A DNA stretch of 64,000 nt from NCBI RefSeq assembly GCF_000011005.1, contig NC_013665.1, positions 2,209,501 through 2,273,500 on the forward strand. The letters are read 5' to 3'. The translations under genes were made by a program, and so were the position numbers. Source of the stretch: Methanocella paludicola SANAE (GTDB lineage: Archaea > Halobacteriota > Methanocellia > Methanocellales > Methanocellaceae). How positions within the stretch are numbered: position 1 is the first letter of the stretch; each line of letters starts with the position of its first letter. Of the stretch, positions 1 through 64,000 are shown one piece after another. The notes below the pieces were generated by a model. The model made no database searches and was not told where the DNA came from. It was given only the letters and a program-made list of their open reading frames with translations.

Positions 1-101
1 CCCGCAAGGGCCATGCAGGCCTGAAGAGGACGTTCCAGCAGGGCGGAGCGCTCGGGAACTACGGGGAGGATATCTCCCTGCTCGTAGAGAAAATGAGGTG
101 A
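1..101 (+). CDS. rpl30: 50S ribosomal protein uL30 (C-terminal part)
   Basis: The window opens inside this gene; the last 32 codons are present, in frame from base 3 to a TGA at 99-101. The tail, with HAGLKR and an end in LLVEKMR, matches the C-terminus of archaeal uL30, a large-subunit protein next to the 5S rRNA region. It is followed at once by uL15, the standard archaeal gene order, and the uL15 ribosome binding site lies across its stop codon. The start is outside the window. Confidence 0.85.
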
Positions 102-106
102 TAACG

Positions 107-547
107 ATGACGAAGCAAAAGAGTCATTCCTACAGAGGTTCAAGGACCTGCGGCGGCGGCACCCACAAGAACCGCCGCGGCGGAGGAAGCCGTGGAGGCC
201 GCGGACACGCCGGCGCCTGCAAGCACAACACCTTCCGTGCGATGCAGCAGGGCTGGATGTTCGGCAAGCACGGGTTCCACCAGCCCCCGGCCTGCCGGAC
301 CTACGTCAACTCGCTCAACGTGGGCGAGCTCGACGAGATGGCACCCTATTTAGTGGAGGCGGGAGTCGCCTCCGAGAAGGACGGGTCCATCAGCATCAAC
401 CTGACCGAGCTGGGCTTTGATAAGCTCCTCGGCAACGGTCGCGTAAGCAAAAAATACGTCATAAGCATAAGCACCGCGTCCGCATCCGCCAAGGCAAAAG
501 TTGAAGAGCAAGGCGGACAAATCATATCAGAGACAGAGACGGCATAG
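107..547 (+). CDS. rpl15: 50S ribosomal protein uL15
   Basis: Archaeal uL15 of 146 residues, a structural protein of the large ribosomal subunit. The N-terminus is rich in Gly, Arg and His (SYRGSRTCGGG, GGSRGGRGHAG), the loop that threads into 23S rRNA, and the C-terminal half is a compact globular domain. ATG at 107 is preferred over the in-frame GTG at 98 because GAGGTGAT lies about five bases before it. It sits between uL30 and secY as in most archaea and is probably co-transcribed with both. Confidence 0.95.
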   Translation: MTKQKSHSYRGSRTCGGGTHKNRRGGGSRGGRGHAGACKHNTFRAMQQGWMFGKHGFHQPPACRTYVNSLNVGELDEMAPYLVEAGVASEKDGSISINLTELGFDKLLGNGRVSKKYVISISTASASAKAKVEEQGGQIISETETA

Positions 548-579
548 ACAACAAACAAGCATACGACAAAGGTGTCAAA

Positions 580-2100
580 ATGGCGGAAATGGGTTTAAAG
601 GATCGCATAGAACCTTTCCTTCGGCGTCTCCCGGCCGTTAAGCGGCCGGAGAAGCACGTCCACTTCAGGCGAAAGCTGATGTGGACGGTGGCAATACTGA
701 TACTGTACTTCGTCCTATCCAATATCGCAGTATTCGGAATGGACAGCAGCTCGCAAGACGTGCTGGCGGCCTACAGGGCTATCCTGGCCGGCTCGACGGG
801 GTCGATCATCCTGCTGGGCATAGGCCCGATAGTCACGGCCTCGATCGTGCTGCAGCTGCTCGTCGGCGCCGAGATTTTGCCGCTGGATACGACGAACCCG
901 AAGGATCAGGCGATCTTCCAGGGCTTACAAAAGCTGCTGGTCTTTGTGATGATCGTCCTGGAAACCCTTCCGCAGATGTTCGGAGGATACCTGATACCCG
1001 ATTCAACCCTGGCGGCGACGCTGGGGGTCAGTACGGGCATCCTCTCCCTCATCATATTCATACAGGTCGCGCTGGGCGGCGTCCTCATATTATACATGGA
1101 TGAGGTCGTCTCCAAATGGGGCATAGGGAGCGGCGTATCGCTGTTCATCGTGGCGGGCGTCGCGCAGGCGCTCATGGGCGGTATCTTCAACTGGAACCCG
1201 CCGGTCCTCAACCAGGCCCTCGGAGCGACCATCTCGGGAGTCGGCTATAACGACCCCATAGGCATCATATTCAAGTGGAATTACCTGCTGAGCATCTTCA
1301 GCTCGAGCCAGCTATTGACGACGGACGGCATCCTGATGATGCTGACCAGGGGCGACGTCCTCGCGCTGATAGCGACCATCGTGATATTCCTCCTGGTCGT
1401 CTACGTCGAGTCCACCAGGATCGAGATCCCGCTGTCCCACGCGGCCGTCAGGGGCGCGAGGGGCAAGTTCCCGGTGAAGCTCATCTACGCGTCGGTCCTT
1501 CCGATGATCCTGGTGAGAGCGTTACAGTCGAACGTACAATTGATCGGTAGTTTACTCTACGGCCGTTACGGCATCACGCTGCTGGGCACGTACAGCCAGA
1601 CCGGCCAGCCGCAGCCGCCGGGCCTCATGTACTTCCTGAACCCCATCAGCAGCTATAACGACTGGCTCCCGCCATACGTGTACTCGTACTACGCGGGCAT
1701 CCAGGACTGGATGATCATTCTCCACTTCCTGGTGGACGCGTTCATCCTGATCGCGGGCGGCATCGTGTTCGCCATCTTCTGGGTGGAGACCACGGGCATG
1801 GGCTCGACGAAGGTGGCCAAGCAGATCCAGAAGAGCGGCATGCAGATACCCGGATTCCGGAGGAATGAGCAGGTCATCGAGAAAGTGGTGTCCCGCTACA
1901 TCCCCAAGGTAACGGTCATCGGCGGCGCTTTCATCGGTGTGCTGACCCTGATCGCGAGCATGTTCGGGCTCATCGGAGGGGTGGGCGGAACGGGCATGCT
2001 GCTGGCCGTGAGCATCATCTACCAGCTCTACGAGAAGGTGGCGAGCGAGCAGCTCATGGAGATGCACCCGCTCATACGCAGGTTCCTCGGAGAAGAATAG
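580..2100 (+). CDS. secY: preprotein translocase subunit SecY
   Basis: SecY, the pore-forming subunit of the SecYEG protein-conducting channel in the cytoplasmic membrane. The 506 residues give about ten hydrophobic segments, starting near residue 30, and the archaeal N-terminus (LKDRIEPFLRRLPAVKRPEK) is present. Loop motifs such as YMDEVVSKWGIGSGVSLFI near residues 170-190 are typical. It follows uL15 by 32 bases and precedes adk, the classical end of the spc-type operon. Its last codons form the first unit of a 19-bp tandem duplication whose second unit supplies the adk ribosome binding site. Confidence 0.97.
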   Translation: MAEMGLKDRIEPFLRRLPAVKRPEKHVHFRRKLMWTVAILILYFVLSNIAVFGMDSSSQDVLAAYRAILAGSTGSIILLGIGPIVTASIVLQLLVGAEILPLDTTNPKDQAIFQGLQKLLVFVMIVLETLPQMFGGYLIPDSTLAATLGVSTGILSLIIFIQVALGGVLILYMDEVVSKWGIGSGVSLFIVAGVAQALMGGIFNWNPPVLNQALGATISGVGYNDPIGIIFKWNYLLSIFSSSQLLTTDGILMMLTRGDVLALIATIVIFLLVVYVESTRIEIPLSHAAVRGARGKFPVKLIYASVLPMILVRALQSNVQLIGSLLYGRYGITLLGTYSQTGQPQPPGLMYFLNPISSYNDWLPPYVYSYYAGIQDWMIILHFLVDAFILIAGGIVFAIFWVETTGMGSTKVAKQIQKSGMQIPGFRRNEQVIEKVVSRYIPKVTVIGGAFIGVLTLIASMFGLIGGVGGTGMLLAVSIIYQLYEKVASEQLMEMHPLIRRFLGEE

Positions 2101-2118
2101 GTTCCTCGGAGACGAGTA
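2081..2118 (+). repeat. 19-bp tandem duplication across the secY stop
   Basis: Two adjacent 19-bp units (2081-2099 and 2100-2118) match at 17 positions; both begin GGTTCCTCGGAGA. The first encodes the last residues of SecY, and the second forms the spacer and the purine-rich ribosome binding site (GGAGACGAG) before adk. It looks like a local slippage duplication that was retained. Confidence 0.85.
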
Positions 2119-2120
2119 AT

Positions 2121-2771
2121 ATGCAGATAGTCCTGTTCGGGCCCCCGGGTGCTGGTAAAGGCACCCAGGCCAAATTTATTTCGGAAAAGTTCAACATACC
2201 GCACATTTCCACGGGCGACATCCTCAGGGAGAACGTCCGGGAAGGCACTGCGCTGGGAAAAAAGGCAAAGGCTTTTATGGACAAGGGCGCTCTCGTCCCC
2301 GACGAGATACTGATCGACATTATCAAGGACCGCCTGCAGAAGCCCGACACGAAAAGGGGCTTCCTGCTGGACGGCTTCCCCCGCACGATCGCACAGGCGG
2401 AAGCTCTGGACCCGATACTGGACGAGATCAACAAGAAGCTTGACGCCGTAGTGAACGTCGACGTCAGCGCCAACGAATTAATAAGGCGCCTCTCGGGCCG
2501 CAGGACTTGCCGCTCGTGCGGAGCGACCTATCACGTCAAATCCAACCCGTCGAGGGTCGCGGGCGTTTGCGACCAGTGCGGCGGCGAGCTCTACCAGAGG
2601 GCCGACGATACCGAGGCCGCCATCAAGCACCGCATCGACGTATATAAAAACCAGACGCAGCCCCTCATCGACTACTACAGGAAGAAGGGCCTGCTCATGG
2701 ACGTCGACGGCGAGCGGGAGATCGACGAGGTGCGCTCAGACATCATGAGGGCCCTCGAAAGATTCCAGTAA
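2121..2771 (+). CDS. adk: adenylate kinase
   Basis: Adenylate kinase (AMP + ATP to 2 ADP), 216 residues, of the long bacterial-type form. The P-loop GPPGAGKGT is at about residues 7-15, followed by the AMP-binding segment (ISTGDILRENV) and the DGFPRT motif. The LID (about residues 125-160) carries four cysteines in two CxxC pairs (CRSC, CDQC), so a structural zinc is likely. Adk of this type at the end of the spc operon next to secY is common. The start is set by GGAGACGAG in the 19-bp duplication. Confidence 0.96.
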   Translation: MQIVLFGPPGAGKGTQAKFISEKFNIPHISTGDILRENVREGTALGKKAKAFMDKGALVPDEILIDIIKDRLQKPDTKRGFLLDGFPRTIAQAEALDPILDEINKKLDAVVNVDVSANELIRRLSGRRTCRSCGATYHVKSNPSRVAGVCDQCGGELYQRADDTEAAIKHRIDVYKNQTQPLIDYYRKKGLLMDVDGEREIDEVRSDIMRALERFQ

Positions 2772-2811
2772 CGTTATATTTCCAAATATTCATTTTTTAT
2801 GGGGAGTCGTG

Positions 2812-3462
2812 ATGAGCGACAATCAGACTGAAAAGAAGGCTAAGAAGAAAGGCGGCATCGTCAATACTATCCAGAACATCATCCTGGTGCTCGGCTTCGG
2901 CATATTCATCGCATCGATCTTTTTGCCCCCCTGGTTCAGGGATACGATGTCCTACTACGTGAACATCATCGTGTCGCCCATCAACGCGACCATGCCGTTC
3001 TACATCGCCGTGCTTATCATAGCCGCGATCGTGACGGTGGCCTCGACGATCATACAAAAGTACACGATGGACTGGGACCTGTACAGGCGGGTCATGCAGA
3101 AGAACCAGGCATACCAGAAGGAGTACAGGGAAGCCCAGCTATCCGGGAACAAGAAAAGGCTTAAGCAGCTCGAGCAGGAGCAGCTAAGCATGATGCAGGA
3201 CCAGTCATCGATGTCCAAGCAGCAGCTCAAGCCCATGGGCTTCATCGTGTTCGTCTCGATCCCTCTGTTCTGGTGGGCGTACTGGTACTTGCAGCAGCCG
3301 GGCGTATATACACAGATGATATTCCCGCTCATCGGTACGATCACGATGACGGACAGCTTCCTGATATTCCCGTACTGGGTCTGGTGGTCGCTTATCTGCT
3401 CGATGGCCATCAGCTCGGTGGTCAGAAAAGCGCTCAATACAGGTGCCGTGTCCCCATCATGA
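2812..3462 (+). CDS. DUF106 / EMC3-TMCO1-like membrane protein
   Basis: A 216-residue member of the archaeal DUF106 family, related to the Oxa1/YidC/EMC3/TMCO1/Get1 insertase superfamily, so probably a membrane-protein insertion factor. There are hydrophobic segments near residues 20-40, 65-85, 140-165 and 185-205, and a charged, Gln/Lys-rich cytosolic helical hairpin at about 85-135 (YRRVMQKNQAYQKEYREAQ), the family hallmark. Its place after secY and adk agrees with a Sec-linked role. ATG at 2812 is preferred to GTG at 2809. The stop overlaps the cmk start (ATGA). Confidence 0.88.
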   Translation: MSDNQTEKKAKKKGGIVNTIQNIILVLGFGIFIASIFLPPWFRDTMSYYVNIIVSPINATMPFYIAVLIIAAIVTVASTIIQKYTMDWDLYRRVMQKNQAYQKEYREAQLSGNKKRLKQLEQEQLSMMQDQSSMSKQQLKPMGFIVFVSIPLFWWAYWYLQQPGVYTQMIFPLIGTITMTDSFLIFPYWVWWSLICSMAISSVVRKALNTGAVSPS

Positions 3463-3992
3463 TAGTGACGCTGAGCGGCCTTCCGGGCTCCGGCAAGACG
3501 TCCGTCGCCCGGGAGCTCATCGCCAGGTACGGGTTTACCATGATCTCCGCCGGGGAGCAGTTCCGTAAGTTCGCCCAGGAGCGGGGCATGTCGCTCGAGG
3601 AGTTCGGCGCCCTGGCGCAGAAGGACTCTTCTATCGATATCGCCATCGACCAGAGGCAGAAAGAGCTGGCCGTTAAATTTGATATGTCCCTTGTGGAGGG
3701 CCGGCTCGCGGGCCGGACCATCGATGCGGACCTCAAGGTCTGGCTGAAGACGGCCCTTGGCGTGAGGGCTGAACGAGTCGCTAAGCGCGAGGGCATTTCG
3801 GTGCAGAGGGCCCGGGAGGAGACGGTGGCCCGGGAACTGAGCGAGGCCACGCGCTATAAGGATTTTTATAACATCGACCAGAACGACTGGTCCTGCTATG
3901 ACCTGATCATCGATACGCGGCTCTGGGATGCGAAGGGCGTGGCGGACATCATCAGTACGGCGATCGACGGGTTGAAGAAGAATGGCGCCTGA
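3459..3992 (+). CDS. cmk: cytidylate kinase (archaeal type)
   Basis: CMP/dCMP kinase of the short archaeal family, 177 residues. The P-loop SGLPGSGKTS is at residues 5-14, ISAGEQFRKFA follows near 33, and the DxxIDTRLWD region near the C-terminus is typical. ATG at 3459 overlaps the stop of the DUF106 gene; the open frame continues upstream but without family similarity, so this start is chosen. The end overlaps cbf5 by 11 bases. The adk-DUF106-cmk-cbf5 order is conserved in euryarchaea. Confidence 0.93.
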   Translation: MIVTLSGLPGSGKTSVARELIARYGFTMISAGEQFRKFAQERGMSLEEFGALAQKDSSIDIAIDQRQKELAVKFDMSLVEGRLAGRTIDADLKVWLKTALGVRAERVAKREGISVQRAREETVARELSEATRYKDFYNIDQNDWSCYDLIIDTRLWDAKGVADIISTAIDGLKKNGA

Positions 3993-4980
3993 TATGTTGC
4001 CGGGAGAAAGGCCCCGGGAGCTCCTTGTAAAAGAGGAATGTAAGCCAAAGGGTTATGGCAAGGACCCGTATACTCGTAGCGTCGCTGAATTACTGGATAA
4101 GGGCGTCATCAATCTCGATAAGCCGTATGGCCCGACGAGCCACGAGGTGACCGCCTGGGTCAAGAATATTTTGCATATCAAGCGTGCCGGCCATAGCGGC
4201 ACTCTGGACCCCCATGTGACGGGAGTCCTGCCCACGATGCTGGGAGATGCCACCCGGCTGGTACGTACATTATTGTTATCGGGCAAGGAATACGTGTGCG
4301 TCATGCGGTTGCACGCTGACGTGCCCGAGGCCCGGGTTAAAGCTGTGTTGAGCGAGTTCACCGGCGTCATCTACCAGCGGCCGCCCCTGGTGAGCGCCGT
4401 AAAGCGGCAGCTGCGCAAGAGGACGATCTATTATATCGAGTTCATGGAGATGGACGGCCGGGACGTGCTGTTCAGGGTCGGATGCGAGGCCGGCACCTAC
4501 ATCCGGAAGCTGTGCCACGATATAGGCGAGGCGCTGGGCGTCGGGGCCCATATGTACGAGCTTCGCAGGACTAAATCCGGCCCGTTCAAGGAGGACGAGA
4601 CGCTCATCACGCTGCAGGACCTGACGGATGCCTACTTTTATTTTACGCAGGGCGATGAGGCCCCTCTAAGGAAGATCATCCTGCCGATGGAGAACGCGCT
4701 AAGGAATATGCCCCGCATCGTCGTGAAGGACTCTGCCGTGGATGCGCTGGCCGAGGGCGCCCCCCTTTATGTCCAGGGCATCTGTAAGGTCGACACGGGC
4801 ATACAGAAGGGCGACATGGTGGCCGTGTTCACGCTAATCGGCGAGGTCGTCTCAATGGGCACGGCGAAGATGACCACCGAGGAGCTCATGGCCTCGAAAG
4901 AGGGCCAGGCCATGGATACGGTGCGCGTCGTCATGGAGCCGGGCATCTATCCCAAAGAGTGGAAGAAAAAACTTAAATGA
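3982..4980 (+). CDS. cbf5: tRNA/rRNA pseudouridine synthase Cbf5 (TruB family)
   Basis: Catalytic subunit of archaeal H/ACA RNPs, 332 residues; it isomerises uridine to pseudouridine in rRNA and can act on tRNA U55. The catalytic aspartate is in GHSGTLDPHVTG (about residues 71-82), the TruB core continues to about 225 (GTYIRKLCHDIGEALG), and a C-terminal PUA domain (about 245-325) starts at PRIVVKDSAVDAL. It overlaps cmk, so translation is probably coupled. It ends 34 bases before a tRNA gene with its own promoter. Confidence 0.95.
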   Translation: MAPDMLPGERPRELLVKEECKPKGYGKDPYTRSVAELLDKGVINLDKPYGPTSHEVTAWVKNILHIKRAGHSGTLDPHVTGVLPTMLGDATRLVRTLLLSGKEYVCVMRLHADVPEARVKAVLSEFTGVIYQRPPLVSAVKRQLRKRTIYYIEFMEMDGRDVLFRVGCEAGTYIRKLCHDIGEALGVGAHMYELRRTKSGPFKEDETLITLQDLTDAYFYFTQGDEAPLRKIILPMENALRNMPRIVVKDSAVDALAEGAPLYVQGICKVDTGIQKGDMVAVFTLIGEVVSMGTAKMTTEELMASKEGQAMDTVRVVMEPGIYPKEWKKKLK

Positions 4981-5014
4981 TAGAAGTACGTTATAGGGTT
5001 GCAATTCTCGAAAT

Positions 5015-5127
5015 GCCGAGGTAGTCTAGTGGTAAGGCGCAAGCCTGGAATTTTTCTCTAATAGCGAGAAAGACCAGTGAGCTTGTGGGGGGAAACTCCC
5101 GCAAGGGTTCGAGTCCCTTCCTCGGCG
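5015..5127 (+). tRNA. tRNA-Ser (GGA) with a 29-nt intron
   Basis: The acceptor arms GCCGAGG (5015-5021) and CCTCGGC (5120-5126) pair, with discriminator G at 5127. The anticodon stem is CAAGC/GCTTG (5040-5044, 5081-5085), with anticodon GGA at 5047-5049. The long variable arm (GGGGGGAAACTCCC region) marks a class II serine tRNA, and the T-arm is AAGGGTTCGAGTCCCTT. The intron at 5051-5079 lies after position 37. CTGG of the exon pairs with CCAG of the intron, flanked by bulges AAT and TGA, and TTTCTC/GAGAAA closes the intron helix: a textbook bulge-helix-bulge. CCA is not encoded. A T-run follows at 5133, and a TATA-like TTATAGG lies at 4991-4997. Confidence 0.95.
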
Positions 5128-5128
5128 C

Positions 5129-5770
5129 CTACATTTTTTCATTACTTTCGAAGACGTTCCTCTCGTCGGCCATATCGTCCTTGTAGAGGTATATGCAATA
5201 CTCGGTGGACATGTAGTCTGCTCGCAGTACGGCCCTTTTCGAGAGGCTGCGGCAGAACTTCAGAACATCTTCGGGCGGGCATTGCCAGTAGGCATCGTTA
5301 CCAAGCGCGGAGGGGCTCAGGAAATCGGCAGCCAGCCCCCTATTGCAGACTTTGAACATCTTATTTAACGTGTTCTTAATGAACCGGCGGTTATCGGATA
5401 TCTTTATAGTGAATATCCCGGCAGCAAAAGCCCAGTCGAAATCGCCGCCGATGTCATCCTCCTCGAAGTCGGCGACCATGAACCGGGCATCAGGGTAGGC
5501 CTCCCGGGCGATCCGGATAAAGTCAGGGTTGATATCAATGCCCGTGTAATCGACATTTATGCCCCGGCGGCAAAGGTATCCGTACAGGTCGCCGAAGCCG
5601 CAGCCCACGTCCAGGACGGAGCAGCCCTGCAGGTCGCCGATGGCCGTCAGCGCGCCGAACCTCACGTCCCTGGCTCCGGGTATCCAGCCCAGGCTCCGGG
5701 TATCGTGGCCGTAGGTCTTCAGCTTATCGCCATAATAATTTTTAAGAATATCCCTATCCGCCGGCTTCAA
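5129..5770 (-). CDS. class I SAM-dependent methyltransferase
   Basis: A 213-residue Rossmann-fold methyltransferase. Motif I is VLDVGCGFGDLYGYL (about residues 50-65), the acidic motif II residue is in YTGIDIN, and FMVADFEED is motif III. The substrate is not evident; the fold resembles generic small-molecule methylases (Methyltransf_11/25). The start is TTG at 5770. AT-rich AATAATATTTTTAATATC about 30 bases upstream looks like the promoter, so the mRNA is probably leaderless. It converges on tRNA-Ser, ending two bases from it. Confidence 0.88.
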   Translation of the reverse strand: MKPADRDILKNYYGDKLKTYGHDTRSLGWIPGARDVRFGALTAIGDLQGCSVLDVGCGFGDLYGYLCRRGINVDYTGIDINPDFIRIAREAYPDARFMVADFEEDDIGGDFDWAFAAGIFTIKISDNRRFIKNTLNKMFKVCNRGLAADFLSPSALGNDAYWQCPPEDVLKFCRSLSKRAVLRADYMSTEYCIYLYKDDMADERNVFESNEKM

Positions 5771-5874
5771 TTAAACCGAACAATAATTGTGCCTGATATT
5801 AAAAATATTATTCCAGAAAACGACTAAGTAGAATAAGGGAGATAATTACTCAGTTATGTCACTCAGGTGAGACG

Positions 5875-6384
5875 ATGTCCTGGCAAAAGATGGCTTTACT
5901 TGCTCTGTTAGCCTTAGGGGTTTTCATTAGCGGCTGCTGCTGTATTACCGATCGTACCGTAGAGGTCGCCTCTGTCCAGCCTTCCGTCTCTATAGTGACC
6001 GGGGACGACGACATCATCGGCACGTGGTCAAGCGAGGGCCCGTATGGTACGCTTTACGACCCGGCAACGGGCGGCGTGACGGGATCAACTTATAATGGCG
6101 AGTGGTACTTATTCCGTAACGACGGGACATACCGATACGTGATCATGAGCTCGGGCACGGTGGTCAGCGGCGGCGTGGTAAGGGAAGGAAGCTACAGCGT
6201 CGACGGCGACGAGATATTATTCGACGATAATGAGGAGAGCTGGTACCCGGACGCGTCCAGGAGCGGCCAGACGCCCGCCTATAAGGATAAGCCGGCAGAT
6301 GACGAGCGCCTGAGCTATGAAGTACTGGGCACGGACACCATATCCATCGATGGGCACACGTTCTACAGGGTAAGCCGGCAGTAG
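5875..6384 (+). CDS. secreted lipoprotein, lipocalin-like
   Basis: A 169-residue lipoprotein. The signal peptide (residues 1-20) ends in the lipobox-like ISGC with Cys21 followed by CC, so lipid anchoring at the outer face of the membrane is likely. The mature part opens with DDDIIGTWSS and alternates strands such as GEWYLFRNDGTYRYV, the pattern of small lipocalin-like beta-barrel domains that begin with IIGTW. The ligand is unknown. The ribosome binding site AGGTGAGACG precedes ATG. It stands alone, divergent from the methyltransferase. Confidence 0.75.
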   Translation: MSWQKMALLALLALGVFISGCCCITDRTVEVASVQPSVSIVTGDDDIIGTWSSEGPYGTLYDPATGGVTGSTYNGEWYLFRNDGTYRYVIMSSGTVVSGGVVREGSYSVDGDEILFDDNEESWYPDASRSGQTPAYKDKPADDERLSYEVLGTDTISIDGHTFYRVSRQ

Positions 6385-6475
6385 CCGGAAAAATAAATAT
6401 AATTATTATTCATTTAATTAAACAGCAACTATTTATCACTTAAGCGTAAATATATGATCAGAGGAGGTTAACCAG

Positions 6476-6694
6476 GTGAAGCATCCAGATCTATCCTATT
6501 TCCCCACCGGGACCGCATCGATACTGGTCCTGATAACGGGCATTACCGTGATGACCGATATGTCGACGGAGCTTATGAAGGCGATCAATTTTGATCCGCT
6601 CATATACTCGATCATAACAATGATCTTCGGGTTGATCTTCGTCGTCTGGTTCATCCACGAGATCCGGCTGAGCTACACTCCCAGGTCTATCTAA
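6476..6694 (+). CDS. small two-helix membrane protein, unknown function
   Basis: A 72-residue protein with two hydrophobic segments (about 14-26 and 42-60, IYSIITMIFGLIFVVWFI) and a short basic tail. GTG at 6476 is supported by AGAGGAGG eight to twelve bases upstream. I do not recognise a family. The DUF47 gene follows 70 bases later but has its own TATA-like box, so a shared function is uncertain. Confidence 0.7.
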   Translation: MKHPDLSYFPTGTASILVLITGITVMTDMSTELMKAINFDPLIYSIITMIFGLIFVVWFIHEIRLSYTPRSI

Positions 6695-6766
6695 GACCAC
6701 AATTTTTATCAGTATAGACTTGTATTTCGATGCTTAAATATTAAAACTCGATACGTTGATGTGCAT

Positions 6767-7453
6767 ATGATCGACCCGCTGAAATCCCTGCTCGGCCTGA
6801 TCGGGAAGTCCCCGTTCAAGCCGCTAAGCGAGCACGCCGAAAAGGTCAGGCTCACCGTCTGGAAGATGAGCGACGCCCTGAACGCTTACGTAGAGGGCGA
6901 TGCGGCGAAGGTAGAAGCCCTCTATCACGAGATCAGCGAGCTGGAGCACCAGGCGGATAACGTGAAGCACGAGATACGGCAGAACCTGCCGTCCTCCAAC
7001 ATCATGCCCGTGGACAGGGCCGACACGCTATCCTATCTGAAGCAGCAGGACGACGTGGCCAACAGCGCCGAGAACGTGGCCCAGATCCTGACCATAAAGA
7101 TGGTCAGCATGCCCCGGCCCGTGAAGGACGCTATACTCAAGCTGAACAGCGAAGTGCTCAAGACTGTCGAGGAGCACGTGTCGGCGTCCAATAACATCAT
7201 CACCGTCCTGGACACGGCGTTCTCTCCCGAGAAGGTCAAGATCGCCCAGGACCTCATCAACAAGGTCGACGCCCAGAAGCACAAGGTCGACGTGACGAAG
7301 CTCGAGGCCATGAAGTCCATTTATGCCCACGAGAACGAGCTGGGCCCGACGGGCGTTTATCAGCTGCTCACTCTTGTAAAGGAGCTTGGCTGGGTGGCTG
7401 AGCATGCAGAGAGTTCCACTAACCGGCTCAGGCTCATGATCGCCAGGAAATAA
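6767..7453 (+). CDS. DUF47 family PhoU-like protein
   Basis: A 228-residue all-helical protein of the DUF47/TIGR00153 family, distantly related to PhoU and usually found with PiT-type phosphate transporters as a regulator. Features are FKPLSEHAEKVRLTV near the N-terminus and the metal-binding-type ISELEHQADNVKHEIR near residue 65. A TATA-like TTAAATATT at 6733-6741 places the transcript start close to ATG 6767 (or GTG 6761), so the mRNA is probably leaderless. No phosphate transporter is nearby. A poly-T run follows the stop. Confidence 0.88.
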   Translation: MIDPLKSLLGLIGKSPFKPLSEHAEKVRLTVWKMSDALNAYVEGDAAKVEALYHEISELEHQADNVKHEIRQNLPSSNIMPVDRADTLSYLKQQDDVANSAENVAQILTIKMVSMPRPVKDAILKLNSEVLKTVEEHVSASNNIITVLDTAFSPEKVKIAQDLINKVDAQKHKVDVTKLEAMKSIYAHENELGPTGVYQLLTLVKELGWVAEHAESSTNRLRLMIARK

Positions 7454-7463
7454 AAATCTTTTT

Positions 7464-7880
7464 TTACCGGCCCTTACGTTCCGTGACGTCCGTGACGAAG
7501 GCGTAGAAATATAGGGGATGGCCGGCCTTGTCGAAGATGACGTGGTCATATAGCTCTACCGGGACGCGGGAGCCGTCCTTTCGTACGTACTCTTTTCGAT
7601 AGATGGCGGGCATTTTAGACCGCACCTGCCCGGCGATGATGCCCGACTCCTGCTTGCGCCACTCCTGCGGTGTCAGCTCGGCGATACGCTTAGAGCGAAG
7701 CTCGTCGGCCGGATAGCCCACGAGCCGGCAGAAAGCGCCGTTACACCCGGCGATGAGCCCCGATGCGTCAGCGATGACGAAGGGCTGCGACGAGCCCTCG
7801 ACGACTTCGAGCAACAGCCCGACGCACTGGGTTAATTGGCGTTTCGATGCGTCACTGTCCGCTTGCATGGATACAGGCAT
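7464..7880 (-). CDS. single PAS domain protein
   Basis: A 138-residue protein that is essentially one PAS/PAC domain: PFVIADASGLIAGCNGAF near residue 35, the F-x-x-L-V-G-Y-P turn, and the PAC end (YFYAFVTDVTERKGR). No kinase or other output domain is attached, so it may sense a ligand or act on the neighbouring histidine kinase. The start at 7880 fits a TATA-like TTTATAG about 26 bases upstream (centre near 7907) and would give a leaderless mRNA. The open frame continues upstream but reads into the kinase gene. Confidence 0.82.
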   Translation of the reverse strand: MPVSMQADSDASKRQLTQCVGLLLEVVEGSSQPFVIADASGLIAGCNGAFCRLVGYPADELRSKRIAELTPQEWRKQESGIIAGQVRSKMPAIYRKEYVRKDGSRVPVELYDHVIFDKAGHPLYFYAFVTDVTERKGR

Positions 7881-7918
7881 AAATAGTAAGTAACCGGCCG
7901 CCGCTATAAAAGTTGCCG

Positions 7919-9253
7919 TTAGCGGGCCGCCGGCAGCATGACGACGAAGCGGGTGCCCTGCGTATAGTCGCCCCGGACACGGTCCTCGGCCCACACCTTT
8001 CCGCCATAATCGTCCACCAGCGTCTTCACCAGGCCGAGCCCCAGGCCGCTGATGATGCTCCGCCTGGACTTTTTCTCAAGCCTGCCGAAGATCTCGGCTT
8101 TTTTCATATCGCTGATCCCGGGGCCGTTATCTTCAAAGAATATCGTATAGTGATCGACGCCTTCCGCACGCACCTTGAGCACACTGACCCAGATCTCCAG
8201 CGTTCTGTCCGCTGGCGAATGCTTTACGGAGTTGCCGACGATGTTGGAGAACACGTCCCTGAGAAGGTCGTTCGCCATCACGTAGCAGCCTTCCGACGGC
8301 GTGTAATGGATAGTAATGTCCCTGCCGGGGATGTCGGAGTATTCTCCGACGACGCTGGCGAGCATGGCACAGGCGTCGACCATGCGCCGCTTCAGCCCGC
8401 CTTCCCGGGCGCTCTGGAGCTTCTTCACGTTCTTGATGAGCCTGGCGCTGTTATTCAGCGTATCGATGGGCTTTTCCAGCAGATACCGGTCGGCGGTCTC
8501 GAGCTTCCCGTCCTTATCCAGCTTTTCAATGGCGAGCTCCAGAAAGCCGAGGGCTACCTGGTTCATGTTGTTGATGTCGTGGCCCATCAGGTCGACGTAT
8601 AGCTCCGCCTGAGACTTCGACTCCATCAGGGCATCCTTGGCCCGCTTGTTCAGGATGATGCGCCACACGCCGCTCATCAGGAGGGTTAATTGCCGCACGT
8701 CGGAGCGGTCATAATCAGTGTTCTTGTTGCCCACCTCGGCTACCGCCACGACCCGGGGCCCGTCGAAGACGGGTATCGCCAAAAAGCGCTTGAGCGGTAT
8801 GTGCCCCTCGGGGAAACCCTTTTTACGATAGTGAGGTGCAGGATAATCGTTCAGTATGATAGGTTTTTTCGTGAATATTGGCTCCGCCCAGACGCCCCCG
8901 TCCTTCACGATGAAGGAGTGCGGCTTGCCCGTCACCTCGCATTCTTTCCGGGCCTCGCTCGAAAAATTGTAGAGCAGCACGACCGTATCGTCCTCGTTCA
9001 GCGCGCCCATCCATCCCACCTCGCTGCGGGTGAGCCTGACCGCCTCCTCAAGGGCAAAATCGGCGATCTCCGGCTCGGACGCGTCCGCCATGAGCGTAAG
9101 CTTCAGAAGCGCCTCCAGCCTGGCCTCGTCGAGCCTCAGGGCTTCCTCCGAGCTGGCCACCCGGTCGGACCTATCCTTCATCTCGGATAGCTGGCGCTCC
9201 AGGCGGTCTATAATATTTAAAAGCTCGTGGCGGGACTTTCCTTCGAGTTCCAT
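7919..9253 (-). CDS. GAF-domain sensor histidine kinase
   Basis: A 444-residue cytoplasmic sensor kinase. A short coiled coil (about 1-45) is followed by a GAF domain (about 50-205, VGWMGALNEDDTVV to ILNKRAK), a dimerisation region with the H-box-like DLMGHDINNMNQ near 225 (presumed phospho-His), and an ATPase domain with N-box NIVGNSVKHSP near 340, DNGPGI and SGLGLGL. HDINN instead of HELR-type boxes is common in archaeal kinases. No response regulator is adjacent; the PAS gene downstream may be a partner. GTG 9265 or TTG 9280 are alternative starts. Confidence 0.9.
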   Translation of the reverse strand: MELEGKSRHELLNIIDRLERQLSEMKDRSDRVASSEEALRLDEARLEALLKLTLMADASEPEIADFALEEAVRLTRSEVGWMGALNEDDTVVLLYNFSSEARKECEVTGKPHSFIVKDGGVWAEPIFTKKPIILNDYPAPHYRKKGFPEGHIPLKRFLAIPVFDGPRVVAVAEVGNKNTDYDRSDVRQLTLLMSGVWRIILNKRAKDALMESKSQAELYVDLMGHDINNMNQVALGFLELAIEKLDKDGKLETADRYLLEKPIDTLNNSARLIKNVKKLQSAREGGLKRRMVDACAMLASVVGEYSDIPGRDITIHYTPSEGCYVMANDLLRDVFSNIVGNSVKHSPADRTLEIWVSVLKVRAEGVDHYTIFFEDNGPGISDMKKAEIFGRLEKKSRRSIISGLGLGLVKTLVDDYGGKVWAEDRVRGDYTQGTRFVVMLPAAR

Positions 9254-9360
9254 GCGTTCATGCACAAGCCGTAAGTGCAACCCATTTTATAAATATATGT
9301 GAATTACTATAAAACCGTTAGCCCCTTCACCAGTACTTCCTTTGAGCAAAGCATCGATAA

Positions 9361-9394
9361 CATCCCGCGTTACTTATGGCGGTAAAGCGGGATG
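9361..9394. other. hairpin in the 486-bp spacer before rps13
   Basis: CATCCCGC (9361-9368) and GCGGGATG (9387-9394) form a perfect 8-bp stem with an 18-base loop. The spacer 9254-9739 holds the divergent kinase promoter (ATTTATAAAAT near 9289), this hairpin, the ribosomal operon promoter and its leader. No open frame there looks coding. The hairpin could be part of a small RNA or a leftover terminator. Confidence 0.4.
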
Positions 9395-9592
9395 CAGCGG
9401 TGTAGATTTTTGGAGATTGGTTCCCGGAGGCCAGTTACGCATAAGGTAGGCTATATACCCCCAGTCCCCGGATAATATAATTTTTCTAGCCATATATTAA
9501 CTTTCTCTAACGATCATTCAACTGACGTATGCGAGCGCCGTTTTCTATACTGCGCCCGTAACATGCAATTGCCGTCCGGGCCGGAGAAAAAA

Positions 9593-9600
9593 TTTATATA
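9593..9600 (+). promoter_or_regulatory. TATA box of the uS13 operon
   Basis: AAAAAATTTATATACC (core TTTATATA) is a strong archaeal BRE/TATA-like element. A start about 25 bases downstream, near 9624, would give a leader of about 115 bases before the rps13 ATG. Confidence 0.6.
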
Positions 9601-9664
9601 CCATCAAGCAATGGAATACACTCGTTTATTACGTTCATCTGTGTTTTCTGAGACAGTGTGTGCT

Positions 9665-9685
9665 GTTCCAGCTGTCGGCTGGAAC
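9665..9685 (+). promoter_or_regulatory. 8-bp hairpin in the uS13-uS4 operon leader
   Basis: GTTCCAGC (9665-9672) and GCTGGAAC (9678-9685) pair perfectly around a TGTCG loop, 55 bases before the rps13 start. The position in the leader of an operon that encodes uS4 and uS11 makes it a candidate autoregulatory site. This is inference from position and structure only. Confidence 0.45.
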
Positions 9686-9739
9686 TACCTTCACATGGTA
9701 TCTGCAAGAGGCACAACGGATGAAAATGGAGACAACATA

Positions 9740-10417
9740 ATGGCAGAGAAAACCGATAAGCCTGAAAAGACCAAGAAAGAGCATAAGGCGGAAGCCCCGG
9801 CGACTGAGGCCGCTCCTGCAGCTGCTCCCAAGAAGGGCGGCAAGAAGGATAAGGCCGCAAAGCCCGCAGAAGGCGCCGCCCCCGAGCACGGCAAGAAGCA
9901 GCCGAAGGGCAAGAAAGCCGAGGAAAAGCCCAAGGACGAGATCAAGTACCTCGTGCGCATCCAGAACACCGACCTGGACGGCACATCCAAAGTGCTGTAC
10001 GCCCTCACGGGCATCAAGGGCATCGGCATCCGCGTATCCAAGATGCTCGCCCGCAAGGCGGAAGTCGACCCCAACGCCATCATGGGATACTTACCCCCGG
10101 AGCAGGTCGACAGGCTCAGGAACGCCCTCGAGAACATCGACACCAACATGCCCGTCTGGATGCTCAACAGGCGCAATGACACTTACACAGGCGAGAACAG
10201 GCACCTTACTGGTACCGACCTCATTCTCAGCAACAAGGAAGACATCAACCTGATGAAGAAGATCAGGTCCTACAAGGGCATCAGGCACGAGCGCGGCCAG
10301 AAGGTCCGCGGCCAGAGGACCAGGTCGACCGGCAGGACCGGAGCCACCGTAGGCGTCGTCAGGAAGAAGGAAGCGCCCGGAGCCGGAGCGGCTGAGGGCG
10401 GAAAGGAGAAGAAGTGA
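9740..10417 (+). CDS. rps13: 30S ribosomal protein uS13 with long N-terminal extension
   Basis: Small-subunit head protein that contacts the A- and P-site tRNA region. The conserved body starts near residue 67 ([16 protein letters not shown]) and includes [14 protein letters not shown] and the basic tail with [12 protein letters not shown]. Before it is an extension of about 65 residues made mostly of Lys, Ala, Pro and Glu, and a further KKEAPGAGA-type tail follows; usual archaeal uS13 is about 150 residues, this one is 225. ATG 9740 is chosen because MAEKTDK follows a purine-rich GGAGAC and the frame upstream is not conserved in character. Confidence 0.95.
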
Positions 10418-10427
10418 GGTGACTTAA

Positions 10428-11054
10428 ATGGGATACCCAGGTAAGGCAAAAAAGATCTACAACACCCCTCACCACCCGTGGCAGAAGGCCAGGATCGACG
10501 AGGAGACCGCGCTGGTCAAGAAGTACGGCCTGAGGAACAAGAAGAACGTCTGGAAGTTCGCCTCGATGCTCAGGAAGTACAGGGGCCAGGCCAGGACGCT
10601 CTTAGGCGTGCTCGGCACCGGGCTCGCGACCGAGGACTCGCACTACGCCCGTGAAGCCGGGCAGATCCAGGCCAAGCTGCAGAAGCTCGGCGTGCTCAAG
10701 GAGGACTCGAAGCTCGAAGACATCCTCGCCCTCAAGGTGGAGGACTTACTGGAGAGGCAGCTACAGACTATCGTCTTCAGGAAGGGCTACGCGAACTCCA
10801 TGAAGCAGGCCCGCCAGTTCATCGTCCACGGCCACGTCTCCCTCAACGGGCGCAAGATCACCGTGCCAAGCTACATGGTGCTCAAGGCCGAGGAAGACAC
10901 GATATCGTACTACATCGGCTCGCCCATCACCAAGGACGCGCTCACTGCGAAGCCCGTCGTAAAGGCTCCTGCGCCGAAGGTGCCGGCCCCGGCGGCAACA
11001 ACAGCGGCCGTCGAGACTGCACAGCCGGCAGCACAGCCCCCCAAGGAGGCTTAA
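10428..11054 (+). CDS. rps4: 30S ribosomal protein uS4
   Basis: Primary 16S rRNA-binding protein of the small subunit, 208 residues. The archaeal N-terminus GYPGKAKKIYNTPHHPWQ is followed by a helical region and the S4 RNA-binding domain (about 105-165, LERQLQTIVFRKGYANSMKQ, then HVSLNGRKITVPSYMV). The last 35 residues are Ala/Pro-rich low complexity (PAPAATTAAVE), an extra tail. GAGGTGA before ATG is a strong ribosome binding site. It lies ten bases after rps13. Confidence 0.96.
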   Translation: MGYPGKAKKIYNTPHHPWQKARIDEETALVKKYGLRNKKNVWKFASMLRKYRGQARTLLGVLGTGLATEDSHYAREAGQIQAKLQKLGVLKEDSKLEDILALKVEDLLERQLQTIVFRKGYANSMKQARQFIVHGHVSLNGRKITVPSYMVLKAEEDTISYYIGSPITKDALTAKPVVKAPAPKVPAPAATTAAVETAQPAAQPPKEA

Positions 11055-11057
11055 GGA

Positions 11058-11450
11058 ATGGCAGACCAGATGAAGTGGGCAGTAGCTCACATATTCTCAT
11101 CGTTCAACAACACCATCATCACCGTCACCGACCTGACGGGCGCCGAGACGCTCGCCAAGACCTCGGGCGGCATGGTGGTCAAGCAGGCCAGAAACGAGAG
11201 CTCCCCGTACGCCGCAATGCAGATGGCGGCCAACGTCGCTGAGCAGATCAAGGCCAAGGGCATCATGGGAGTCCACATCAAGGTGCGGGCGCCCGGCGGA
11301 AACCGCCAGAGAAGCCCCGGCCCCGGCGCCCAGGCCGCGATACGCTCGCTCGCCAGGGCAGGCCTGAGGATCGGAAGGATCGAGGATGTTACCCCTATTC
11401 CGCACGACGGCACCAGAGCCCCGGGCGGAAAGAGAGGTAGGCGCGTATAA
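11058..11450 (+). CDS. rps11: 30S ribosomal protein uS11
   Basis: Platform protein of the small subunit, 130 residues, normal length. Conserved segments are [20 protein letters not shown] near the N-terminus and the C-terminal [21 protein letters not shown], including the loop that in many archaea and eukaryotes holds an isoaspartate-prone site. It is in a tight operon, three bases after rps4 and two before rpoD. Confidence 0.97.
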
Positions 11451-11452
11451 GT

Positions 11453-12241
11453 ATGAAGCTGGAGATCCTGGAACTCGGCGACCGTAAGGCGAAGTTCGTC
11501 CTGTCGGAGGTCACCCCCGCGTTCGCGAACGCCGTCAGGCGCGCGATGCTCGCCGACATCCCCAAGATGGCCATCGACTACGTTGATATTTACGACAACA
11601 CGTCCGTCATGTTCGACGAGATGCTGGCACACCGCATGGGCCTCATCCCGATCAAGACTAACCTCGACATGTACAAGCTCCGCGAGGAGTGCGACTGCAA
11701 AGGCGAGGGCTGTGCCCTCTGCCAGGTGAGCTTCACGCTGTCCGCGGAAGGCCCCTGCATGGTGCACTCCCGGGACATGAAGTCCTCGGACCCGGATACC
11801 GTTCCGGCCGACGATAACGTCCCCATCATCGAGCTGAAGGAAAGGCAGAAGGTAGTCCTCACGGCCGTGGCCCGGCTCGGCAGGGGCAAGGAGCACTCGA
11901 AGTTCCAGCCCGTTTGCCCGCCAGGCTACAAGTACGTGCCGATCATCGAGATCAGCGACAAGTGCGACTCGTGCAAGCAGTGCGTCGAGCAGTGCCCCCG
12001 GGGCGTCTTCGCCGTCGACAAGAACAAGGTCGTCGTCGATAACCCGTACAACTGCTCAATGTGCGAGGAGTGCCTGGAGGCATGTGACCTTAAGGCCATT
12101 AAGTTGTCCATCGACAACACTGCCTTCATATTCATGGTCGAGACGGATGGCTCGTACAGCGCCCAGGAGATCATTACCCGGGCCGTCGAATCTATCCGGG
12201 CCCGGTCGGCCGCGCTCAACGAAGTCCTTGAAAATTTCTAA
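11453..12241 (+). CDS. rpoD: DNA-directed RNA polymerase subunit D with ferredoxin domain
   Basis: Archaeal homologue of the alpha subunit N-terminal domain (Rpb3), 262 residues, which dimerises with subunit L to start RNA polymerase assembly. The core has FVLSEVTPAFANAVRRAM near residue 20. The inserted domain carries CxCxxxxCxxC (about 80-90) and two ferredoxin-type clusters: CDSCKQCVEQCPRG and CSMCEECLEAC (about 170-210), so two 4Fe-4S clusters are predicted, as in Methanosarcina-like enzymes. It ends the operon before a clear terminator. Confidence 0.96.
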   Translation: MKLEILELGDRKAKFVLSEVTPAFANAVRRAMLADIPKMAIDYVDIYDNTSVMFDEMLAHRMGLIPIKTNLDMYKLREECDCKGEGCALCQVSFTLSAEGPCMVHSRDMKSSDPDTVPADDNVPIIELKERQKVVLTAVARLGRGKEHSKFQPVCPPGYKYVPIIEISDKCDSCKQCVEQCPRGVFAVDKNKVVVDNPYNCSMCEECLEACDLKAIKLSIDNTAFIFMVETDGSYSAQEIITRAVESIRARSAALNEVLENF

Positions 12242-12252
12242 GCTTAGAATAG

Positions 12253-12290
12253 CCTCGTGCCATAAGCATGAGGCACTCTTTTCTATTTTT
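12253..12290 (+). terminator. terminator after rpoD
   Basis: CCTCGTGC (12253-12260) pairs with GCATGAGG (12266-12273) around a CATAA loop, with one G-U pair, followed by a pyrimidine stretch ending in TTTTCTATTTTT (12279-12290). This fits a stem plus U-tract terminator for the uS13-rpoD operon. Confidence 0.65.
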
Positions 12291-12361
12291 AAACCGATAA
12301 ATAACTTTATAAAGCTTGAACATCATTATAAAATCCGCCTTGCGTGTTACTATCAGCGTAT

Positions 12362-12446
12362 GCGGGGGTAGTCAAGCCAGGCCAAAGGCGTAGGACTTAA
12401 GATCCTATCTCGAAGGAGTTCAAGGGTTCGAATCCCTTCCCCCGCA
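12362..12446 (+). tRNA. tRNA-Leu (TAA)
   Basis: Class II tRNA of 85 bases. The acceptor GCGGGGG (12362-12368) pairs with CCCCCGC (12439-12445) and the discriminator is A. The anticodon stem is TAGGA/TCCTA with loop CTTAAGA, giving anticodon TAA. A long variable arm (TCTCGAAGGAGTT) and the T-arm AAGGGTTCGAATCCCTT follow. There is no intron and no encoded CCA. A TATA-like ATTATAAAAT lies about 35 bases upstream and a T-run at 12464 follows. Confidence 0.96.
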
Positions 12447-12489
12447 CTACATGTTTAGATCGCCTTTTTTAAGAACTCTATCTCTATGA

Positions 12490-13710
12490 TTACACCGTAT
12501 CCTGGATAGGTTTTACGAACGACTGCTTCGAGAGGACCTGCCAGAGCACGAGGCATAGCAGGCCAGTAGCGACGTTCAGGATGCCGATGGCGGGGATGAG
12601 GCTGCCATGGCTAAAGGAGACCAGCAGCATGCCGATGCTGCCCATGATGGTCATGGTGCAGCCTATGAGCGAAGAGGCTGAGCCTGTGTCCTCTTTTTGC
12701 TGCTCCAGCATCAGGTTCGTGCCGGGAGGGCGGGAGCAGACGCCGCCGATGGTGGCGGGCAGTATGGAGAGGGCGAAGACGATGGGGCTGATCTGGCCCA
12801 TGAAAAAGACCAGGATGCCGCTTAACGCTATCGTGGCGAAGCAGGCGTTGATGATGCGTTTACGCTCGAACCGGGCGGACAATTTCACGTATAGCATTGG
12901 TCCTGCGAGAAGGCCGATGGCATTCAGGGCGAAATAATAGCTGTACATCTGCGGGCTCAGGCCGAATCCGTCCTCGTATATGTATGAGGACGAAGCGACA
13001 AAGGCCATCGTCGATACGCTCGTCAGCGTGAACACGATGGCCAGAGAACTGAAGCCCGGGTTGCGGGCGACAGTGCCCAGCCTGCAGAGGGACTGCAGAA
13101 TGTTGCCCGTGTATCGCCTGCTGATCGTTTCCTTGTATGCCAGGGTGCCTGCGAGGGATATCAGGCCGATGGCGGCCAGGGCCCAGAAGATGCCCCGCCA
13201 GGTGGTGAAGGATAGCATAAAAGCGCCGAGCACCGGGGCCAGCGCCGGAGATATCATCACCATCGACTGCACGATGGCCAGCACGGACTCCCGGTCCCTG
13301 CTATGGTAAACGTCCTTGACGATGGCCGTCGCCACCGCGCTGGCGGCGCTGCCGCCGACGGCCTGCAAAATACGGAAAAGGATCAGCTGGTATACGTCCG
13401 TAACGCACGCGCACAGCACGCTCGATATCACGTACAGGGTGAGGCCGGCCACCAGTATGGGCTTCCGGCCGTACTTATCGCTCAGCGGGCCCCAGAGCAG
13501 CGTCCCGGCGGCGAAGAAAATGAAGAAGAGGATCAGAGTGAGGTTGACCAGGTCCGCGGTCACGCCAAAGAAGTTGGCCATGGCAGGGAGCGCCGGGAGG
13601 TAGAGGTCTGTGGACAGCGGCACGAAGGCGCTGAGCAGCGCTATTAAGGCGATCAGGCCCTTCTTTCCGAGATACTTCTGCCCCTCACCTACGTACTCCA
13701 CATCGGCCAT
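12490..13710 (-). CDS. MFS multidrug efflux transporter, Bcr/CflA type
   Basis: A 406-residue major facilitator with about twelve hydrophobic segments. The MFS motif A GPLSDKYGRKPIL is at about 74-86, and LSAFVPLSTDLYLPALP in the first helix is the signature of the Bcr/CflA drug-proton antiporter family; bicyclomycin or chloramphenicol-like export is the family role, but the real substrate is unknown. It stands alone with no adjacent regulator, and it ends 43 bases from tRNA-Leu. Confidence 0.9.
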   Translation of the reverse strand: MADVEYVGEGQKYLGKKGLIALIALLSAFVPLSTDLYLPALPAMANFFGVTADLVNLTLILFFIFFAAGTLLWGPLSDKYGRKPILVAGLTLYVISSVLCACVTDVYQLILFRILQAVGGSAASAVATAIVKDVYHSRDRESVLAIVQSMVMISPALAPVLGAFMLSFTTWRGIFWALAAIGLISLAGTLAYKETISRRYTGNILQSLCRLGTVARNPGFSSLAIVFTLTSVSTMAFVASSSYIYEDGFGLSPQMYSYYFALNAIGLLAGPMLYVKLSARFERKRIINACFATIALSGILVFFMGQISPIVFALSILPATIGGVCSRPPGTNLMLEQQKEDTGSASSLIGCTMTIMGSIGMLLVSFSHGSLIPAIGILNVATGLLCLVLWQVLSKQSFVKPIQDTV

Positions 13711-13795
13711 CAGGCATTATCATAGGCTAATGTGGTATATACCTGTAGGGCCATTTATTTTTATATTTAGATGGTTATTTTAAGCGCCCGGGCTA

Positions 13796-14176
13796 ATGTT
13801 ACTTTCACGCCGCTTTATCTCCAGCCATTTATACCTGCCAGGCAGAGTATTGACCATGAGCGCCACGGCAAGCATCTCCATATGGCTGGATACAGAGGGG
13901 TTCAGGCTTTACGTAAAGCTGAACGGCCGCATGGATAACCGGGATTTTCACGAGAATTTCCTGGCCCCCCTCAAGGTGCTCGGGTTCCGGTTCGATGCCT
14001 CTAAAGTGGCCCACTGCCTGGAGCTCGGAGAGCCCGGGGAGTGCGGGCTGCTGTTGCGCCAGCTTGAGCTGAACTTTCGGGTGAGCCCGCTTGAAAGGGA
14101 GGAGATCATGTACTGGCTGGGGCTCCACGAGCGGCCGAAAAGAACTAACGTGGATATGGTATCTATTCTTCGATAA
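13796..14176 (+). CDS. hypothetical protein
   Basis: A 126-residue protein I do not recognise. It has no membrane segment or signal peptide; the middle (DTEGFRLYVKLNGRMD) suggests beta strands, and the second half is helical and ends SILR. A TATA-like TTATATTTA at about 13762-13768 fits a leaderless start at ATG 13796, but ATG 13856 (MSATASISIW) would give a cleaner 106-residue protein. Downstream lies the first copy of the long inverted-repeat family. Confidence 0.6.
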   Translation: MLLSRRFISSHLYLPGRVLTMSATASISIWLDTEGFRLYVKLNGRMDNRDFHENFLAPLKVLGFRFDASKVAHCLELGEPGECGLLLRQLELNFRVSPLEREEIMYWLGLHERPKRTNVDMVSILR

Positions 14177-14200
14177 ATCAGTGATTGATCCACTTCAATC

Positions 14201-14524
14201 TTTGAGACACTAAGCGGACAGAGGCACTATTCTCACCACAATGGCACGAAGCGCACGGAGTTTCACAAAGATTTTTTATAATGTGAGGGACAGAGGTCAC
14301 AAAGCCCGGTTCATTAACGATAGGACACAAAGGATACAATGGCACAATGGAATGAACATGTGAACACTTTTTGCCATCGTGTCATTGTCCCCTTTGTGCC
14401 TCTTGACCCAAAAAGCCTGCTCTGTGGCCTTGGTGACTCACATTTAAAAGAAAGCTTTGTGAAACTCGGTGCGCTTCGTGCCATTGTGGTGAAAATAGTG
14501 GCTCTGTACGCTTAGTGCCTCAAA
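14201..14524. repeat. 324-bp near-palindromic repeat, copy A
   Basis: The ends TTTGAGACACTAAGCG and CGCTTAGTGCCTCAAA are inverted repeats with one mismatch, and similarity between the two arms continues inward (CACCACAATGGCAC against GTGCCATTGTGGTG, CACAAAG against CTTTGTG). The unit is full of CAC(A/G/T)(A/G)AG-type heptamers. It is the same length as copy B and nearly the reverse complement of copy C. It fills the spacer 14177-14554 between two convergent genes; no transposase or coding frame is inside. Confidence 0.9.
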
Positions 14525-14554
14525 AAATCGGGGAAATGTCGGATAGCAGCGGCC

Positions 14555-15130
14555 CTAAGACACCCAGTTCAGGATGACGTCGCCATTGCGGGGCGGGGCG
14601 GTCTGCATCTCCCGGACGGGATAGCCGAAGATGAGCGGAGCGACAAGCCTGTAGTCGGCAGGCACCTTCATCTCGTCCAGGAACATCGGGTCAGAGCCCA
14701 GGGGCATCCCCAGCCCGACCCAGCAACTACCGATCCCAAGAGACCGCGCGGCGAGCATCATGTTCTCGGCGGCCAGAGCGCACTCGCACTCGGGGCGCAT
14801 GGCATCAGGCGTGGCAAAGATCAGCACGAGCACCGGAGCATTATAAAAGATGTTGAAGCCGGGCGACCTCATCGTATCGGCGATGCGGGACATTGCCGGA
14901 TCGTTGTTCCTTCCCACCGTATCCAGCCAAAGCTTTTTAGACCGTTCGGATAAACGCGATATCGTATCGCGGCCTTTAACGACCACGAACCGCCAGGGCT
15001 GCTTGTTCATGGCGCTGGGGGCATAGGTGCCGGCCTTGATGAGCTCACGGATGATGTCGTCGGGCACGTCGGCCGGAAGATAATCCCTCACGGCTCGGCG
15101 CAGGTAAATGTTACGGATGATTTCGTTCAC
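14555..15130 (-). CDS. nitroreductase family protein
   Basis: A 191-residue FMN-dependent NAD(P)H oxidoreductase of the nitroreductase superfamily. The FMN phosphate-binding RRAVRDY is at residues 11-17, the APSAMNKQPWRFVVV segment at about 37-51, and the CWVGLG region near residue 136 is typical. Substrates in the family include nitro compounds, quinones and flavins; the in vivo one is not visible. It is a single-gene unit, convergent with the hypothetical gene across repeat copy A. Confidence 0.9.
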   Translation of the reverse strand: MNEIIRNIYLRRAVRDYLPADVPDDIIRELIKAGTYAPSAMNKQPWRFVVVKGRDTISRLSERSKKLWLDTVGRNNDPAMSRIADTMRSPGFNIFYNAPVLVLIFATPDAMRPECECALAAENMMLAARSLGIGSCWVGLGMPLGSDPMFLDEMKVPADYRLVAPLIFGYPVREMQTAPPRNGDVILNWVS

Positions 15131-15213
15131 GGGATACTCCCATCTATAAGTTATCTCAAAATCCGTTAAAGTTATCGCAAAACGATTTTACCGTACGCAT
15201 AAATGTCCTTATC

Positions 15214-15357
15214 ATGACTTTTCCTCCCCGGAAAAAAAGGCGTTATATCGAAAAAACGCCCGGCGGCGAAGTTGTCGAGATCAGGCATACGCCCGATGAC
15301 TTAAGGTACCACTACGAGGAGCTCGAGGAGCCGTTCCGCATGCGGGGGATCGATTGA
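15214..15357 (+). CDS. small charged hypothetical protein
   Basis: A 47-codon frame with strongly coding-like composition: a basic start (PPRKKRRYIEKTPGG), then EVVEIRHTPDD and an acidic run ending in FRMRGID. ATG at 15214 has no clear ribosome binding site and may be leaderless. The 345-base spacer between the nitroreductase and the next gene otherwise holds a TATA-like GATTTATATTTTA at 15372-15382. Confidence 0.5.
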   Translation: MTFPPRKKRRYIEKTPGGEVVEIRHTPDDLRYHYEELEEPFRMRGID

Positions 15358-15475
15358 GCATGCTGCAGTGAGATTTATATTTTAACCACTAAGGATTTAA
15401 ACGTTTATTGCATATTTTCGAATTAAGCAAGCAGCTCGCTGACCGGTGAGCTATTGCGATAGAGAGGAGATAATC

Positions 15476-15850
15476 ATGCCATACAAAGAGTTCGAGGTAT
15501 TTACCAAGAAGATGGGCTACGTACCCCAGTTGCTGGAGCTCATCAAGGACACGGACCCGGAGATGTTCGAGACGATCTCGAGGCTCGACGAGGTCATCCT
15601 CAAGGATGGCGCCATGTCGGAGAAGAACAAGCGCCTGATCGCCATGTGCATGGCCGCACAGGCCCAGTGTGAGAAGTGCGTCGACGTCCACGCGAAGGCC
15701 GCGATGTACCACGGCGCGACCAAGTACGAGGTCATGGAGGCCCTGTTCGTCGCCATGCTCGTGGGCGGCGCCCCGTGCCTGTCGGCCGCCAGGAGGACGA
15801 TCGGGTTCCTGAAGGGCGAGATGGACCCGATGGAGTTCGCGGGCGAATAA
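15476..15850 (+). CDS. carboxymuconolactone decarboxylase / AhpD-like protein
   Basis: A 124-residue helical protein of the CMD/AhpD-like family. The redox motif CEKCVDVHAKAA (about residues 62-73) has the CxxC plus distal His of AhpD-type peroxidase partners, so a thiol-based peroxide or thiol-disulfide role is more likely than lactone decarboxylation. ATG 15476 is set by GAGAGGAGATAATC. The promoter-like TATA lies about 100 bases upstream, giving a leader of about 70 bases. Confidence 0.9.
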   Translation: MPYKEFEVFTKKMGYVPQLLELIKDTDPEMFETISRLDEVILKDGAMSEKNKRLIAMCMAAQAQCEKCVDVHAKAAMYHGATKYEVMEALFVAMLVGGAPCLSAARRTIGFLKGEMDPMEFAGE

Positions 15851-15904
15851 AAAAACTCTTTTTCTTTCTAACAATTATTTTTATTACCAGGTCTTCTTAC
15901 AATT

Positions 15905-16168
15905 ATGGTAACCCCGCGGGACGTGCTTAACCGCCTGAAGTGGAAGGAGGGCGAGAGCATCGGCGAAGCGACCGTTTTTTATGTGCACCGGGGAGCCCCG
16001 GGGGACTCGAAGGCCATATCCGGGGCGGATATCGTAGACCTGGGGGGCTTCTGCTTCGAGCTTAACACCGGAACATGCATACCCTACCACAGAGTCTACA
16101 AGATAACCTACCGGGGAAGGACCGTCTTCGAGAGATACAAAAAGAGGGCGGACGAAAGGGGCATATAA
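15905..16168 (+). CDS. DUF504 / MJ1316-type RNA-binding protein
   Basis: An 87-residue protein of the UPF0248/DUF504 family. In eukaryotes the related MJ1316 domain is tied to recognition of RNA cyclic phosphate ends and RNA repair. Conserved features are DVLNRLKW at the start, FYVHRGAPGD, and IPYHRVYKITYRGRTVFER. In archaea it usually occurs as a stand-alone domain, as here. Its partners are not evident from the neighbours. Confidence 0.88.
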   Translation: MVTPRDVLNRLKWKEGESIGEATVFYVHRGAPGDSKAISGADIVDLGGFCFELNTGTCIPYHRVYKITYRGRTVFERYKKRADERGI

Positions 16169-16292
16169 CTACCAGTAATTGCCTGACAGTTTAGAAAACA
16201 AGCCTACTGCGCTATTGTTTATGGTTAACCACCCTTTTCGCTCGAACATTGACTAATATATTTATCATTAATTGATTTAGTAACTCATGTGA

Positions 16293-16817
16293 TTGAGGGG
16301 GTGTTGTATTATAAAGCTTAGTAAGGTATATTTCCTGATCTTTGTGGCATTGACCCTGCCCGTTCTTGCATATTCTACGACCGCCGCGTTCTCGTTCAGC
16401 GTACCGTCGCTGACCGTGACGGCCGGCCCGGGCCTGGGGTCCGGGCCGACCGTGTTCAACACGTACGTGCACGACCTGACCACGATCGGCTCGGGCGCCG
16501 CAGCCTCGGCGGCCGCTAACGCATACGCGGCGCCGTCATACGGCGCGTCCTATGGCACCGGGTGGGTGCCGCCGCTGGGTCCGGCCTGTCCTGCACTGCC
16601 GGGCGGTTTCGACATTGGCGCCTTCATGCCGTCAGCCTTCGGCGCGTATCCTGCGTCCGCCGATCAGGCCGCATACCAGGAATGCGGCAGCCAGGCGCTG
16701 GAGGACAACACGTTCGCCACCAGCTTCTATACGGCCGGCACAGGCCCGTTTGGCGGCCTGTGTAACGCGTACATAGCCGGTAACGCGCCCCAGGAGTTCT
16801 CGCTGCAGTTCTACTAA
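16293..16817 (+). CDS. secreted Gly/Ala/Pro-rich protein, unknown function
   Basis: A 174-residue protein with a signal peptide (VYFLIFVALTLPVLAYS near residues 12-28). The mature part is low in charge and rich in Gly, Ala, Pro, Ser and aromatic residues, with four or more cysteines (GPACPALPGG, YQECGSQ, GGLCNAY) that may form disulfides. The start is uncertain: TTG 16293 is the only in-frame option after the TATA-like CTAATATATTTATC near 16260. No family was recognised; a surface or envelope protein is a guess. Confidence 0.6.
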   Translation: MRGCCIIKLSKVYFLIFVALTLPVLAYSTTAAFSFSVPSLTVTAGPGLGSGPTVFNTYVHDLTTIGSGAAASAAANAYAAPSYGASYGTGWVPPLGPACPALPGGFDIGAFMPSAFGAYPASADQAAYQECGSQALEDNTFATSFYTAGTGPFGGLCNAYIAGNAPQEFSLQFY

Positions 16818-16825
16818 AACAGCCC

Positions 16826-16849
16826 GGGGGCGTTTGCTCCCGCCTTTTT
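16826..16849 (+). terminator. terminator after the secreted protein gene
   Basis: GGGGGC (16826-16831) and GCTCCC (16836-16841) pair with one G-U, loop GTTT, followed by GCC and TTTTT (16845-16849). Confidence 0.55.
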
Positions 16850-16895
16850 AATTGCAAATATTTCTCTTTTTATCCGGCTTTTTTTCAGTGAAGGT

Positions 16896-17441
16896 ATGGC
16901 GATGGATCGAAAGTTACTGGAAGCGGCCGCGGCGTTCCTTGTCCTTGTGATGCTCGTGCGGCCCGGGACAGCGCAGGCGGCGAAGCTGGACGTCCGGAGC
17001 CCTGTTTTTGCTAATGGCGACAGGATACCGGCGAAATATACCTGTGACGGGGAGGACGTATCGCCTCCCATGGACTGGAGCAAAGGCCCGACCGCCACGG
17101 AGTCGTATGCGGTGATCATGGACGACCCTGATGCTCCCGGCGGCACGTTCACCCACTGGGTGGCATATAACATTCCGTACAATGTGGCCAGGTTCGAAGA
17201 ATATGTCACGGCCCTGGAGAGGCTCGACGACGGCACGCTGCAGGGTAAGAACCACTTCGGAAGGATCGGCTATGGCGGCCCGTGCCCGCCGCCCGGGAAA
17301 CCGCATCATTACCGGTTTAACGTCTACGCCCTCGATACCATGCTCGGCCTTGGGCCCGGCGCCACGAAGGAGGACCTGTTAAAAGCCATGAGCGGCCACG
17401 TCCTGGCGCAGGGGGAGCTTATAGGCATTTACGGGAGATGA
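16896..17441 (+). CDS. YbhB/YbcL-type PEBP family protein, secreted
   Basis: A 181-residue phosphatidylethanolamine-binding-protein homologue with a signal peptide (residues 1-28, ending AQAA). The family core is intact: GDRIPAKYTCDGEDVSPP, the anion-site DDPDAPGGTFTHWV (about 72-85), and CPPPGKPHHYRFNVYALD. Bacterial and archaeal members bind small anions or lipid head groups; the role is not settled. It is followed four bases later by the 6-phosphogluconate dehydrogenase gene, whose ribosome binding site overlaps its end. Confidence 0.9.
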   Translation: MAMDRKLLEAAAAFLVLVMLVRPGTAQAAKLDVRSPVFANGDRIPAKYTCDGEDVSPPMDWSKGPTATESYAVIMDDPDAPGGTFTHWVAYNIPYNVARFEEYVTALERLDDGTLQGKNHFGRIGYGGPCPPPGKPHHYRFNVYALDTMLGLGPGATKEDLLKAMSGHVLAQGELIGIYGR

Positions 17442-17445
17442 CCGC

Positions 17446-18402
17446 TTGACGTCAAACGAACACACGAAGCTAAGCCTGGGCATCGTTGGCCTAGGGAAGA
17501 TGGGCAGCCACCTCGCCATGCAGGCGGCCGAAAAGGGCATGCACGTCGTCGCCCACTCGAAGCACCGCCATCCGGACATGGAGTCGAAGGGCGTCCTCAC
17601 GGAGGCAGATTACGTGGCTTTAGCCGCCGCCCTGAAGAAGCCAAGGGTCATTTACCTGTCGGTCCCCGCGGGCCAAACGGTGGATGAAGTGCTCGACAGC
17701 CTTGTCCCGTGTCTGGCAAAAGGCGATGTGGTGATGGACGGAGGTAACTCCTTCTACCTGGATTCCGTCGAGAGGGAAAAGGCGGTGGCGAAGGACGGCA
17801 TCTATTTTCTGGACTGCGGGACCAGCGGGGGCGTTGAAGGCGCCCGTAACGGCGCCTGCTTCATGGTGGGCGGTAAAAAGGAGGGATTCCTCATCGCCGA
17901 GCCCGTGCTCAAGGCGCTGGCCGTGGAAGGGGGCCTGTTATACACGGGCCCTCCGGGCTCGGGCCACTACGTAAAGCTCGTCCACAACGGTATCGAGTTC
18001 GTCATGAACCATGGCATCGGCGACGGCGTCGAGCTGCTGCTGCATGGCGACTATGATCTGGACGTGGAGGCGATCTTTGAGAACTGGTCGCATGGCTCGG
18101 TGATAAGGGGATGGCTGGTGGAGCTGATGGCTAGAGGCCTGAGAGAGAAGCGCTTCAGCGATATCCCGACGTATACTGAGGACACGGGCGAGGTGAACTG
18201 GCTCGTGGAGCTGGCCGCTGATAAGGAGATCTCCATACCGTTCATCGCACTCGCGGTCATGGAGCTGTTCGAGTCCCGGGGGTCGGGGCTGGACCGGGCC
18301 AGGGCTGTCGCCCTGCTCAGGCACGAGTACGGCGGACATCCCTTCGGCAAGGACGAGCACATTGCTGAAGAGAGAAAGACTAGCCGGCTCACAAAGTTGT
18401 AA
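17446..18402 (+). CDS. gnd: 6-phosphogluconate dehydrogenase (decarboxylating), short form
   Basis: A 318-residue enzyme of the short GndA/YqeC-type group: 6-phosphogluconate + NAD(P)+ to ribulose 5-phosphate + CO2. The Rossmann motif GIVGLGKMGSHLA is near residue 12, the substrate loop GTSGGVEGARNGACFMVGG at about 125-143, and the catalytic Lys-Asn pair is in HYVKLVHNGIEF. The start is TTG 17446, supported by GGGAGATG. An archaeal oxidative pentose branch is uncommon, so the real substrate may be a related hydroxyacid. It is co-transcribed with the PEBP gene. Confidence 0.85.
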   Translation: MTSNEHTKLSLGIVGLGKMGSHLAMQAAEKGMHVVAHSKHRHPDMESKGVLTEADYVALAAALKKPRVIYLSVPAGQTVDEVLDSLVPCLAKGDVVMDGGNSFYLDSVEREKAVAKDGIYFLDCGTSGGVEGARNGACFMVGGKKEGFLIAEPVLKALAVEGGLLYTGPPGSGHYVKLVHNGIEFVMNHGIGDGVELLLHGDYDLDVEAIFENWSHGSVIRGWLVELMARGLREKRFSDIPTYTEDTGEVNWLVELAADKEISIPFIALAVMELFESRGSGLDRARAVALLRHEYGGHPFGKDEHIAEERKTSRLTKL

Positions 18403-18444
18403 AATTCGAAAAAATTAAGTACATGCCCAATTTATGTTCGTACC

Positions 18445-19194
18445 ATGACCGACATTCCCGAGGATCATCCCCGTTACAAGTCGCTATTGACGAGGGAGCT
18501 ACTGGTTAAGGGCGTGAAGGACGGCATCACGAGCATGCAGGGCCTGATCGCGCAGGGCCGTGGCGAGGCTTTCGATTATTTGCTTGGCGAGCGTACTACG
18601 GGCTCTGCCGCAGAGGCGGAGAGGGTAGCAGTGGCTATGATGCTGCTGGCCAACAGGCCTGTTATTTCGGTCAACGGCAATGCTGCCGCACTCGTGTCCG
18701 AGGAGCTCTGCGAGCTCTCAAAAGCGCTCGACGCTCCGCTCGAGGTGAACCTGTTCCACCGCACCGAGGAAAGGGTCGGGAAGATCATCAATTTATTAAG
18801 ATCGAAGGGAGCCTCCACGGTATACGGCGATAATCCCGACAAGCTCATACCGGGACTATCCCACGACAGGGCAAAAGCGGCCTCGAAAGGCATTTACGCA
18901 GCGGACGTCGTTCTCGTCCCGCTGGAGGACGGCGACAGGTGCGAGGCGCTTGTCAAGATGGGAAAGAGAGTCATTGTCATAGACTTAAATCCGCTGTCCA
19001 GGTCAGCCCGGACGGCCACAGTGGCCATCGTCGACAACATCGTGCGGGCCGTGCCCAACATGACGGCCATGGCCAGGGAGATGAAAAACCAGTCTCCCGC
19101 AGCCCTCGAAGATATCGTAAAAGGGTTCGGCAACGAAAAGGCGCTGGCACAGGCGCTTGACGAAATGATGGATAACGTTAAAAACGCTAAATGA
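18445..19194 (+). CDS. 4-phosphopantoate--beta-alanine ligase (archaeal phosphopantothenate synthetase)
   Basis: A 249-residue DUF137-family enzyme that joins 4-phosphopantoate and beta-alanine with ATP, the archaeal route to coenzyme A. Features are DHPRYKSLLTRELLVKGVKDG near the N-terminus, TGSAAEAERVAVAM, FHRTEERV with catalytic-type residues, and IDLNPLSRSARTATVAIVDN at about 180-200. It has the normal length and no pantoate kinase neighbour. It lies 42 bases after gnd. Confidence 0.92.
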   Translation: MTDIPEDHPRYKSLLTRELLVKGVKDGITSMQGLIAQGRGEAFDYLLGERTTGSAAEAERVAVAMMLLANRPVISVNGNAAALVSEELCELSKALDAPLEVNLFHRTEERVGKIINLLRSKGASTVYGDNPDKLIPGLSHDRAKAASKGIYAADVVLVPLEDGDRCEALVKMGKRVIVIDLNPLSRSARTATVAIVDNIVRAVPNMTAMAREMKNQSPAALEDIVKGFGNEKALAQALDEMMDNVKNAK

Positions 19195-19296
19195 GCAAGT
19201 CTATCGTTCAAAATAAATTTTTTAGCCAGCATTTGCCGCATATGCGATTACGAAACATTATTATATTGTAAAATGAATTGTTTTTGGTGATTTATT

Positions 19297-19602
19297 TTGG
19301 AACAGCAAGTGGAACGTGCCGTTGACACGACATTCGGGAGCGCTGAAAAGGTAAAGGTCCAGACCGCCGACGCGCTGGAGGAAGCGGCGCGGAAGCTCAG
19401 AGAGATGAGCATGACTGCGAAGGGCGAAGACATCAAGGCCGTCCTTAACGAGACCGGCGTGAAGATCGATAAGCTAAAGGCCGAGATGGGCCAGAAAGTC
19501 GAGCCGGTGCATGACTTCGTCGTAGAGCACCCCTTCATGTCCATCGCAATAGCGGCCGGCGCAGGCCTGCTCATCGGCGCGCTGCTGGTCAGGCGCGACT
19601 AG
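19297..19602 (+). CDS. YqjD/ElaB-like DUF883 membrane-anchored protein
   Basis: A 101-residue protein: a long amphipathic helix with many Lys, Glu and Ala residues (about 1-75) and a single C-terminal hydrophobic anchor, SIAIAAGAGLLIGALLV, followed by RRD. This is the layout of bacterial YqjD/ElaB proteins, which tether ribosomes to the inner membrane in stationary phase; that role is only inferred here. TTG 19297 lies 30 bases after a TATA-like ATTATATTG. It is first in a three-gene unit. Confidence 0.75.
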   Translation: MEQQVERAVDTTFGSAEKVKVQTADALEEAARKLREMSMTAKGEDIKAVLNETGVKIDKLKAEMGQKVEPVHDFVVEHPFMSIAIAAGAGLLIGALLVRRD

Positions 19603-19612
19603 AGGTGTGACG

Positions 19613-19975
19613 TTGCCGGACGACGCCGCGGCGGGACAGGAAAGGCCCTCGATGGAGGCCGAGTTCTCGAGCCTGATGCAGAACATCGACCTCTACCTGA
19701 GGCAGAAGACCGACCTGTATATTCAACACTATCTACTCGACCCCCTTGACTTTGTCCTGAGGCAGGTCATCTATATCTCCGTGGTCGCTTCGCTTCTCGT
19801 CGCGGGCACGCTCGCTATTACCATCGGCGTCATCCTCTTTGTCTCGACCCTCATACCCCTCTGGACGGCGCTGCTGATCTGCGGCGTAGCGTCTTTACTG
19901 CTGGCCATGGGGCTCGCGTATTTCATGTTCGCCCGCAAGCTGGTGCTTAAGACGCCTAAGACGGAGGCAGCCTGA
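19613..19975 (+). CDS. YqjE-like two-helix membrane protein
   Basis: About 120 residues with two adjacent transmembrane helices (about 50-72 and 80-105) after an amphipathic, Gln-rich N-terminus; the end is positively charged (ARKLVLKTPKTEAA). The profile matches YqjE/holin-superfamily-like proteins that accompany YqjD in bacteria. TTG 19613 is preferred because AGAGGTG lies five bases upstream; GTG 19607 would be inside that site. Its stop overlaps the next start (TGATG). Confidence 0.72.
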   Translation: MPDDAAAGQERPSMEAEFSSLMQNIDLYLRQKTDLYIQHYLLDPLDFVLRQVIYISVVASLLVAGTLAITIGVILFVSTLIPLWTALLICGVASLLLAMGLAYFMFARKLVLKTPKTEAA

Positions 19976-20403
19976 TGCTGCCAATACCTAAAAAAGCCGT
20001 TACCGAAGAGGACGTGAAGGCCACCGAGGCCCGGCTGGCCGCGTCCTTTAACGGCTTGAAAACGTCGATCACGAATATCCCGTCCGATATGGCCCGGCCT
20101 ATCACGGATACCGTACGGGAGCACCCGTACCTGACTGTCGCGGCTGCCGCTGCCGGCGGGTTCGTCCTGTATAGCCTGCTTAACGTGCTTATCCCGAGGA
20201 CGAAGGTCGTCGAGCGTGAGGTCACGGTGCAGCCCCATGTAGAGGTCAAGGAGCAGCGTGCGCCTTCACTCGCCTCGAAGCTGCTCTCTGAGGCCATTCC
20301 GTTCCTGACCCCGTATATTACGGGATATGTGCAGAACGAGCTGTCCCGTATAATCTCCAAGAAGAGCGAGCCTTCGGAAGACGTTGTGAATGTAAAAGCC
20401 TAG
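19975..20403 (+). CDS. membrane protein of the YqjD-YqjE-like unit
   Basis: A 142-residue protein: helical N-terminus, VREHPYLTVAAAAAGGFVLYSLL as the only membrane span (about 48-70), then a charged segment and a second amphipathic helical part (LASKLLSEAIPFLTPYITGYVQNELS). The EHPY motif before the span recalls EHPF in the first gene, so the two may be paralogous in part. Its stop TAG shares the four bases CTAG with the convergent larC1 stop. Confidence 0.7.
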   Translation: MLPIPKKAVTEEDVKATEARLAASFNGLKTSITNIPSDMARPITDTVREHPYLTVAAAAAGGFVLYSLLNVLIPRTKVVEREVTVQPHVEVKEQRAPSLASKLLSEAIPFLTPYITGYVQNELSRIISKKSEPSEDVVNVKA

Positions 20404-21137
20404 GCGTGGCCTTTATGGGCCTTCTGTATTTTTTCCCCGAGGACGGCCCGTAGCAGGTTGGGCGCCTCGAGGTCTTTTGTGCCGGCGCCATAGCCGGTTT
20501 TTTCCGATTTCATGTGGGGCATAGGGCCGTATCCCGCACATAGCTCGGCGAGGATGGCGGCGCCTGTCGGCGTGACGAGCTCAGCCTGGATGCCCGTGGA
20601 ATAGATGGATGCCCCTTTTAGTAATTCGAGTGTGGCAGGGGCGGGGACCGGCAGGAGGCCGTGAGAGGTTTTTACGAATCCGCTCCCTACGTTTACCGGG
20701 GATGAATACAGGGTTTCTGCTCCCGACGCTTTGTAACAAATAGCCGCGCCCACGACGTCCGCTATCGTGTCGAGGGCTCCAACTTCGTGGAAGTGGACCT
20801 TTTCGATATCGATGCCGTGTACGGTTGCCTCCGCTTCCCCGAGACGCCTGAATATCCTGCCCGCGGTCTGCTTGATGTCGCTCTCGAGGGCGCTGCCGTC
20901 GATGATATCCAGGATCTCGGAGAGGTGCCTTTCGTGGGCCGTATCGGGGATGACCACGTCCACTTTAGTGCCCGCTATACCGTGCTTGCGTACTTTGTTG
21001 ATATTGAGCTGTATGTCGAGGCCCAGCCCGTAGAGTCCCGAGGCGAGCGTATCTATAGGGATTCCCATGTCGACCATGGCCCCGAGGAACATGTCGCCGC
21101 TGATGCCCGAAAAGCAGTCTAAGTAGATGATCTTCAT
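20400..21137 (-). CDS. larC: nickel-pincer cofactor biosynthesis protein LarC, N-terminal half only (LarC1)
   Basis: A 245-residue DUF111 protein matching the N-terminal domain of LarC, the CTP-dependent cyclometallase that inserts nickel into the pincer nucleotide. Family segments are IYLDCFSGISGDMFLGAM at the start, VHFHEVGALDTIADVVG near 115-131, and TPTGAAILAELC. Complete LarC is about 400 residues; the C-terminal LarC2 domain is missing, and nothing resembling it follows the stop in any frame, since the convergent membrane gene begins there. The upstream neighbour two bases away is larE. Confidence 0.9.
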   Translation of the reverse strand: MKIIYLDCFSGISGDMFLGAMVDMGIPIDTLASGLYGLGLDIQLNINKVRKHGIAGTKVDVVIPDTAHERHLSEILDIIDGSALESDIKQTAGRIFRRLGEAEATVHGIDIEKVHFHEVGALDTIADVVGAAICYKASGAETLYSSPVNVGSGFVKTSHGLLPVPAPATLELLKGASIYSTGIQAELVTPTGAAILAELCAGYGPMPHMKSEKTGYGAGTKDLEAPNLLRAVLGEKIQKAHKGHA

Positions 21138-21138
21138 T

Positions 21139-21957
21139 TTAGCGCCCTTTCAGTATTTCGTTCATGCTGCCGCTTCGGAAACCTTGCAGGTCGAGGGCTA
21201 CATAAGTGAACCCGGCGTTTTTTACTTTCTCGACGATCTCTGCCCTATATTTTATAGCGTCTGAAAGCTCCTTTTCCGGTACTTCGATACGTGCGAGATC
21301 TCCATGGTACCTTACCCTGAGCTGTGTAAAGCCGAAGCAGTGCAGCGCCTGCTCCGCATCCCTGACCATATGTATCTTATCCTTCGTAATGGCTTCGCCA
21401 TACGGTATGCGCGTGGCGATGCAGGCCTGGGAGGGGCGGCCCCATGTGGGCAGGCCCATCTCCCTCGATAGTTCCCTTATTTCTGATTTGTATAATTGTG
21501 CTTCCCGAAGCGGGCTGCGGATGCCTAGCTCCTTCATCGCCCTCTCGCCGGGTCGGTAATCGGCCTCGTCGTCCCGGTTGGAGCCGTCTGCGATGTATGC
21601 CAGACTCAGCTTTTCTTTTTCTTCTATGAGTTTCGAGAAGCGGCCCTTTTTGCAGACGTAGCAGCGCTCGGGCGTGTTGGCGATGAACTCGGCGTTCTCC
21701 ATCTCGGAGGACGTTACGATGACGTGCCTTACGCCGAGGTCTTTCGCGATGGATTCTGCCAGGTCGAAGTCCTCGGGGGATAGTATCTCGGAGACGGCCG
21801 TGGCTGCCGCCACTTTTTGGGTGCCGAGCGTATCCACTGCACACTTGAGGAGGAAGGATGAGTCTACGCCGCCCGAGAAGGCGACGAGCACGCTGCCCAT
21901 CTCTGTCAGTATGCGCCTGAGGTCCCACAATTTGCGTTCCAGAGCCGGCTCCATCAT
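21139..21957 (-). CDS. larE: LarE, ATP-dependent sacrificial sulfur transferase
   Basis: A 272-residue PP-loop enzyme that adenylates the pincer precursor and donates sulfur from its own cysteine. The PP-loop FSGGVDSSFL is near residues 27-36, ERCYVCKKGRF near 94-104, and GRPSQACIATRIPYG holds the cysteine aligned with the sacrificial Cys176 of the Lactobacillus enzyme. ATG 21957 follows AAGGGTG; ATG 21969 is an alternative. It forms an operon with larC1; larB and larA are not in the window. Confidence 0.92.
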   Translation of the reverse strand: MMEPALERKLWDLRRILTEMGSVLVAFSGGVDSSFLLKCAVDTLGTQKVAAATAVSEILSPEDFDLAESIAKDLGVRHVIVTSSEMENAEFIANTPERCYVCKKGRFSKLIEEKEKLSLAYIADGSNRDDEADYRPGERAMKELGIRSPLREAQLYKSEIRELSREMGLPTWGRPSQACIATRIPYGEAITKDKIHMVRDAEQALHCFGFTQLRVRYHGDLARIEVPEKELSDAIKYRAEIVEKVKNAGFTYVALDLQGFRSGSMNEILKGR

Positions 21958-22113
21958 AACACCCTTCATGTATGCTTTATTATATCTAAGAATTTCCGGC
22001 GCCTTCTATTGATGCTCATGTTTATTGACTCATGCTTCTTAGTTTGACAGAAATGCCATTCTCATAATTTAAAACTTGATGCTTTTCCCGTTATGCCGTC
22101 TGTGAGTGTCCTT

Positions 22114-22384
22114 AACCACAGGGGCACCGAGCGCACGGGAGTTCACAGAGTTTTTATTTAATAATTTGAGGCACAGAGGCCACAGAGCCCGGTTTATTGA
22201 CTATCCTGGGGCACAGAGATGATAGAGGCTCGGTTGACCAATAAACAATTAACCGGTTTATCCTCACCAGTACATTTTTAGACTCTGTGCCCCAGGATAG
22301 TTATAAACCCGTCTCCGTGGCGCTCTGAGTCTCCATTATTAAGAAAACTCTGTGAAACTCTTTGCCCTCCGTGCCCCTGTGGTT
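22114..22384. repeat. diverged inverted-repeat element, copy D
   Basis: The outer arms CCACAGGGGCACCGAGCGCA and their partner ending GTGCCCCTGTGG pair (22116-22150 against 22348-22382), and an inner pair ACTATCCTGGGGCACAGAG (22200-22218) with its reverse complement (22283-22301) is perfect over 19 bases. It shares the CACAGAG/CACCGAG heptamers and size range of copies A-C but not their overall sequence. It lies in the 507-base spacer between larE and the nuclease gene, which otherwise shows nothing coding. Confidence 0.8.
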
Positions 22385-22464
22385 GGACCACTCCGGGACG
22401 ACATAGGATTAAGCGAGAAATTGCATCGACACGAATTTTTGGAGGCCAATTAAACAAATATGTT

Positions 22465-23679
22465 CTATTCGTCGTCGCCTTTAAGGTATGATAGCGTTAT
22501 ACGGCACGACTCCTCAGTCGTTATGAACTTCCGCAGGTTGCTGATCAAAGCAGGGTCGAGAGTATCATTTTTCAGGGCCCGGGCAAGCGCGAACGTATCC
22601 AGCGTGCTCAGATTATCCCAGGCGCCGGCGCTTTTCAGCAGCAGCTCCAGCGCCTCCCGTTCATCATCACCCTTCCCGGGGAACTTCGCCTTCGTCTCTA
22701 TTTTAACCTTCAGCTTGCGGTCGCTTCCCCGGATAACCTCGACTCCCTCGCGCTTCGCATAGTCAATGATGGCTTCCCGCAAAAGCTCCAGCCGGGCGTC
22801 CATGCGCTCGTTGTACTCCTTTTTCTCCTCGTAGAGCTTCGCGTAGTAGTTGACCAGCTTCACGCCGTCGTCGTCAAGGAACTCGTTCGCCGGCAGGTTC
22901 CCGACGGCGGCCTCGTGCTTGCACGTCGGGCAGAGCGACCGGTACTCGCACCAGTTACACAAACCGCTCTCGCTGGCCGGGAAATCGTACTCCTTCTCGG
23001 CCGCCTCTATTTGCTGGATCACGCCAACGACGCTGGCCTTCAGCCTTTCCAGGCACTCCGGGGACCGGCATGACCGCATTTCCCTATCATAAACAAGATA
23101 ATGCCAGACAAGGTCCACCTTCTCCGCATCCTTCCACATGTTGCGGACACCGATCTGGTATAGAGCAAGCTGACGGTCGCCATCGAAATATTGCTGTTCC
23201 GGGAGGCTCCTCGACGTCTTATAGTCGTGGATCTCGTAGCGCCCGTCGCCCGTAAGGTCAAGCCGGTCGATGTAGCCCATTAGCCTGTAACCATCGATGT
23301 TGATGTAGACCGGGGCTTCCAGCTTGAGCGTCCTGCCCTGATCGAAGGGTGCATAGCGCCGGTAATAATCGGCGACGCATCGCCGGCCGGTCTCGTGATA
23401 ATTCTCAACCGTCAGGTCCTTGCGCACGATCTGCACATCGTCGCTCCAGTTCTTGCCCCAGACGCCATCGTAAAAGTCCAGCAGCTCGTCCATCGTATCC
23501 TCCTTCGAAAGCATGCGGTCGGAGTAAAGCTTCTCCAGCGTCTCGTGCACCCGCTTTCCCATGAACGCCTCGATGGACTCGGGCATCCGCTCCAGCTTCA
23601 CGCGGTCGACGTAGGCGAACCTGTACTTTAATGGACAGTTCTCGTAGGCCGACAGGCGGGAGTGCGAATACGTGGGCAT
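22465..23679 (-). CDS. PD-(D/E)XK superfamily nuclease, RecB/Cas4-like with Fe-S cysteines
   Basis: A 404-residue protein. The nuclease motifs are in order: GKRVHETLE (about 42-50), GYIDRLDLTG with the catalytic Asp (about 135-144), IHDYKTSR with the D-x-K pair, and QLALYQIGV. One early Cys (YENCPLKYRF) and a CNWCEYRSLC cluster near 240-250 form the four-cysteine pattern of AddB/Cas4-type 4Fe-4S nucleases. The C-terminal 150 residues are helical and of unclear role. It is divergent from lhr, with 140 bases between them, so the two may share regulation. Confidence 0.85.
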   Translation of the reverse strand: MPTYSHSRLSAYENCPLKYRFAYVDRVKLERMPESIEAFMGKRVHETLEKLYSDRMLSKEDTMDELLDFYDGVWGKNWSDDVQIVRKDLTVENYHETGRRCVADYYRRYAPFDQGRTLKLEAPVYINIDGYRLMGYIDRLDLTGDGRYEIHDYKTSRSLPEQQYFDGDRQLALYQIGVRNMWKDAEKVDLVWHYLVYDREMRSCRSPECLERLKASVVGVIQQIEAAEKEYDFPASESGLCNWCEYRSLCPTCKHEAAVGNLPANEFLDDDGVKLVNYYAKLYEEKKEYNERMDARLELLREAIIDYAKREGVEVIRGSDRKLKVKIETKAKFPGKGDDEREALELLLKSAGAWDNLSTLDTFALARALKNDTLDPALISNLRKFITTEESCRITLSYLKGDDE

Positions 23680-23819
23680 AGTGAGTAATGGATTACTCTA
23701 TAATGACAAATGCCTATCGATTGCGCGCTGTGAAATTATGTATTACATTCAGTACGCACAGAGAAAGCTTTTAAACGTTCATCCGAATTAGTCAGCCGAT
23801 TAGAAACGGGTATTTTTGA

Positions 23820-26489
23820 ATGACAGCGAAAAGGAAAAATAAGACCTCTTACGCTCCTCCATCCTCCATCAGCTACGCCACTCTGAGGCACACGGATGAG
23901 GAGATACTCAATCTTTTTAGGCCATCCGTCCGTAAGTGGTGGAAGGACAAGTTCGGCGGCCTCAAGGACGTCAATGGCGGCTACTTCACGCCTCCGCAGC
24001 GCCTGGCCATACCGCTCATCCACGAGGGCAGGAACGTCCTCATCTGCAGCCCGACGGGCTCCGGGAAGACATTATCGGCCTTTACGGCCATCATCAACGA
24101 GCTGTTCTTATTAGCTAACACTGAGGAGGGGCTGGAGAATAGCGTTTATTGCATTTACATCTCCCCGCTGAAGTCGCTGGCGAACGACATCCATAAAAAC
24201 TTAGAGGAGCCGCTCACCGCCATCAGCAAGGAGTATGGCGAGGAGATCCTCATACGCCATGCCATCCGGCATGGCGACACGGCCACCGATGAGCGGGCTT
24301 CGATGCTCCGGAAGACGCCGCACATCCTTAATACGACGCCAGAGACGTTAGCGATCCTTTTAAATTCGCCGAAGTTCGCCGAAAAGCTACGGACTGTGCG
24401 CTGGGTCATCGTGGACGAGATCCACTCCATGGCCGACACCAAGCGGGGCGTCTTCCTGTCCCTGGGCCTGGAAAGGCTCGAGGAGATCGTGAAGGCCCCG
24501 TTCATCCGCATCGGCTGTAGCGCCACCGTGGAGCCGCTCGACATGATCGCCCGGTTCCTGGGCGGCAACGTGGACGGCGTCGACCGCGAGGTCAGCATCG
24601 TCGATACGCGCTTCGTCCGCGATTACGAATTAAAACTCCTATGCCCGGTCCCGGACCTCATCAATGCCTCTTCTCAAGTGGTCAACCGAGAGCTCTACGA
24701 GATGATCCACGGCCTGGTGCAGGAACATCAAAATACGCTGGTCTTCACCAACACGAGAAGCGGGGCCGAGCGCATATTATACCACTTACGCAAGGCCTAT
24801 CCCGAGTTCTATAACGAAGAAAATACTGGCTGTCACCACGGCTCCCTGGGCAAGGATGGCCGCCTCGACATCGAAGAAAAGCTAAAAACGGGCAAGGTAA
24901 AGGTCGTCACATCCTCGACTTCGTTAGAATTAGGCATCGACATGCCTTACCTGGACATGGTCATCCAGGTGGGCTCGCCGAAGTCGGTGTCGGCACTGTT
25001 GCAGCGCATAGGCCGCGCGGGCCACAGGCTGGGCCAGACCGTCAAAGGCAGGGTCATAGCGCTGGACAGGGACGAGCTCATCGAGTGCGCCGTGATGCTG
25101 AAGAAGGCGCAGGACGGTTTCATCGACGGCGTCCACGTCCCCGAGAACTGCCTGGACGTTCTGACGCAGCACATCTTCGGCATGGCCATCAACGAGCCCA
25201 TGGACATCGAAAGGGTCAAAAAGATCATCCGGCGCTGCTACTGTTATCGTAATTTGACCGACCCGGACTTCATGAGCGTTATAGATTATCTTGCCGGCGC
25301 CCTCCCGGGCATGGAGGAGAAGAACATCTACGGCAAGATATGGTATGACCCGGAAACGAACAAGATCGGCCGCCGGGGCAAGCTTGCGCGGATGATCTAT
25401 TACACGAACATCGGTGTTATTCCCGATGAGTTTAAGTGTGACGTGATCACGAGGTCCGACCACGGATGGGTTGGAAGCCTCGACGAGCAGTACCTGGAAA
25501 AGCTCCAGAAGGGCGACGTGTTCGTCCTCGGGGGCAAGTTTTACGAATTCCTGTATCGCCGGGGCAGCAAGGTCTACGTCGACCCGTCGAGCAGCCGGCC
25601 CACAGTGCCTTCCTGGTTTTCTGAGAGGCTGCCACTGTCCTTCGACCTGGCGCTCCACCTCCTGGACTTCAAGGAGAACATGGCGAAGCGCACGGGGGAC
25701 CGCAGCACTTACAAGTGGCTGCTAGAAAATTATCCCATCGACGAGAACTCTGCGGCGAGCATCTACCAGATCTTCGACGAGCAGGTGCGCTACTCGAGAG
25801 CCGAGTCGATATCCACAAGGCACAGGTTCGTCATCGAGGAACACCTGGACAAGGAGCACTACCGGCGCTATTACTATTTCCACTCGCTCTACGGCAGGCC
25901 CTTCAACGACGGCCTGAGCCGCATCATGGCGTACATAGTATCCAGGGAGAGGACGAGCAACGTGACGCTCTCGGTGAGCGACCACGGGTTCTTCCTCTCG
26001 GTGCCGCTCTCGAAGAAGCTGGACATCGTGGAATACCTGACGTCGCTGGACGAGAGCCTGGCAAAGGAGCTGCTCCGGTATTCGCTGGAGGAAAGCCAGC
26101 TTCTCAAGCGCATGTTCCGCATCAACGCCACCCGCTCCCTCATGATACTGAGGAACTACAAGGGACACCAGAAGAGCGCGAGACGCCAGCAGGTATCGGC
26201 CGACATGATGCTATCCTATGCTCACAAGCTCGAGAACTTTTCAGTGCTCGAAGAGTCGTACCGGGAAATAATCGAGGACAAGCTCGAGATCGACCACATC
26301 CAGGATATCGTCCGTGGAATAAAGAGCGGCGAGATCGAGGTCGACCTCATCGGCGTAGAGTCGCCGAGCCCGCTCGCCTTCGGCATCGCCTCGCTGTCGG
26401 CGTCGGACGTGGTACTGGCCGAGGATAAGAACTCGCTCCTCAAAGAGTTCCACAAGCGAGTCCTGGCGAAGATAGGGAAAGCAAAATGA
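23820..26489 (+). CDS. lhr: ATP-dependent helicase Lhr (Lhr-core type)
   Basis: An 889-residue superfamily 2 helicase of the archaeal Lhr group, 3'-5' DNA/RNA unwinding implicated in replication-coupled repair. Walker A SPTGSGKT is at 77-84, DEIH at 199-202, SAT follows, and the second RecA domain has the QRIGRAGHR motif near 400. The winged-helix and the Lhr-specific domain occupy about 450-889. Its length agrees with Lhr-core. The stop overlaps the phosphoesterase start (ATGA), so the two are translationally coupled. Confidence 0.93.
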   Translation: MTAKRKNKTSYAPPSSISYATLRHTDEEILNLFRPSVRKWWKDKFGGLKDVNGGYFTPPQRLAIPLIHEGRNVLICSPTGSGKTLSAFTAIINELFLLANTEEGLENSVYCIYISPLKSLANDIHKNLEEPLTAISKEYGEEILIRHAIRHGDTATDERASMLRKTPHILNTTPETLAILLNSPKFAEKLRTVRWVIVDEIHSMADTKRGVFLSLGLERLEEIVKAPFIRIGCSATVEPLDMIARFLGGNVDGVDREVSIVDTRFVRDYELKLLCPVPDLINASSQVVNRELYEMIHGLVQEHQNTLVFTNTRSGAERILYHLRKAYPEFYNEENTGCHHGSLGKDGRLDIEEKLKTGKVKVVTSSTSLELGIDMPYLDMVIQVGSPKSVSALLQRIGRAGHRLGQTVKGRVIALDRDELIECAVMLKKAQDGFIDGVHVPENCLDVLTQHIFGMAINEPMDIERVKKIIRRCYCYRNLTDPDFMSVIDYLAGALPGMEEKNIYGKIWYDPETNKIGRRGKLARMIYYTNIGVIPDEFKCDVITRSDHGWVGSLDEQYLEKLQKGDVFVLGGKFYEFLYRRGSKVYVDPSSSRPTVPSWFSERLPLSFDLALHLLDFKENMAKRTGDRSTYKWLLENYPIDENSAASIYQIFDEQVRYSRAESISTRHRFVIEEHLDKEHYRRYYYFHSLYGRPFNDGLSRIMAYIVSRERTSNVTLSVSDHGFFLSVPLSKKLDIVEYLTSLDESLAKELLRYSLEESQLLKRMFRINATRSLMILRNYKGHQKSARRQQVSADMMLSYAHKLENFSVLEESYREIIEDKLEIDHIQDIVRGIKSGEIEVDLIGVESPSPLAFGIASLSASDVVLAEDKNSLLKEFHKRVLAKIGKAK

Positions 26490-27211
26490 AAGTCGACTAT
26501 TACCGGAACGCTGCCTATTTCCCCGATATCGGCACCTGCGCCTGTGCCGACATCCACATCGGCATCGAGGACGCCATCCAGGCGGAGGGCTTCGCGATGC
26601 CGCTGGAGGAAGAGCGTGAGCTTCTGGAGCGCTTCAGAGGCGTCATCAAAAAGTTCGAGCCAAAGACGCTCGTGCTGGACGGCGACGTGCTCCACGAGTT
26701 CGGCCGACTCCGGCGCAACACGAAGAAGTCCTTCGACCGCATCACCCTGGAACTTTTCTCATCGGTGGACGAAGTCGTCGTCCTCACGGGCTCCCACGAC
26801 AAGATGGTGGATACGGCCCTCGAAGGCACGGACATCGCCCCGGCCGACTTCTATTTCAAGGACGGCATTCTCTTCACGCATGGCGATTGCGTGCCGAAAA
26901 AGGCTAAAGAAAACGACGTAAAGCTCATCGTCATCGGCCACGACCACCCGACCCTGGACATCGAGCTAAAAAAAGAGCCCTGCTTCCTGTACGGCGAAAA
27001 AGTCTGGAACGGCAAAGACATCCTCGTCCTGCCGGCGTTTAATCCGTTATGCGCAGGGACCACCATCAACGGCATGGACTCCTGGGACTTCATGTCACCT
27101 TTTATACGAGAAAGCGATATAGGCCGGTTCAAGCCCGTCATCACGGCGGACGACGAAGTGCTGGAGTTCCCGGAGCTCAGGGAATTCCGGGATATTCTCA
27201 ATACATGGTAG
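26486..27211 (+). CDS. calcineurin-like metallophosphoesterase paired with Lhr
   Basis: A 241-residue phosphoesterase of the archaeal SbcD/PdeM-like group. Metal motifs are CADIHIG (about 15-21), LVLDGDVLHEFG (about 59-70), TGSHDKM near 100, THGDC near 131 and IGHDHP near 152. The third motif reads GSHD where the superfamily has GNHD, so a metal-bridging Asn is replaced by Ser. Bacterial relatives are encoded with an Lhr-like helicase and DNA ligase in repair clusters, and the four-base overlap with lhr suggests the same partnership here. Confidence 0.9.
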   Translation: MKVDYYRNAAYFPDIGTCACADIHIGIEDAIQAEGFAMPLEEERELLERFRGVIKKFEPKTLVLDGDVLHEFGRLRRNTKKSFDRITLELFSSVDEVVVLTGSHDKMVDTALEGTDIAPADFYFKDGILFTHGDCVPKKAKENDVKLIVIGHDHPTLDIELKKEPCFLYGEKVWNGKDILVLPAFNPLCAGTTINGMDSWDFMSPFIRESDIGRFKPVITADDEVLEFPELREFRDILNTW

Positions 27212-27376
27212 AAGCAATTACACGGCTACTTCAGACGCCTAAACGACATACAAAGCCTAAAAAAGCACTAAAATTCAAAATAAGCACCAAATATAGGCAA
27301 ACTAACAAAAAGTAGACGTTAAATCGACCAACAACCTCAGTTTCTGGCACAAAGACATTTTAAACCGACAGTAAAA

Positions 27377-27865
27377 ATGCGCGTGATGACAGCGAACAGG
27401 ATATACATAACGGCCATCGCGGCCCTCATAGCATGTGCGGCGGTGCTGGGCGGCACTCATTGCTTTGCGCAGCAAATGCAGCAGCCCGTGACCCAGGCTA
27501 AAGTGTCCATGAGCGACATCGACGCGGCGCTGGCGAAAGGGCCCGTATTCGTCGAGTTCGAGACGGAAGCGTGCCACTACTGCAAGGAGCAGAGGCCGAT
27601 CTCACAGGCCCTGGCGAGCGATTATTCAGGTAAGATCACCTTCTTCTTCGTGGACGCCATGGAGAACCGCGACCTGGCGAAGTCGTTCCAGGTGACGGGC
27701 GTTCCCCAGATGAGCGTGATCGCCTCGAAGTCGGACGGCAAGTACACCTACATTGGCAGGAACGGCGCGGCATCGGACAGCGTCTCTGCGTCGAGGTTCG
27801 TCGGGCTAACCCAGAAGGAAGACCTGAAGCCGGCGCTGGATGCGGCCCTGCAGAAACGCACGTGA
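27377..27865 (+). CDS. exported thioredoxin-like protein
   Basis: A 162-residue protein with a signal peptide or signal anchor (ITAIAALIACAAVLGGTHCFA, about 10-30) and a thioredoxin fold. The active site is EACHYCKEQ (CxxC near residues 71-74, with Ala instead of the usual Trp before the first Cys), and the cis-Pro region is VTGVPQM. It probably works outside the membrane as a thiol-disulfide oxidoreductase, with the CcdA-like protein encoded 356 bases downstream as electron donor. ATG 27386 is an alternative start. Confidence 0.85.
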   Translation: MRVMTANRIYITAIAALIACAAVLGGTHCFAQQMQQPVTQAKVSMSDIDAALAKGPVFVEFETEACHYCKEQRPISQALASDYSGKITFFFVDAMENRDLAKSFQVTGVPQMSVIASKSDGKYTYIGRNGAASDSVSASRFVGLTQKEDLKPALDAALQKRT

Positions 27866-27905
27866 ATATCCAGTTTCCCGATACCGGCGAGAGCGGCCTT
27901 AGCGT

Positions 27906-27985
27906 GCTATCCGCCGTTCAGCCGCTTCTAGCAAGGTATGCTTACTCGCCGGATAGCCTGCTTTATTTTTGTCCTTTGACTTATT
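27906..27985 (+). terminator. probable terminator in the thioredoxin-ccdA spacer
   Basis: GCTATCCG (27906-27913) and CGGATAGC (27950-27957) form a perfect 8-bp stem with a 36-base loop, followed by T-rich TTTATTTTTG. The rest of the 356-base spacer is AT-rich, with a TATA-like AATTATATATAC centred near 28137 that probably drives ccdA; no other feature was seen there. Confidence 0.45.
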
Positions 27986-28221
27986 TTACGGCCATTAACA
28001 AAGGCAATTATTAATACCTGCAACGAGAGAGCTAAGTTTTGCAATATCTCATAACTGCCGGCGCTGAAAATACGGTAATAAATTGAGAAAATATTAGGGT
28101 AAAAAATCTAAACTTTTTACCTATAACGTGAAATTATATATACAAGTTTACAGAAAGGATATAAACCAAAAACGGCAGAGTGATTGGTGACCTGATAAAC
28201 AGAGTATAGCGAGGATGGAAT

Positions 28222-28905
28222 TTGGAGATCGTAACCTTTGCCGGGGCATTGCTTGCCGGAGTCGTAAGCATTGCGTCGCCCTGCGTGCTGCCTTTATTGC
28301 CGGGCGTCATGGCCTATTCGACCGAGAAGAGCAAGCTCACGCCACTGGCCATCGTCTTAGGGCTCGCCGCGTCATTTACCCTGATGGGCGTCATCTCCTC
28401 CGTTTTCGGGGCTTTCCTGATCGACTATATGGACTACATCAAGATCGCTTCGGGCATCCTTATCATTTTCATGGGATTGTATATCCTTTCCCCGACTGTC
28501 GAGGAAATTTTGTTACGTATCTGGCAGCGCCTTCCGCTCTCGCGGGTCGCGAGGCCTAATATGGATAGCGAAGGCCTTTTAGGGGGCTTACTGCTCGGGG
28601 CGAGCCTGGGCATCGTGTGGATACCCTGTGTCGGCCCCATGCTGGCGTCCATCCTGACCATCGTCGCCCAGCACGGTACCGTGATGTATGGCGCTTCCCT
28701 GTTGCTGACGTACTCGCTGGGCCTGGCCATACCCATGCTCATCGTCGCGTACTCGTCCAACCTGGTGTCCGATAAGCTCCGGGATATCTCGAAGTATTCG
28801 ATGCCACTACGTAAGGTCGCCGGCGTCGTGCTGCTGCTGGTCGGGTTCTATTACCTGTCGTTCATGGGTTATCTGCCCTCGCTGCCGCTGCCCAGCATCT
28901 TTTAG
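28222..28905 (+). CDS. ccdA: CcdA/DsbD-type membrane thiol-disulfide transporter
   Basis: A 227-residue membrane protein with about six helices. The two redox cysteines are in SPCVLPLLPG (about 19-28) and IPCVGPML near 134, the signature of CcdA, which carries reducing power from cytoplasmic thioredoxin to the outside for cytochrome c maturation or repair of secreted disulfides. The start is TTG 28222, with AGGATGG upstream. Together with the exported thioredoxin-like protein it forms a plausible electron relay. Confidence 0.9.
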   Translation: MEIVTFAGALLAGVVSIASPCVLPLLPGVMAYSTEKSKLTPLAIVLGLAASFTLMGVISSVFGAFLIDYMDYIKIASGILIIFMGLYILSPTVEEILLRIWQRLPLSRVARPNMDSEGLLGGLLLGASLGIVWIPCVGPMLASILTIVAQHGTVMYGASLLLTYSLGLAIPMLIVAYSSNLVSDKLRDISKYSMPLRKVAGVVLLLVGFYYLSFMGYLPSLPLPSIF

Positions 28906-29028
28906 ACATTAAATATCGCTTTCTAGCCTGCAATTGTATTATTTTCTCTTTATTTACTAGTACAGCCGTTTGATTTTTTACCACAATGGCCAGTAGTTAC
29001 GTGTTAGTATCATTAGCGCTTGCTATTG

Positions 29029-29352
29029 TTTGAGGCACTAAGCGTACAGAGGCACTATTCTCACCACAATGGCACTGAGTTCACAAAGGCTCACTAAGAC
29101 TTTTTTTTAGATGGAGGGACAGAGGTCACAAAGACCGGTTCATTGTCTTTAGGGCACAAAGGAAACAATGGCACAACGGAATGAACAAGAGAATTTTTTG
29201 CCATCGTGTCATTGTCCCCTTTGTGCCCTATTAACCCAAAAAGCCATCTCTGTGGACTTTGTGACTCACATTTAAAAAAGACTTTGTGAAACTCCGTGCG
29301 CTTAGTGCCATTGTGGTGAAAATAGTGCCTCTGTATGCTCAGTGCCTTAAAA
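29029..29352. repeat. 324-bp near-palindromic repeat, copy B
   Basis: It starts TTTGAGGCACTAAGCG and ends GCTCAGTGCCTTAAA, with the same internal order as copy A and exactly the same length. Long stretches are identical to A, for example GGGACAGAGGTCACAAAG and TTGCCATCGTGTCATTGTCC. It lies in the 605-base spacer between convergent ccdA and the surface protein gene. The remaining spacer is AT-rich without a gene. Confidence 0.9.
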
Positions 29353-29510
29353 AAATAGGCTTTACACAATGAGGCAATAATTATGCAAACATGTACAGAG
29401 TAAGCTCGGAACTACTGTACTTTGTAGTGAGAGCTATACGGAACCAAGCATCTGTTAGATAAAGTAAATATGTTAACGACTATAAAAATTGAGAAGAAAA
29501 AATTAAAGTA

Positions 29511-30185
29511 CTAATTTTCCTTGCGCCGGGAGACCATCCACGCCGCAACACACCCGGCGGCCAGCAGCGACAACACCTGCGGGATCACATAAGGCGTCGG
29601 CTGAGGGGTCGCGGTCGGAGGCAGCATAGTTCCCGTAGCGAGCGGCGTGGGCACAGGAGTACCAGCCGGCGTAACTACAGGCGAAGCCACAGGCGTCGAC
29701 ACGGGAGTCGCCACCGCGGTAGGCGTGGAAGTGACCGTTATTGGCGGCACACCACCGCCCGACGGGGAGCCGCCGGAAGCGTCGACGCCGAATGCCGCGG
29801 AGTAGCCATCGCCGTAAACGGGATGATATGCGTAGATCTTATACGGCGTGGGCCCGTTGGGGCCGACGTCTGAAGCGTTAGTGGCATTATAGGTCGCGTT
29901 CACGCCCAGGAACTGGTAGTAGCCATAGGCGTCGGACGTGGTGTTGAAGTACTCCTCGCTGACGTTCGAGGCGTTAACGATGGCGACATAAGCGTTGCCC
30001 ATGCCGGTGGCGTTTATCGCGGTCGTCACACGGCCCGTGACGGCGCCCGTCTTACCGTCCACTGCGGGCGGGCACTTCAGGCCAGTATAGGCTGGCTTAG
30101 CCGCCATAGCAGAGAAACCTGCCGCTAATATCAGGAGCACCATACACGAAACGATCATCGCTTTAATAATTCTATTCATATGCAT
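29511..30185 (-). CDS. secreted surface protein with Thr/Pro-rich stalk and C-terminal anchor
   Basis: About 224 residues. A signal peptide (IIKAMIVSCMVLLILAAGFSAMA) is followed by a beta-sandwich of the carboxypeptidase-regulatory type (GAVTGRVTTAINATGMGNAYVAI, then DAYGYYQFLG), many N-glycosylation sequons (NAT, NVS, NTT), a stalk of repeated TPxA/TPVP-like units (about 155-205), and a hydrophobic anchor ending in SRRKEN. This is the layout of cell-surface proteins fixed by a C-terminal span or an archaeosortase-like system. The start (30185 or 30179) follows two hairpins. Confidence 0.75.
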   Translation of the reverse strand: MHMNRIIKAMIVSCMVLLILAAGFSAMAAKPAYTGLKCPPAVDGKTGAVTGRVTTAINATGMGNAYVAIVNASNVSEEYFNTTSDAYGYYQFLGVNATYNATNASDVGPNGPTPYKIYAYHPVYGDGYSAAFGVDASGGSPSGGGVPPITVTSTPTAVATPVSTPVASPVVTPAGTPVPTPLATGTMLPPTATPQPTPYVIPQVLSLLAAGCVAAWMVSRRKEN

Positions 30186-30192
30186 ACGACCT

Positions 30193-30224
30193 GCCCCTTC
30201 GGGGCTAGTGTCCCCAAGGGACAC
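30193..30224 (-). promoter_or_regulatory. twin hairpins before the surface protein start
   Basis: Read on the minus strand, GTGTCCC-TTG-GGGACAC (30224-30208) and GCCCC-GAA-GGGGC (30205-30193) are two perfect stems with 3-base loops, only seven bases before the likely start. The second could hide the purine-rich ribosome binding site. Whether they act as RNA structures or protein sites is unknown. Confidence 0.5.
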
Positions 30225-30243
30225 CATAATCATGCTTTTATTC

Positions 30244-33237
30244 TTACTCTTTAATAAACGCTTTCCCGGATAGTACGCCCAGTATGAGGTCGCCGTATTT
30301 TTCAGCCTTGGCCTCGCCGATGCCGTAAACGCCCCGCAGCTCCCCCTTTGTCTTAGGCTTCTTCGCGATCAGGTCGTAGATGGTCTTGTCCTGGAAGATC
30401 GTGTACGGGGGCACCTTCATTTCCACGGCCTTCGCCCTCCGGGCGTCCCTCAGCGCCTTCTCCAGCGCACGGTCCTCTTCGGAAAAAACAGGTTCGCTGA
30501 CCTGAGGAGCGGCCCTGGCGGGCGCTGTCGCCATATCCGTAGTGCCAGCGTCGAACGGTGCCTGGAACATCCCGACGCTCGTGAACGATACGGAAAGCCT
30601 TTCGCCGTTGTTCTCGGCGCTGATCCTCATGCCGCTGCCCTCGTTGACCTGGATGATGTGCGCCCTGCCCATATAATTCCTCGGGTAGACGCCTTTATCG
30701 GCGTGCACTACGACCGAGGAGTCGGGCTTGATCAATACGACGACGCTGCCGTGGTAGGAGTCGCTGGTCCTTCCCGCGTACTCCACTCCGGCCTCGCCCG
30801 CGATGACATAATATTTTCCCGGTGTCAATTCGAATACCTCCTTTCGGACGTTTTTTGCCGTTTTTTCCGGTTCGGCCTTTACAGCAGGCCGTTCCAGCTT
30901 TATGGTCGTTTTCCATTCATCCGCAGGCAGCATCGTATCCACGTAATCTACCGTGATCTGGACTGGCATGTCATCGGTTATTTGGACTTCGAAGGGCAGG
31001 CTCCTCGAGCTGTCCCGGCCTAAGTATAAGCGCTCGCTCCTTACGCTCTGCCCGCCGGCCCTTATCGATATGGCCAGCTTACCATCCGCCCCTATATTGC
31101 GGACCGTGATGGAAGCGTTGACGGAGCCCGATGGGGCGCTGCCCGGGATACCGGACAGGTCCGCCTCGGCTTTGGGCACCTTACGGGCGGCCTCCACGAT
31201 ACTAATGGCAACGGGGGCGCGGATACCAAGCCGGATCAGGTCTTCGGGCTTCTTATCGGCGGCATCACGGAGAGAGCGTATGCCGCCATTAACGAGCAGC
31301 TCAAGGCTCCTCTCGCCCACGCCCTCGATGGACGCGAGCTCGACGGCCTCTTCTGGAATGCCCTTGTCGATCTGGAGCGAGACCATCTTCACTTTTCTGG
31401 AGAGCGTCTCGCCCGAGAACTCCTCGCAGAAGCGGGAGAACGCGCTCAAAAGGCGGGAGGCGTTCTGCTTGATGGCCCAGGCGTCCGACTTTAGCTCGTC
31501 GGGCAGAGTACGGCCGATGAGGCCGGCCAGGATGGCCCTGACCTTTGCCATTCCGCCGGGGCCCGCCTCGATGCCCAGCGCCTTTAGTGAGGACGCCTCG
31601 CCGGGCCTCGTGGCCACGTCGCTGAACTCGGTGGCCCTCGCGACGATATCAAGCACATCTTCCGTGCTTAGCGTGCCCTTCATGGCCTGCTCCCTGAATA
31701 ATAAGGCCGTCTCCAGCTTCAGGTAGAAGTCCGAGGTGATCGTTCCCAGGGGAGTGGGCGTGAGCACGCCCGAGCCCTCCCGGACGAAGCCGTTACGCAG
31801 AAGGTATTTGACCTTCGTGCCGGCGAGGGCTTCCACGTTCAGGCGGCCCTCCGACCGGACGTAATAGAAGGTTGTCTTTATCCAGTCGGCCGCGTCGGCG
31901 GCGCTCTTCACCATGCCCACGGCGATCTCGGCGTTCAGGTGCTCGGCCAGGCTGTGCTCCATCATGGACTCGATAGCTTTGCCGTTCTTCAGGAGCGCAC
32001 GGTATTCCGCGGCCCGGTCGTTTGGAACGATAACGTAGCCTTTGCCGAGCGTATCGTAGCCCGGCCGCCCGGCCCTGCCAAGCATCTGGAGCAGGTCGAT
32101 GGGGCTGATGTCCTTATTTCCCTGGATGGGGTCGTACATCTCGATGTCCCTTATGACCACTACCCTCGCCGGAAGGTTCACTCCCCAGGCCAGCGTGGAG
32201 GTCGAGACCAGGATACGTATTAGGCCTTCCCTAAATGCCGCCTCTACGAGGGCCTTGTCTTCCGCAGAAAGGCCCGCGTGGTGGAAGGCGATCGCGCAGG
32301 GCAGGCACGACTTAAGCTTCGAGCTAGAGGCCTTATTCCTTAGCTCCTGAAGCTTTATTGCCTCGAAGGGCTGAAGCATGTACGGATAGTTCTTACGTAC
32401 GATCTCGCACAGCTTCTCGGCCGCCTGCTGCGTGTCCTGGCGCGTCGAGACGAAGATCAGCGCCTGGTGGCCGTCGCCCAGCTCGCCCCTGATGAGGTCG
32501 AAGGCCTTGTAGAGCCGGACGTACTTGTTCAGGAAGTCGTTCGATTTCGGGTAGTAGGGGAGGACGTCCGTCTCGAGGTCGACGGGCCGGTAGGAGACGT
32601 CGAACTCGAGGACGTTCTCGGGAGGCGCTCCGATCCACCGTGCCACGTCCTTGATGTTGGGCATGGTGGCGCTCAATGCGACGGTCCTCAGCATTTTGTT
32701 ATATTGGGCGCTGATACGCCGCATGCGGCTGATCACGGCCTCCAGGGTGCCTCCCCTGCTGTCCGAATCCAGTAAGTGCACTTCGTCCACGATCACGAGC
32801 GCCACGTCCCGTACGAAGGAGTAGCGTTCCTGAAGGTATTTTCTCGTGGCGGAGTCCCACTTCTCGGGGGTCGTGATGATCACGTCGGCCGACCTGGCCT
32901 CGGACGGGTAGAGCTCCCGCTCGCCCGTGACCACGTAGACCTTGAACCCGAGCGTGGACAGCACTCGCTTCCACTCCGATTCCTTCTCGTTCGTCAAAGC
33001 CCTGAGCGGGGCGATGAAGAGGATCTTGCCCCTCTCCGCCTTGCCCAGCTCCCGGACCATGGCCGCCTCGGCCAGGACGGTCTTGCCGCTGGCCGTGGGG
33101 GCGGAGACGACGACGTTCCCGTCGGACCCAAGGATCACGGGCACTGCCTTCGACTGCATGCGGTTAAAGCTATTATAGGGGAAAATTTCCCTGAACCGTT
33201 CGTCAATGGTGCCCTCGACTGGGAGCTTTTCATTCAT
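30244..33237 (-). CDS. Ski2-type helicase fused to Sec63, NucS-like DNA-binding and HRDC domains
   Basis: A 997-residue superfamily 2 helicase. Walker A SAPTASGKT is at 45-53, DEVH at 151-154, SAT near 187, and MLGRAGRPGYD follows in RecA2. After the winged helix come a Sec63-like part with a helix-hairpin-helix (IEGVGERSLELLV) and a beta-sandwich (about 695-785). Residues 797-890 resemble the N-terminal DNA-binding domain of NucS/EndoMS (EYAGRTSD, VVLIKPDSSVVVHAD, then PRNYM). An HRDC domain ends the protein (about 919-997, PPYTIFQDKTIYDL). The NucS nuclease domain is absent. A role in DNA repair or replication-fork processing is inferred. Confidence 0.88.
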   Translation of the reverse strand: MNEKLPVEGTIDERFREIFPYNSFNRMQSKAVPVILGSDGNVVVSAPTASGKTVLAEAAMVRELGKAERGKILFIAPLRALTNEKESEWKRVLSTLGFKVYVVTGERELYPSEARSADVIITTPEKWDSATRKYLQERYSFVRDVALVIVDEVHLLDSDSRGGTLEAVISRMRRISAQYNKMLRTVALSATMPNIKDVARWIGAPPENVLEFDVSYRPVDLETDVLPYYPKSNDFLNKYVRLYKAFDLIRGELGDGHQALIFVSTRQDTQQAAEKLCEIVRKNYPYMLQPFEAIKLQELRNKASSSKLKSCLPCAIAFHHAGLSAEDKALVEAAFREGLIRILVSTSTLAWGVNLPARVVVIRDIEMYDPIQGNKDISPIDLLQMLGRAGRPGYDTLGKGYVIVPNDRAAEYRALLKNGKAIESMMEHSLAEHLNAEIAVGMVKSAADAADWIKTTFYYVRSEGRLNVEALAGTKVKYLLRNGFVREGSGVLTPTPLGTITSDFYLKLETALLFREQAMKGTLSTEDVLDIVARATEFSDVATRPGEASSLKALGIEAGPGGMAKVRAILAGLIGRTLPDELKSDAWAIKQNASRLLSAFSRFCEEFSGETLSRKVKMVSLQIDKGIPEEAVELASIEGVGERSLELLVNGGIRSLRDAADKKPEDLIRLGIRAPVAISIVEAARKVPKAEADLSGIPGSAPSGSVNASITVRNIGADGKLAISIRAGGQSVRSERLYLGRDSSRSLPFEVQITDDMPVQITVDYVDTMLPADEWKTTIKLERPAVKAEPEKTAKNVRKEVFELTPGKYYVIAGEAGVEYAGRTSDSYHGSVVVLIKPDSSVVVHADKGVYPRNYMGRAHIIQVNEGSGMRISAENNGERLSVSFTSVGMFQAPFDAGTTDMATAPARAAPQVSEPVFSEEDRALEKALRDARRAKAVEMKVPPYTIFQDKTIYDLIAKKPKTKGELRGVYGIGEAKAEKYGDLILGVLSGKAFIKE

Positions 33238-33355
33238 TTACAGGCCTCATGTCATACCAGTTTTATATGCTGCCGGTAGATAAAGCATCGTAGATACGTA
33301 GTAGTATATATTTGCTTAGTTACTGCATAGTGAAAATAATCCTCATAAAAAAAAT

Positions 33356-33928
33356 TCACGCCGCCAGGCCTTCGATGCGCTCGGCGATGAAGTCGGCGTA
33401 CGTCGGGATCTCCGGGACGTCCGTCATATTCTTATGGTGGATATACAGCCTGTTATCGCGCACGAGCTTCGACCGCTCCTGGACGATCTCGGTAGCGAAG
33501 TCATCCAGCTTCTGCCTGAACTCGTGGATGCAGTATATCATGAACTTTTCGAACTTCTCCTCGTCGTCGACGTGCTCCAGCATGCCGGGGTGCTTCTCGA
33601 CGGCGTCGAAGAACAGGGCCACGAACGAGTTATACTGGTCCTGGGACCGGAAGTGCATGCGCTTCTGCGTGGTGATGCCGCCGATCTCCTTTAGGAGGTT
33701 GATATCGCTGTCTTTCTTCAGCTTTTCCGCCTCGGCGCTGACCGTCCGGTACATCAGCTCGTGCACGACGGATGGCAGCTTGTATACGAGAAGCTCGCTG
33801 AGCAGCTTCGCCTCAGCGAACGCGTTCACGTCCTCCTTGATGAGGGTCTGGATGATGTAATCGGCGATGTGCTCGTAAATTGCCGGGCTCATGGGGCCGC
33901 CGTTGCTCTTGCTTGTGTCGGCTTTCAC
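33356..33928 (-). CDS. hypothetical helical protein
   Basis: A 190-residue soluble protein that I do not recognise. It appears all-helical, with charged segments (YRTVSAEAEKLKKDSD, DDEEKFEKFMIYCIHEF) and no signal peptide, membrane span or metal motif. The start is GTG 33928 with AGAGGT upstream; ATG 33892 is an alternative. It is a single-gene unit between the helicase and the FMN-binding protein, and all three are on the same strand. Confidence 0.7.
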   Translation of the reverse strand: MKADTSKSNGGPMSPAIYEHIADYIIQTLIKEDVNAFAEAKLLSELLVYKLPSVVHELMYRTVSAEAEKLKKDSDINLLKEIGGITTQKRMHFRSQDQYNSFVALFFDAVEKHPGMLEHVDDEEKFEKFMIYCIHEFRQKLDDFATEIVQERSKLVRDNRLYIHHKNMTDVPEIPTYADFIAERIEGLAA

Positions 33929-33996
33929 TTCTAATACCTCTGTGTTAAAGACATCAGTATTAGGTCGGGCTCCATAATATGATTTTCGTTACGATT

Positions 33997-34497
33997 TTAT
34001 GTGCCGGGCGACTTTAGCGCAACATAGTCGGTAACGTCGAGCCTCAGGACCAGAGAGCCTTTAGACGACAGGGTGTCGATATCCATGTCGTTGTAGCCGT
34101 GCCTGGCGGCCACGTTGCCTCTGCCGCCGCGGGAGCCGATCGACTCCAGGAGGGCCTCCGAGGCCATCCTCTTCTCAGCAGGGTCGGTCACCTCCGAAAG
34201 AGTCCCCATGAGAGTCACGCCCTCATACGCCGTGATGTCGGCGTTAAACCTGTCCACCTCCACGCTGACGTGAGGGTCCTTTCTAAAAAGCTCCACCTTC
34301 CGGCCGTAGTTCGCAAAGTGAAAATATAGATTCCCCCGTACATAGACGTAGTCGAGGGGAATGATATACGGCTGGGGCCTGTCGTTGAGCGCCATCCTGC
34401 ATATCCTGCAGCTTTCGAGTAGCCTCTCCGTTTCCTGCTTAGACATGGCAGGCAGCCGGTAGACTTCCTGCTGCGGGCTCCGTCCTCCCGTTTCCAT
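33997..34497 (-). CDS. pyridoxamine 5'-phosphate oxidase-like FMN-binding protein
   Basis: A 166-residue split-barrel flavoprotein of the nitroimidazole-resistance (NimA-like)/PNPOx group: CRICRMALNDRPQPYIIPLDYVY is the typical first strand pair, followed by LYFHFANYGRKVELFRKDPHVSVEVD. These proteins bind FMN or heme/F420; the reaction is unknown. The frame is open far upstream into purF, but similarity begins near METGGR, so ATG 34497 is used; ATG 34530 is an alternative. Confidence 0.85.
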   Translation of the reverse strand: METGGRSPQQEVYRLPAMSKQETERLLESCRICRMALNDRPQPYIIPLDYVYVRGNLYFHFANYGRKVELFRKDPHVSVEVDRFNADITAYEGVTLMGTLSEVTDPAEKRMASEALLESIGSRGGRGNVAARHGYNDMDIDTLSSKGSLVLRLDVTDYVALKSPGT

Positions 34498-34592
34498 CCT
34501 TTCCCACCGTAAAGGATATTTTTTCCCCATGGGATAAAGGCGACCGACGATAAGAATGGAAAATGCGGGCGGCGTAATCGGAAAATAGCGGC

Positions 34593-36008
34593 TTATTCCG
34601 GGACGAACTGGTTGAGCTTTAGCTGCTTGTCCTCGCACTTTTCGCCCGGTATCTCGATTGGGTAGACGCCCGTCAGGCAGCCGGTGCAAAGGTCTTCCCG
34701 GGGAATGCCGATGGCGCTCACGAGGCCGTCGAGCGAGATATAGTATAGCGAGTTGGCGCCGATCAGGAATTCGACGCCCTTGACAGTCTTGTGGGCGGCG
34801 ATGAGCTCCTCGCGGGTGGCCATGTCGATGCCTAAATAGCAGGGAGAGATGATCGGCGGGCTGCCGATCCGGGCGTGGATCTCCTTGGCGCCGCTCCTGC
34901 GGACGAGGTCGATGATCCTGCGGGAGGTCGTGCCCCGGACGATGCTGTCGTCGATGAGTATGACGTTCTTGCCTTCGATGTTCGACCTGACCGTGTTCAG
35001 CTTGAGCCTGACGGCAGTCTCTCGTAATTCCTGTGCGGGCATGATGAACGTGCGGTTGACGTAACGGTTCTTGATCAGAGCTTCGGCGTAGGGGATCTTC
35101 GACCCGGTGGAATAGCCGATGGCCGACGTGATCCCGGAGTCGGGCACGGGCGACACGATGTCCGCCTTCGTGGGGCACTCTGCGGCGAGGGTCTGGCCGA
35201 TCTTGTGGCGGACCTTGTAGACGAGCCTGCCGTCCATGATGGAGTCGGGCCTGGCGAAGTAGACGTACTCGAACATGCAGTGGGCGTGGTTCTTGCACCG
35301 GAGCAGCCTGTGGCTCTCGATCTTCTCGCCCAGTATGACCATCTCGCCCGGCGCCACATCCCTCACCAGCTCGCCGTTGAGCGTGTCGATGGCGGCGCTC
35401 TCGGAAGCCAGGACGTAGCCGTTGTCCACGTGGCCGATGCACAGGGGCTTGAAGCCCAGCGGGTCCCGGACGCCGATGACGCAATCACCGATAAGAATGA
35501 CCAGGGAATAGGAGCCCACGAGCCGCTTCATGGTCTCTCTTACGGCCTCGACGATGTCGTTCCGTATGAGCTCCCGGGCCAGCATCTGGGCGATGACCTC
35601 GGTGTCCGAGTCGGAGGTGAAGATGCGCCCCTGCGCCTCCAGCTCTTTTTTCAATTCCCGGTAGTTCACCAGGTTGCCGTTGTGGGCGATCGAGATCGTG
35701 CCGTTCTTATAGGTGACGGAGAACGGCTGGCTGTTCTCGAGGCGGGAGCCGCCCGTGGTAGAATAGCGGACGTGGCCTATGCCGGCGTAGCCGGCCAGCT
35801 TCTGCAGCCGCTCCCGGGAAAAATAGTCGGCCACGAGGCCCATGCCCTTATCAGAAAGGACCGAGCTCCCGTTAGTAACGGAGATGCCGGACGACTCCTG
35901 GCCGCGGTGCTGAAGGGCCTGGAGAGCATAATAAATGTACAGCGCGGCGGCATCCCTGTTCTTTTCCGCATCGAACCTTACGCCGACGACGCCGCACTTG
36001 TCTTTCAT
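34593..36008 (-). CDS. purF: amidophosphoribosyltransferase
   Basis: First committed enzyme of purine synthesis (PRPP + glutamine to phosphoribosylamine), 471 residues. The nucleophile is Cys5 after a short propeptide (MKDK|CGVVGV). The glutaminase domain runs to about 230, and the PRPP motif VILIDDSIVRGTT is near 345. Cysteines in KNHAHCMFEY, ISPCYLG and DLCTGC match the Bacillus-type 4Fe-4S site, so this is the oxygen-sensitive iron-sulfur form. It precedes the FMN-binding gene by about 95 bases. Confidence 0.97.
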   Translation of the reverse strand: MKDKCGVVGVRFDAEKNRDAAALYIYYALQALQHRGQESSGISVTNGSSVLSDKGMGLVADYFSRERLQKLAGYAGIGHVRYSTTGGSRLENSQPFSVTYKNGTISIAHNGNLVNYRELKKELEAQGRIFTSDSDTEVIAQMLARELIRNDIVEAVRETMKRLVGSYSLVILIGDCVIGVRDPLGFKPLCIGHVDNGYVLASESAAIDTLNGELVRDVAPGEMVILGEKIESHRLLRCKNHAHCMFEYVYFARPDSIMDGRLVYKVRHKIGQTLAAECPTKADIVSPVPDSGITSAIGYSTGSKIPYAEALIKNRYVNRTFIMPAQELRETAVRLKLNTVRSNIEGKNVILIDDSIVRGTTSRRIIDLVRRSGAKEIHARIGSPPIISPCYLGIDMATREELIAAHKTVKGVEFLIGANSLYYISLDGLVSAIGIPREDLCTGCLTGVYPIEIPGEKCEDKQLKLNQFVPE

Positions 36009-36030
36009 ATAAAAGAGTTAGTTACCAGTA

Positions 36031-36210
36031 TTACCACGTGTGTCTGGCCATGTGACTGTGCCAGCTCCACTTGTTCATCTTGGACGAGCGGCCGAAGCCA
36101 CACGACGCACAGACTTTCTTCGCGTAGTTGAAGGAGACCTTGCCGCACCTTCTGCAGACAACGTGCACCCTCTTCTGGCGCTTACCCTGTGATGGAGTTC
36201 CCTTTGTCAT
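36031..36210 (-). CDS. rpl37e: 50S ribosomal protein L37e
   Basis: A 59-residue zinc-binding large-subunit protein. The start MTKGTPSQGKRQKRVH and the two CxxC pairs (CRRC near 19, CASC near 34) are diagnostic, and the end is HSHMARHTW. It lies 56 bases after the LSm gene on the same strand, the conserved archaeal pairing, and 22 bases before purF. Confidence 0.95.
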   Translation of the reverse strand: MTKGTPSQGKRQKRVHVVCRRCGKVSFNYAKKVCASCGFGRSSKMNKWSWHSHMARHTW

Positions 36211-36266
36211 AATGATTCACCCTCGAAATATCGCTTATAGTTTAAATGCGTTATGGTTGATGATGC

Positions 36267-36536
<270 letters not shown>

Positions 36537-36711
36537 CTATTTATACCTATCGCAAGGATTCGTTCCCTTGATTATCCTTTCCCGGAAGCGGCCGTCCTTC
36601 GAAACATATATTTAGTTACAATTTAAATAATAAAATTGTATTGTAACTATTTTTTTATAAAAATGTTGCGGAAAACAATAGCTTAGACCACATTCAAGGG
36701 GGATGTATCAA

Positions 36712-36948
36712 ATGATGATAGAGATACTTAGCCCGGACGTGATGGAAAGGCTAAGGCAGCATAACATCCGGGAAGACGAGTACAAGCTCAAGCTGGGTAA
36801 GAAACACGGCGAAGGCCGTGAAGGCATACCCTACAGGATGCTCATCATACGGAAGAAGTTGCCTGCTGCCGAGCAAAAGGAGCTGGAATGGGAGCTTCGC
36901 TCGGCGGACGAGACGCTATGCGTCATCTTCAAGAGGTATACCAGGTGA
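36712..36948 (+). CDS. small hypothetical protein upstream of the ATP synthase
   Basis: A 78-residue charged protein, unknown family, with helical character (SPDVMERLRQHNIREDEYKLKLGKK) and no membrane span. ATG 36712 is nine bases after GGGGG, which suits it better than ATG 36703. A hairpin GCCGGC-GGGAGCA-GCCGGC (36949-36967) follows the stop without a T-run, so read-through into the atp operon 92 bases further on is possible. Confidence 0.65.
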   Translation: MMIEILSPDVMERLRQHNIREDEYKLKLGKKHGEGREGIPYRMLIIRKKLPAAEQKELEWELRSADETLCVIFKRYTR

Positions 36949-37039
36949 GCCGGCGGGAGCAGCCGGCCCACACTTAGCTTACGAACGTATCGGCAATGAA
37001 CGAATTAAAAAATAGTGAATATCCTCAGGAGGTCCGGAT

Positions 37040-37258
37040 ATGGTAAGTTGGGAGATCCCACTCGGAGCGGCGATCGCATTTGGTGCGGGCGCCATAAGCA
37101 CAGGTTTCGCACAGGCCAGGATCGGCTCGGCCGGAGCGGGAGCGCTCTCGGAAAGGCCGGAGCTTTCCGGCCTCATCATCATTCTCGAGGCCATCCCCGA
37201 GACGCTGGCGATCCTTGGTTTCGTCGTCGCGGCAATGATCATGCTGATGCTGAAGTAA
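37040..37258 (+). CDS. atpK: A-type ATP synthase subunit K (proteolipid c ring)
   Basis: A 72-residue two-helix hairpin forming the membrane rotor ring. The first helix is rich in Gly and Ala (LGAAIAFGAGAISTGFAQARIG), and the ion-binding Glu is in LEAIPETLAILGFVVA in the second. Being a single hairpin, it is the short form. The ribosome binding site is CAGGAGGTCC. It is the first gene of the forward cluster; in Methanosarcina subunits H and I come before it, but here they are at the far end on the other strand. Confidence 0.95.
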   Translation: MVSWEIPLGAAIAFGAGAISTGFAQARIGSAGAGALSERPELSGLIIILEAIPETLAILGFVVAAMIMLMLK

Positions 37259-37294
37259 TAGCGGCCGGGCCGGAAGGCCCTTAGGGGTGATCCG

Positions 37295-37876
37295 ATGGAA
37301 TACGAGAACCTGATGACGTCCATGGAGGCGAGCGCGGACGAGAAGATAGCGGAGCTCACGGATAAAGCGACAGCGGCCGCGCAGAAGGTCAGGGAAGAGG
37401 CCCATGAGAAAGCGGACGAGATCGTCAGGGCACACCTGGATAGCGCCGTCATTGCCATGGAGGCCGAAAACAACCGGGCGCTGTATGAGGCACGGGCCGC
37501 TGCAAAAAAGGAGGCGGCAGGCGTGAGACATGAATACTATTCGAGGGCCTTCGAGGAAGCTGAAAAGAGGCTGGAGACGTTCAGGCAGAATGGCGGCTAC
37601 GAGAGCTTTTTCCGGAAGGCGCTGGCGGAGTCCGTAGAGGCGCTGGGCGAAAAAGAGCCCGTGCTCCACGTCGACGCCCGTGACGAGGAGCTTTGCAGGA
37701 GGTCCATGGCCCTGCTGGGCATCGATTGTGCCGTCAGTACCGGCCTGGCATGCGCCGGTGGGCTGAACGCCAGCACGCCGGACGAGAAGGTCGTGGTCTT
37801 TAATACGCTCGAGGCGCGGCTGAGGTCGGCCAGAGAGCGGCTGAAGCTCGACGTTTTCTCGGTGCTCTACGGGTGA
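37295..37876 (+). CDS. atpE: A-type ATP synthase subunit E
   Basis: A 193-residue peripheral-stalk subunit that pairs with subunit H to hold the A1 head. The N-terminal half is a long charged coiled coil (TDKATAAAQKVREEAHEKADEI), the C-terminal half a mixed alpha/beta domain ending in a helical segment (LEARLRSARERLKLDVFSVLYG), as in the family. The ribosome binding site is GGGGTGATCC. Its end overlaps the possible GTG start of atpC. Confidence 0.93.
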   Translation: MEYENLMTSMEASADEKIAELTDKATAAAQKVREEAHEKADEIVRAHLDSAVIAMEAENNRALYEARAAAKKEAAGVRHEYYSRAFEEAEKRLETFRQNGGYESFFRKALAESVEALGEKEPVLHVDARDEELCRRSMALLGIDCAVSTGLACAGGLNASTPDEKVVVFNTLEARLRSARERLKLDVFSVLYG

Positions 37877-37881
37877 CGGTC

Positions 37882-38931
37882 ATGGATTACGGCTATTTGA
37901 ACGCGAGAGTGAAAGGAATGAAGGGCCGACTGCTGGGACGCAGGGCCCTCGACGAGCTCATCATGAAGCCGGATATAGACTCGCTCATTGCAGCGCTGGA
38001 GGATACCCCGTACAGGGAAGACATCGAGGCGGCAGGCGTGAGCTCCTCCGGCGTATACCGTATCGAGCTCGCACTGCGCCAGAACTTCACCCGCACGTTC
38101 AGGAAGATACTGGGCCTCATGGAGGGGGACCGCGCGGAGACGTACATGAAAACATTCCTGCAGAGGTGGGACATCCAGAACGTCAAGACCATCCTGCGGG
38201 GCAAAAGCATTCACGCGGCGTCCGAGGAGATCTTCGAGTGCCTGCTCCCGGTAGGGGCGCTGGACGAAGTGACGCTCACCGAGATGATCAAGCAGCCCGA
38301 CGTCAAGTCGGTCATAGACCTCCTTGCGACCTGGAGGATCGAATACGCCCGGCCGCTCACGAAGAACTTCAACAAGTACCAGGAATCCAGGGACCTGCTC
38401 GTCCTGGAGAACGCCCTCGACCAGTCCTACTATAGCAACGCCCTGGAGGGCCTGAACTATTTCGTGTATAACGACCGCATCGTCCGGGACGTGCTCGCCC
38501 TGGAGATCGACGTGACCAACATTAAGACCGTGCTGAGGCTGATCAGGGACGGGATAGGCGCCGATGAGGCGAGGAGGTTCCTGATCGAGGGCGGGCGAAG
38601 GCTCGACGTGGACTTCCTGCTGTCGCTGGTGAACACGAAGTCGCTCGAGGGCGCTCTAAAGATGCTGGAGCCGACGCGCTATGCGTTCCTGGCGTCCGTG
38701 TCGGAGGACAGCGTGAAGAAGGGAAAGATATCGGACCTCGAAAAGCTCCTGGACCGGCACCTGGTCCTGAAGGGGATCTCGGCCGGCAGGGGGGACCCGC
38801 TGAGCATCGCCGTGCCCATCGGGTTCTTCTGGGCCAAGTATAACGAGGTGACCAACCTGAGGATCATCTCTCGCTGTAAGACCGCGGGCATGTCCGACGA
38901 CCAGGTAAAGGAGGAGCTCACGTATGCATAG
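37882..38931 (+). CDS. atpC: A-type ATP synthase subunit C
   Basis: A 349-residue, all-helical, V-type d-like subunit that links the central stalk to the K ring. It begins DYGYLNARVKGMKGRLL and contains three related helical lobes, with INVKTILRGK-like and ITNIKTVLRLI-like repeats (here IQNVKTILRGK and VTNIKTVLRLI). ATG 37882 has GGTGA five bases upstream; GTG 37873 is less likely. The end overlaps atpF by eight bases. Confidence 0.93.
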   Translation: MDYGYLNARVKGMKGRLLGRRALDELIMKPDIDSLIAALEDTPYREDIEAAGVSSSGVYRIELALRQNFTRTFRKILGLMEGDRAETYMKTFLQRWDIQNVKTILRGKSIHAASEEIFECLLPVGALDEVTLTEMIKQPDVKSVIDLLATWRIEYARPLTKNFNKYQESRDLLVLENALDQSYYSNALEGLNYFVYNDRIVRDVLALEIDVTNIKTVLRLIRDGIGADEARRFLIEGGRRLDVDFLLSLVNTKSLEGALKMLEPTRYAFLASVSEDSVKKGKISDLEKLLDRHLVLKGISAGRGDPLSIAVPIGFFWAKYNEVTNLRIISRCKTAGMSDDQVKEELTYA

Positions 38932-39244
38932 GTTCGTCGTGGTCACGGACCGCGATTCGGCGATCGGCTTCCGGCTGGCCGGCGTGGACGCCTTCGAGGC
39001 GTCGGGCCCGCAGGAGGCCAGGGAGGTCATATCGTCGCTCGTGAAAAAGGGCGATACGGGCATAATGGCCGTTAACGAGGAACTGCTTTCGTCGCTGGAC
39101 GAGAAGTTCCGGGACGGCATCGAGAAGATGCGCAGCCCCATCGTCATATCGATACCGTCGAGGACCGTGGGGCTGGATAAGAGAAGCTACATCGAGCGAT
39201 TGCTGAGAAAAGCCATCGGATATAACGTTGTGATGAGAAGGTGA
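38924..39244 (+). CDS. atpF: A-type ATP synthase subunit F
   Basis: A 106-residue CheY-like subunit of the central stalk, paired with subunit D. It shows VVTDRDSAIGFRLAGVDAFEA at the start and the variable C-terminal helix ERLLRKAIGYNV. The overlap with atpC and the four-base gap to atpA indicate tight coupling. Confidence 0.93.
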   Translation: MHRFVVVTDRDSAIGFRLAGVDAFEASGPQEAREVISSLVKKGDTGIMAVNEELLSSLDEKFRDGIEKMRSPIVISIPSRTVGLDKRSYIERLLRKAIGYNVVMRR

Positions 39245-39248
39245 CCGC

Positions 39249-40988
39249 ATGCTGGAAGGGATGATTTCGCGAATTTCGGGGCCGGTCATAATGGCCCGCA
39301 GGATGAGAGGCTCGAAGATGTACGACGTAGTGAAGGTCGGCGACGACGAGCTGCGGGGCGAGGTCATCCGCCTGGAAGGGGACGGCGCGGTCATCCAGCT
39401 GTACGAGGACTCCACGGGCCTGAAGATCGGCGAAAAGGTCGTGAACACAGGCGCCCCGCTTAGCGTCGAGCTGGGCCCGGGCCTGATATCTTCTATTTAC
39501 GACGGCATCCAGAGGCCGCTGCCGGCACTGTACGAAAATAGCGGCAGCTTCATATCGAGGGGCATCTCCGTGCCGGGCCTCGACCGGAAGAAGAAGTGGG
39601 CCTTCACGCCGTCAGCTAAAAAGGGCGACAGGCTATCGCCCGGCGACGTTATCGGTATGGTCCCGGAGTTCCATATCGAGCACAGGATCCTGGTCCCTCC
39701 GGGCGTCTCGGGCACTGTCGCTGAAATAAAGGAAGGCGATCTGGCGGTCGAGGACGTCGTCTGCACTCTGGAGGGCGGCCGGGATATCAGGCTCATGCAC
39801 GAGTGGCCGGTGAGGAAAGGCCGGCCATACAGGAAAAAGCTGGATACGAGCCTGCCGCTCATAACCGGGCAGAGGGTCTTCGATCTTATTTTTCCCGTGA
39901 CCAAGGGCGGGACGGCCATGATACCCGGAGGCTTCGGGACGGGCAAGACGGTATCGGAGCAGACCCTTGCCAAGTGGTCCGACGCCCGGATCGTGGTATA
40001 CATCGGCTGCGGGGAGCGCGGCAACGAGATGACCGACGTGCTTACCGAGTTCCCTGAGCTCGTTGACCCGAGGACGAAGCTCCCCCTGATCCAGCGGACC
40101 ATCATGATCGCCAACACGTCCAACATGCCCGTGGCCGCCCGGGAGGCGTCCATCTATACCGGCATCACGATGGCGGAGTACTTCAGGGATATGGGCTACG
40201 ACGTCGCCCTCATGGCCGACTCGACATCGAGGTGGGGCGAGGCGCTCCGCGAGGTGTCGGGGAGGCTGGAGGAGATGCCGGGCGAGGAGGGATATCCCGC
40301 TTACCTGCCGACCAGGCTGGCGGCCTTCTACGAGAGGGCAGGGCGGATGGTCTGCCTGGGCTCGGGAGACCGGGTCGGTTCTGTTACGGTCGTGGGCGCC
40401 GTGTCGCCTCCCGGCGGCGACTTCTCCGAGCCCATCACCCAGAACACGCTGAGGACCGTCGGCACGTTCTGGGCGCTCGACACGAGCCTGGCGTACCGTA
40501 GGCATTTCCCGTCCGTCAACTGGATCAAGAGCTACTCGCTGTACCTTGACGGCGTGGAGGACTGGTACGTGGAGAACGTCTCCAGGGAGTGGCGGTCCCT
40601 GCGCGATAAGACGATGTACCTGCTCCAGAAGGAAGTGGAGCTTCAGGAGATCGTGCAGCTCGTGGGCCCGGACGCCCTCCCCGAGGGCGAAAAGGCCATC
40701 CTGGAGGTCACCCGGATGATCCGGGAGGATTTCCTGCAGCAGAGCGCGTACAGCGATTCGGACTCTTTCTGCCCGCTCGATAAGCAGTACTACATGCTGA
40801 AGGCCATCATCGCCTTCCACAACGCCACTGTGCACGCCATCAACCGGGGCGTGCCGCTGAAGAAGGTCATGGACCTGCCCCTGAAGGCGGAGATCGGCCG
40901 CATGAAGGAGATCAAGGAGGCCGACCGGATAAAAAGCATGGTCGACGACATAGGCGGCCGCATAGGCGCGCTGGAGGCGGATAAATGA
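39249..40988 (+). CDS. atpA: A-type ATP synthase subunit A (catalytic)
   Basis: The 579-residue catalytic subunit. It has the non-homologous region typical of A/V-type enzymes (about 110-190) and Walker A GGFGTGKT at 227-234. Catalytic-site segments [13 protein letters not shown] and [29 protein letters not shown] are present. The length is normal and no intein is present. It overlaps atpB by four bases (ATGA). Three subunits A alternate with three B in the head, making ATP from the ion gradient. Confidence 0.97.
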
Positions 40989-42385
40989 AAGCCGTTAGCC
41001 TGGTATCCAAAGAGTGCACGACCGTCAGCTACGTGTCGGGGCCCCTCATCTTCGTGCAGAACGTGAAAGGCGTCTCATTCGGTGAGATCGTGAGCATCAT
41101 ACTGCCGGGCGGCGAGCAGAGGACCGGCCAGGTGCTGGACATTTCCGATAAGCTCGTGGTCGTACAGGTGTTCGAGGGCACGAGCTGGGTGGACAATAAG
41201 GATACCCGGGTCATATTTACGGGAGAGCCGGCCCGCATCGACGTCTCAAAGGACATGCTTGGCAGGGTATTCAACGGCGTCGGGAAAGCGAGGGACGGCG
41301 GCCCCGAGATCATACCCGAGGACAGGCTTGACATCGGCGGCGCGGCCATAAACCCCTTCGCCCGTGATAAGCCCTCGGACTTCATCCAGACGGGCATATC
41401 GGCCATCGACGGCCTGAACACCCTCGTCAGGGGCCAGAAGCTGCCCATATTCACGGGCTCGGGCCTTCCCGCTAACAAATTAGCCGCCCAGATCGCCCGT
41501 CAGGCGAAAGTGCTCGGAGAGGGAGAGAGCTTCGCGGTCATCTTCGTGGCGATGGGCATCACGCATAAGGAAGCGTCGTACTTCATGAAGGACTTCGAGC
41601 GTACAGGCGCCCTGGAGCGGGTCGTGTTCTTCATGAACCTGGCCGACGACCCTACTATCGAGCGTATTGCGACACCCCGTTGCGCGCTTACGGCTGCCGA
41701 GTACCTGGCTTTTACGCACGACCTCCATGTGCTGGTGATCCTTACCGACATGATCAACTATTGTGAGGCGCTGCGGGAGATCTCTACGGCCCGTGAGGAG
41801 GTGCCGGGCAGGCGGGGATATCCGGGATACATGTACACCGACCTCGCCTCGATATACGAAAGAGCCGGACGCATAAAAGGCAAGAAAGGGTCCATCACGC
41901 AGATCCCTATTTTAACGATGCCCGACGACGATATCACCCACCCCGTGCCCGACCTCACAGGGTACATCACGGAAGGCCAGATCGTGCTCAGCAGGGACAT
42001 GTTCAGGCGTGGATCGGACCCGCCGGTCGACTGCCTGCCCTGCCTCTCCAGGCTCATGAACCTGGGCATCGGGCCCGGGAAAACAAGGGAGGACCACAGG
42101 AACGTGGCCGACCAGCTGTACGCCTCATACGCCTACGGCAGGGACCTCAGGAGGCTGGTCGCCATCGTGGGCGAGGAGGCGCTGACCGATCTTGACAGGG
42201 TCTACCTCAAGTTCGCGGACGACTTCGAGAAGCGCTTCATCACCCAGGGCGACGAGAACCGGAGCATAGAAAGGACGTTCGACATAGCCTGGGACCTGTT
42301 CTCTCAGCTTCCGGAGGAAGAGCTGAAACGCATCAAGGTGGAGTACATCAAGAAGTACCACCCGTTCCGCAGGGGCGTGGCGTGA
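40985..42385 (+). CDS. atpB: A-type ATP synthase subunit B
   Basis: The 466-residue non-catalytic nucleotide-binding subunit of the head. Segments [25 protein letters not shown] (about 133-157) and the degenerate P-loop region SGLPANKLA are diagnostic. [22 protein letters not shown] follows near 275. Its stop overlaps the atpD start (TGATG). Confidence 0.97.
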
Positions 42386-43035
42386 TGGAGCAGGTAAACC
42401 CGACCCGGATGGAGCTTATCCGGAAGAACGCCCAGATAAAAATGGCCGAGCAGGGCCGGGATCTTTTAAGGCAGAAGATGGACGTCCTCATCCGGGAGTT
42501 CTTCCTGGTCATGGAGTCGTTCTCCCGCTCCCGCGATGAGCTCGAGGCCGTGGCCAAGGACGCCCAGCGTTCTCTCCTTCTGGCGGAGGCCGTGGAGGAT
42601 CCGATCACGCTGAAGTCCGCCTCCTTCGCCACCAGGAAGAGCCTCATGCTCGAGGTCAGGGGGAGGAACATCATGGGGGTCCCGGTGCCTGTCATCGAGA
42701 AAAAGAGAGTGTCAAAGAACGTCCTGGAAAGGGGCTACGGCATCGTGGGCACGAGCGGCAGGCTCGACGAGGCCGCGGAGAAGTTCGAGGTGGAGCTCGA
42801 CATGCTGATCGACCTGGCGGAGAAGGAGACGGCCATGCGCCGGATCGGCGCCGAGATCCAGATGAACCGGCGGCGCGTGAACGCCCTGGAACAATTGATG
42901 ATACCGGAGCTTAAAAGCCAGGCGCGCTTTATCAAGATATCCATCGAGGAGAGGGAGAGGGAGGACCTCTTCAGGCTTAAAAAAGTGAAAAAGATCCTCG
43001 AGCGAAAGAAAATTAATAGCGAGAGCTACGATTGA
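42385..43035 (+). CDS. atpD: A-type ATP synthase subunit D
   Basis: A 216-residue central-stalk coiled-coil subunit that turns inside the A3B3 head. It starts NPTRMELIRKNAQIKMAEQGRDLL, the standard N-terminal helix, and ends with a matching C-terminal helix (RRRVNALEQLMIPELKSQARFI). ATG 42385 is preferred to GTG 42382. The last ten bases overlap the 3' end of atpI on the opposite strand. Confidence 0.95.
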   Translation: MEQVNPTRMELIRKNAQIKMAEQGRDLLRQKMDVLIREFFLVMESFSRSRDELEAVAKDAQRSLLLAEAVEDPITLKSASFATRKSLMLEVRGRNIMGVPVPVIEKKRVSKNVLERGYGIVGTSGRLDEAAEKFEVELDMLIDLAEKETAMRRIGAEIQMNRRRVNALEQLMIPELKSQARFIKISIEEREREDLFRLKKVKKILERKKINSESYD

Positions 43036-44945
43036 GCCCCGGGCCGGCCGAAGGGCTTGAACTTCTCGCCTCCGCCCTCGTAGAATTTTGAGAAGAACTC
43101 CACCATGTGCAGCCTGAGCGAGTGGATGGACGGGCTGAACATGGCCAGGACGAGGTTCAGCGCGTGCAGGGCTACAGCGGATATGATGCCGATGGCCACA
43201 ATACCGGTCGCACCGTAGAACTCGTTGGCCACCAGGGCCAGGATCACCGATGCCAGCCCGATCGCCATGAGCCTCGCATAGGAGAGGATGTTCCCCATCG
43301 TGCTGATGACCTCTATGGTGCCGAAGATGCCGCCGCCGTAGAGAATAGCGGGGAAGGACGCCAGGAGGACTATTATGGACGGGTATAGCAGCACCTGAGG
43401 CAGCACTCCGGCCACGCATCCTGCGAGGAGGAGGATGCCGGTCAGGACTCCGAGCATGCCCGCCTTTTCCGCGATGTGCTTCCTGCTGCCGGCGGCCACC
43501 GCGTTGACCAGGCCGAGCGCCAGGCCGAGAAATACGTGAAAGACGCCGATGGCGATCGTCAGCAGGAGCATCGGTATGATGGCCTCGGCACGGTTGAGTG
43601 AGATGCCGAAGATACTTAAGGGATGTAGCAAGCCCATCTCCTCGCCCAGGTTGCCGAAGAACTCCCCGAAAACGAATCCGAACAATATCGATGGTATGGA
43701 GCATATAGCCATGATCCGGGACAGGTCCCTGAGCCAGGGAGTTTTTTCGGATTTTTTATAGACGACAAGCGATATGGCGAGTATGAGCAGGCCGTAGCCA
43801 ATGTCCCCCACCATGATGCCGAAGAACAGCGGGTAGAAGATCGCGACGAGAGGGCTGGGGTCGACCTCCAGGTACTTCGGTGGACGCACCAGGCCCATGA
43901 GGAACTCGAATGGCTTCACGAAGGACGGGTTATCATAATACGTCGGGGCATGCTCCATCTCCTCGGGGGAGACCTTGAGCTCATCGATCACGACGCGGTC
44001 CCCGAAGTAATCGTGCAGTATCTTTCTAGTCCTCCGCAGGTGCTTGCCGGGGATCCACCCCATGATGACGAACGCGTACTCCGACTGCCCGAACTGGTTG
44101 AAGGTGCGGTATTCCACGCCGATGTCCTCGAGATGCCTCTTCAGCACGGACAGCTCCAGGTACCAGTCCCGGGAGAGCCCCTCCAGCTCTTTGTTGATCT
44201 CCAGGATCTCCGCCCCCCACTCCCGGCGCCTCTGCTCGATGAGGATGAGCATGTCGTTGAACTTCATGCCCATGAACTCCTGCGGCAGGCGCACCTCGTT
44301 CACGTTAGCGGAGAACAGGAATAAGTGGACGGGCTCCGAATATTTCTTGTGGAATATCAGGATGACGGCGGTGGACTCGTCATCGATGTCGGTGTGGGCG
44401 AGCTCGAAATGCCCGTTCGTTATTTTTTCGAGCTCCTCCCGAACGAGCTCGAGCACGCCCTCGAATTCTTTCTGGATGATCAGGATGTTGATCTCATAGT
44501 TCTCGAGGAGAGGCAGCTCGTGCTCTATATGCCGTATCTTCTCGATCACCTTTTCGTATCGATTAAGGGCCGTAATGGATATCTCGCGCTCGCTTTTCCG
44601 CGTGGCGAGCTCCTTCGTGGTCCACTCGAGCCGGTCGATGACTTTTTGGGCGGCGGCGATGACCTCGTCGTTCGTCATCGTGCTCAGTTTCTTATCGAAT
44701 TCCGCCTGCTTTTCCGGGTCGGCCTTTACCGGCAAAGTAAATAGAATGCTTCCGATGCGGGCCAATAGGCTCAATACTTCGGCCTCTTTACCCGCCTCGA
44801 CCCTGCTGAGGCAGATACACGTGTTCGAGACACATTTGCATACGTCCTCCAGGTGAACTGTGCCCGCGTGGTACAGGGTATCGACCACGTCCTGGAAATC
44901 GCCTTTAGGGCCTATTACCTGGATCCTTTTCATCCTGTGAAGCAT
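43026..44945 (-). CDS. atpI: A-type ATP synthase subunit I (membrane a subunit)
   Basis: A 639-residue stator and ion-channel subunit. The N-terminal cytosolic part (about 1-330) is two coiled-coil arms (IEKIRHIEHELPLLE), and the C-terminal half has about seven to eight helices with the conserved FFGIMVGDIGYGLL (about 377-390) and the functional Arg region LSYARLMAIGLASV near 560. It starts at ATG 44945 (or 44933). It overlaps atpH by about 40 bases and runs towards atpD, a reversal of the usual H-I-K order. Confidence 0.95.
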   Translation of the reverse strand: MLHRMKRIQVIGPKGDFQDVVDTLYHAGTVHLEDVCKCVSNTCICLSRVEAGKEAEVLSLLARIGSILFTLPVKADPEKQAEFDKKLSTMTNDEVIAAAQKVIDRLEWTTKELATRKSEREISITALNRYEKVIEKIRHIEHELPLLENYEINILIIQKEFEGVLELVREELEKITNGHFELAHTDIDDESTAVILIFHKKYSEPVHLFLFSANVNEVRLPQEFMGMKFNDMLILIEQRRREWGAEILEINKELEGLSRDWYLELSVLKRHLEDIGVEYRTFNQFGQSEYAFVIMGWIPGKHLRRTRKILHDYFGDRVVIDELKVSPEEMEHAPTYYDNPSFVKPFEFLMGLVRPPKYLEVDPSPLVAIFYPLFFGIMVGDIGYGLLILAISLVVYKKSEKTPWLRDLSRIMAICSIPSILFGFVFGEFFGNLGEEMGLLHPLSIFGISLNRAEAIIPMLLLTIAIGVFHVFLGLALGLVNAVAAGSRKHIAEKAGMLGVLTGILLLAGCVAGVLPQVLLYPSIIVLLASFPAILYGGGIFGTIEVISTMGNILSYARLMAIGLASVILALVANEFYGATGIVAIGIISAVALHALNLVLAMFSPSIHSLRLHMVEFFSKFYEGGGEKFKPFGRPGAQS

Positions 44946-45258
44946 AAGTCACCGCGTCCACGATCAAACGGACCGCATCGGAAAGATGTTCCTCTCCGGA
45001 CTTGCGCAGGGCCAGGGCCTCCGCCGATCCTCGGCCCATTATCTCGTCCGCTTCCATGGCTATCCACTCTTTCCGCTCATCGCGATACTGTTGTGCCATC
45101 GCTTTCCCTTTCGCATCCGCCTCGGCGGCGATCAGCTCCGCATCGGCCTTAGCTCTGGACAGGATCTCCTCGGCGTTTTTGATGGCGTTCTCCTGTCGCA
45201 GGCTAAGCTCGGACTCTTTTTCCCTGATCTGTTCCAGTAAAGTCTTTTGCTCGTCCAT
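44905..45258 (-). CDS. atpH: A-type ATP synthase subunit H
   Basis: A 117-residue peripheral-stalk coiled-coil subunit, partner of subunit E. It is almost entirely helix with a heptad pattern (LEQIREKESELSLRQENAIKNAEEI) and Ala/Glu/Lys-rich repeats. The C-terminus overlaps the atpI start. ATG 45258 is chosen; GTG 45267 overlaps the stop of the small upstream gene. Confidence 0.88.
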   Translation of the reverse strand: MDEQKTLLEQIREKESELSLRQENAIKNAEEILSRAKADAELIAAEADAKGKAMAQQYRDERKEWIAMEADEIMGRGSAEALALRKSGEEHLSDAVRLIVDAVTYASQDEKDPGNRP

Positions 45259-45263
45259 GCCAG

Positions 45264-45485
45264 TCACAGCCCGTGTTGATGTTTAAGCCCGGACGTTATG
45301 CCGTAATCCCTGCCCCGGTACTCGGGCTTTCTGGCATTAGCGTCCCGTTTTTTCGAGGCCTGCAGTATCCTCTCCGTGCACCGCCCGATGGCGTCTTTCC
45401 TTAATTTTTCAATTACATGGGGGATGTCTCCGGCCATTTCAGATGCCATCCTGAGGATATAGAACATGCTCTCGGGCCCGGCCAT
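45264..45485 (-). CDS. small protein in the atpH-atpI unit, unknown function
   Basis: A 73-residue basic protein (YILRMASEMAGDIPHVIEKLRKDAIGR, then KKRDANARKPEYRGRDYG). It precedes atpH with overlapping stop and start signals, so it is very probably co-expressed with atpH and atpI. It has no membrane span and does not look like a known synthase subunit; it could be an assembly or regulatory factor. A TATA-like GTAAAAAATAG about 50 bases upstream would drive the unit. Confidence 0.65.
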   Translation of the reverse strand: MAGPESMFYILRMASEMAGDIPHVIEKLRKDAIGRCTERILQASKKRDANARKPEYRGRDYGITSGLKHQHGL

Positions 45486-45734
45486 CTGTGACCGTTCCGC
45501 CCGAAGCGCCGGCCAATGTGGCGCAGGTCGAACTATTTTTTACGGTTTTGAAAATAAATAAGTTGATTTTAAAGTATCCAATATATAATAGGCTCTCCAT
45601 ATATTAAAAAATTACGGCCTGCAAAGCTCTATTTACGATTATTCAGGTATAGTACTGGCAGCAAAAGTATTATAATGGAAAATGATATAAAGCTTTAGCT
45701 CAAACTTTTTGAAAATACCAAGCGAGGAAGACCT

Positions 45735-46223
45735 TTGAGAATAAAGGCCAGACATCATTTAAGAGAGGATGCGGTAAAAAATATCCTTGAATACCTGAAG
45801 GCGAATTTTGGGGAATCGATCGAGGCGGAGTTCACCGGAAAAAAGCTCGAGATCGCCGAGTCCGACGAAGAACAGGACTTTATCCTGGTCAACGGGGAGC
45901 CTTTACTCTTTGCGGTCGAGGATACATATTTCCCGACGATACGCGGCGTGCTGAAGCTGAAGCCGAAGAAGAAGCGCGTCGTGGTCGACATGGGCGCCGT
46001 GAAGTTCGTGGCCAAGGGCGCGGACATCATGAGCCCCGGGATCGTTAACGTCGACACGGGCATACGCAAGAACGACCTGGTCATCGTCTGCGACGAGGTA
46101 CACGGCAAGCCGCTGGCCATCGGCCGGGCGCTCGTGAACGCCGACGCGATGATGGGGAACCGCGGAAAAGCCGTCAAATCTATCCACTACATAGGCGACC
46201 GCATCTGGAAAATGGAAGTCTAG
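45735..46223 (+). CDS. PUA-domain RNA-binding protein (MCT-1/Tma20-like)
   Basis: A 162-residue protein with an N-terminal DUF1947-type domain (about 1-75, ARHHLREDAVKNILEYL) and a C-terminal PUA domain (about 80-155: KKRVVVDMGAVKFVAKGADIMSPGI, ending with IGRALVNAD). The eukaryotic relatives MCT-1/Tma20 act in translation re-initiation and ribosome recycling; a tRNA or ribosome-linked role is likely. TTG 45735 has GAGGAAGACC before it, and a TATA-like GATATAAAG lies near 45685. Confidence 0.92.
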   Translation: MRIKARHHLREDAVKNILEYLKANFGESIEAEFTGKKLEIAESDEEQDFILVNGEPLLFAVEDTYFPTIRGVLKLKPKKKRVVVDMGAVKFVAKGADIMSPGIVNVDTGIRKNDLVIVCDEVHGKPLAIGRALVNADAMMGNRGKAVKSIHYIGDRIWKMEV

Positions 46224-46288
46224 TATACGGGCCTTAAACGATAAAGTAATTATACCAGTGGCTGCATTACAATTTACGGGGATTTAAA

Positions 46289-46663
46289 TTGGCTAACAAG
46301 GGCATTATTGGAAAACTATTCGGCTCAAAGCCAGCAGACGGATTGGATGATTATACGGAGATCAACCTCGAGGAGATCGAGGAAGCCCAGGGCAGCGGCC
46401 CCGCGGAGACATACGTCCGGATCGGGGAGCTTTCCAGTCTCGGCCAGATACCCGAGCTCAAGAGGGAGATCTACAACGGTAATATCATCATCGCGGACAT
46501 CACGCCCATCAAGGGCGACAGCCTTACCAGGGACAGGGCACTGAAGGACCTCAAGCAGGTAGCGCTCGACGTCAGCGGCGACATCGCCATGATCAACGAC
46601 AACCAGATCGTCGTGACCCCGATGTCTATCAAGATCGACAGGACAAAGTTTACTAGCAAGTAA
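46289..46663 (+). CDS. sepF: SepF, archaeal cell-division anchor
   Basis: A 124-residue SepF (DUF552) protein that anchors FtsZ to the membrane in archaea. It has an N-terminal amphipathic membrane helix (MANKGIIGKLFGSK), an acidic linker and the C-terminal SepF fold (YVRIGELSSLGQIPELKREI, then GDIAMINDNQIVVTP). The start is TTG 46289 with GGGGATTTAAA upstream. ftsZ is not in the window. The ZPR1 gene follows 16 bases later. Confidence 0.92.
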   Translation: MANKGIIGKLFGSKPADGLDDYTEINLEEIEEAQGSGPAETYVRIGELSSLGQIPELKREIYNGNIIIADITPIKGDSLTRDRALKDLKQVALDVSGDIAMINDNQIVVTPMSIKIDRTKFTSK

Positions 46664-46679
46664 CGCGCCTCATAGCTCG

Positions 46680-47273
46680 ATGATAGATCCGGGACATGAA
46701 ATTACTTCATCTACTTTAGACAGCTCATCAAGCAAGTGTCCTGTGTGCGGCAGCTGCGTCCAGATGCACACGAACCAGGACAACATTCCTTATTTTGGCG
46801 ATATCTTAGAGGTCAGCATCTTCTGTTGCTGCGGGTTCAAGTTCGCCGACACGATCATCCTGAGCCAGAAGGAGCCGCTGCGGCATTGCAAGCGCGTATG
46901 CAGCGAAGGCGACCTCTGGGCCCGGGTCGTCCGCTCTACTTCCGGAACTATTCGCATACCCGAATGGGGCGTCGATATCGAGCCCGGCCCGGCCTCCGAG
47001 GCATACATTACCAACGTCGAGGGCGTCATCGAGCGCATCCAGGGCGTGGTGGGCATGGCCCGGCGATGGTCGGAGACCGACGAGGAACGCGATAAGGCTG
47101 ACGCCCTGCTTTGCACCATGCAGGAAGCCAGGGACGGTAAGCCCGACTTCACCATCGTCATCGAGGACCCGCAGGGCAATAGCGCCGTCATCGGAGAAGG
47201 CGTCGAAGTGACGAAGCTCACCGATGAAGAGGCGCAGGAACTGCCGTCGGGCGTGTACGTCATTCAAAAATAA
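46680..47273 (+). CDS. ZPR1-type zinc finger protein
   Basis: A 197-residue archaeal ZPR1 protein. The zinc finger is CPVCGSC near residue 20 with CCCGFK near 50, followed by the ZPR1 beta-rich domain (VRSTSGTIRIPEWGVDIEPG, about 83-102, and GVVGMARRW). In eukaryotes ZPR1 chaperones elongation factor eEF1A; the archaeal protein may do the same for aEF1A. It lies 16 bases downstream of sepF, so is probably co-transcribed, and converges on the HEAT-like gene with only four bases between stops. Confidence 0.92.
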   Translation: MIDPGHEITSSTLDSSSSKCPVCGSCVQMHTNQDNIPYFGDILEVSIFCCCGFKFADTIILSQKEPLRHCKRVCSEGDLWARVVRSTSGTIRIPEWGVDIEPGPASEAYITNVEGVIERIQGVVGMARRWSETDEERDKADALLCTMQEARDGKPDFTIVIEDPQGNSAVIGEGVEVTKLTDEEAQELPSGVYVIQK

Positions 47274-47277
47274 ATTT

Positions 47278-48501
47278 TTAGTTGTCGCTGTGGACGGCTT
47301 TACGGTCGAACTCGGCGCCAGCGCAGCCGTCGCATAGCTGCCCGGCCGCCCAGGTGTTGCCGCCGCATTTCGGGCACTTCGGGCCCGTAACACGGGGCGG
47401 CATGGGCTTTGATATTTCTTTAGGCTGAGCTCTGAGGGGCAATTTAGGCTGGGGCCTGGCAGGCTCCTTCGCCTCGCGCCTTATGGCAGTGGCGATGCTC
47501 TGGCGTGGCGCCGCGGGCGCGGCATCATGCTTCTTCGCCCTTACCGGCTCCTGGGCCGCCGGCTTCGGCGTGCCCTTGACCGCAAGGTGGCCTACGCCCA
47601 GCGAGTCCAGGATCGCCCCGGCATCGTTCTTGAACTCGTTACGGGTGAGCTCGATGATCTCCTTTAGCTCCTCGTCGGTGAACTGCGCCTCCGTGGCGCG
47701 AGATTGAACGGGCTGCAGCTTAACGACATCAGCGATGTTCTTGTCGACGTTAACGGCATTTCTCGCGGCCTCGGCGTCCTGCTCCTTCTTCACGTGACGC
47801 CAGATGATCTGGTACGCCTCGTTCGCATTACGCTTGACATGGGCATCCGGATAGAAAGATGCCAGCGACTGCAGGAACGGCATGGCCCTGGTCACGTACT
47901 CCGGGTGAGACGTCGCGATGATGCCGATGAGCTTTGCCGACTCGGCCCTGGTAGACTTGTTGATGCTGCCTAATTGCTTGATCAGGGCGGCCGAGTAGCG
48001 CTCGAAATACTGGGGCTTCTCGACGGCCAGCTTCTGGAGTACATGGAAGACGTTAGTCGATATGCCGGCGTGCGTATCGTCCAGTGCGCCGATCAGCTCG
48101 GCCATCATGAGCGTGGCATAGTGGTCGTCCTGGTTGACGAAGTAGAGTAAGAAACGGATGACCTCGACCTTCAGGTCCTTGCGATGAAGCAAGTCCTTCT
48201 TGTTCACCGGGGCCTTCATGAGGGAAAGCAGCAGCGTGATTATAAATTCGTTCTTGGCCTGGGGCAGGAACGGCAGGACCTCAAGCGCTTTGATCGTGCC
48301 CGTGAGCACGGCGATGTTGTCCGGGTACTTGACCAGGTTGGTCATGAGAGCGTCCGCCAGGCTCTTTACGTCGTCGTCGCCCATCCTGGCGACAAGTCCC
48401 TCCAGCTGGTCAAGCGCCTTGTCGTCGCACGCGCCCATGCTGATGATCTCAAGAATGCCGTCGATAGTGTTGGTCTGCGGCCTCGACCTGAATAGTGGCA
48501 T
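47278..48501 (-). CDS. HEAT-like repeat protein with C-terminal zinc ribbon
   Basis: A 407-residue protein. Residues 1-230 are helical repeats resembling HEAT/ARM (VEVIRFLLYFVNQDDHYATLMMAELIGAL, AESAKLIGIIATSHPEYV), about 275-370 is a Pro/Ala/Lys-rich linker, and the end has a zinc-ribbon-like CPKCGG near 380 with CDGC near 393. It suggests a scaffold that binds protein or nucleic acid. Its promoter (TATA-like TATATAAAAG, minus strand, near 48550) is back to back with that of ruvCAB. The function is unknown. Confidence 0.8.
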   Translation of the reverse strand: MPLFRSRPQTNTIDGILEIISMGACDDKALDQLEGLVARMGDDDVKSLADALMTNLVKYPDNIAVLTGTIKALEVLPFLPQAKNEFIITLLLSLMKAPVNKKDLLHRKDLKVEVIRFLLYFVNQDDHYATLMMAELIGALDDTHAGISTNVFHVLQKLAVEKPQYFERYSAALIKQLGSINKSTRAESAKLIGIIATSHPEYVTRAMPFLQSLASFYPDAHVKRNANEAYQIIWRHVKKEQDAEAARNAVNVDKNIADVVKLQPVQSRATEAQFTDEELKEIIELTRNEFKNDAGAILDSLGVGHLAVKGTPKPAAQEPVRAKKHDAAPAAPRQSIATAIRREAKEPARPQPKLPLRAQPKEISKPMPPRVTGPKCPKCGGNTWAAGQLCDGCAGAEFDRKAVHSDN

Positions 48502-48577
48502 GCTAAACCTCTCCCCCGGTTACTTTCAGAGCCCGCTACGAAAGCTTTTATATGCGGGCTCACGCACCTAATGACTA

Positions 48578-48585
48578 ATTTATAT
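48578..48585 (+). promoter_or_regulatory. TATA box of ruvCAB
   Basis: CTAATTTATATGG (core ATTTATAT) lies about 26 bases before a likely start near 48607. The leader then carries GGAGAG six bases before the ruvC ATG. An archaeal-type promoter in front of bacterial-type genes points to established expression. Confidence 0.55.
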
Positions 48586-48629
48586 GGCTGTATGATGATA
48601 AAGCTTGCTTATCGTATGGAGAGTAAGTG

Positions 48630-49130
48630 ATGAGGATACTGGGCATCGACCCGGGCATAGCGCTCACCGGGTTCGGCATCGTGGAAAAGGAAGGGGTCAG
48701 GATCAAGGCGGGCAGATACGGCCATATTTCTACCGAGAGCGGCACCCCGGTCCCCGACCGGCTAAAGATATTATACGATGATATGGTCAATATCGTACAG
48801 GAATACAGGCCCGAGGTAATGGTCGTCGAGGAGCTGTTCTTCAACAAGAACGCCAAGACCGCCATCATCGCCGCCCAGGCGAGGGGCGTCATCATCCTTT
48901 CGGCCGTGAATAATGGCGTGAAAGTCGAGGAATATACGCCCCTGCAGGTGAAGCAGGCGGTGATCGGCTACGGGAGGGCAAGCAAGCAGCAGGTGCAGTT
49001 CATGGTCAAGGAACTTCTTCGGCTCAAGGAGATCCCGAAGCCCGATGACACTGCCGACGCCCTTGCCATAGCTATTTGTCACGCTAACTCAATGGATATC
49101 ATGAAAAATCTGGACAGGAAATCACAATGA
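48630..49130 (+). CDS. ruvC: RuvC, Holliday junction resolvase
   Basis: A 166-residue endonuclease of the bacterial RuvC family that cleaves four-way junctions symmetrically. All four acidic catalytic positions are seen: GIDPG (Asp6 or so), VVEELFF (Glu near 67) and PKPDDTADALA (two Asp near 140-143). The length is the usual bacterial one. ATG 48630 has GGAGAG upstream. It overlaps ruvA by four bases. Archaea normally use Hjc, so this gene is most probably of bacterial origin. Confidence 0.95.
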   Translation: MRILGIDPGIALTGFGIVEKEGVRIKAGRYGHISTESGTPVPDRLKILYDDMVNIVQEYRPEVMVVEELFFNKNAKTAIIAAQARGVIILSAVNNGVKVEEYTPLQVKQAVIGYGRASKQQVQFMVKELLRLKEIPKPDDTADALAIAICHANSMDIMKNLDRKSQ

Positions 49131-49717
49131 TCGCGCATCTTGAAGGAAGGCTGGAATACAAAGGGCATGAGAGGATAGTAATAGATGTGGGCGGCGTGGG
49201 CTACGACGTGCGGGTGCCCACGCATTTGTACGACCTCATCCCGGCGGAAGGAGAGAGGTGCAAGGTGTTCATCCACACCTATTTCAGGGAGGAGGACGGG
49301 ACTTCCCTGTACGGGTTCACGACCTGGCAGGACCGGGAGTTCTTCAAGCTGCTGATGACCGTGTCGGGCATCGGCCCCAAGGTGGCGCTGGGCATCATGT
49401 CGAGCATCACCGCCTCGGACCTGGCGGAGGCGATCGTCGTCGAGGACGCGAAAGCGCTGACGAGGGTCAACGGCGTAGGGAAGAAGATGGCGCAGCGCCT
49501 TATTCTGGAGCTTAAGGATAAGGTGGCCGAGATGAGTATCGAGAACCGCGCTAAGAAGCCCGGGGCGGACATGACATCGGAGGACGCAACGTCCGCGCTG
49601 GTGGCGCTGGGCTATAGCCGGCAGGCAGCGTCGGCCGCGGTCGCGAGGGCCAGGGATGCGTCGCCGGGCCTGTCGAAAGTCGAAGAGCTGATAAAAACAT
49701 CGCTAAGGTATCTATGA
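49127..49717 (+). CDS. ruvA: RuvA, Holliday junction-binding subunit
   Basis: A 196-residue protein whose tetramers clamp the open junction and load RuvB rings. Domain I is an OB fold ([20 protein letters not shown]), and domain II has the two helix-hairpin-helix motifs [14 protein letters not shown] (about 77-90) and [17 protein letters not shown] (about 112-128). The C-terminal three-helix domain III that binds RuvB ([19 protein letters not shown]) is complete. It overlaps ruvC and ruvB by four bases on each side. Confidence 0.95.
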
Positions 49718-50748
49718 TAAACGTATCTGAAAACGAAAAAGAAGAAAGGGCAGACAGGATAGTGACGGCGGAGGAGACCGAGGAAGAGCGTGCGGGCTCC
49801 TTCGAGGGACTGCGCCCGAAGTCGCTGGACGAGTTCATCGGGCAGCGGAAGATCAAGGAAAACCTTAAAGTGTTCATCGAGGCCGCCCGGAAGAGGAACG
49901 AGCCTCTGGACCACGTATTGTTATACGGCCCTCCAGGCCTGGGCAAGACGACGCTGGCGCACATCATCGCCCGCGAGATGGGAGCGAACATCCGTATCAC
50001 GTCGGGCCCCGCGATCGAGCGCCCCGGGGACCTGGCCGCCATCCTGACCAACATCAAGGAAGGCGACGTCATCTTTATCGATGAAATTCACCGCCTGAGC
50101 CACGTGGTCGAGGAGGTCATGTACCCGGCCATGGAGGACTACGAGATCGACATCATCATAGGCAAGGGCCCCAGCGCCCGCTCCATAAGGCTGGAGCTGC
50201 CAAAATTTACCCTGGTGGGGGCTACGACCCGGGCGGGCCTGCTGACTTCCCCGCTAAGGGACCGTTTCGGCATGTCCATGCGGTTCGACTTTTATGAGCC
50301 ACGGGACCTGAAGACCATCATCGACCGCTCCGCGAGTATCCTGGGCGTGGAATTGAGTGAGGACGGCTCGATGGAGATCGCGAAGCGCTCCCGCGGGACA
50401 CCGCGTATCGCGAACCGTCTCCTGCGCAGAGTAAGGGACTTTGCTTCTGTCGGTAACAAGAAGGTCATCGACAGGGAGATCGTCAACGACTCGCTGAACC
50501 GCCTTGACGTGGACTACTTAGGGCTGGACGGCATGGACCGGCGCATCCTGAAGAAGATCGTGAAGGACTTCGACGGGGGGCCGGTAGGCGCTGAGACGCT
50601 CGCCGTCACGGTGAGCGAAGAGGTGGAGACCATCGAGGACGTCTACGAGCCCTACCTGATCCAGATCGGGTTCATCAACCGAACTCCCCGGGGCCGCATG
50701 TCGACGAAGGCGGCCGTGGAGCACCTGCAAAGGATGAAAGAAATATGA
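49714..50748 (+). CDS. ruvB: RuvB, branch-migration ATPase
   Basis: A 344-residue AAA+ motor that drives branch migration with RuvA. The conserved start [12 protein letters not shown] is near 33, Walker A GPPGLGKT at 72-79, Walker B DEIH at 123-126, sensor 1 GATTRAG near 176, and the LRDRFG segment holds the arginine finger. The C-terminal winged helix ends TPRGRM. The N-terminus is about 15 residues longer than usual (acidic, [10 protein letters not shown]). A clear terminator follows. Confidence 0.96.
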
Positions 50749-50750
50749 GA

Positions 50751-50783
50751 ATGCCAGTGGCTCGCTGGCATACTCCTCTTTTT
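50751..50783 (+). terminator. terminator after ruvB
   Basis: ATGCCAG (50751-50757) and CTGGCAT (50765-50771) form a perfect stem with loop TGGCTCG, followed by CTCCTCTTTTT to 50783. It may also serve the convergent gene. Confidence 0.65.
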
Positions 50784-51288
50784 AGCTGTTCACGTACAGG
50801 TTATTGTCGATGAAGAACACGTCCTTGCTGGTCCCATCGACGAACAGTAAGTGAACACGGTTATTGTTGAACGTGATCTTGCTGACCTTGGGCAATTCAG
50901 GGTCCATGTTCACGGTATACTCGACATCATTGAACGACCGGTTGCTGAAGATGAACTCCCGGAGGTCCGTGTTCTCGGAGGTCAGCTTCGTGATCTGGGT
51001 ATTCAGGGCCGACTCATTCTGGGCAAAAGCAGACTTTAGCTGGTCATTCTGACGGTAAAGGTTGTTGTTCTCCACGGCCAGTGCGGCGATCGCGATGAAG
51101 CACACGATGCACACGGCCACCAGGATGACGATGAACTTGGAGACCATGTCGTTGAACTTGCGGATCTTTTCCTCTCTCTGACGGTCCTGGTTATCCTTTA
51201 GCTTACGCAGCCACTCGTTCATTTCGAGTTCGCCGGAGGACGCCGGCTTGCCGGCATCGGCGACCGCCGGAAGGTTATCGTTAGCCAT
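50782..51288 (-). CDS. membrane-anchored coiled-coil protein, unknown function
   Basis: A 168-residue protein: a charged cytosolic helix (WLRKLKDNQDRQREEKIRKF), one membrane span near 50-70 (FIVILVAVCIVCFIAIAALAV), a coiled coil (NNNLYRQNDQLKSAFAQNESAL, about 73-110) and a small beta-rich end domain (KITFNNNRVHLLFVDGTSK). It probably has one end outside the cell. I do not recognise a family. It is convergent with ruvB, and its stop lies in the ruvB terminator T-run. Confidence 0.72.
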   Translation of the reverse strand: MANDNLPAVADAGKPASSGELEMNEWLRKLKDNQDRQREEKIRKFNDMVSKFIVILVAVCIVCFIAIAALAVENNNLYRQNDQLKSAFAQNESALNTQITKLTSENTDLREFIFSNRSFNDVEYTVNMDPELPKVSKITFNNNRVHLLFVDGTSKDVFFIDNNLYVNS

Positions 51289-51489
51289 AGTTGAGCCACC
51301 AGATATGTAGTGTACGCTGATTGCGTATATATTTTCTTTAAAACAGGTATGGCGCTTATCCTAAATTAGTATATATCCACTTCATGTTAAAAAAGCTTTC
51401 CGCTATATGCCGATTCCGAAATGATTATCACCCATCGTAACGTATGATAAATAGTACCCGCAAGGTACGAAAATAAAGGGGTAACACAC

Positions 51490-52638
51490 ATGTACGTTTC
51501 AGAAATTACTACGGACAACTTCGAACGTGTAGACATAAAGGCGAAGCTTCAGGAAGTCCTGCCTTTATTCAAGAACACCAACAACCCCGCTGTGCTCGTA
51601 TTCGACGGAAAGGAATACGCCGGCATGGTGACCGAGAAGTCCATCGTAAGGTCCATCCACGACTTAAAGACCGGCATCAGCGGGCTCGTGAGAAAGACGC
51701 CGAAGATTACCCCGCATACGACTATTTGTGAGGCCGCGCGGCTCATGGTGGAGAACCAGCTAAAGCAGCTGCCGGTATTCGATAAGAAGGTCATAGGTGT
51801 CGTCACTAACGAGAACCTCCTGAGGGAGTCCTCGAAGATCGAGTTCGGCCTGAAGCCGGTCTCGGGCATCATGAGCGAGGACGTCGTCTCCGTGGAAGCG
51901 AGCGACCACGTGGGAAAGCTCGTTAATATCTTCCGGGAAGAGGGCATCTCCCGTCTACCCGTCCTGTCGAAGGGCCGCCTGGTCGGCATCGTGACCATGC
52001 ACGACCTGCTCGAGCTCATCATGCCGAAGAAGATCGGCGCGGGCAAGGACAGCGTCGGCGCGGACAACTCCCCGATGCGGAACATCAAGGTAAAGGACAT
52101 CATGACAGAGAGCGTCGTGACCGTCAGGCCGGATTCCACCATAAAGGAATCCATTGAACTCATGCTGGACCGGGATATTCAGGGCCTGGTCGTTGTCGAG
52201 GGCAAGGCCGTAAAGGGCGTATTGACGCGCACGGACGTGCTCCTCGCACTGGCCGCCATGGAAAAGAAGCAGGTCAGCAACCCTAACTTCACGCTGCAGC
52301 TCACGAACGGCAGCCTCGTGGACTTCGACCAGGAATACGTGGCGACGTCCATCAAGGGCTTCATCAAAAAATCCGAGAAATTCCTCGGCAGGGGTACCCT
52401 GAACGTGTACTTCAAACAGCACAAGGAGACCTTCCGGGGCATTCCGCTGGTGCTTTGCAGAGTGCGCCTCAAGACGGACAGGCACTACTACAACGCCCGC
52501 GGCGAGGGCTGGGGCGCGGACGGCGCGTTCCACCTGGCCATGTCGACCCTGGAGCGCCAGGTGCTCAACGACAAGGAGATGCACGAGGACCGCCGCTACC
52601 CGGACGTGGCTTTCGCCGAGAAGCTAGATATACTCTGA
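51490..52638 (+). CDS. four-CBS-domain protein with HPF-like C-terminal domain
   Basis: A 382-residue protein. Four CBS motifs fill about 1-258 (for example VSGIMSEDVVSVEASDHVGKLV and VKDIMTESVVTVRPDSTIKE), which usually bind adenine nucleotides. The last 115 residues (FTLQLTNGSLVDFDQEYVATS to HLAMSTLERQV) resemble the S30AE fold of ribosome hibernation factors: a beta-rich part followed by ARGEGWGADGAFHLAM-like helix. A nucleotide-controlled ribosome-silencing factor is a reasonable inference. ATG 51490 has AAAGGGGTAAC upstream. The small nuclease gene follows 17 bases after the stop. Confidence 0.82.
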   Translation: MYVSEITTDNFERVDIKAKLQEVLPLFKNTNNPAVLVFDGKEYAGMVTEKSIVRSIHDLKTGISGLVRKTPKITPHTTICEAARLMVENQLKQLPVFDKKVIGVVTNENLLRESSKIEFGLKPVSGIMSEDVVSVEASDHVGKLVNIFREEGISRLPVLSKGRLVGIVTMHDLLELIMPKKIGAGKDSVGADNSPMRNIKVKDIMTESVVTVRPDSTIKESIELMLDRDIQGLVVVEGKAVKGVLTRTDVLLALAAMEKKQVSNPNFTLQLTNGSLVDFDQEYVATSIKGFIKKSEKFLGRGTLNVYFKQHKETFRGIPLVLCRVRLKTDRHYYNARGEGWGADGAFHLAMSTLERQVLNDKEMHEDRRYPDVAFAEKLDIL

Positions 52639-52655
52639 GCGCGACCCTACGGCCG

Positions 52656-53072
52656 ATGGTACGCAAGACCGACGACCTGGACGAGCTGACCTGGCAGGAG
52701 TTCGAGGAGTACATACGAGACCTGCTGGAGCACCACGACTTCGAGGTGCAGTTCCGTAAGGTCTTCAAGACTCCCGAGAGAGGCTACCAGATCGACGCCG
52801 TAGCGTTGCGTAAAGACCTGTGCCTGTGCATCGACGGCAAGAAATACGGCCGGAGCAGGCCCAGGTCCTCTTCTTTAAAGGAGCAGGCGAAGCTTCACTA
52901 TGAGCGTACCTGCGCGTACGAGGAAAAGATCGGCGTCCGGTCCGTCCCGCTCATCGTCTCGTGGCTTGACGATAACCTGATGGTCGAGAACGGGTGTATC
53001 TTCGTCTCCATAGACCGGCTCAACGATTTTTTACTGAACGTGGATGCCATACTGGATGAATTAGGGTATTAA
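52656..53072 (+). CDS. restriction endonuclease-like (PD-(D/E)XK) protein
   Basis: A 138-residue protein matching the core of Mrr/archaeal-resolvase-type nucleases: LTWQEFEEYIRDLLEHHDFEV (first helix with Glu), GYQIDAVALRKDLCLCIDGKKY with Asp and the D-x-K pair (about 45-66). It stands alone without a DNA-binding domain, so it may act in repair or RNA/DNA processing. ATG 52656 is used; the longer open frame overlaps the CBS gene. It is probably co-transcribed with the CBS gene. Confidence 0.75.
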   Translation: MVRKTDDLDELTWQEFEEYIRDLLEHHDFEVQFRKVFKTPERGYQIDAVALRKDLCLCIDGKKYGRSRPRSSSLKEQAKLHYERTCAYEEKIGVRSVPLIVSWLDDNLMVENGCIFVSIDRLNDFLLNVDAILDELGY

Positions 53073-53130
53073 AATTATTTTTATTCTAGATACAATTGTA
53101 TTAATTGTCATATGCTAAACAGCCTGATTT

Positions 53131-53455
53131 TTTAAGGCACTAAGCTTACAGTGGCACTATTTTCACCACAATGGCACGAAGCGCACCGAGTTTCACAAAG
53201 CTTTCTTTTAAATGTGAGTCGCCAAGGCCACAGAGCAGGCTTTTTGTGTAAAGAGGCACAAAGGGGACAATGACACGATGGCAAAAAGTGTTCGCATGTT
53301 CATTCCATTGTGCCATTGTATCCTTTGTGCCCTGACGCCAATGAACCGTTCTTTGTGACCTCTGTCCCTTACATTTTAAAAAAAGTCTTAGTGAGCCTTC
53401 GTGAACTCCGTGCCATTGTGGTGAGAATAGTGCCTCCGTCAGCTTGGTGCCTTAA
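53131..53455. repeat. 325-bp near-palindromic repeat, copy C (inverted relative to A and B)
   Basis: It begins TTTAAGGCACTAAGC and ends GCTTGGTGCCTTAA. Read as the reverse complement it matches copy A almost throughout, including GGCACAAAGGGGACAATG and CATTCCATTGTGCCATTG in place, so the element has a fixed internal polarity and is present in both orientations. It lies in the 451-base spacer between the convergent nuclease and lipoprotein genes; nothing coding is seen there. Confidence 0.9.
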
Positions 53456-53523
53456 GGGCAAAATAAACGAAAATGCTACACAACTGTAAATTTAAAATAT
53501 GGAGAATAGGATAATAATTGTCT

Positions 53524-53964
53524 TCAGTAGTTGCCGAAGATCTTCCAGCCGTTCGTCGTGTTGACCAGCACCATGCGAAGCTGGCCCGTCTCATTGTGGC
53601 CCATGTAGGCGATAGTGGCGTTCGTGCTCACGATGCGGGCCTCGGTGAAGTTACCCTCGAACTGGCTGCTGTCTACAGGATCGATATCGGTAACGTTGAA
53701 CGAATAGATCTTGATATACGAGCCGTTCTCGCCCCACTTTGACTTATGCTCGTCTATCCAGATGTTCTTCGACATATTCTGGTTGGCGTGGAAAGAGAGC
53801 TCGTAGGCGTGCTCGTAATTGCCTTCGCTGATGTCCGTCCAGAACTGGGTCACGACCTCTCCGGGCGTCATTTCCTCTACGGGCTTCTGGGTGGCGCAGC
53901 CGCTAAGAAGCATCACCAGGACGATCGCGATGACGGGAAAGACGACCTTTAGCTTGTTGACCAT
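53524..53964 (-). CDS. lipoprotein with DUF4878-like domain
   Basis: A 146-residue lipoprotein: signal peptide (VVFPVIAIVLVMLL) with lipobox LSGC at about 20-23, then a short linker (TPGEVVTQFWTDISEGNYEHAYELS), the start of an NTF2-like fold seen in DUF4878/DUF4864 proteins. The end is GWKIFGNY. The role is unknown, presumably in envelope maintenance. Confidence 0.8.
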   Translation of the reverse strand: MVNKLKVVFPVIAIVLVMLLSGCATQKPVEEMTPGEVVTQFWTDISEGNYEHAYELSFHANQNMSKNIWIDEHKSKWGENGSYIKIYSFNVTDIDPVDSSQFEGNFTEARIVSTNATIAYMGHNETGQLRMVLVNTTNGWKIFGNY

Positions 53965-54053
53965 TTTATAGCTCCTGTATAGACCTCTTATATTATTTCG
54001 TTATTGTTAATATAGGTTTTTGTTTAGTTGCGAACGCTTGAATAATAGGCCAA

Positions 54054-54080
54054 ATAAAAATGGGCGGGCCCATTAGGCCC
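54054..54080 (-). terminator. terminator after the thermosome gene
   Basis: On the minus strand GGGCC (54080-54076) and GGCCC (54070-54066) pair around a 5-base loop, followed by GCCCATTTTTATTT. Confidence 0.5.
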
Positions 54081-54093
54081 GGTGATTTTGTCT

Positions 54094-55731
54094 TTACATC
54101 CCGTATCCGCCGGGCGCGCCGCCCTGCGCGGGAGGCCTGACCTGGGTGGCCGCGAGCACGTCGTCGATCCTCATGATCATCTGGACGGCCTCGACGGCGC
54201 TCTGGATGGCCTGGGTCTTGATGCGAAGGGGCTCTACGACGCCAGCCTTGACCATGTCCACGGACTTGCCCGTGTAGACGTTCAGGCCGAAATTCTTTCC
54301 GCCCTTGTCGCCGTGCTTCTTCTTGAGCTCGATCATGGCGTCGATGGAGTTCAGGCCCGCGTTCATGGCCAGCGCCTTCGGTATGATCTCGAGCGCCTCG
54401 GCGAACGCATTGATGGAGAGCTGCTCCTTGCCCTTGACGGTGGCCGCATACTGCTTCAGCCTCAGGCTGAGCTCCGTCTCGACGGCCGCGCCTCCGGGGA
54501 CGACTTTGCCGTCCTTGATGGAGTTCTGCACTGCGTGGAGCGCGTCATCGATGCCGCGCTCGTACTCGTCGAGGATGTGGGTGGTCGGGGCCCTTAAGAT
54601 TACTGAAACGACCCGCTTGTCCTTGCATTTAGTGAGCGATAGCATCTTATCGTCGCCGACCTGGATCTCTTCGATGTGGCCCACGGTGCCGATGTCCTCG
54701 GGGGAGATATCGTCGATGTTCATGACGATCTCGCCGCCGCTCGCCTTGGCCACGCGGTCCACGTCGGACCTCTTGAGCCTGCGGACGCCCATGATGCCGT
54801 ACTTCGCCATGTAGTGCTGTGCGAGGTCGTTGATGGCCTGGGTAGTGAACACGGCGGTCACGCCGAGCTTCGCGATCTTCTCCACCTGCTCCCTGACCTG
54901 GCGGTCCTCCTCGTCGCGGAACGCCTGGAAGCCGACGTTCGACTTCACCTTGTATTCGGCGTCGAACTTCGTGTCCTTCTGGTCGAAGCCGTACTCCATG
55001 GCCAGCACCTTCGCGTTGTCCAGCTTTTTGGGCATGCGGAAGTTGACGACGCCCTTGTCGATGAGGACGCCCTCGATGATCCTGGACTCGGTCACGTCGC
55101 TGCCGGTCTTCTTCTCGAGCACGAGGTTCTTCTTCTCCACCTCGTAATTGCCCAGGGAGTCCTTCTCCAGCATGTATCCGGACGCTTTCACGACCAGGTC
55201 CGATAAGAATTCCTTTGCATTCTCGCAGTCCTTGCCGGTGATGGACGTATCGGCGATCTTGAGGAGCGTCGCCCTGTCCTTTTCCGTAACTTTGATCGCC
55301 ATGCCGTCGACGAGCTCCAGCGCCTTCCGGGCGGCCATGCCGTATCCCTTGACGATGACGGCCGGGTGGACGTTCCTCTCCAGCAATACGCCGGCCTGCT
55401 TCAGTAGCTCGCCCGCGAGCACGACGGCCGTGGTGGTGCCGTCCCCGACCTGGGCGTCCTGGGTCTTGGCGACCTCGACGATCATCTTCGCGGCCGGGTG
55501 CTCGATATCCATCTTCCGTAAAATGGTCACGCCGTCATTGGTAACAACGATATCGCCGGTCGAATCGACAAGCATCTTGTCCATGCCTTTCGGTCCGAGC
55601 GTCGAGACGACGGCTCCCGCCACCGCCATCGCCGCCATGATGTTGTAGTACTGGGCGTCGCGGCCGTTGGTGGACTGGCTGCCGTCCTTCATAATATAGA
55701 CTGGTCCTGTCTGTGCAGCTTGTTGTGCCAT
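54094..55731 (-). CDS. ths: thermosome subunit (group II chaperonin)
   Basis: A 545-residue group II chaperonin that folds proteins in an ATP-driven double ring. It has LGPKGMDKMLVDSTGDIVVTNDG (about 45-67), GDGTTTAVVLAGELL (ATP site, about 97-111), the apical helical protrusion region near 240-280 and PGGAAVETELSLRL near 405. The C-terminal tail ends GGAPGGYGM, the usual flexible Gly-rich tail. The ribosome binding site is AGGAGGATC. Confidence 0.97.
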   Translation of the reverse strand: MAQQAAQTGPVYIMKDGSQSTNGRDAQYYNIMAAMAVAGAVVSTLGPKGMDKMLVDSTGDIVVTNDGVTILRKMDIEHPAAKMIVEVAKTQDAQVGDGTTTAVVLAGELLKQAGVLLERNVHPAVIVKGYGMAARKALELVDGMAIKVTEKDRATLLKIADTSITGKDCENAKEFLSDLVVKASGYMLEKDSLGNYEVEKKNLVLEKKTGSDVTESRIIEGVLIDKGVVNFRMPKKLDNAKVLAMEYGFDQKDTKFDAEYKVKSNVGFQAFRDEEDRQVREQVEKIAKLGVTAVFTTQAINDLAQHYMAKYGIMGVRRLKRSDVDRVAKASGGEIVMNIDDISPEDIGTVGHIEEIQVGDDKMLSLTKCKDKRVVSVILRAPTTHILDEYERGIDDALHAVQNSIKDGKVVPGGAAVETELSLRLKQYAATVKGKEQLSINAFAEALEIIPKALAMNAGLNSIDAMIELKKKHGDKGGKNFGLNVYTGKSVDMVKAGVVEPLRIKTQAIQSAVEAVQMIMRIDDVLAATQVRPPAQGGAPGGYGM

Positions 55732-55782
55732 TTTTGATCCTCCTGTAAACGTGAAATTCTGATGTTATGTGTTTGTAGTTCA

Positions 55783-55790
55783 ATATAAAA
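55783..55790 (-). promoter_or_regulatory. TATA box of the thermosome gene
   Basis: On the minus strand, GAAAAGTTTTATATTG carries a TATA-like core, with an expected start near 55761 and a 30-base leader. The promoter of the divergent dehydratase gene lies in the same 166-base spacer. Confidence 0.55.
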
Positions 55791-55897
55791 CTTTTCGTAT
55801 ATTCGGTATGCGGCAAATGTCCATGCTCATAATAAGAACAAAAGATTTATAATCGCCCCCACTTTCTAGGAATAACCATAACATACGTCTGATCGCT

Positions 55898-57115
55898 ATG
55901 CACCTGACGAAAGAGGAAGAGGCCGTCTTTAACGGCGGGCGGGGCCCGACCCTGCAGAAGATGATGGAGATACTGGTGGCGCTCGGCGACATCTACGGTG
56001 CCGATAAGCTCATACCGGTGAAGAGCGCCCAGATCGCGGGCGTCTCCTACAAGACTATCGGCGATGCAGGCCTCGAGTGGATAAGCGACCTTCAAGGAAA
56101 GGCCGTTATACCGGCCATTCTGAACCCCATGGGCATGGACCGCGATGCATGGCAGGGGATGCACATCGATAAGCAGTTCGCCGATAAGCAGGAGCAGATT
56201 ATCAAGGCGTATGAGAGGCTTGGCATTAGGGCCGAGTGTACGTGTACGCCTTATTACCTGGAGCGCCCGAAGTTCGGGGACCATCTGGCCTGGTCGGAGT
56301 CGTCGGCCGTTTGTTACGCTAACTCGGTCCTCGGTGCCCGGACCAATCGCGAGGGAGGGCCTTCAGCGCTGGCCGCTGCCCTGGTCGGCAAGACGGCGAA
56401 CTATGGCCTGCATATTCGCGAGAACCGCTATCCTACGGTCACAATAAAAGTAAAAGAGCCCTTGAGGGGCGCCGAGTACGGCGCCCTGGGCTACGTCGTC
56501 GGCCCGAAAGTGGGCGACGGCATACCTATCTTTTCATTAAAGAGCACGCCCACTGAGGACGAGCTCAAGCACCTGGGGGCCGCGCTGGCATCGTCCGGCG
56601 CCGTGGCGCTGTTCCACGTGCTGAACGTGACGCCGGAGCAGTACATCCTGCCGCACGACCGCATCGACGTAGATAAGAAAGACCTCGAAGAAGGCTGGCA
56701 GGTGCCGACGCGCTATTTCCTGCCGAAGAACCGCATCGACGTGGACGTAAGCGCCGTGAAGGCGCTGATGGCGAAGCACGAGGAGCCGGACCTGATAGCG
56801 CTCGGCTGCCCGCATGCCTCCGTTGAAGAGCTGCAGGAAATACTAAAGGCGCTAAAAGGCCGCAACGTCAAAAAGGAAGTATGGGTGTGCACGGGCCGCT
56901 CGCTCGGCGAGAAAAACCGGGCGCTCATCGACGGATTACAGCGCCACGGCATCAAGGTCCTGTACGATACGTGCATGGTCGTTTCGCCCGCCGCCAACCA
57001 TTTCAAAAAAATGATGGTCAACTCAGGGAAGGCGCTGAAGTACACTCCGTCCATGTGCGGCGTGGACGCCGTCATAGCGACGACCGCGGAATGCATCGAG
57101 GAGGCATGCCGGTGA
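55898..57115 (+). CDS. phosphomevalonate dehydratase large subunit (aconitase X catalytic domain)
   Basis: A 405-residue DUF521/AcnX protein. With the small subunit it dehydrates mevalonate 5-phosphate to trans-anhydromevalonate 5-phosphate in the archaeal mevalonate pathway for isoprenoid lipids. Family segments are LTKEEEAVFNGGRGPTLQKMMEIL at the start, CTCTPYYLERPKFGDHLAWSESSAV near 110-135 (cluster cysteine area), and GARTNREGGPSALAAAL. The C-terminal part (TCMVVSPAANHFKKMMVNSGKA) completes the fold. It overlaps the small-subunit gene. Confidence 0.93.
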   Translation: MHLTKEEEAVFNGGRGPTLQKMMEILVALGDIYGADKLIPVKSAQIAGVSYKTIGDAGLEWISDLQGKAVIPAILNPMGMDRDAWQGMHIDKQFADKQEQIIKAYERLGIRAECTCTPYYLERPKFGDHLAWSESSAVCYANSVLGARTNREGGPSALAAALVGKTANYGLHIRENRYPTVTIKVKEPLRGAEYGALGYVVGPKVGDGIPIFSLKSTPTEDELKHLGAALASSGAVALFHVLNVTPEQYILPHDRIDVDKKDLEEGWQVPTRYFLPKNRIDVDVSAVKALMAKHEEPDLIALGCPHASVEELQEILKALKGRNVKKEVWVCTGRSLGEKNRALIDGLQRHGIKVLYDTCMVVSPAANHFKKMMVNSGKALKYTPSMCGVDAVIATTAECIEEACR

Positions 57116-57513
57116 TCCTCAAAGGGCGAACAGTATCGAGGGGAAAAGCGGCCGGACCGGCGCTCGTCTCGAAGGACGCCATCTCATTTTTAGGCGGCGT
57201 CGACCCGAAGACCGGGAACGTCATCGAGAAGGGCCATGCGCTCTACGGCAGGAACGTGAAGGGCACGGTACTCGTATTCCCGGGCGGCAAGGGCTCGACG
57301 GTCGGCTCCTACGTCATTTACCAGTTAAAGAAGAACGGCGTCGCCCCCGCAGCGATCATAAACATACGCTCGGAGCCGATCGTGGCCGTGGGAGCCATCA
57401 TATCGGACATACCCATGGTCGACGCGCTGGATAAAGATCCTGTAGAAATCATCAGGGATGGAATGACGGTCACGGTCGACGGCACAACGGGAACGGTAGA
57501 GCTGCCATGCTAG
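57112..57513 (+). CDS. phosphomevalonate dehydratase small subunit (aconitase X swivel domain)
   Basis: A 133-residue DUF126 swivel subunit: ILKGRTVSRGKAAGPALVSKDAISFLGGVDP at the start and FPGGKGSTVGSYVIYQL in the middle (about 62-80). GTG 57112 overlaps the large-subunit stop and is seven bases from GAGGAGG; ATG 57106 is closer to that site than usual. It forms one operon with the large subunit and the protease gene that starts inside its last codons. Confidence 0.92.
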   Translation: MILKGRTVSRGKAAGPALVSKDAISFLGGVDPKTGNVIEKGHALYGRNVKGTVLVFPGGKGSTVGSYVIYQLKKNGVAPAAIINIRSEPIVAVGAIISDIPMVDALDKDPVEIIRDGMTVTVDGTTGTVELPC

Positions 57514-58571
57514 AGCCCGCCGACCTGGAAGCGATATCGAAAGTTTTCCTATACTATGAAGCCCGGGAGGAGGGCGGCATCGACATCCTGTATGGTGAGC
57601 CGCTCGCCGACCCCAACACGATATACGCCACCCTGTACCAGCATTTCTCGAAGAGAAAAAAAGAGGCGGTACTGGAGCGGAGGCTAGGCGAGACTGTCCT
57701 CGTCGTAAAAAACTCTAAGGCGGAGAACATATGGGTCAACGTGGCCCTGGCCCTGGCGACGGTGGCGACGACGACGTTCACCGGCGCTATACTATACGGA
57801 GTGGACGTTTTCAGCGACCCGCTGTCGATATATAAAGGCCTGCCCTTCGCGATCGCCATCATGGCGGTACTCGGCTCTCACGAGCTGGGCCATTATTTCA
57901 TCTCCAAGAAGAACGGCATCGACGCCACGCTGCCGTATTTTATCCCCTTCCCGATACCGCCCATCGGCACGATGGGCGCCATCATCCGGCAAAAGGGGCC
58001 CGTGCCGAGCCGGAAGGCGCTGTTCGACGTGGGCATTTCCGGCCCCCTCGTAGGGCTCGTAGTGGCCATAATTATAACCATCATCGGCCTGATGCTTCCC
58101 GCTCCGACGATCACGGCGGAGCCTGGCGACGCCTCGTATTTCCAGCTCCAGACGCCGATCCTGTTCGACCTGCTGGCCGGGCTGGTCCGCCCCGGAGTAA
58201 CGCTCGAGAGCATCAACCCCATCGCTTTCGCCGGATGGGTGGGCATGCTGGTGACCATGCTGAACATGATACCCGTCGGCCAGCTCGACGGTGGCCACGT
58301 GGCCCGGGCCATCCTGGGCCCCTGGTCCGACCGGCTTTCGAGGATAATCCCGCTGGCCATCGTCGCTTTCGGCTTATATACTACGTTCATCATGGGCGCG
58401 CAGGGGCAGATGTGGATATTCTGGGGCCTGCTGACCTGGCTGATGAGCGGCAGCGAGCACCCGAAGCCGCTGGAGGATACCACGAGAATCGGCCTGCCCA
58501 GGGCGGTGCTCGGCGTCATCGGGTTCGCTCTCACCGTATTATGCTTCACGCCTTTTCCGATCAGCATGTAG
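57507..58571 (+). CDS. site-2-protease-like intramembrane metallopeptidase (M50)
   Basis: A 354-residue membrane protease. The zinc motif HELGH is near residue 126 and the second metal region is NMIPVGQLDGGHVARAILG near 250-268. About seven hydrophobic helices are present; the N-terminal 70 residues are soluble. Members cut membrane-tethered regulators; the substrate here is unknown. It starts within the end of the dehydratase small subunit (seven-base overlap), suggesting co-regulation with lipid precursor synthesis. Confidence 0.9.
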   Translation: MLEPADLEAISKVFLYYEAREEGGIDILYGEPLADPNTIYATLYQHFSKRKKEAVLERRLGETVLVVKNSKAENIWVNVALALATVATTTFTGAILYGVDVFSDPLSIYKGLPFAIAIMAVLGSHELGHYFISKKNGIDATLPYFIPFPIPPIGTMGAIIRQKGPVPSRKALFDVGISGPLVGLVVAIIITIIGLMLPAPTITAEPGDASYFQLQTPILFDLLAGLVRPGVTLESINPIAFAGWVGMLVTMLNMIPVGQLDGGHVARAILGPWSDRLSRIIPLAIVAFGLYTTFIMGAQGQMWIFWGLLTWLMSGSEHPKPLEDTTRIGLPRAVLGVIGFALTVLCFTPFPISM

Positions 58572-58616
58572 GCCTTCCGGCCCCCAAATAAACGAGATTA
58601 CAGAAAAGCCAGACGC

Positions 58617-59174
<558 letters not shown>

Positions 59175-59218
59175 TTATGGCCCGTTAGTATTTAAATTGT
59201 GTCTCAGGACAAACTTAT

Positions 59219-59863
59219 ATGTGGGGAGAGCTATTTGTTAAAAATACCATGGTGAACATAACGAAGTACCGGGACCGGCTCATCCATTATATCGACCCCG
59301 TGGCCCGCGTGTTCGCAAAAATGGGGCTCACCCCGAATCAGCTCACCCTTATCTCGTTACTGTTCGGCATCGCATCGGCGGCCCTCTACGGGCTCCAGCA
59401 TGCCTGGCTGGCGGCTGCCTTTCTCCTCCTGTCGGGCCTCTTCGACTTCATCGACGGCGGCGTGGCCCGCATTAACGATAAAGCCTCCACGTTCGGCGCC
59501 GCCATCGACTGGATCATCGACAAGTACGTCGACTGCCTGGTGCTCATTGGCATCGGCCTCGGAGGGCTGGCCGACATGCGTATCGTCGCCATCGCCGTCT
59601 TCGGCTCGATGATTAACACGTTCATTAAGCCGGTCACCTACGCCGAGATCGGGTTCGATAAGAAGGAGGACGGCAAGATAAAGGACCCGCTGGAGGGCAT
59701 TGGCATATTCGGCCGGCCCGAGACCGCCATCACGCTCATCGTGCTCTCGCTCTTCGACCAGCTTTACTGGGCGGTCGTCATCGTCGCCGTCATGACGAAT
59801 TTCTCGGCGCTCCAGAGGATCGTCTACTTGTACACGCATATGAGACAGCGCGATAGGCTATGA
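59219..59863 (+). CDS. CDP-alcohol phosphatidyltransferase, probable archaetidylinositol phosphate synthase
   Basis: A 214-residue membrane enzyme with five to six helices. The CDP-alcohol motif is complete: DFIDGGVARINDKASTFGAAIDWIIDKYVD (D-G-x2-A-R-x8-G-x3-D-x3-D, about 75-102). Archaeal homologues join CDP-archaeol to inositol 1-phosphate. ATG 59219 fits a leaderless transcript from a TATA-like GTATTTAAATT near 59195; ATG 59249 is an alternative. It overlaps the PHP gene by four bases. Confidence 0.88.
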   Translation: MWGELFVKNTMVNITKYRDRLIHYIDPVARVFAKMGLTPNQLTLISLLFGIASAALYGLQHAWLAAAFLLLSGLFDFIDGGVARINDKASTFGAAIDWIIDKYVDCLVLIGIGLGGLADMRIVAIAVFGSMINTFIKPVTYAEIGFDKKEDGKIKDPLEGIGIFGRPETAITLIVLSLFDQLYWAVVIVAVMTNFSALQRIVYLYTHMRQRDRL

Positions 59864-60498
59864 AAGTCGACATGCACCTTCACACCTCTAAGTCGGACGG
59901 CAGGGATAGCCTGCATAACATGGTGGAAGCCGCCGAATCGAAAGGGCTCGATCTTATTGCGATTACCGACCATGGCCCCGGCCACGGGAGCGGCATCACC
60001 GAGCAGCAGGCCCTGGAGACGAAAAAGGAAGCCGAAAGGCTTCAGCCGAACTATCGTGTAAAGATTCTGGCCGGTATCGAGGCGGAGATACTGCCCACTG
60101 GAGAGGTATTACTGGAGAGCCGGGAAGGGCTGGACATCGTCCTGGCGTCGTTCCATGGGGCGCCTTCCGAGGAGGTGTACTACCGGGCCGTCCTGAGGGC
60201 CGTTACTGACCCCAAAGTGGACGTGCTGGCCCATCATGCCTGGATATCAGGCCGGTTCGCCCCCATCGCGCAATACGACGACGATCTGGTGGAGCTTATG
60301 GCGACGCACGATGTGGCCATCGAGCTCAACTCGAAGCATGCGCTCCCATCATGGGATTTTCTCCAAAAGTGCAAAGACAGGGGCGTGAAGTATACGATCG
60401 GCAGCGACGCCCACAAAGTGGCCGATGTCGGCTCCGTCGCATGGGCCAGGAACACCGCCCGCCACATCTTCAAGGATGAAGGGCTGTTCATGCCCTGA
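59860..60498 (+). CDS. PHP-domain metal-dependent phosphoesterase
   Basis: A 212-residue PHP domain protein with metal ligands in VDMHLHTSKSDGR (about 3-15), AITDHGPGHG, GIEAEI, HHAW and GSDAH. It probably hydrolyses a phosphoester such as a sugar phosphate, histidinol phosphate-like or lipid head-group phosphate. Its start overlaps the archaetidylinositol phosphate synthase gene, so removal of the phosphate from archaetidylinositol phosphate is an attractive but unproven idea. Confidence 0.88.
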   Translation: MKVDMHLHTSKSDGRDSLHNMVEAAESKGLDLIAITDHGPGHGSGITEQQALETKKEAERLQPNYRVKILAGIEAEILPTGEVLLESREGLDIVLASFHGAPSEEVYYRAVLRAVTDPKVDVLAHHAWISGRFAPIAQYDDDLVELMATHDVAIELNSKHALPSWDFLQKCKDRGVKYTIGSDAHKVADVGSVAWARNTARHIFKDEGLFMP

Positions 60499-60552
60499 AT
60501 TTTTTCAGAGCGATGTTCATACGAAGCCTTTATATATAATGTATTACTATTG

Positions 60553-60593
60553 GTAACTAAGTTACTTGTAGTAACAGTTATACCAGTAGTAAC
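60553..60593 (+). promoter_or_regulatory. operator-like GTAAC/GTTAC cluster before the tetR gene
   Basis: GTAAC at 60553, GTTAC at 60561, GTAAC at 60571 and GTAAC at 60589 form overlapping dyads (GTAACTAAGTTAC, and GTTACTTGTAGTAAC which is a perfect 5-bp inverted repeat). They lie just after a TATA-like CTTTATATATAATG (60530-60543) where the transcript should start, a good place for TetR autorepression. Confidence 0.6.
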
Positions 60594-60618
60594 AAAGCAG
60601 CACAGGACCGTGGTATAT

Positions 60619-61254
60619 ATGCCCATACAGGACAGGAGAAAGCGGGAAAAGGAACAGCGGGAGACAAGTATCCTTGACGCGGCCGAGAAGCTCTTCATCA
60701 AGAAGGGCTTCGAAGGCACGTCCATGGACGACATCGCGGCGGCCGTCGAGCTATCCAAGCCGGCGATCTACAGGTACTTCGCCAATAAGGAGGAACTCTA
60801 CCTGGCGGTCGCGTACCGTAGCGTCGGAATTGTCTGCGCCATGATGGAGGAGTACGTGGAAAAAGGCATCACGGGCCTCGAGAAGGCGTACGCGACAGGC
60901 CGTGCCTTCTACGACTTTTACCTGAAGTACCCGGACCAGTACCGGCTCATGATGAACCTCTCGTACGTCGGCAGCGCTGGCCAAGACAGCCCCTACATGA
61001 AAAAGATCCGGGAAGCGACCGGCGGGAACCTGAAGCTCATGTGCCGTGCCATCGACGCGGGCAAGAAGGACGGCACGTTGAGGAGCGATTTCGACACCCT
61101 GATGACCGCCGTCTACTTCATGGAGTCGCTGTCGACGGCGCTGGAAGTCTCGCCGGGCCACAAGAGGCTCCTCCTGCTCAAAGGCCACAGCCACCGCGAC
61201 TACGTCGAGCACTCAATGGAACTTATGCTGCACTCGATCAAGAAATACGATTAA
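60619..61254 (+). CDS. TetR family transcriptional regulator
   Basis: A 211-residue regulator. The N-terminal helix-turn-helix (about 15-62) reads ILDAAEKLFIKKGFEG, TSMDDIAAAVELSKPAIYRYF, NKEELYLAV, the standard TetR pattern. The C-terminal ligand domain (about 75-211) is helical with TGRAFYDFYLKYPDQYRLMM. ATG 60619 is chosen; the upstream frame would be made of the operator repeats. The CCG-domain gene follows 19 bases later and is the likely target together with tetR itself. Confidence 0.93.
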   Translation: MPIQDRRKREKEQRETSILDAAEKLFIKKGFEGTSMDDIAAAVELSKPAIYRYFANKEELYLAVAYRSVGIVCAMMEEYVEKGITGLEKAYATGRAFYDFYLKYPDQYRLMMNLSYVGSAGQDSPYMKKIREATGGNLKLMCRAIDAGKKDGTLRSDFDTLMTAVYFMESLSTALEVSPGHKRLLLLKGHSHRDYVEHSMELMLHSIKKYD

Positions 61255-61273
61255 ACTTACAGGAGTAATGTAA

Positions 61274-62179
61274 ATGAATACCGAAGCGCAAAATGGCCGG
61301 GCGGACTGCTTTCCGCCGGCATCGATCTATTATTATGTAAAGGCCAGCCTGCCTGTGGCCTTGAGCCCGAATGACCTCGATGGTCTCTACAGGTGCACGC
61401 TATGTAACCACTGCGGGATGGCCGGGATGAACAGGGACGCGAGGAATAAGGCGATAGGCAAGGATAACATTGCGCCCCACGTCGCGATGGTGCGTGACAG
61501 TATCAGTAAATATGGTAATCCCTATGGCATCGCTGCATCGCCGGCAGGAGAGGCTCAGGGACGCATGGAGACCGTGCTGTTCAGGGGATGTACGCCCAGG
61601 TATAAGACGCCTGAGATCCACGAGGCGGCGAAGCGCGTGCTCGACCGTGAAGGCGTTAAATACGGCATCCTGGATGGCGAGACTTGCTGCGGGAACATAC
61701 TGTTCAACCTCGGCGATAAGGTATCGGGCATGGAAGCCGTGAGGAAGAACGTAGAAAAATTCAGGGAAGCGGGCACGAAGCGCATCATCGCTATCTGTCC
61801 CGGCTGCTATAGCGCCCTGAATAAATATTATAAAGGCTTCGAAGGGTTCGAGCCCGAGATCGTTCTGGCCGCCGACATGATAAAGGGCCAGTCGTCAGAC
61901 ATCGGCGAGTACAGAGTGCAGTACTCCTGCCACGCGAAGGAGAAGGGCGAAGTCGTCCGTAAGCTTGTCCCGGGCGCGTCCAGGAACGCATCGGGTGACT
62001 GCTGCGGCGCCGGCGCAGGGCTCAGGATGCATGACCGCCAGATGGCGGAGGCCAAAGCGAGGAAAACTGCGAACGTATCCGGCACCATCATTACGTACTG
62101 TCCGTTCTGTTACATTAGCCTGTCAGCGGTGGACCCGGGCAACGTGAAGGATATTTATATGCTACTGGACGGCCGCTGA
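61274..62179 (+). CDS. CCG-domain (Fe-S)-binding protein, HdrB/HdrD-like
   Basis: A 301-residue protein with two CCG domains: FRGCTPRYKTPEI, GETCCGNILF and CPGCY (about 98-180), then YSCHAKEKGEV, GDCCGAGAG and CPFCYISL (about 215-290). Such domains bind the special 4Fe-4S cluster of heterodisulfide reductase and related oxidoreductases. The N-terminal LYRCTLCNHCGMAG near 33-46 looks like part of a ferredoxin cluster site. AGGAG precedes ATG. Its electron partner is unknown; control by the adjacent TetR is likely. Confidence 0.87.
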   Translation: MNTEAQNGRADCFPPASIYYYVKASLPVALSPNDLDGLYRCTLCNHCGMAGMNRDARNKAIGKDNIAPHVAMVRDSISKYGNPYGIAASPAGEAQGRMETVLFRGCTPRYKTPEIHEAAKRVLDREGVKYGILDGETCCGNILFNLGDKVSGMEAVRKNVEKFREAGTKRIIAICPGCYSALNKYYKGFEGFEPEIVLAADMIKGQSSDIGEYRVQYSCHAKEKGEVVRKLVPGASRNASGDCCGAGAGLRMHDRQMAEAKARKTANVSGTIITYCPFCYISLSAVDPGNVKDIYMLLDGR

Positions 62180-62326
62180 TGTGAACATCGCGACCGTTTA
62201 ACTTTTTTTATCAGAGGGCCGGAAACGCCGAAAATCTTAAGCCAATGAGCACACACTTAAATCCTCGCGGCCATATTTTAGTCAAAGCATTTCCAGGCTG
62301 AGACCCGTTATGGAAAAGTGATCAAA

Positions 62327-62641
62327 ATGGAATTTTGTCCCAAATGTAAAAGCATCATGATCCCCAACTCAGGCATCCTCAAGTGCCGCAAGTGCGGCTT
62401 CGAGAAGAAGGCCTCGAAGGAGGCGGTCATCGTCGGAGGCCCCGAAAAGCCCCTGCGCGAGATGACCATCCTGGAGGATAAGGAGGCGGCCGGGCTTCCG
62501 ACCACCGAGGACCAGAAGTGTCCCGACTGCGGCAACCAGAAGGCGTACTGGTGGATGAGGCAGCTCAGGAGCGCCGATGAGAGCGAAGTGCGCTTTTTCC
62601 GCTGTACCCAGTGCGGTAAGACCTGGCGAGAATACAATTGA
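62327..62641 (+). CDS. tfs: transcription factor S (TFS)
   Basis: A 104-residue homologue of TFIIS and Rpb9 that induces transcript cleavage by backtracked RNA polymerase. The N-terminal zinc ribbon is FCPKCKSIMIPNSGILKCRKCG, and the C-terminal ribbon CPDCGNQKAYWWMRQLRSADE carries the acidic hairpin (RSADE) required for cleavage, then RCTQCGKTW. ATG 62327 follows AAGTGATCAAA; GTG 62318 is in frame but less likely. It precedes pcn, a common archaeal pairing. Confidence 0.95.
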   Translation: MEFCPKCKSIMIPNSGILKCRKCGFEKKASKEAVIVGGPEKPLREMTILEDKEAAGLPTTEDQKCPDCGNQKAYWWMRQLRSADESEVRFFRCTQCGKTWREYN

Positions 62642-62713
62642 GCCTCAAGCGCAAGTATAACTATAAATAAAGGGATAAGTAAAAAATATAGAAATCATTC
62701 AAGGAGACGGTAT

Positions 62714-63454
62714 ATGTTCAAGGCGGTAATCAACGCAGAGGTCCTGAAGGACGCCATCGAGGCCGTATCCACGCTGGTCGACGAGGCCAAGTTCCACATC
62801 ACCAAGGACGGCATCTCCGCCAGGGCCGTAGACCCGGCGAACGTCGCCATGGTATCGTTCGACCTGAAGGCTGGCGCCTTCGAGTCGTATAACGCCACGG
62901 ACGGCGAGATCGGCGTAGACCTGACCAGGATGAACGACATCCTGGGCATGACCTCGAAGGACGATAAGATCGAGCTGAATCTGAACGAAGAGACCCGTAA
63001 GCTGGAGATCCGCACCGGCGGCCTGGCATATACCCTGTCGTTACTGGACCCGACCTCTATCCGGAAGGAGCCCAAGGTGCCGAAGCTGGAACTTCCCGCG
63101 AAGATCGTGCTGAACGGCGCCGAGCTCAAGCGTGCCGTCAAGGCCGCCGAGAAGGTATCCGACCACATGGCGCTGGGCGTCGTCGATAAGACGTTCTACG
63201 TCGAGGCCGAGGGCGACCTGGACAAGGTCCGCCTGGATATCCCGGAGTCGAGCCTCATCTCTATCCAGTCCACCGGCAACGTGCGCTCGCTGTTCTCGCT
63301 GGATTATTTAAATGATCTGGCGAAGTCCCTGGGCAAGGCCGAGAAGGTCAGCATCGACCTGGGCACGGACTATCCCGTTAATTTCACGTTCAACATCGCC
63401 GGCGGCAACGGTACCGTTACGTACCTGCTGGCGCCCCGGATTGAATCTGAATAA
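62714..63454 (+). CDS. pcn: DNA polymerase sliding clamp (PCNA)
   Basis: The 246-residue trimeric clamp that tethers polymerases, ligase and FEN1. It has FKAVINAEVLKDAIEAVSTLVDEAKF at the start, the interdomain connector ELPAKIVLNGAELKRAVKAAEK near 130-150 and the C-terminus YLLAPRIESE. TATA-like AACTATAAATAAAGG at 62658-62672 and AAGGAGACGG before ATG give it a separate promoter and good ribosome binding site. Confidence 0.97.
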   Translation: MFKAVINAEVLKDAIEAVSTLVDEAKFHITKDGISARAVDPANVAMVSFDLKAGAFESYNATDGEIGVDLTRMNDILGMTSKDDKIELNLNEETRKLEIRTGGLAYTLSLLDPTSIRKEPKVPKLELPAKIVLNGAELKRAVKAAEKVSDHMALGVVDKTFYVEAEGDLDKVRLDIPESSLISIQSTGNVRSLFSLDYLNDLAKSLGKAEKVSIDLGTDYPVNFTFNIAGGNGTVTYLLAPRIESE

Positions 63455-63492
63455 AACTAACCCATTTTCTATTTTATTATGCGATAGCCAGG

Positions 63493-63650
63493 GCGCACTA
63501 AGCCTGATAAGAAGGCACGAAGACGATTTCAGCCACGAAGCGACTCGAAGCCGGCTCTAAGCGACTCGAAGATATCTAAAAATTAATAATAACTTCGTGT
63601 TGCTTCAGGCCTGCTTTGTGTAACTTTGAGGCTGAATACGTTTAGTGCAT
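63493..63650. repeat. degenerate inverted-repeat element, copy E
   Basis: GCACTAAGCCTG at the left end pairs with the right end CGTTTAGTGC, and the arms hold CGATTTCAGCCACGAAGCGAC against a matching TTTGAGGCTGAATACG region. CACGAAG and CTCGAAG heptamers repeat along the left arm. It is shorter than copies A-C but uses the same heptamer grammar. It fills most of the 275-base spacer between convergent pcn and the KGG gene. Confidence 0.65.
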
Positions 63651-63729
63651 TCTTAATGAGCTTTAGCGTGGCTTAATCGAATTAAAAAATGGCGCCAGGG
63701 CCCCGAAGGAGCCCCGCAATGAGGTCCGG

Positions 63730-63915
63730 CTAGTAGCGGCGCCGCCCCGACTCAGACTCCTTACCGCGCTCGATGAGCTCACGCACCCGCTGCCCGCCTT
63801 TCGAGCCGCCCTTGTGGCCGATGGCCTCGTAGAACTCGTGCCCGTGAGATTTGGAGGTGGCCAGGCCGCCTTTTCTGCCCGCCTCCCTGACGCTGATGTT
63901 TCCTTTTTCTACCAT
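63730..63915 (-). CDS. KGG-repeat stress-type small protein
   Basis: A 61-residue basic protein with the KGG motif of bacterial general stress proteins: VREAGRKGGLATSKSHGHEFY and IGHKGGSKGGQRVRELIERGK. No membrane span. ATG 63915 is six bases after AGGAGG; ATG 63921 would touch that site. Members are linked to desiccation and stress tolerance in bacteria; the biochemical role is unknown. Confidence 0.82.
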   Translation of the reverse strand: MVEKGNISVREAGRKGGLATSKSHGHEFYEAIGHKGGSKGGQRVRELIERGKESESGRRRY

Positions 63916-64000
63916 TTCCATCCTCCTGTATAGCAGTTTCTGATACCTAGAATCCCATTTACGCCTATACAAATTAAAATGACCCTTAAAAAACGCAGAA

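Follow-up and report, generated by a model that had tools for sequence, protein, structure and literature searches.

The methanogenic archaeon Methanocella paludicola SANAE appears to divide the nickel insertase LarC between two proteins: a LarC1-only protein encoded beside larE, and a second, full-length LarC encoded elsewhere in the genome, in which LarC2 is intact and the LarC1 half has degenerated. From the comparison of sequences, we consider it fairly probable (roughly 0.6) that the LarC1 half of the former and the LarC2 half of the latter cooperate in trans as a split nickel insertase. According to this model, the larE-larC1 pair, apparently of bacterial type, would supply sulfur insertion and the LarC1 half, and the LarC2 half would be provided by the native archaeal LarC encoded next to a CDC48-family ATPase gene, whose own LarC1 region is without most of its conserved His, Asp and Glu residues. 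Together with LarB, these proteins would supply a LarA of the malate racemase type with its nickel-pincer nucleotide. The CTP-dependent step presumably belongs to LarC2 and the handling of nickel to residues of LarC1; to our knowledge, the separate contributions of LarC1 and LarC2 to building the cofactor are not settled. LarC performs a CTP-dependent cytidinylylation of the cofactor precursor, with an anhydride that is hydrolysed after nickel entry (PMC11796402).

The window, i.e., the whole stretch of 64,000 nucleotides that was analysed, covers positions 2,209,501-2,273,500 of a genome consisting of a single contig of 2,957,635 bases. Within it, larE is located directly upstream of larC1, both genes lying on the minus strand and separated by a 1-base gap (Table 1). 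The larC1 product matches positions 1-238 of the 375 positions of PF01969 in a profile search (306.4 bits) and scores 227.5 bits with TIGR00299, for which the cut-off is 90. The protein thus contains the LarC1 domain and no LarC2, as an earlier note on this DNA had recognised when it described larE together with a LarC devoid of its C-terminal domain. Because the only LarC2 of the genome sits in the second protein, the window gene is filed here as LarC1 only and not as LarC. The neighbouring product is a LarE by its TIGR00268 score, which is over the cut-off, by its SGGXDS loop and by the arrangement of Cys103, Cys106 and Cys183. This type of loop and the CXXC-C motif, to which a [4Fe-4S] role is attached, are defined in PMC9283937.

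Table 1. Features of the larE-larC1 locus (window coordinates) and of the other lar genes of the genome.
Feature	Coordinates	Strand	Evidence
larC1 (245 aa), LarC1 half of the nickel insertase LarC as a protein by itself	20400..21137	-	PF01969, TIGR00299
LarC1 motif DCFSGISGDM, residues 7-16	21090..21119	-	translation; alignment blocks
LarC1 motif HFHEVGA, residues 115-121	20775..20795	-	translation; alignment blocks
LarC1 last 10 residues KIQKAHKGHA, two-His tail at the point where LarC2 would begin	20403..20432	-	translation
larE, ATP-dependent sulfur insertase, 276 aa	21139..21969	-	TIGR00268, 332.1 bits, cut-off 150
LarE ATP-binding loop SGGVDS, residues 32-37	21859..21876	-	translation
LarE CXXC (Cys103, Cys106) of the CXXC-C motif	21652..21663	-	cysteine positions
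LarE Cys183, third cysteine of CXXC-C	21421..21423	-	cysteine positions
Convergent small gene, outside the system, stop overlapping the larC1 stop codon by 4 bases	19975..20403	+	ORF list
Second LarC, 402 aa, full-length	L004:5492-6700 (match C1:2,774,524-2,775,648)		PF01969, NF052512
LarB	L007:1489-2268		NF033503, 258.1 bits, cut-off 175
LarA, malate racemase LarAH6 family	in L005:3674-7565 gene row		NF052593, 565.8 bits, cut-off 500

The end of larC1 deserves attention, since the earlier note placed there a clean end of the domain, the start of a neighbouring gene and no LarC2 frame, even by frameshift. The first of these statements agrees with the AlphaFold2 model of the LarC1-only protein (mean pLDDT 93.9, pTM 0.92; residues 241-245, mean pLDDT 54), in which the domain is not cut short; such a confidently predicted fold suggests that LarC1 is plausibly able to stand alone. 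The neighbouring gene does not start at this point; it converges on larC1 and ends on its stop codon, which leaves no room for LarC2. Finally, a tblastn search with 108 LarC2 halves against window positions 18,500-21,000 gave scattered weak matches only, the best with E 0.003 and 24 bits when composition correction and the low-complexity filter were off, and in the control search 106 of the 108 halves matched the true LarC2 locus. Together with the whole-genome six-frame PF01969 search, which also shows no LarC2 nearby, this rules out a frameshift that would restore LarC2, an outcome that the earlier note had set against its own reading. A short tail bearing histidines ends three of the four LarC1-only proteins of the class Methanocellia (the window protein and those of loci L016-L018 compared) and is absent in genome G002; this tail could bind nickel.

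The six-frame search returned a single other PF01969 match in the genome, 0.54 Mb from the window larC1. The protein encoded there contains LarC2, scoring 101.9 bits with NF052512 (cut-off 50), and its LarC1 half reaches 73 bits with TIGR00299, below the cut-off of 90. In the alignment blocks, this half reads DPFCGATEEM in place of DCFSGISGDM, and HFHEVGA is missing. The gene is divergent from that of the CDC48-family ATPase (1029 bits, cut-off 802.65). No other LarC2 is hidden in the genome according to NF052512 at E<=10, which gives one match, and the proposal that LarC2 lies elsewhere is supported by this single domain within the second LarC. The earlier note had also considered that a complete larC in another place would undo its reading: a full-length one does exist, but its LarC1 half is degenerate. 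LarC is not to be called either 'missing' or 'complete' from domain matches alone.

The remainder of the pathway is also present. No LarE other than that of the window exceeds the cut-off in the genome, and the search for LarC2-like, LarB and LarA genes that the earlier note had proposed finds all three away from the window. Its statement that there is no larB or larA holds at the locus and fails for the genome as a whole, from which the absence of either gene is ruled out by family matches over the cut-offs. LarA contains the motifs GSHR and HYFAGYSGGAK, whose histidines we take, from our reading of the 6d6z alignment, to be the two catalytic ones. The roles of these two histidines are treated in PMC11770544. 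Within its gene row, larA is preceded by genes for a GlcD-like dehydrogenase, with a score under the curated cut-off for GlcD, and for an Fe-S protein; the Fe-S gene adjoins larA in three relatives of the class too. Oxidoreductases and dehydrogenases of COG0247 and COG0277 are reported in the vicinity of several LarA groups (PMC7583248). Going by its gene content, the row might possibly serve hydroxyacid oxidation in this hydrogenotrophic methanogen.

A division of labour between the two proteins is suggested by the reciprocal retention of conserved positions. In a reference set of 104 fused LarCs (30 archaeal and 74 bacterial), 31 LarC1 positions, including 9 His, Asp or Glu, and 15 LarC2 positions are near-invariant, defined as 95% conservation. 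The window protein keeps all 31 LarC1 positions and all 9 His/Asp/Glu, and the second LarC keeps 14 of the 31 (1 of the 9) together with 15/15 LarC2 positions (Fisher p 7e-7 between the two proteins and 2e-4 within the second LarC). The same pattern is found in the three other genomes of the class, where 31, 30 and 31 of the 31 LarC1 positions are kept in the LarC1-only proteins, and 15, 15 and 17 in the second LarCs, whose LarC2 positions are 15/15. Canonical LarC1 is favoured by the way in which the references were chosen, the archaeal ones for the highest PF01969 scores and the bacterial ones by matching two LarC1 peptide patterns; when the set is restricted to archaea, 25 of 27 LarC1 positions are kept in the window protein, and 15 of 27, along with 11 of 12 LarC2 positions, in the second LarC. 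Full retention in the window protein and loss of over half of the positions in the second LarC are what is expected if the LarC1 function moved rather than vanished, and the lost residues would then be those that handle the metal. The degenerate half, which is 54-67% identical between class genomes, shows dN/dS values of 0.38, 0.40 and 0.24 for three pairs with dS near 1 (of the remaining three pairs, two have a saturated dS), and the LarC1-only genes show 0.18-0.33 for three pairs with dS below 1.5. By its identities and ratios, the degenerate LarC1 half is still constrained and not freely decaying.

The gene set is conserved in the class, as is seen in the comparison with other genomes that the earlier note had recommended. 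All four class genomes, which represent three genera, encode a LarC1-only protein and a fused LarC (in G001, PF01969 reports positions 122-375 only of the latter), as well as LarB and LarA over their cut-offs. In each of them, larE and larC1 are adjacent and accompanied by one and the same set of three small genes and an Lhr-like helicase gene, and the convergent small gene is kept. LarC2 is carried by the fused LarC only in the window genome (G000) and in G001; an extra standalone LarC2 is present in G002 and G003. PF01969 matches occur in 268 of the 294 genomes sampled from the phylum; among the matches listed, which are the best-scoring ones, all those outside the class are near full length. 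Among the best 80 of at least 562 relatives found in genome_contigs, none of them archaeal by title, there are 74 fused LarCs, 3 divided between reading frames, 2 consisting of LarC1 only and 1 that reaches the end of its contig. The two LarC1-only genes belong to an uncultured Geobacter (L194:2245-4843), where the gene comes after larE and larB, and to Bryobacterales F-183 (L122:3812-4714); neither fetched stretch contains LarC2. An operon of larE, larB and a LarC1-only gene is also found in another archaeal family, f10 (G012, L067:2267-4940), and this genome also encodes a fused LarC beside CDC48.

Phylogenetic trees give the two proteins different neighbours. In the LarC1 tree with bacteria (24 archaeal rows, 4 Methanocellia and 32 of 80 bacterial ones, the latter chosen by LarC1 similarity), all four LarC1-only proteins branch with the bacterial rows, with support of 99/98 (37 rows, including the LarC1-only protein of G012). 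The four LarE proteins group with five bacterial LarE (96/95) in a tree that includes 19 bacterial loci of the 80, those with LarE in reach. For the LarC2 half of the second LarC, the neighbours are archaeal (99/88; 26 rows from archaea versus 26 from bacteria, the latter out of 28 picked LarC2 halves), and the gene of this LarC adjoins that of CDC48, an arrangement shared with other archaeal families. AU tests, which reject none of the alternative placements, give p 0.156 for LarC1-only proteins placed with archaea, 0.246 for LarC1-only proteins placed with bacteria excluding the G012 row, and 0.359 for the LarC2 of the second LarC placed with bacteria. Altogether, a bacterial-side LarC1 and LarE and an archaeal LarC2 beside CDC48 suggest uptake, which the AU tests do not prove: a bacterial larE-larC would have been taken up, its LarC2 lost, and the native LarE and LarC1 functions displaced. 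In a more specific version, the bacterial LarC1, arriving with LarE, would have taken the place of its native counterpart in trans and would attach to the archaeal LarC, whose own LarC1 half would serve only as a scaffold beside the working LarC2. The enzyme would then be a chimera, part bacterial and part archaeal; we regard this as possible, at less than even odds.

When archaea only are considered, the LarC1-only proteins group with that of G012 (98/92) and then near the LarC1 of methanogen paralogues (85/89). The archaea-only trees were built without L031, L049, duplicate Methanocellia loci and the too-short LarC1 halves of L060, L061 and L062 and LarC2 halves of L039 and L064, and ten near-copies were thinned; L049 is LarB and not LarC, L031 and L039 are in doubtful frames, and L039 lies on a very long branch of the LarC1 tree. 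In the LarB tree, made without nine archaeal near-copies, Methanocellia LarB forms a separate long branch; it might be a third bacterial-type gene. The methanogen paralogues, those encoded next to a protein of about 600 aa, were considered as orthologues of the second LarC and rejected, the LarC2 of the latter being outside their clade and its gene beside CDC48. In many methanogens, this protein of about 600 aa is encoded directly beside a second LarC or a standalone LarC2 (L054-L060, L062, L065, L066, L070-L072, L091, L092). It has no convincing Pfam or NCBIfam match in the three tested, and its identification as GGGtGRT was rejected, no model of either collection matching convincingly.

A partly similar situation is found in another archaeal family. 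In genus g17 of family f12, each of the three two-copy genomes examined (G018, G036, G043; loci L094-L097, L064, L084) encodes two LarCs. In the first, the LarC1 motif set is broken and LarC2 is mostly kept but altered at 2-3 otherwise conserved positions; in the other, the LarC1 set is intact except for D15N and LarC2 ends prematurely, at a point common to all three genomes. Reciprocity is weaker here, and it may be that the whole of the first copy is in decay; in another f12 genus, G051 has a single fused LarC in which one motif histidine is changed. A counter-case is provided by 11 genomes of family f5 (g7, g42, g46; including L068 and L069), which have LarC2 only, with an N-terminal part that is unrelated or unrecognisable, and no LarC1. 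LarE is over the cut-off in all 11 (the g42 matches end early) and LarB in 10, and at L068 and L069, the two loci fetched, LarC2 is still beside CDC48. From this gene content, either LarC1 would be dispensable in f5 or the pathways have changed, and it follows that LarC1 may not always be needed.

These f5 genomes give some weight to the possibility that the second LarC is enough alone and that the LarC1-only protein is an accessory, e.g., a nickel carrier helped by its His tail. We consider this doubtful: the tail does occur in three of the four Methanocellia proteins, but the G002 protein is without it, and the window protein keeps every near-invariant LarC1 position where the second LarC has lost over half. 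It is improbable, and more clearly so, that the LarC1-only protein and LarE perform another metal or sulfur insertion instead of making the nickel-pincer cofactor, the second option of the earlier note, which is not needed here. The gene pair indeed sits apart from those of LarA and LarB, and LarC1-only genes also occur at L122 and L194, among the best 80 of at least 562 relatives, and in G012; against this, the LarC1-only gene comes after larE and larB in both G012 and L194, and LarA would otherwise be without a sulfur insertase, the window LarE being the only one over the cut-off.

Half of the usual protein is missing from the window gene product, and 74 of those best 80 relatives are fused, so one might think of a fragment in decay or of a mistake in the assembly. 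Such an origin has very little to recommend it when the same architecture and locus are found in four genomes of three genera, when all 31 conserved positions are retained under the low dN/dS given above, and when the predicted fold is confident with no LarC2 remnant nearby. The reading that accommodates these observations best in our estimation is that of two LarC halves cooperating from separate proteins.

Compared with known systems, the window LarC1 resembles LarC (PF01969; PDB sets 12bi and 6bwo), matching residues 19-254 of the 414 of 12bi_D (E 5e-70), and the second LarC matches residues 18-407 of the same chain (E 6e-37). Unlike the ordinary fused LarC, the working halves here would be on two proteins. 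LarC of L. plantarum is made by frameshifting, and two-frame LarCs (L163, L171, L195) likewise encode the two halves in different frames; in those loci, however, the LarC2 frame overlaps LarC1, whereas in M. paludicola LarC2 is far away on the chromosome and fused to a degenerate LarC1. LarA resembles the nickel-dependent malate racemase LarAH6/MAR2 and matches 6d6z (Mar2) with E 1e-123, but its gene is apart from larB, larC and larE and follows those of the GlcD-like dehydrogenase and the Fe-S protein; its substrate class is a prediction. LarE, by its TIGR00268 score and by its SGGVDS loop and CXXC-C motif, the features described in PMC9283937, is like the [4Fe-4S]-type LarE of Thermotoga maritima, and differs from it in having a LarC1-only gene as its partner. 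For a LarE with a CXXC-C motif, 'sacrificial' would be an unsuitable family name.

A structural search with the LarC1 model gave no Foldseek match at E<=0.001 and no VIA match at Z>=5 (library to April 2026), and has no bearing on novelty since 12bi was not among the matches. The full-text literature search found no report of a LarC split in trans, a weak negative that covers titles and abstract starts; the combinations of nickel-pincer with Methanocella and of lactate racemase with larC and frameshift had no match in it. Two genomics papers, one dealing with Lactobacillus casei and the other with butyrate producers, each name LarC1 and LarC2 once.

If LarC is indeed divided in this way, its half-reactions would be located on two proteins that could be purified and mixed. 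With each half intact on a different protein, and LarC1 naturally disabled in the carrier of LarC2, the roles of the two halves could be tested by such mixing. In evolutionary terms, the arrangement suggests that a metal-insertion enzyme may be replaced domain by domain between bacteria and archaea.

Follow-up and report, generated by a model that had tools for sequence, protein, structure and literature searches.

A predicted single-cassette Brr2/ASCC3-type helicase of Methanocella that carries NucS-type N-terminal and RecQ-like HRDC domains

Described relatives of the motor and of its accessory domains

The closest solved relatives of the archaeal protein analyzed here are the helicases Brr2, ASCC3 and Slh1, which act largely on RNA or ribosomes. 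They share with it a full cassette composed of RecA1, RecA2, winged helix, helical bundle, HLH/HHH and FN3-like domains, but they possess two such cassettes, whereas the 997-aa archaeal protein has a single one, to which NucS_N and HRDC domains are added. Hel308 resembles it in the Ski2-like motor and the Sec63-like ratchet region, but has no Ig/FN3, NucS_N or HRDC domain. RecQ has a similar C-terminal HRDC domain, whereas the motor of the 997-aa protein is Ski2-like. The similarity to NucS/EndoMS comprises the fold of the N-terminal domain, the KPD...VH signature and most residues of the base pocket; the fusion differs from these nucleases in that it is devoid of the NucS_C domain, has Tyr at the position of Trp77, and shows no match to the canonical PIP-box (Q..[ILMV]..aromatic-aromatic, searched as a simple pattern). 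EndoMS works through a dimer of its N-domains, which flips two bases. To our knowledge, NucS_N is known solely as a DNA base-recognition domain, and it was regarded as essentially confined to NucS.

Two archaeal NucS_N proteins outside the NucS family have been noted as "annotated as topoisomerases" (Castaneda-Garcia et al. 2017, PMC5290159); they probably represent the haloarchaeal NucS_N-zinc-ribbon proteins discussed below. The main text of that article mentions no helicase and reports no fusion, and we found no published account of a helicase-NucS_N fusion or gene pair in the open-access literature.

Domain composition of the 997-aa protein

The window, i.e. the whole analyzed stretch of 64,000 nucleotides, comes from a genome assembled as a single contig of 2,957,635 bases. 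At 30244-33237 on its minus strand lies an uninterrupted ORF of 997 aa, in which the domains follow each other in the order RecA1, RecA2, winged helix, Sec63 bundle, HHH, Ig/FN3-like, NucS_N, and HRDC (Table 1). Matches above the curated Pfam cut-offs were obtained for DEAD, Helicase_C, SNRNP200_wHTH, Sec63, NucS_N and HRDC.

Table 1. Features of the helicase gene (positions are those of the window; residues are those of the 997-aa protein)
Feature	Position	Strand	Basis
Whole gene, predicted Brr2/ASCC3-type helicase + NucS_N + HRDC	30244..33237	-	997-aa ORF, intact helicase motifs
RecA1 / DEAD, residues 26-197	32647..33162	-	PF00270, 115.6 bits
RecA2 / Helicase_C, ~residues 230-405	32023..32550	-	PF00271, 48.9 bits (306-393); extent from AlphaFold model
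SNRNP200-type winged helix, residues 423-473	31819..31971	-	PF23445 (SNRNP200_wHTH), 30 bits, cut-off 27
Sec63 helical bundle (ratchet), residues 494-613	31399..31758	-	PF02889, 59.7 bits
Helix-hairpin-helix (HHH_5), residues 633-686	31180..31341	-	PF14520, 24.5 bits, under cut-off 27
Ig/FN3-like beta sandwich, ~residues 690-781	30895..31170	-	AlphaFold strands, pLDDT ~85-92
NucS/EndoMS N-terminal (base-recognition) domain, residues 809-895	30553..30813	-	PF21003, hhalign, Foldseek
HRDC, ~residues 920-990	30268..30480	-	PF00570, 71.3 bits (923-988)
Tyr820, equivalent to EndoMS Tyr41 (stacks on flipped base)	30778..30780	-	Alignment; role from PMC6829318
Arg823, equivalent to EndoMS Arg44 (DNA phosphate contact)	30769..30771	-	Alignment; role from PMC6829318
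Asn854-Tyr855, equivalent to EndoMS Asn76-Trp77 (base hydrogen bond, stacking)	30673..30678	-	Alignment; role from PMC6829318

The helicase motifs are intact, with APTASGKT (Walker A) at residue 46, DEVH at 151, SAT at 189 and QMLGRAGR (motif VI) at 384, and the key motif residues are invariant among 33 relatives. Behind the RecA pair, Pfam, AlphaFold and Foldseek together reveal a complete Sec63 unit of winged helix, helical bundle, HLH/HHH and FN3, of which the Ig/FN3-like sandwich is the part that completes the Brr2 type. The full-length AlphaFold model (mean pLDDT 86) could be aligned with one Brr2 cassette over ~840 columns, and the best 50 matches in the fold comparison against the PDB were all Brr2. 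The family profile scored 414 and 429 bits against the two cassettes of ASCC3 vs 373 bits against the best Hel308, while the 997-aa sequence alone reached 288 bits to one ASCC3 cassette and 255 bits to Hel308 from A. fulgidus. The 997 residues hold one helicase cassette and no tandem pair. Judged by sequence and model, the protein is a single-cassette Ski2-like helicase of the Brr2/ASCC3 branch, and its motor is predicted to be an ATP-dependent 3'-5' translocase with a Sec63 ratchet. An assignment as a plain Hel308 is ruled out by the NCBIfam Hel308 score (235.7 bits vs the cut-off of 1200) and by the tree described below (100/100 branch); the host genome encodes a Hel308-like ORF of its own (740 aa).

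The preliminary description of this gene placed a NucS-like N-domain at residues 797-890, between a Sec63-type helicase and an HRDC domain, and reported that the NucS nuclease was missing. The range was about right (the modelled domain spans ~809-895), the placement agrees with Pfam, and the NucS_C nuclease (PF01939) is indeed absent from the ORF according to Pfam. Both the profile comparison with the NucS family and the structure comparison that it advised came out positive. In the whole protein, PF21003 (NucS_N) covers residues 812-887 with 29.4 bits and E 7.8e-7 (cut-off 23.9 bits), and the isolated region alone matched NucS_N with E 2.2e-8 and the NCBIfam model of endonuclease NucS with E 5.4e-10. 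Against sequences of the PDB, the top matches of the isolated region were weak ones to P. abyssi NucS (E 0.004) and EndoMS (E 0.12); a NucS_N family profile, built from the fused, stand-alone and haloarchaeal copies, retrieved EndoMS with E 6.7e-11 and P. abyssi NucS with E 2.3e-10, the next match having E 0.03. An hhalign comparison with the N-domains of true NucS gave a probability of 99.4% (E 6e-22, 83 columns). The AlphaFold model of residues 690-997, for which the input alignment was devoid of any true NucS, has pLDDT ~76-93 over the NucS_N domain. Each of its best 5 Foldseek matches in the PDB is an EndoMS/NucS structure, with E values of 3.5e-6 to 2.9e-5 and prob 1.00; 5gke superposes with an rmsd of 2.4 A over 94 columns. 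RecQ HRDC structures come next. By sequence profile and predicted fold, residues ~809-895 thus qualify as a genuine NucS_N domain. An unrelated fold in this region is ruled out by the Foldseek, hhalign and profile-vs-PDB results. The preliminary description included neither the Ig/FN3-like domain (690-781) nor the strand, and two further features were not visible from its viewpoint, namely the Brr2/ASCC3 rather than Hel308 type of the motor and the haloarchaeal NucS_N neighbor gene.

The sole PF01939 match in the host genome is a separate two-domain NucS (C1:1449550-1450206). A role of the fusion as a stand-in for a lost NucS is ruled out, since a full NucS is present both in the host genome and in its 3 relatives.

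According to a molecular-dynamics study of the EndoMS complex (PMC6829318), the mismatched base, once flipped, is stacked between Tyr41 and Trp77 and hydrogen-bonded by Asn76, and Arg44 holds the DNA phosphates. The 997-aa protein retains Tyr, Arg and Asn, with Tyr instead of Trp77, and every fused copy aligned exhibits Y, R/K, N and Y at these positions (Y, K, N, Y in the other Methanocella fusion; Y, R, N, Y in the 2 Methanoperedens fusions aligned). The preliminary description suggested that the helicase recognizes structures similar to those bound by NucS, which is plausible because the fused NucS_N keeps most of the base-pocket residues. EndoMS Arg72 and Glu73 are not kept in the 997-aa protein, and Arg72 is lost throughout the aligned copies, whether fused, stand-alone or haloarchaeal. 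The 2 stand-alone NucS_N-HRDC proteins described below have Y/F, R, C/G and Y, and one of 4 further Methanoperedens genomes (L231) has His at the Tyr41 position. In the haloarchaeal NucS_N the Trp is always kept, whereas Tyr, Arg and Asn are mostly lost, so the flipped-base pocket is not universal. One haloarchaeal genome (G029) encodes, besides the canonical NucS, a second, divergent NucS paralog with Ala in place of Asn76 (C1:679320-679934, L034).

The C-terminal HRDC domain is RecQ-like, as judged by sequence and by the model, which matched the HRDC domain of E. coli RecQ (1wud) in Foldseek with a TM (target) of 0.86. The protein as a whole is not a plain RecQ; the NCBIfam RecQ model scored 67 bits vs a cut-off of 640, with its best match on the HRDC part alone, and the motor is of the Ski2-like kind.

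Fused and two-gene forms in Archaea and their phylogeny

A phyletic survey, also called for in the preliminary description, revealed a further copy of the fusion in Methanocella and, lacking HRDC, others in Methanoperedens. Another genome of the same family (G001) encodes a protein of the same architecture with 65% identity, while in two further members of the family (G002 and G003) we found no helicase ortholog at the threshold used. These two genomes encode stand-alone NucS_N-HRDC proteins of ~270-280 aa (L047:4880-5689 and L048:5213-6055), and the NucS_N-HRDC module may work without the helicase. The form without HRDC is present in Candidatus Methanoperedens nitroreducens (2 named records) and in 4 more sampled genomes of one genus, which presumably also belong to Methanoperedens because the sequence is near-identical. 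In a wetland lineage of Halobacteriota, known from fen and peat MAGs, the helicase is fused to a zinc-ribbon module and NucS_N is absent. Genes for XPB and DUF790/Bax1 directly adjoin this fusion (e.g. L052:7958-10856), and in 3 of the wetland loci (L152, L154, L159) endA lies divergent from the helicase. The helicase-zinc-ribbon fusion was also found in Asgard MAGs labelled Freyarchaeota and Sigynarchaeota; in a third Asgard MAG (Jordarchaeum) the sequence is truncated by the contig end.

Haloarchaea possess a lone helicase and a separate gene encoding NucS_N and a zinc ribbon (PF21003, Zn_ribbon_Top1). In an even sample of 394 genomes of the phylum, the helicase is carried by 80 haloarchaeal-type genomes, a label that rests on named records sharing the arrangement (e.g. 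Halorubrum, Haloferax and Natronorubrum), and 79 of them also carry the NucS_N-zinc-ribbon partner. The two genes are separated by at most 200 bp in 15 pairs, at most 1.5 kb in 42, and at most 5 kb in 52 of the 79; the partner lies downstream on the same strand in 40/42 cases within 1.5 kb and in 50/52 within 5 kb. This adjacency persists across many haloarchaeal genera at variable distances; the co-occurrence is clade-bound and, taken alone, weaker evidence. In many haloarchaea the partner gene is followed by endA, encoding the tRNA-splicing endonuclease (L155-L227). Fusion in one lineage and adjacency in another argue, by the Rosetta-stone principle, for a joint function of the helicase and NucS_N.

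In a tree of 37 helicases, this family together with the eukaryotic ASCC3/Slh1 is split from archaeal Hel308 (100/100). The two lineages with a NucS_N fusion cluster together in this tree (92/88), which makes a single fusion event possible, and in the tree of NucS_N domains all copies outside NucS group weakly (68/79). The N-terminal cassettes of eukaryotic ASCC3 and Slh1 cluster with the Asgard members L150, L151 and L153 (99/97); since the eukaryotic sequences sit on a long branch (2.9) and number only 2, with one cassette each, and Brr2 was left out of the tree, we treat this grouping as a lead only. With the caveat of long-branch effects, the Asgard members are a possible archaeal source of Brr2/ASCC3-type helicases, and a single-cassette archaeal relative bears on the origin of both Brr2 and ASCC3. 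Tentatively, we propose an uncharacterized base-sensing helicase system with HRDC and zinc-ribbon variants, near-universal as a two-gene form in haloarchaea and fused elsewhere, with a motor that is the archaeal sister of Brr2/ASCC3 through Asgard archaea. If true, a repair-type helicase would be older than the spliceosomal one.

Functional interpretation and genomic neighborhood

We lean towards the protein being a helicase-coupled sensor of damaged or unpaired bases that serves genome maintenance, with recognition linked to a motor and not to a nuclease. At stalled forks or recombination intermediates, the NucS_N pocket would capture a base that is mismatched, damaged or unpaired, or else an ssDNA end; HRDC would contribute affinity for ssDNA or junctions, and the motor would then unwind or clear the strand, leaving repair to other enzymes. 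A role on DNA is favored because the pocket residues are kept, HRDC is RecQ-like, and XPB-Bax1 genes occur in the neighborhood. Against a sensor count the loss of Arg72 and Glu73, the change of Trp77, the fact that EndoMS works as a dimer, and the poorly kept pocket of the haloarchaeal NucS_N. Kinship with Brr2 and Slh1 and the frequent endA neighbor keep an RNA role in play, in which the helicase would remodel tRNA, rRNA or stalled ribosomes as Brr2, Slh1 and ASCC3 do, while NucS_N and HRDC (or the zinc ribbons) would bind RNA. Its closest solved relatives by both profile and fold are the three helicases just named, endA adjoins the pair in 34 of the 54 named haloarchaeal loci whose fetched flank includes the partner, as well as the helicase in the 3 wetland loci, and HRDC is found in RNase D too (1yt3). 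We nevertheless regard RNA processing as unlikely, given the RecQ-like character of HRDC, the DNA base recognition that is the known role of NucS_N, and the XPB-Bax1 genes as another neighbor, and with no endA-like gene seen near the helicase in the window; ASCC3 itself serves DNA alkylation repair, according to PMC7608686.

NucS_N could alternatively act in docking, by homodimerizing the helicase or by pairing with genuine NucS and so bringing the helicase to NucS-cut breaks. The N-domains form the core of the NucS dimer (PMC8228993) and the same genome encodes a true NucS, yet retention of the base-pocket residues in the fused copies would be unexpected if docking alone mattered, and we consider this explanation improbable. 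An anti-phage function akin to Hachiman is highly improbable: PADLOC HamB models do score up to 165 bits on parts of the motor, but these matches are partial (~180 residues, against ~1,000 positions in the model), as is typical of related SF2 motors, the nearest genes upstream and downstream have no nuclease or defense-type Pfam match, and almost every haloarchaeal genome sampled carries the pair, as it would a housekeeping gene. Hachiman proper (HamAB) is ruled out, with neither a HamA-like neighbor nor a full-length HamB match.

The association of NucS_N, as a fused domain or a neighboring gene, with one helicase family in several archaeal lineages suggests a helicase-coupled use of the base pocket. 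It also predicts a partner gene for the haloarchaeal helicase, for which we found no assigned role. The two-gene form is present in Haloferax, a genus with established genetics, so the idea is directly testable.

The preliminary description also suggested that a separate nuclease might cooperate with the helicase; we found none adjacent to the helicase gene within the window, and the suggestion stays conjecture. On the same strand as the helicase, 10 bases beyond its stop, begins a gene (29511-30233, reverse strand) whose product is predicted to be secreted and has a weak CarboxypepD_reg-like match. Further away, a gene read as a putative Lhr-type helicase (23820-27211, forward strand) overlaps by 4 bases with a downstream metallophosphoesterase-like gene. 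Just upstream of the helicase, on the same strand, lies a 190-aa orphan gene (33356-33928, reverse strand) with no match in Pfam or PADLOC, and an ORF resembling it is located upstream of the helicase in G001 as well (L051:9414-10022).
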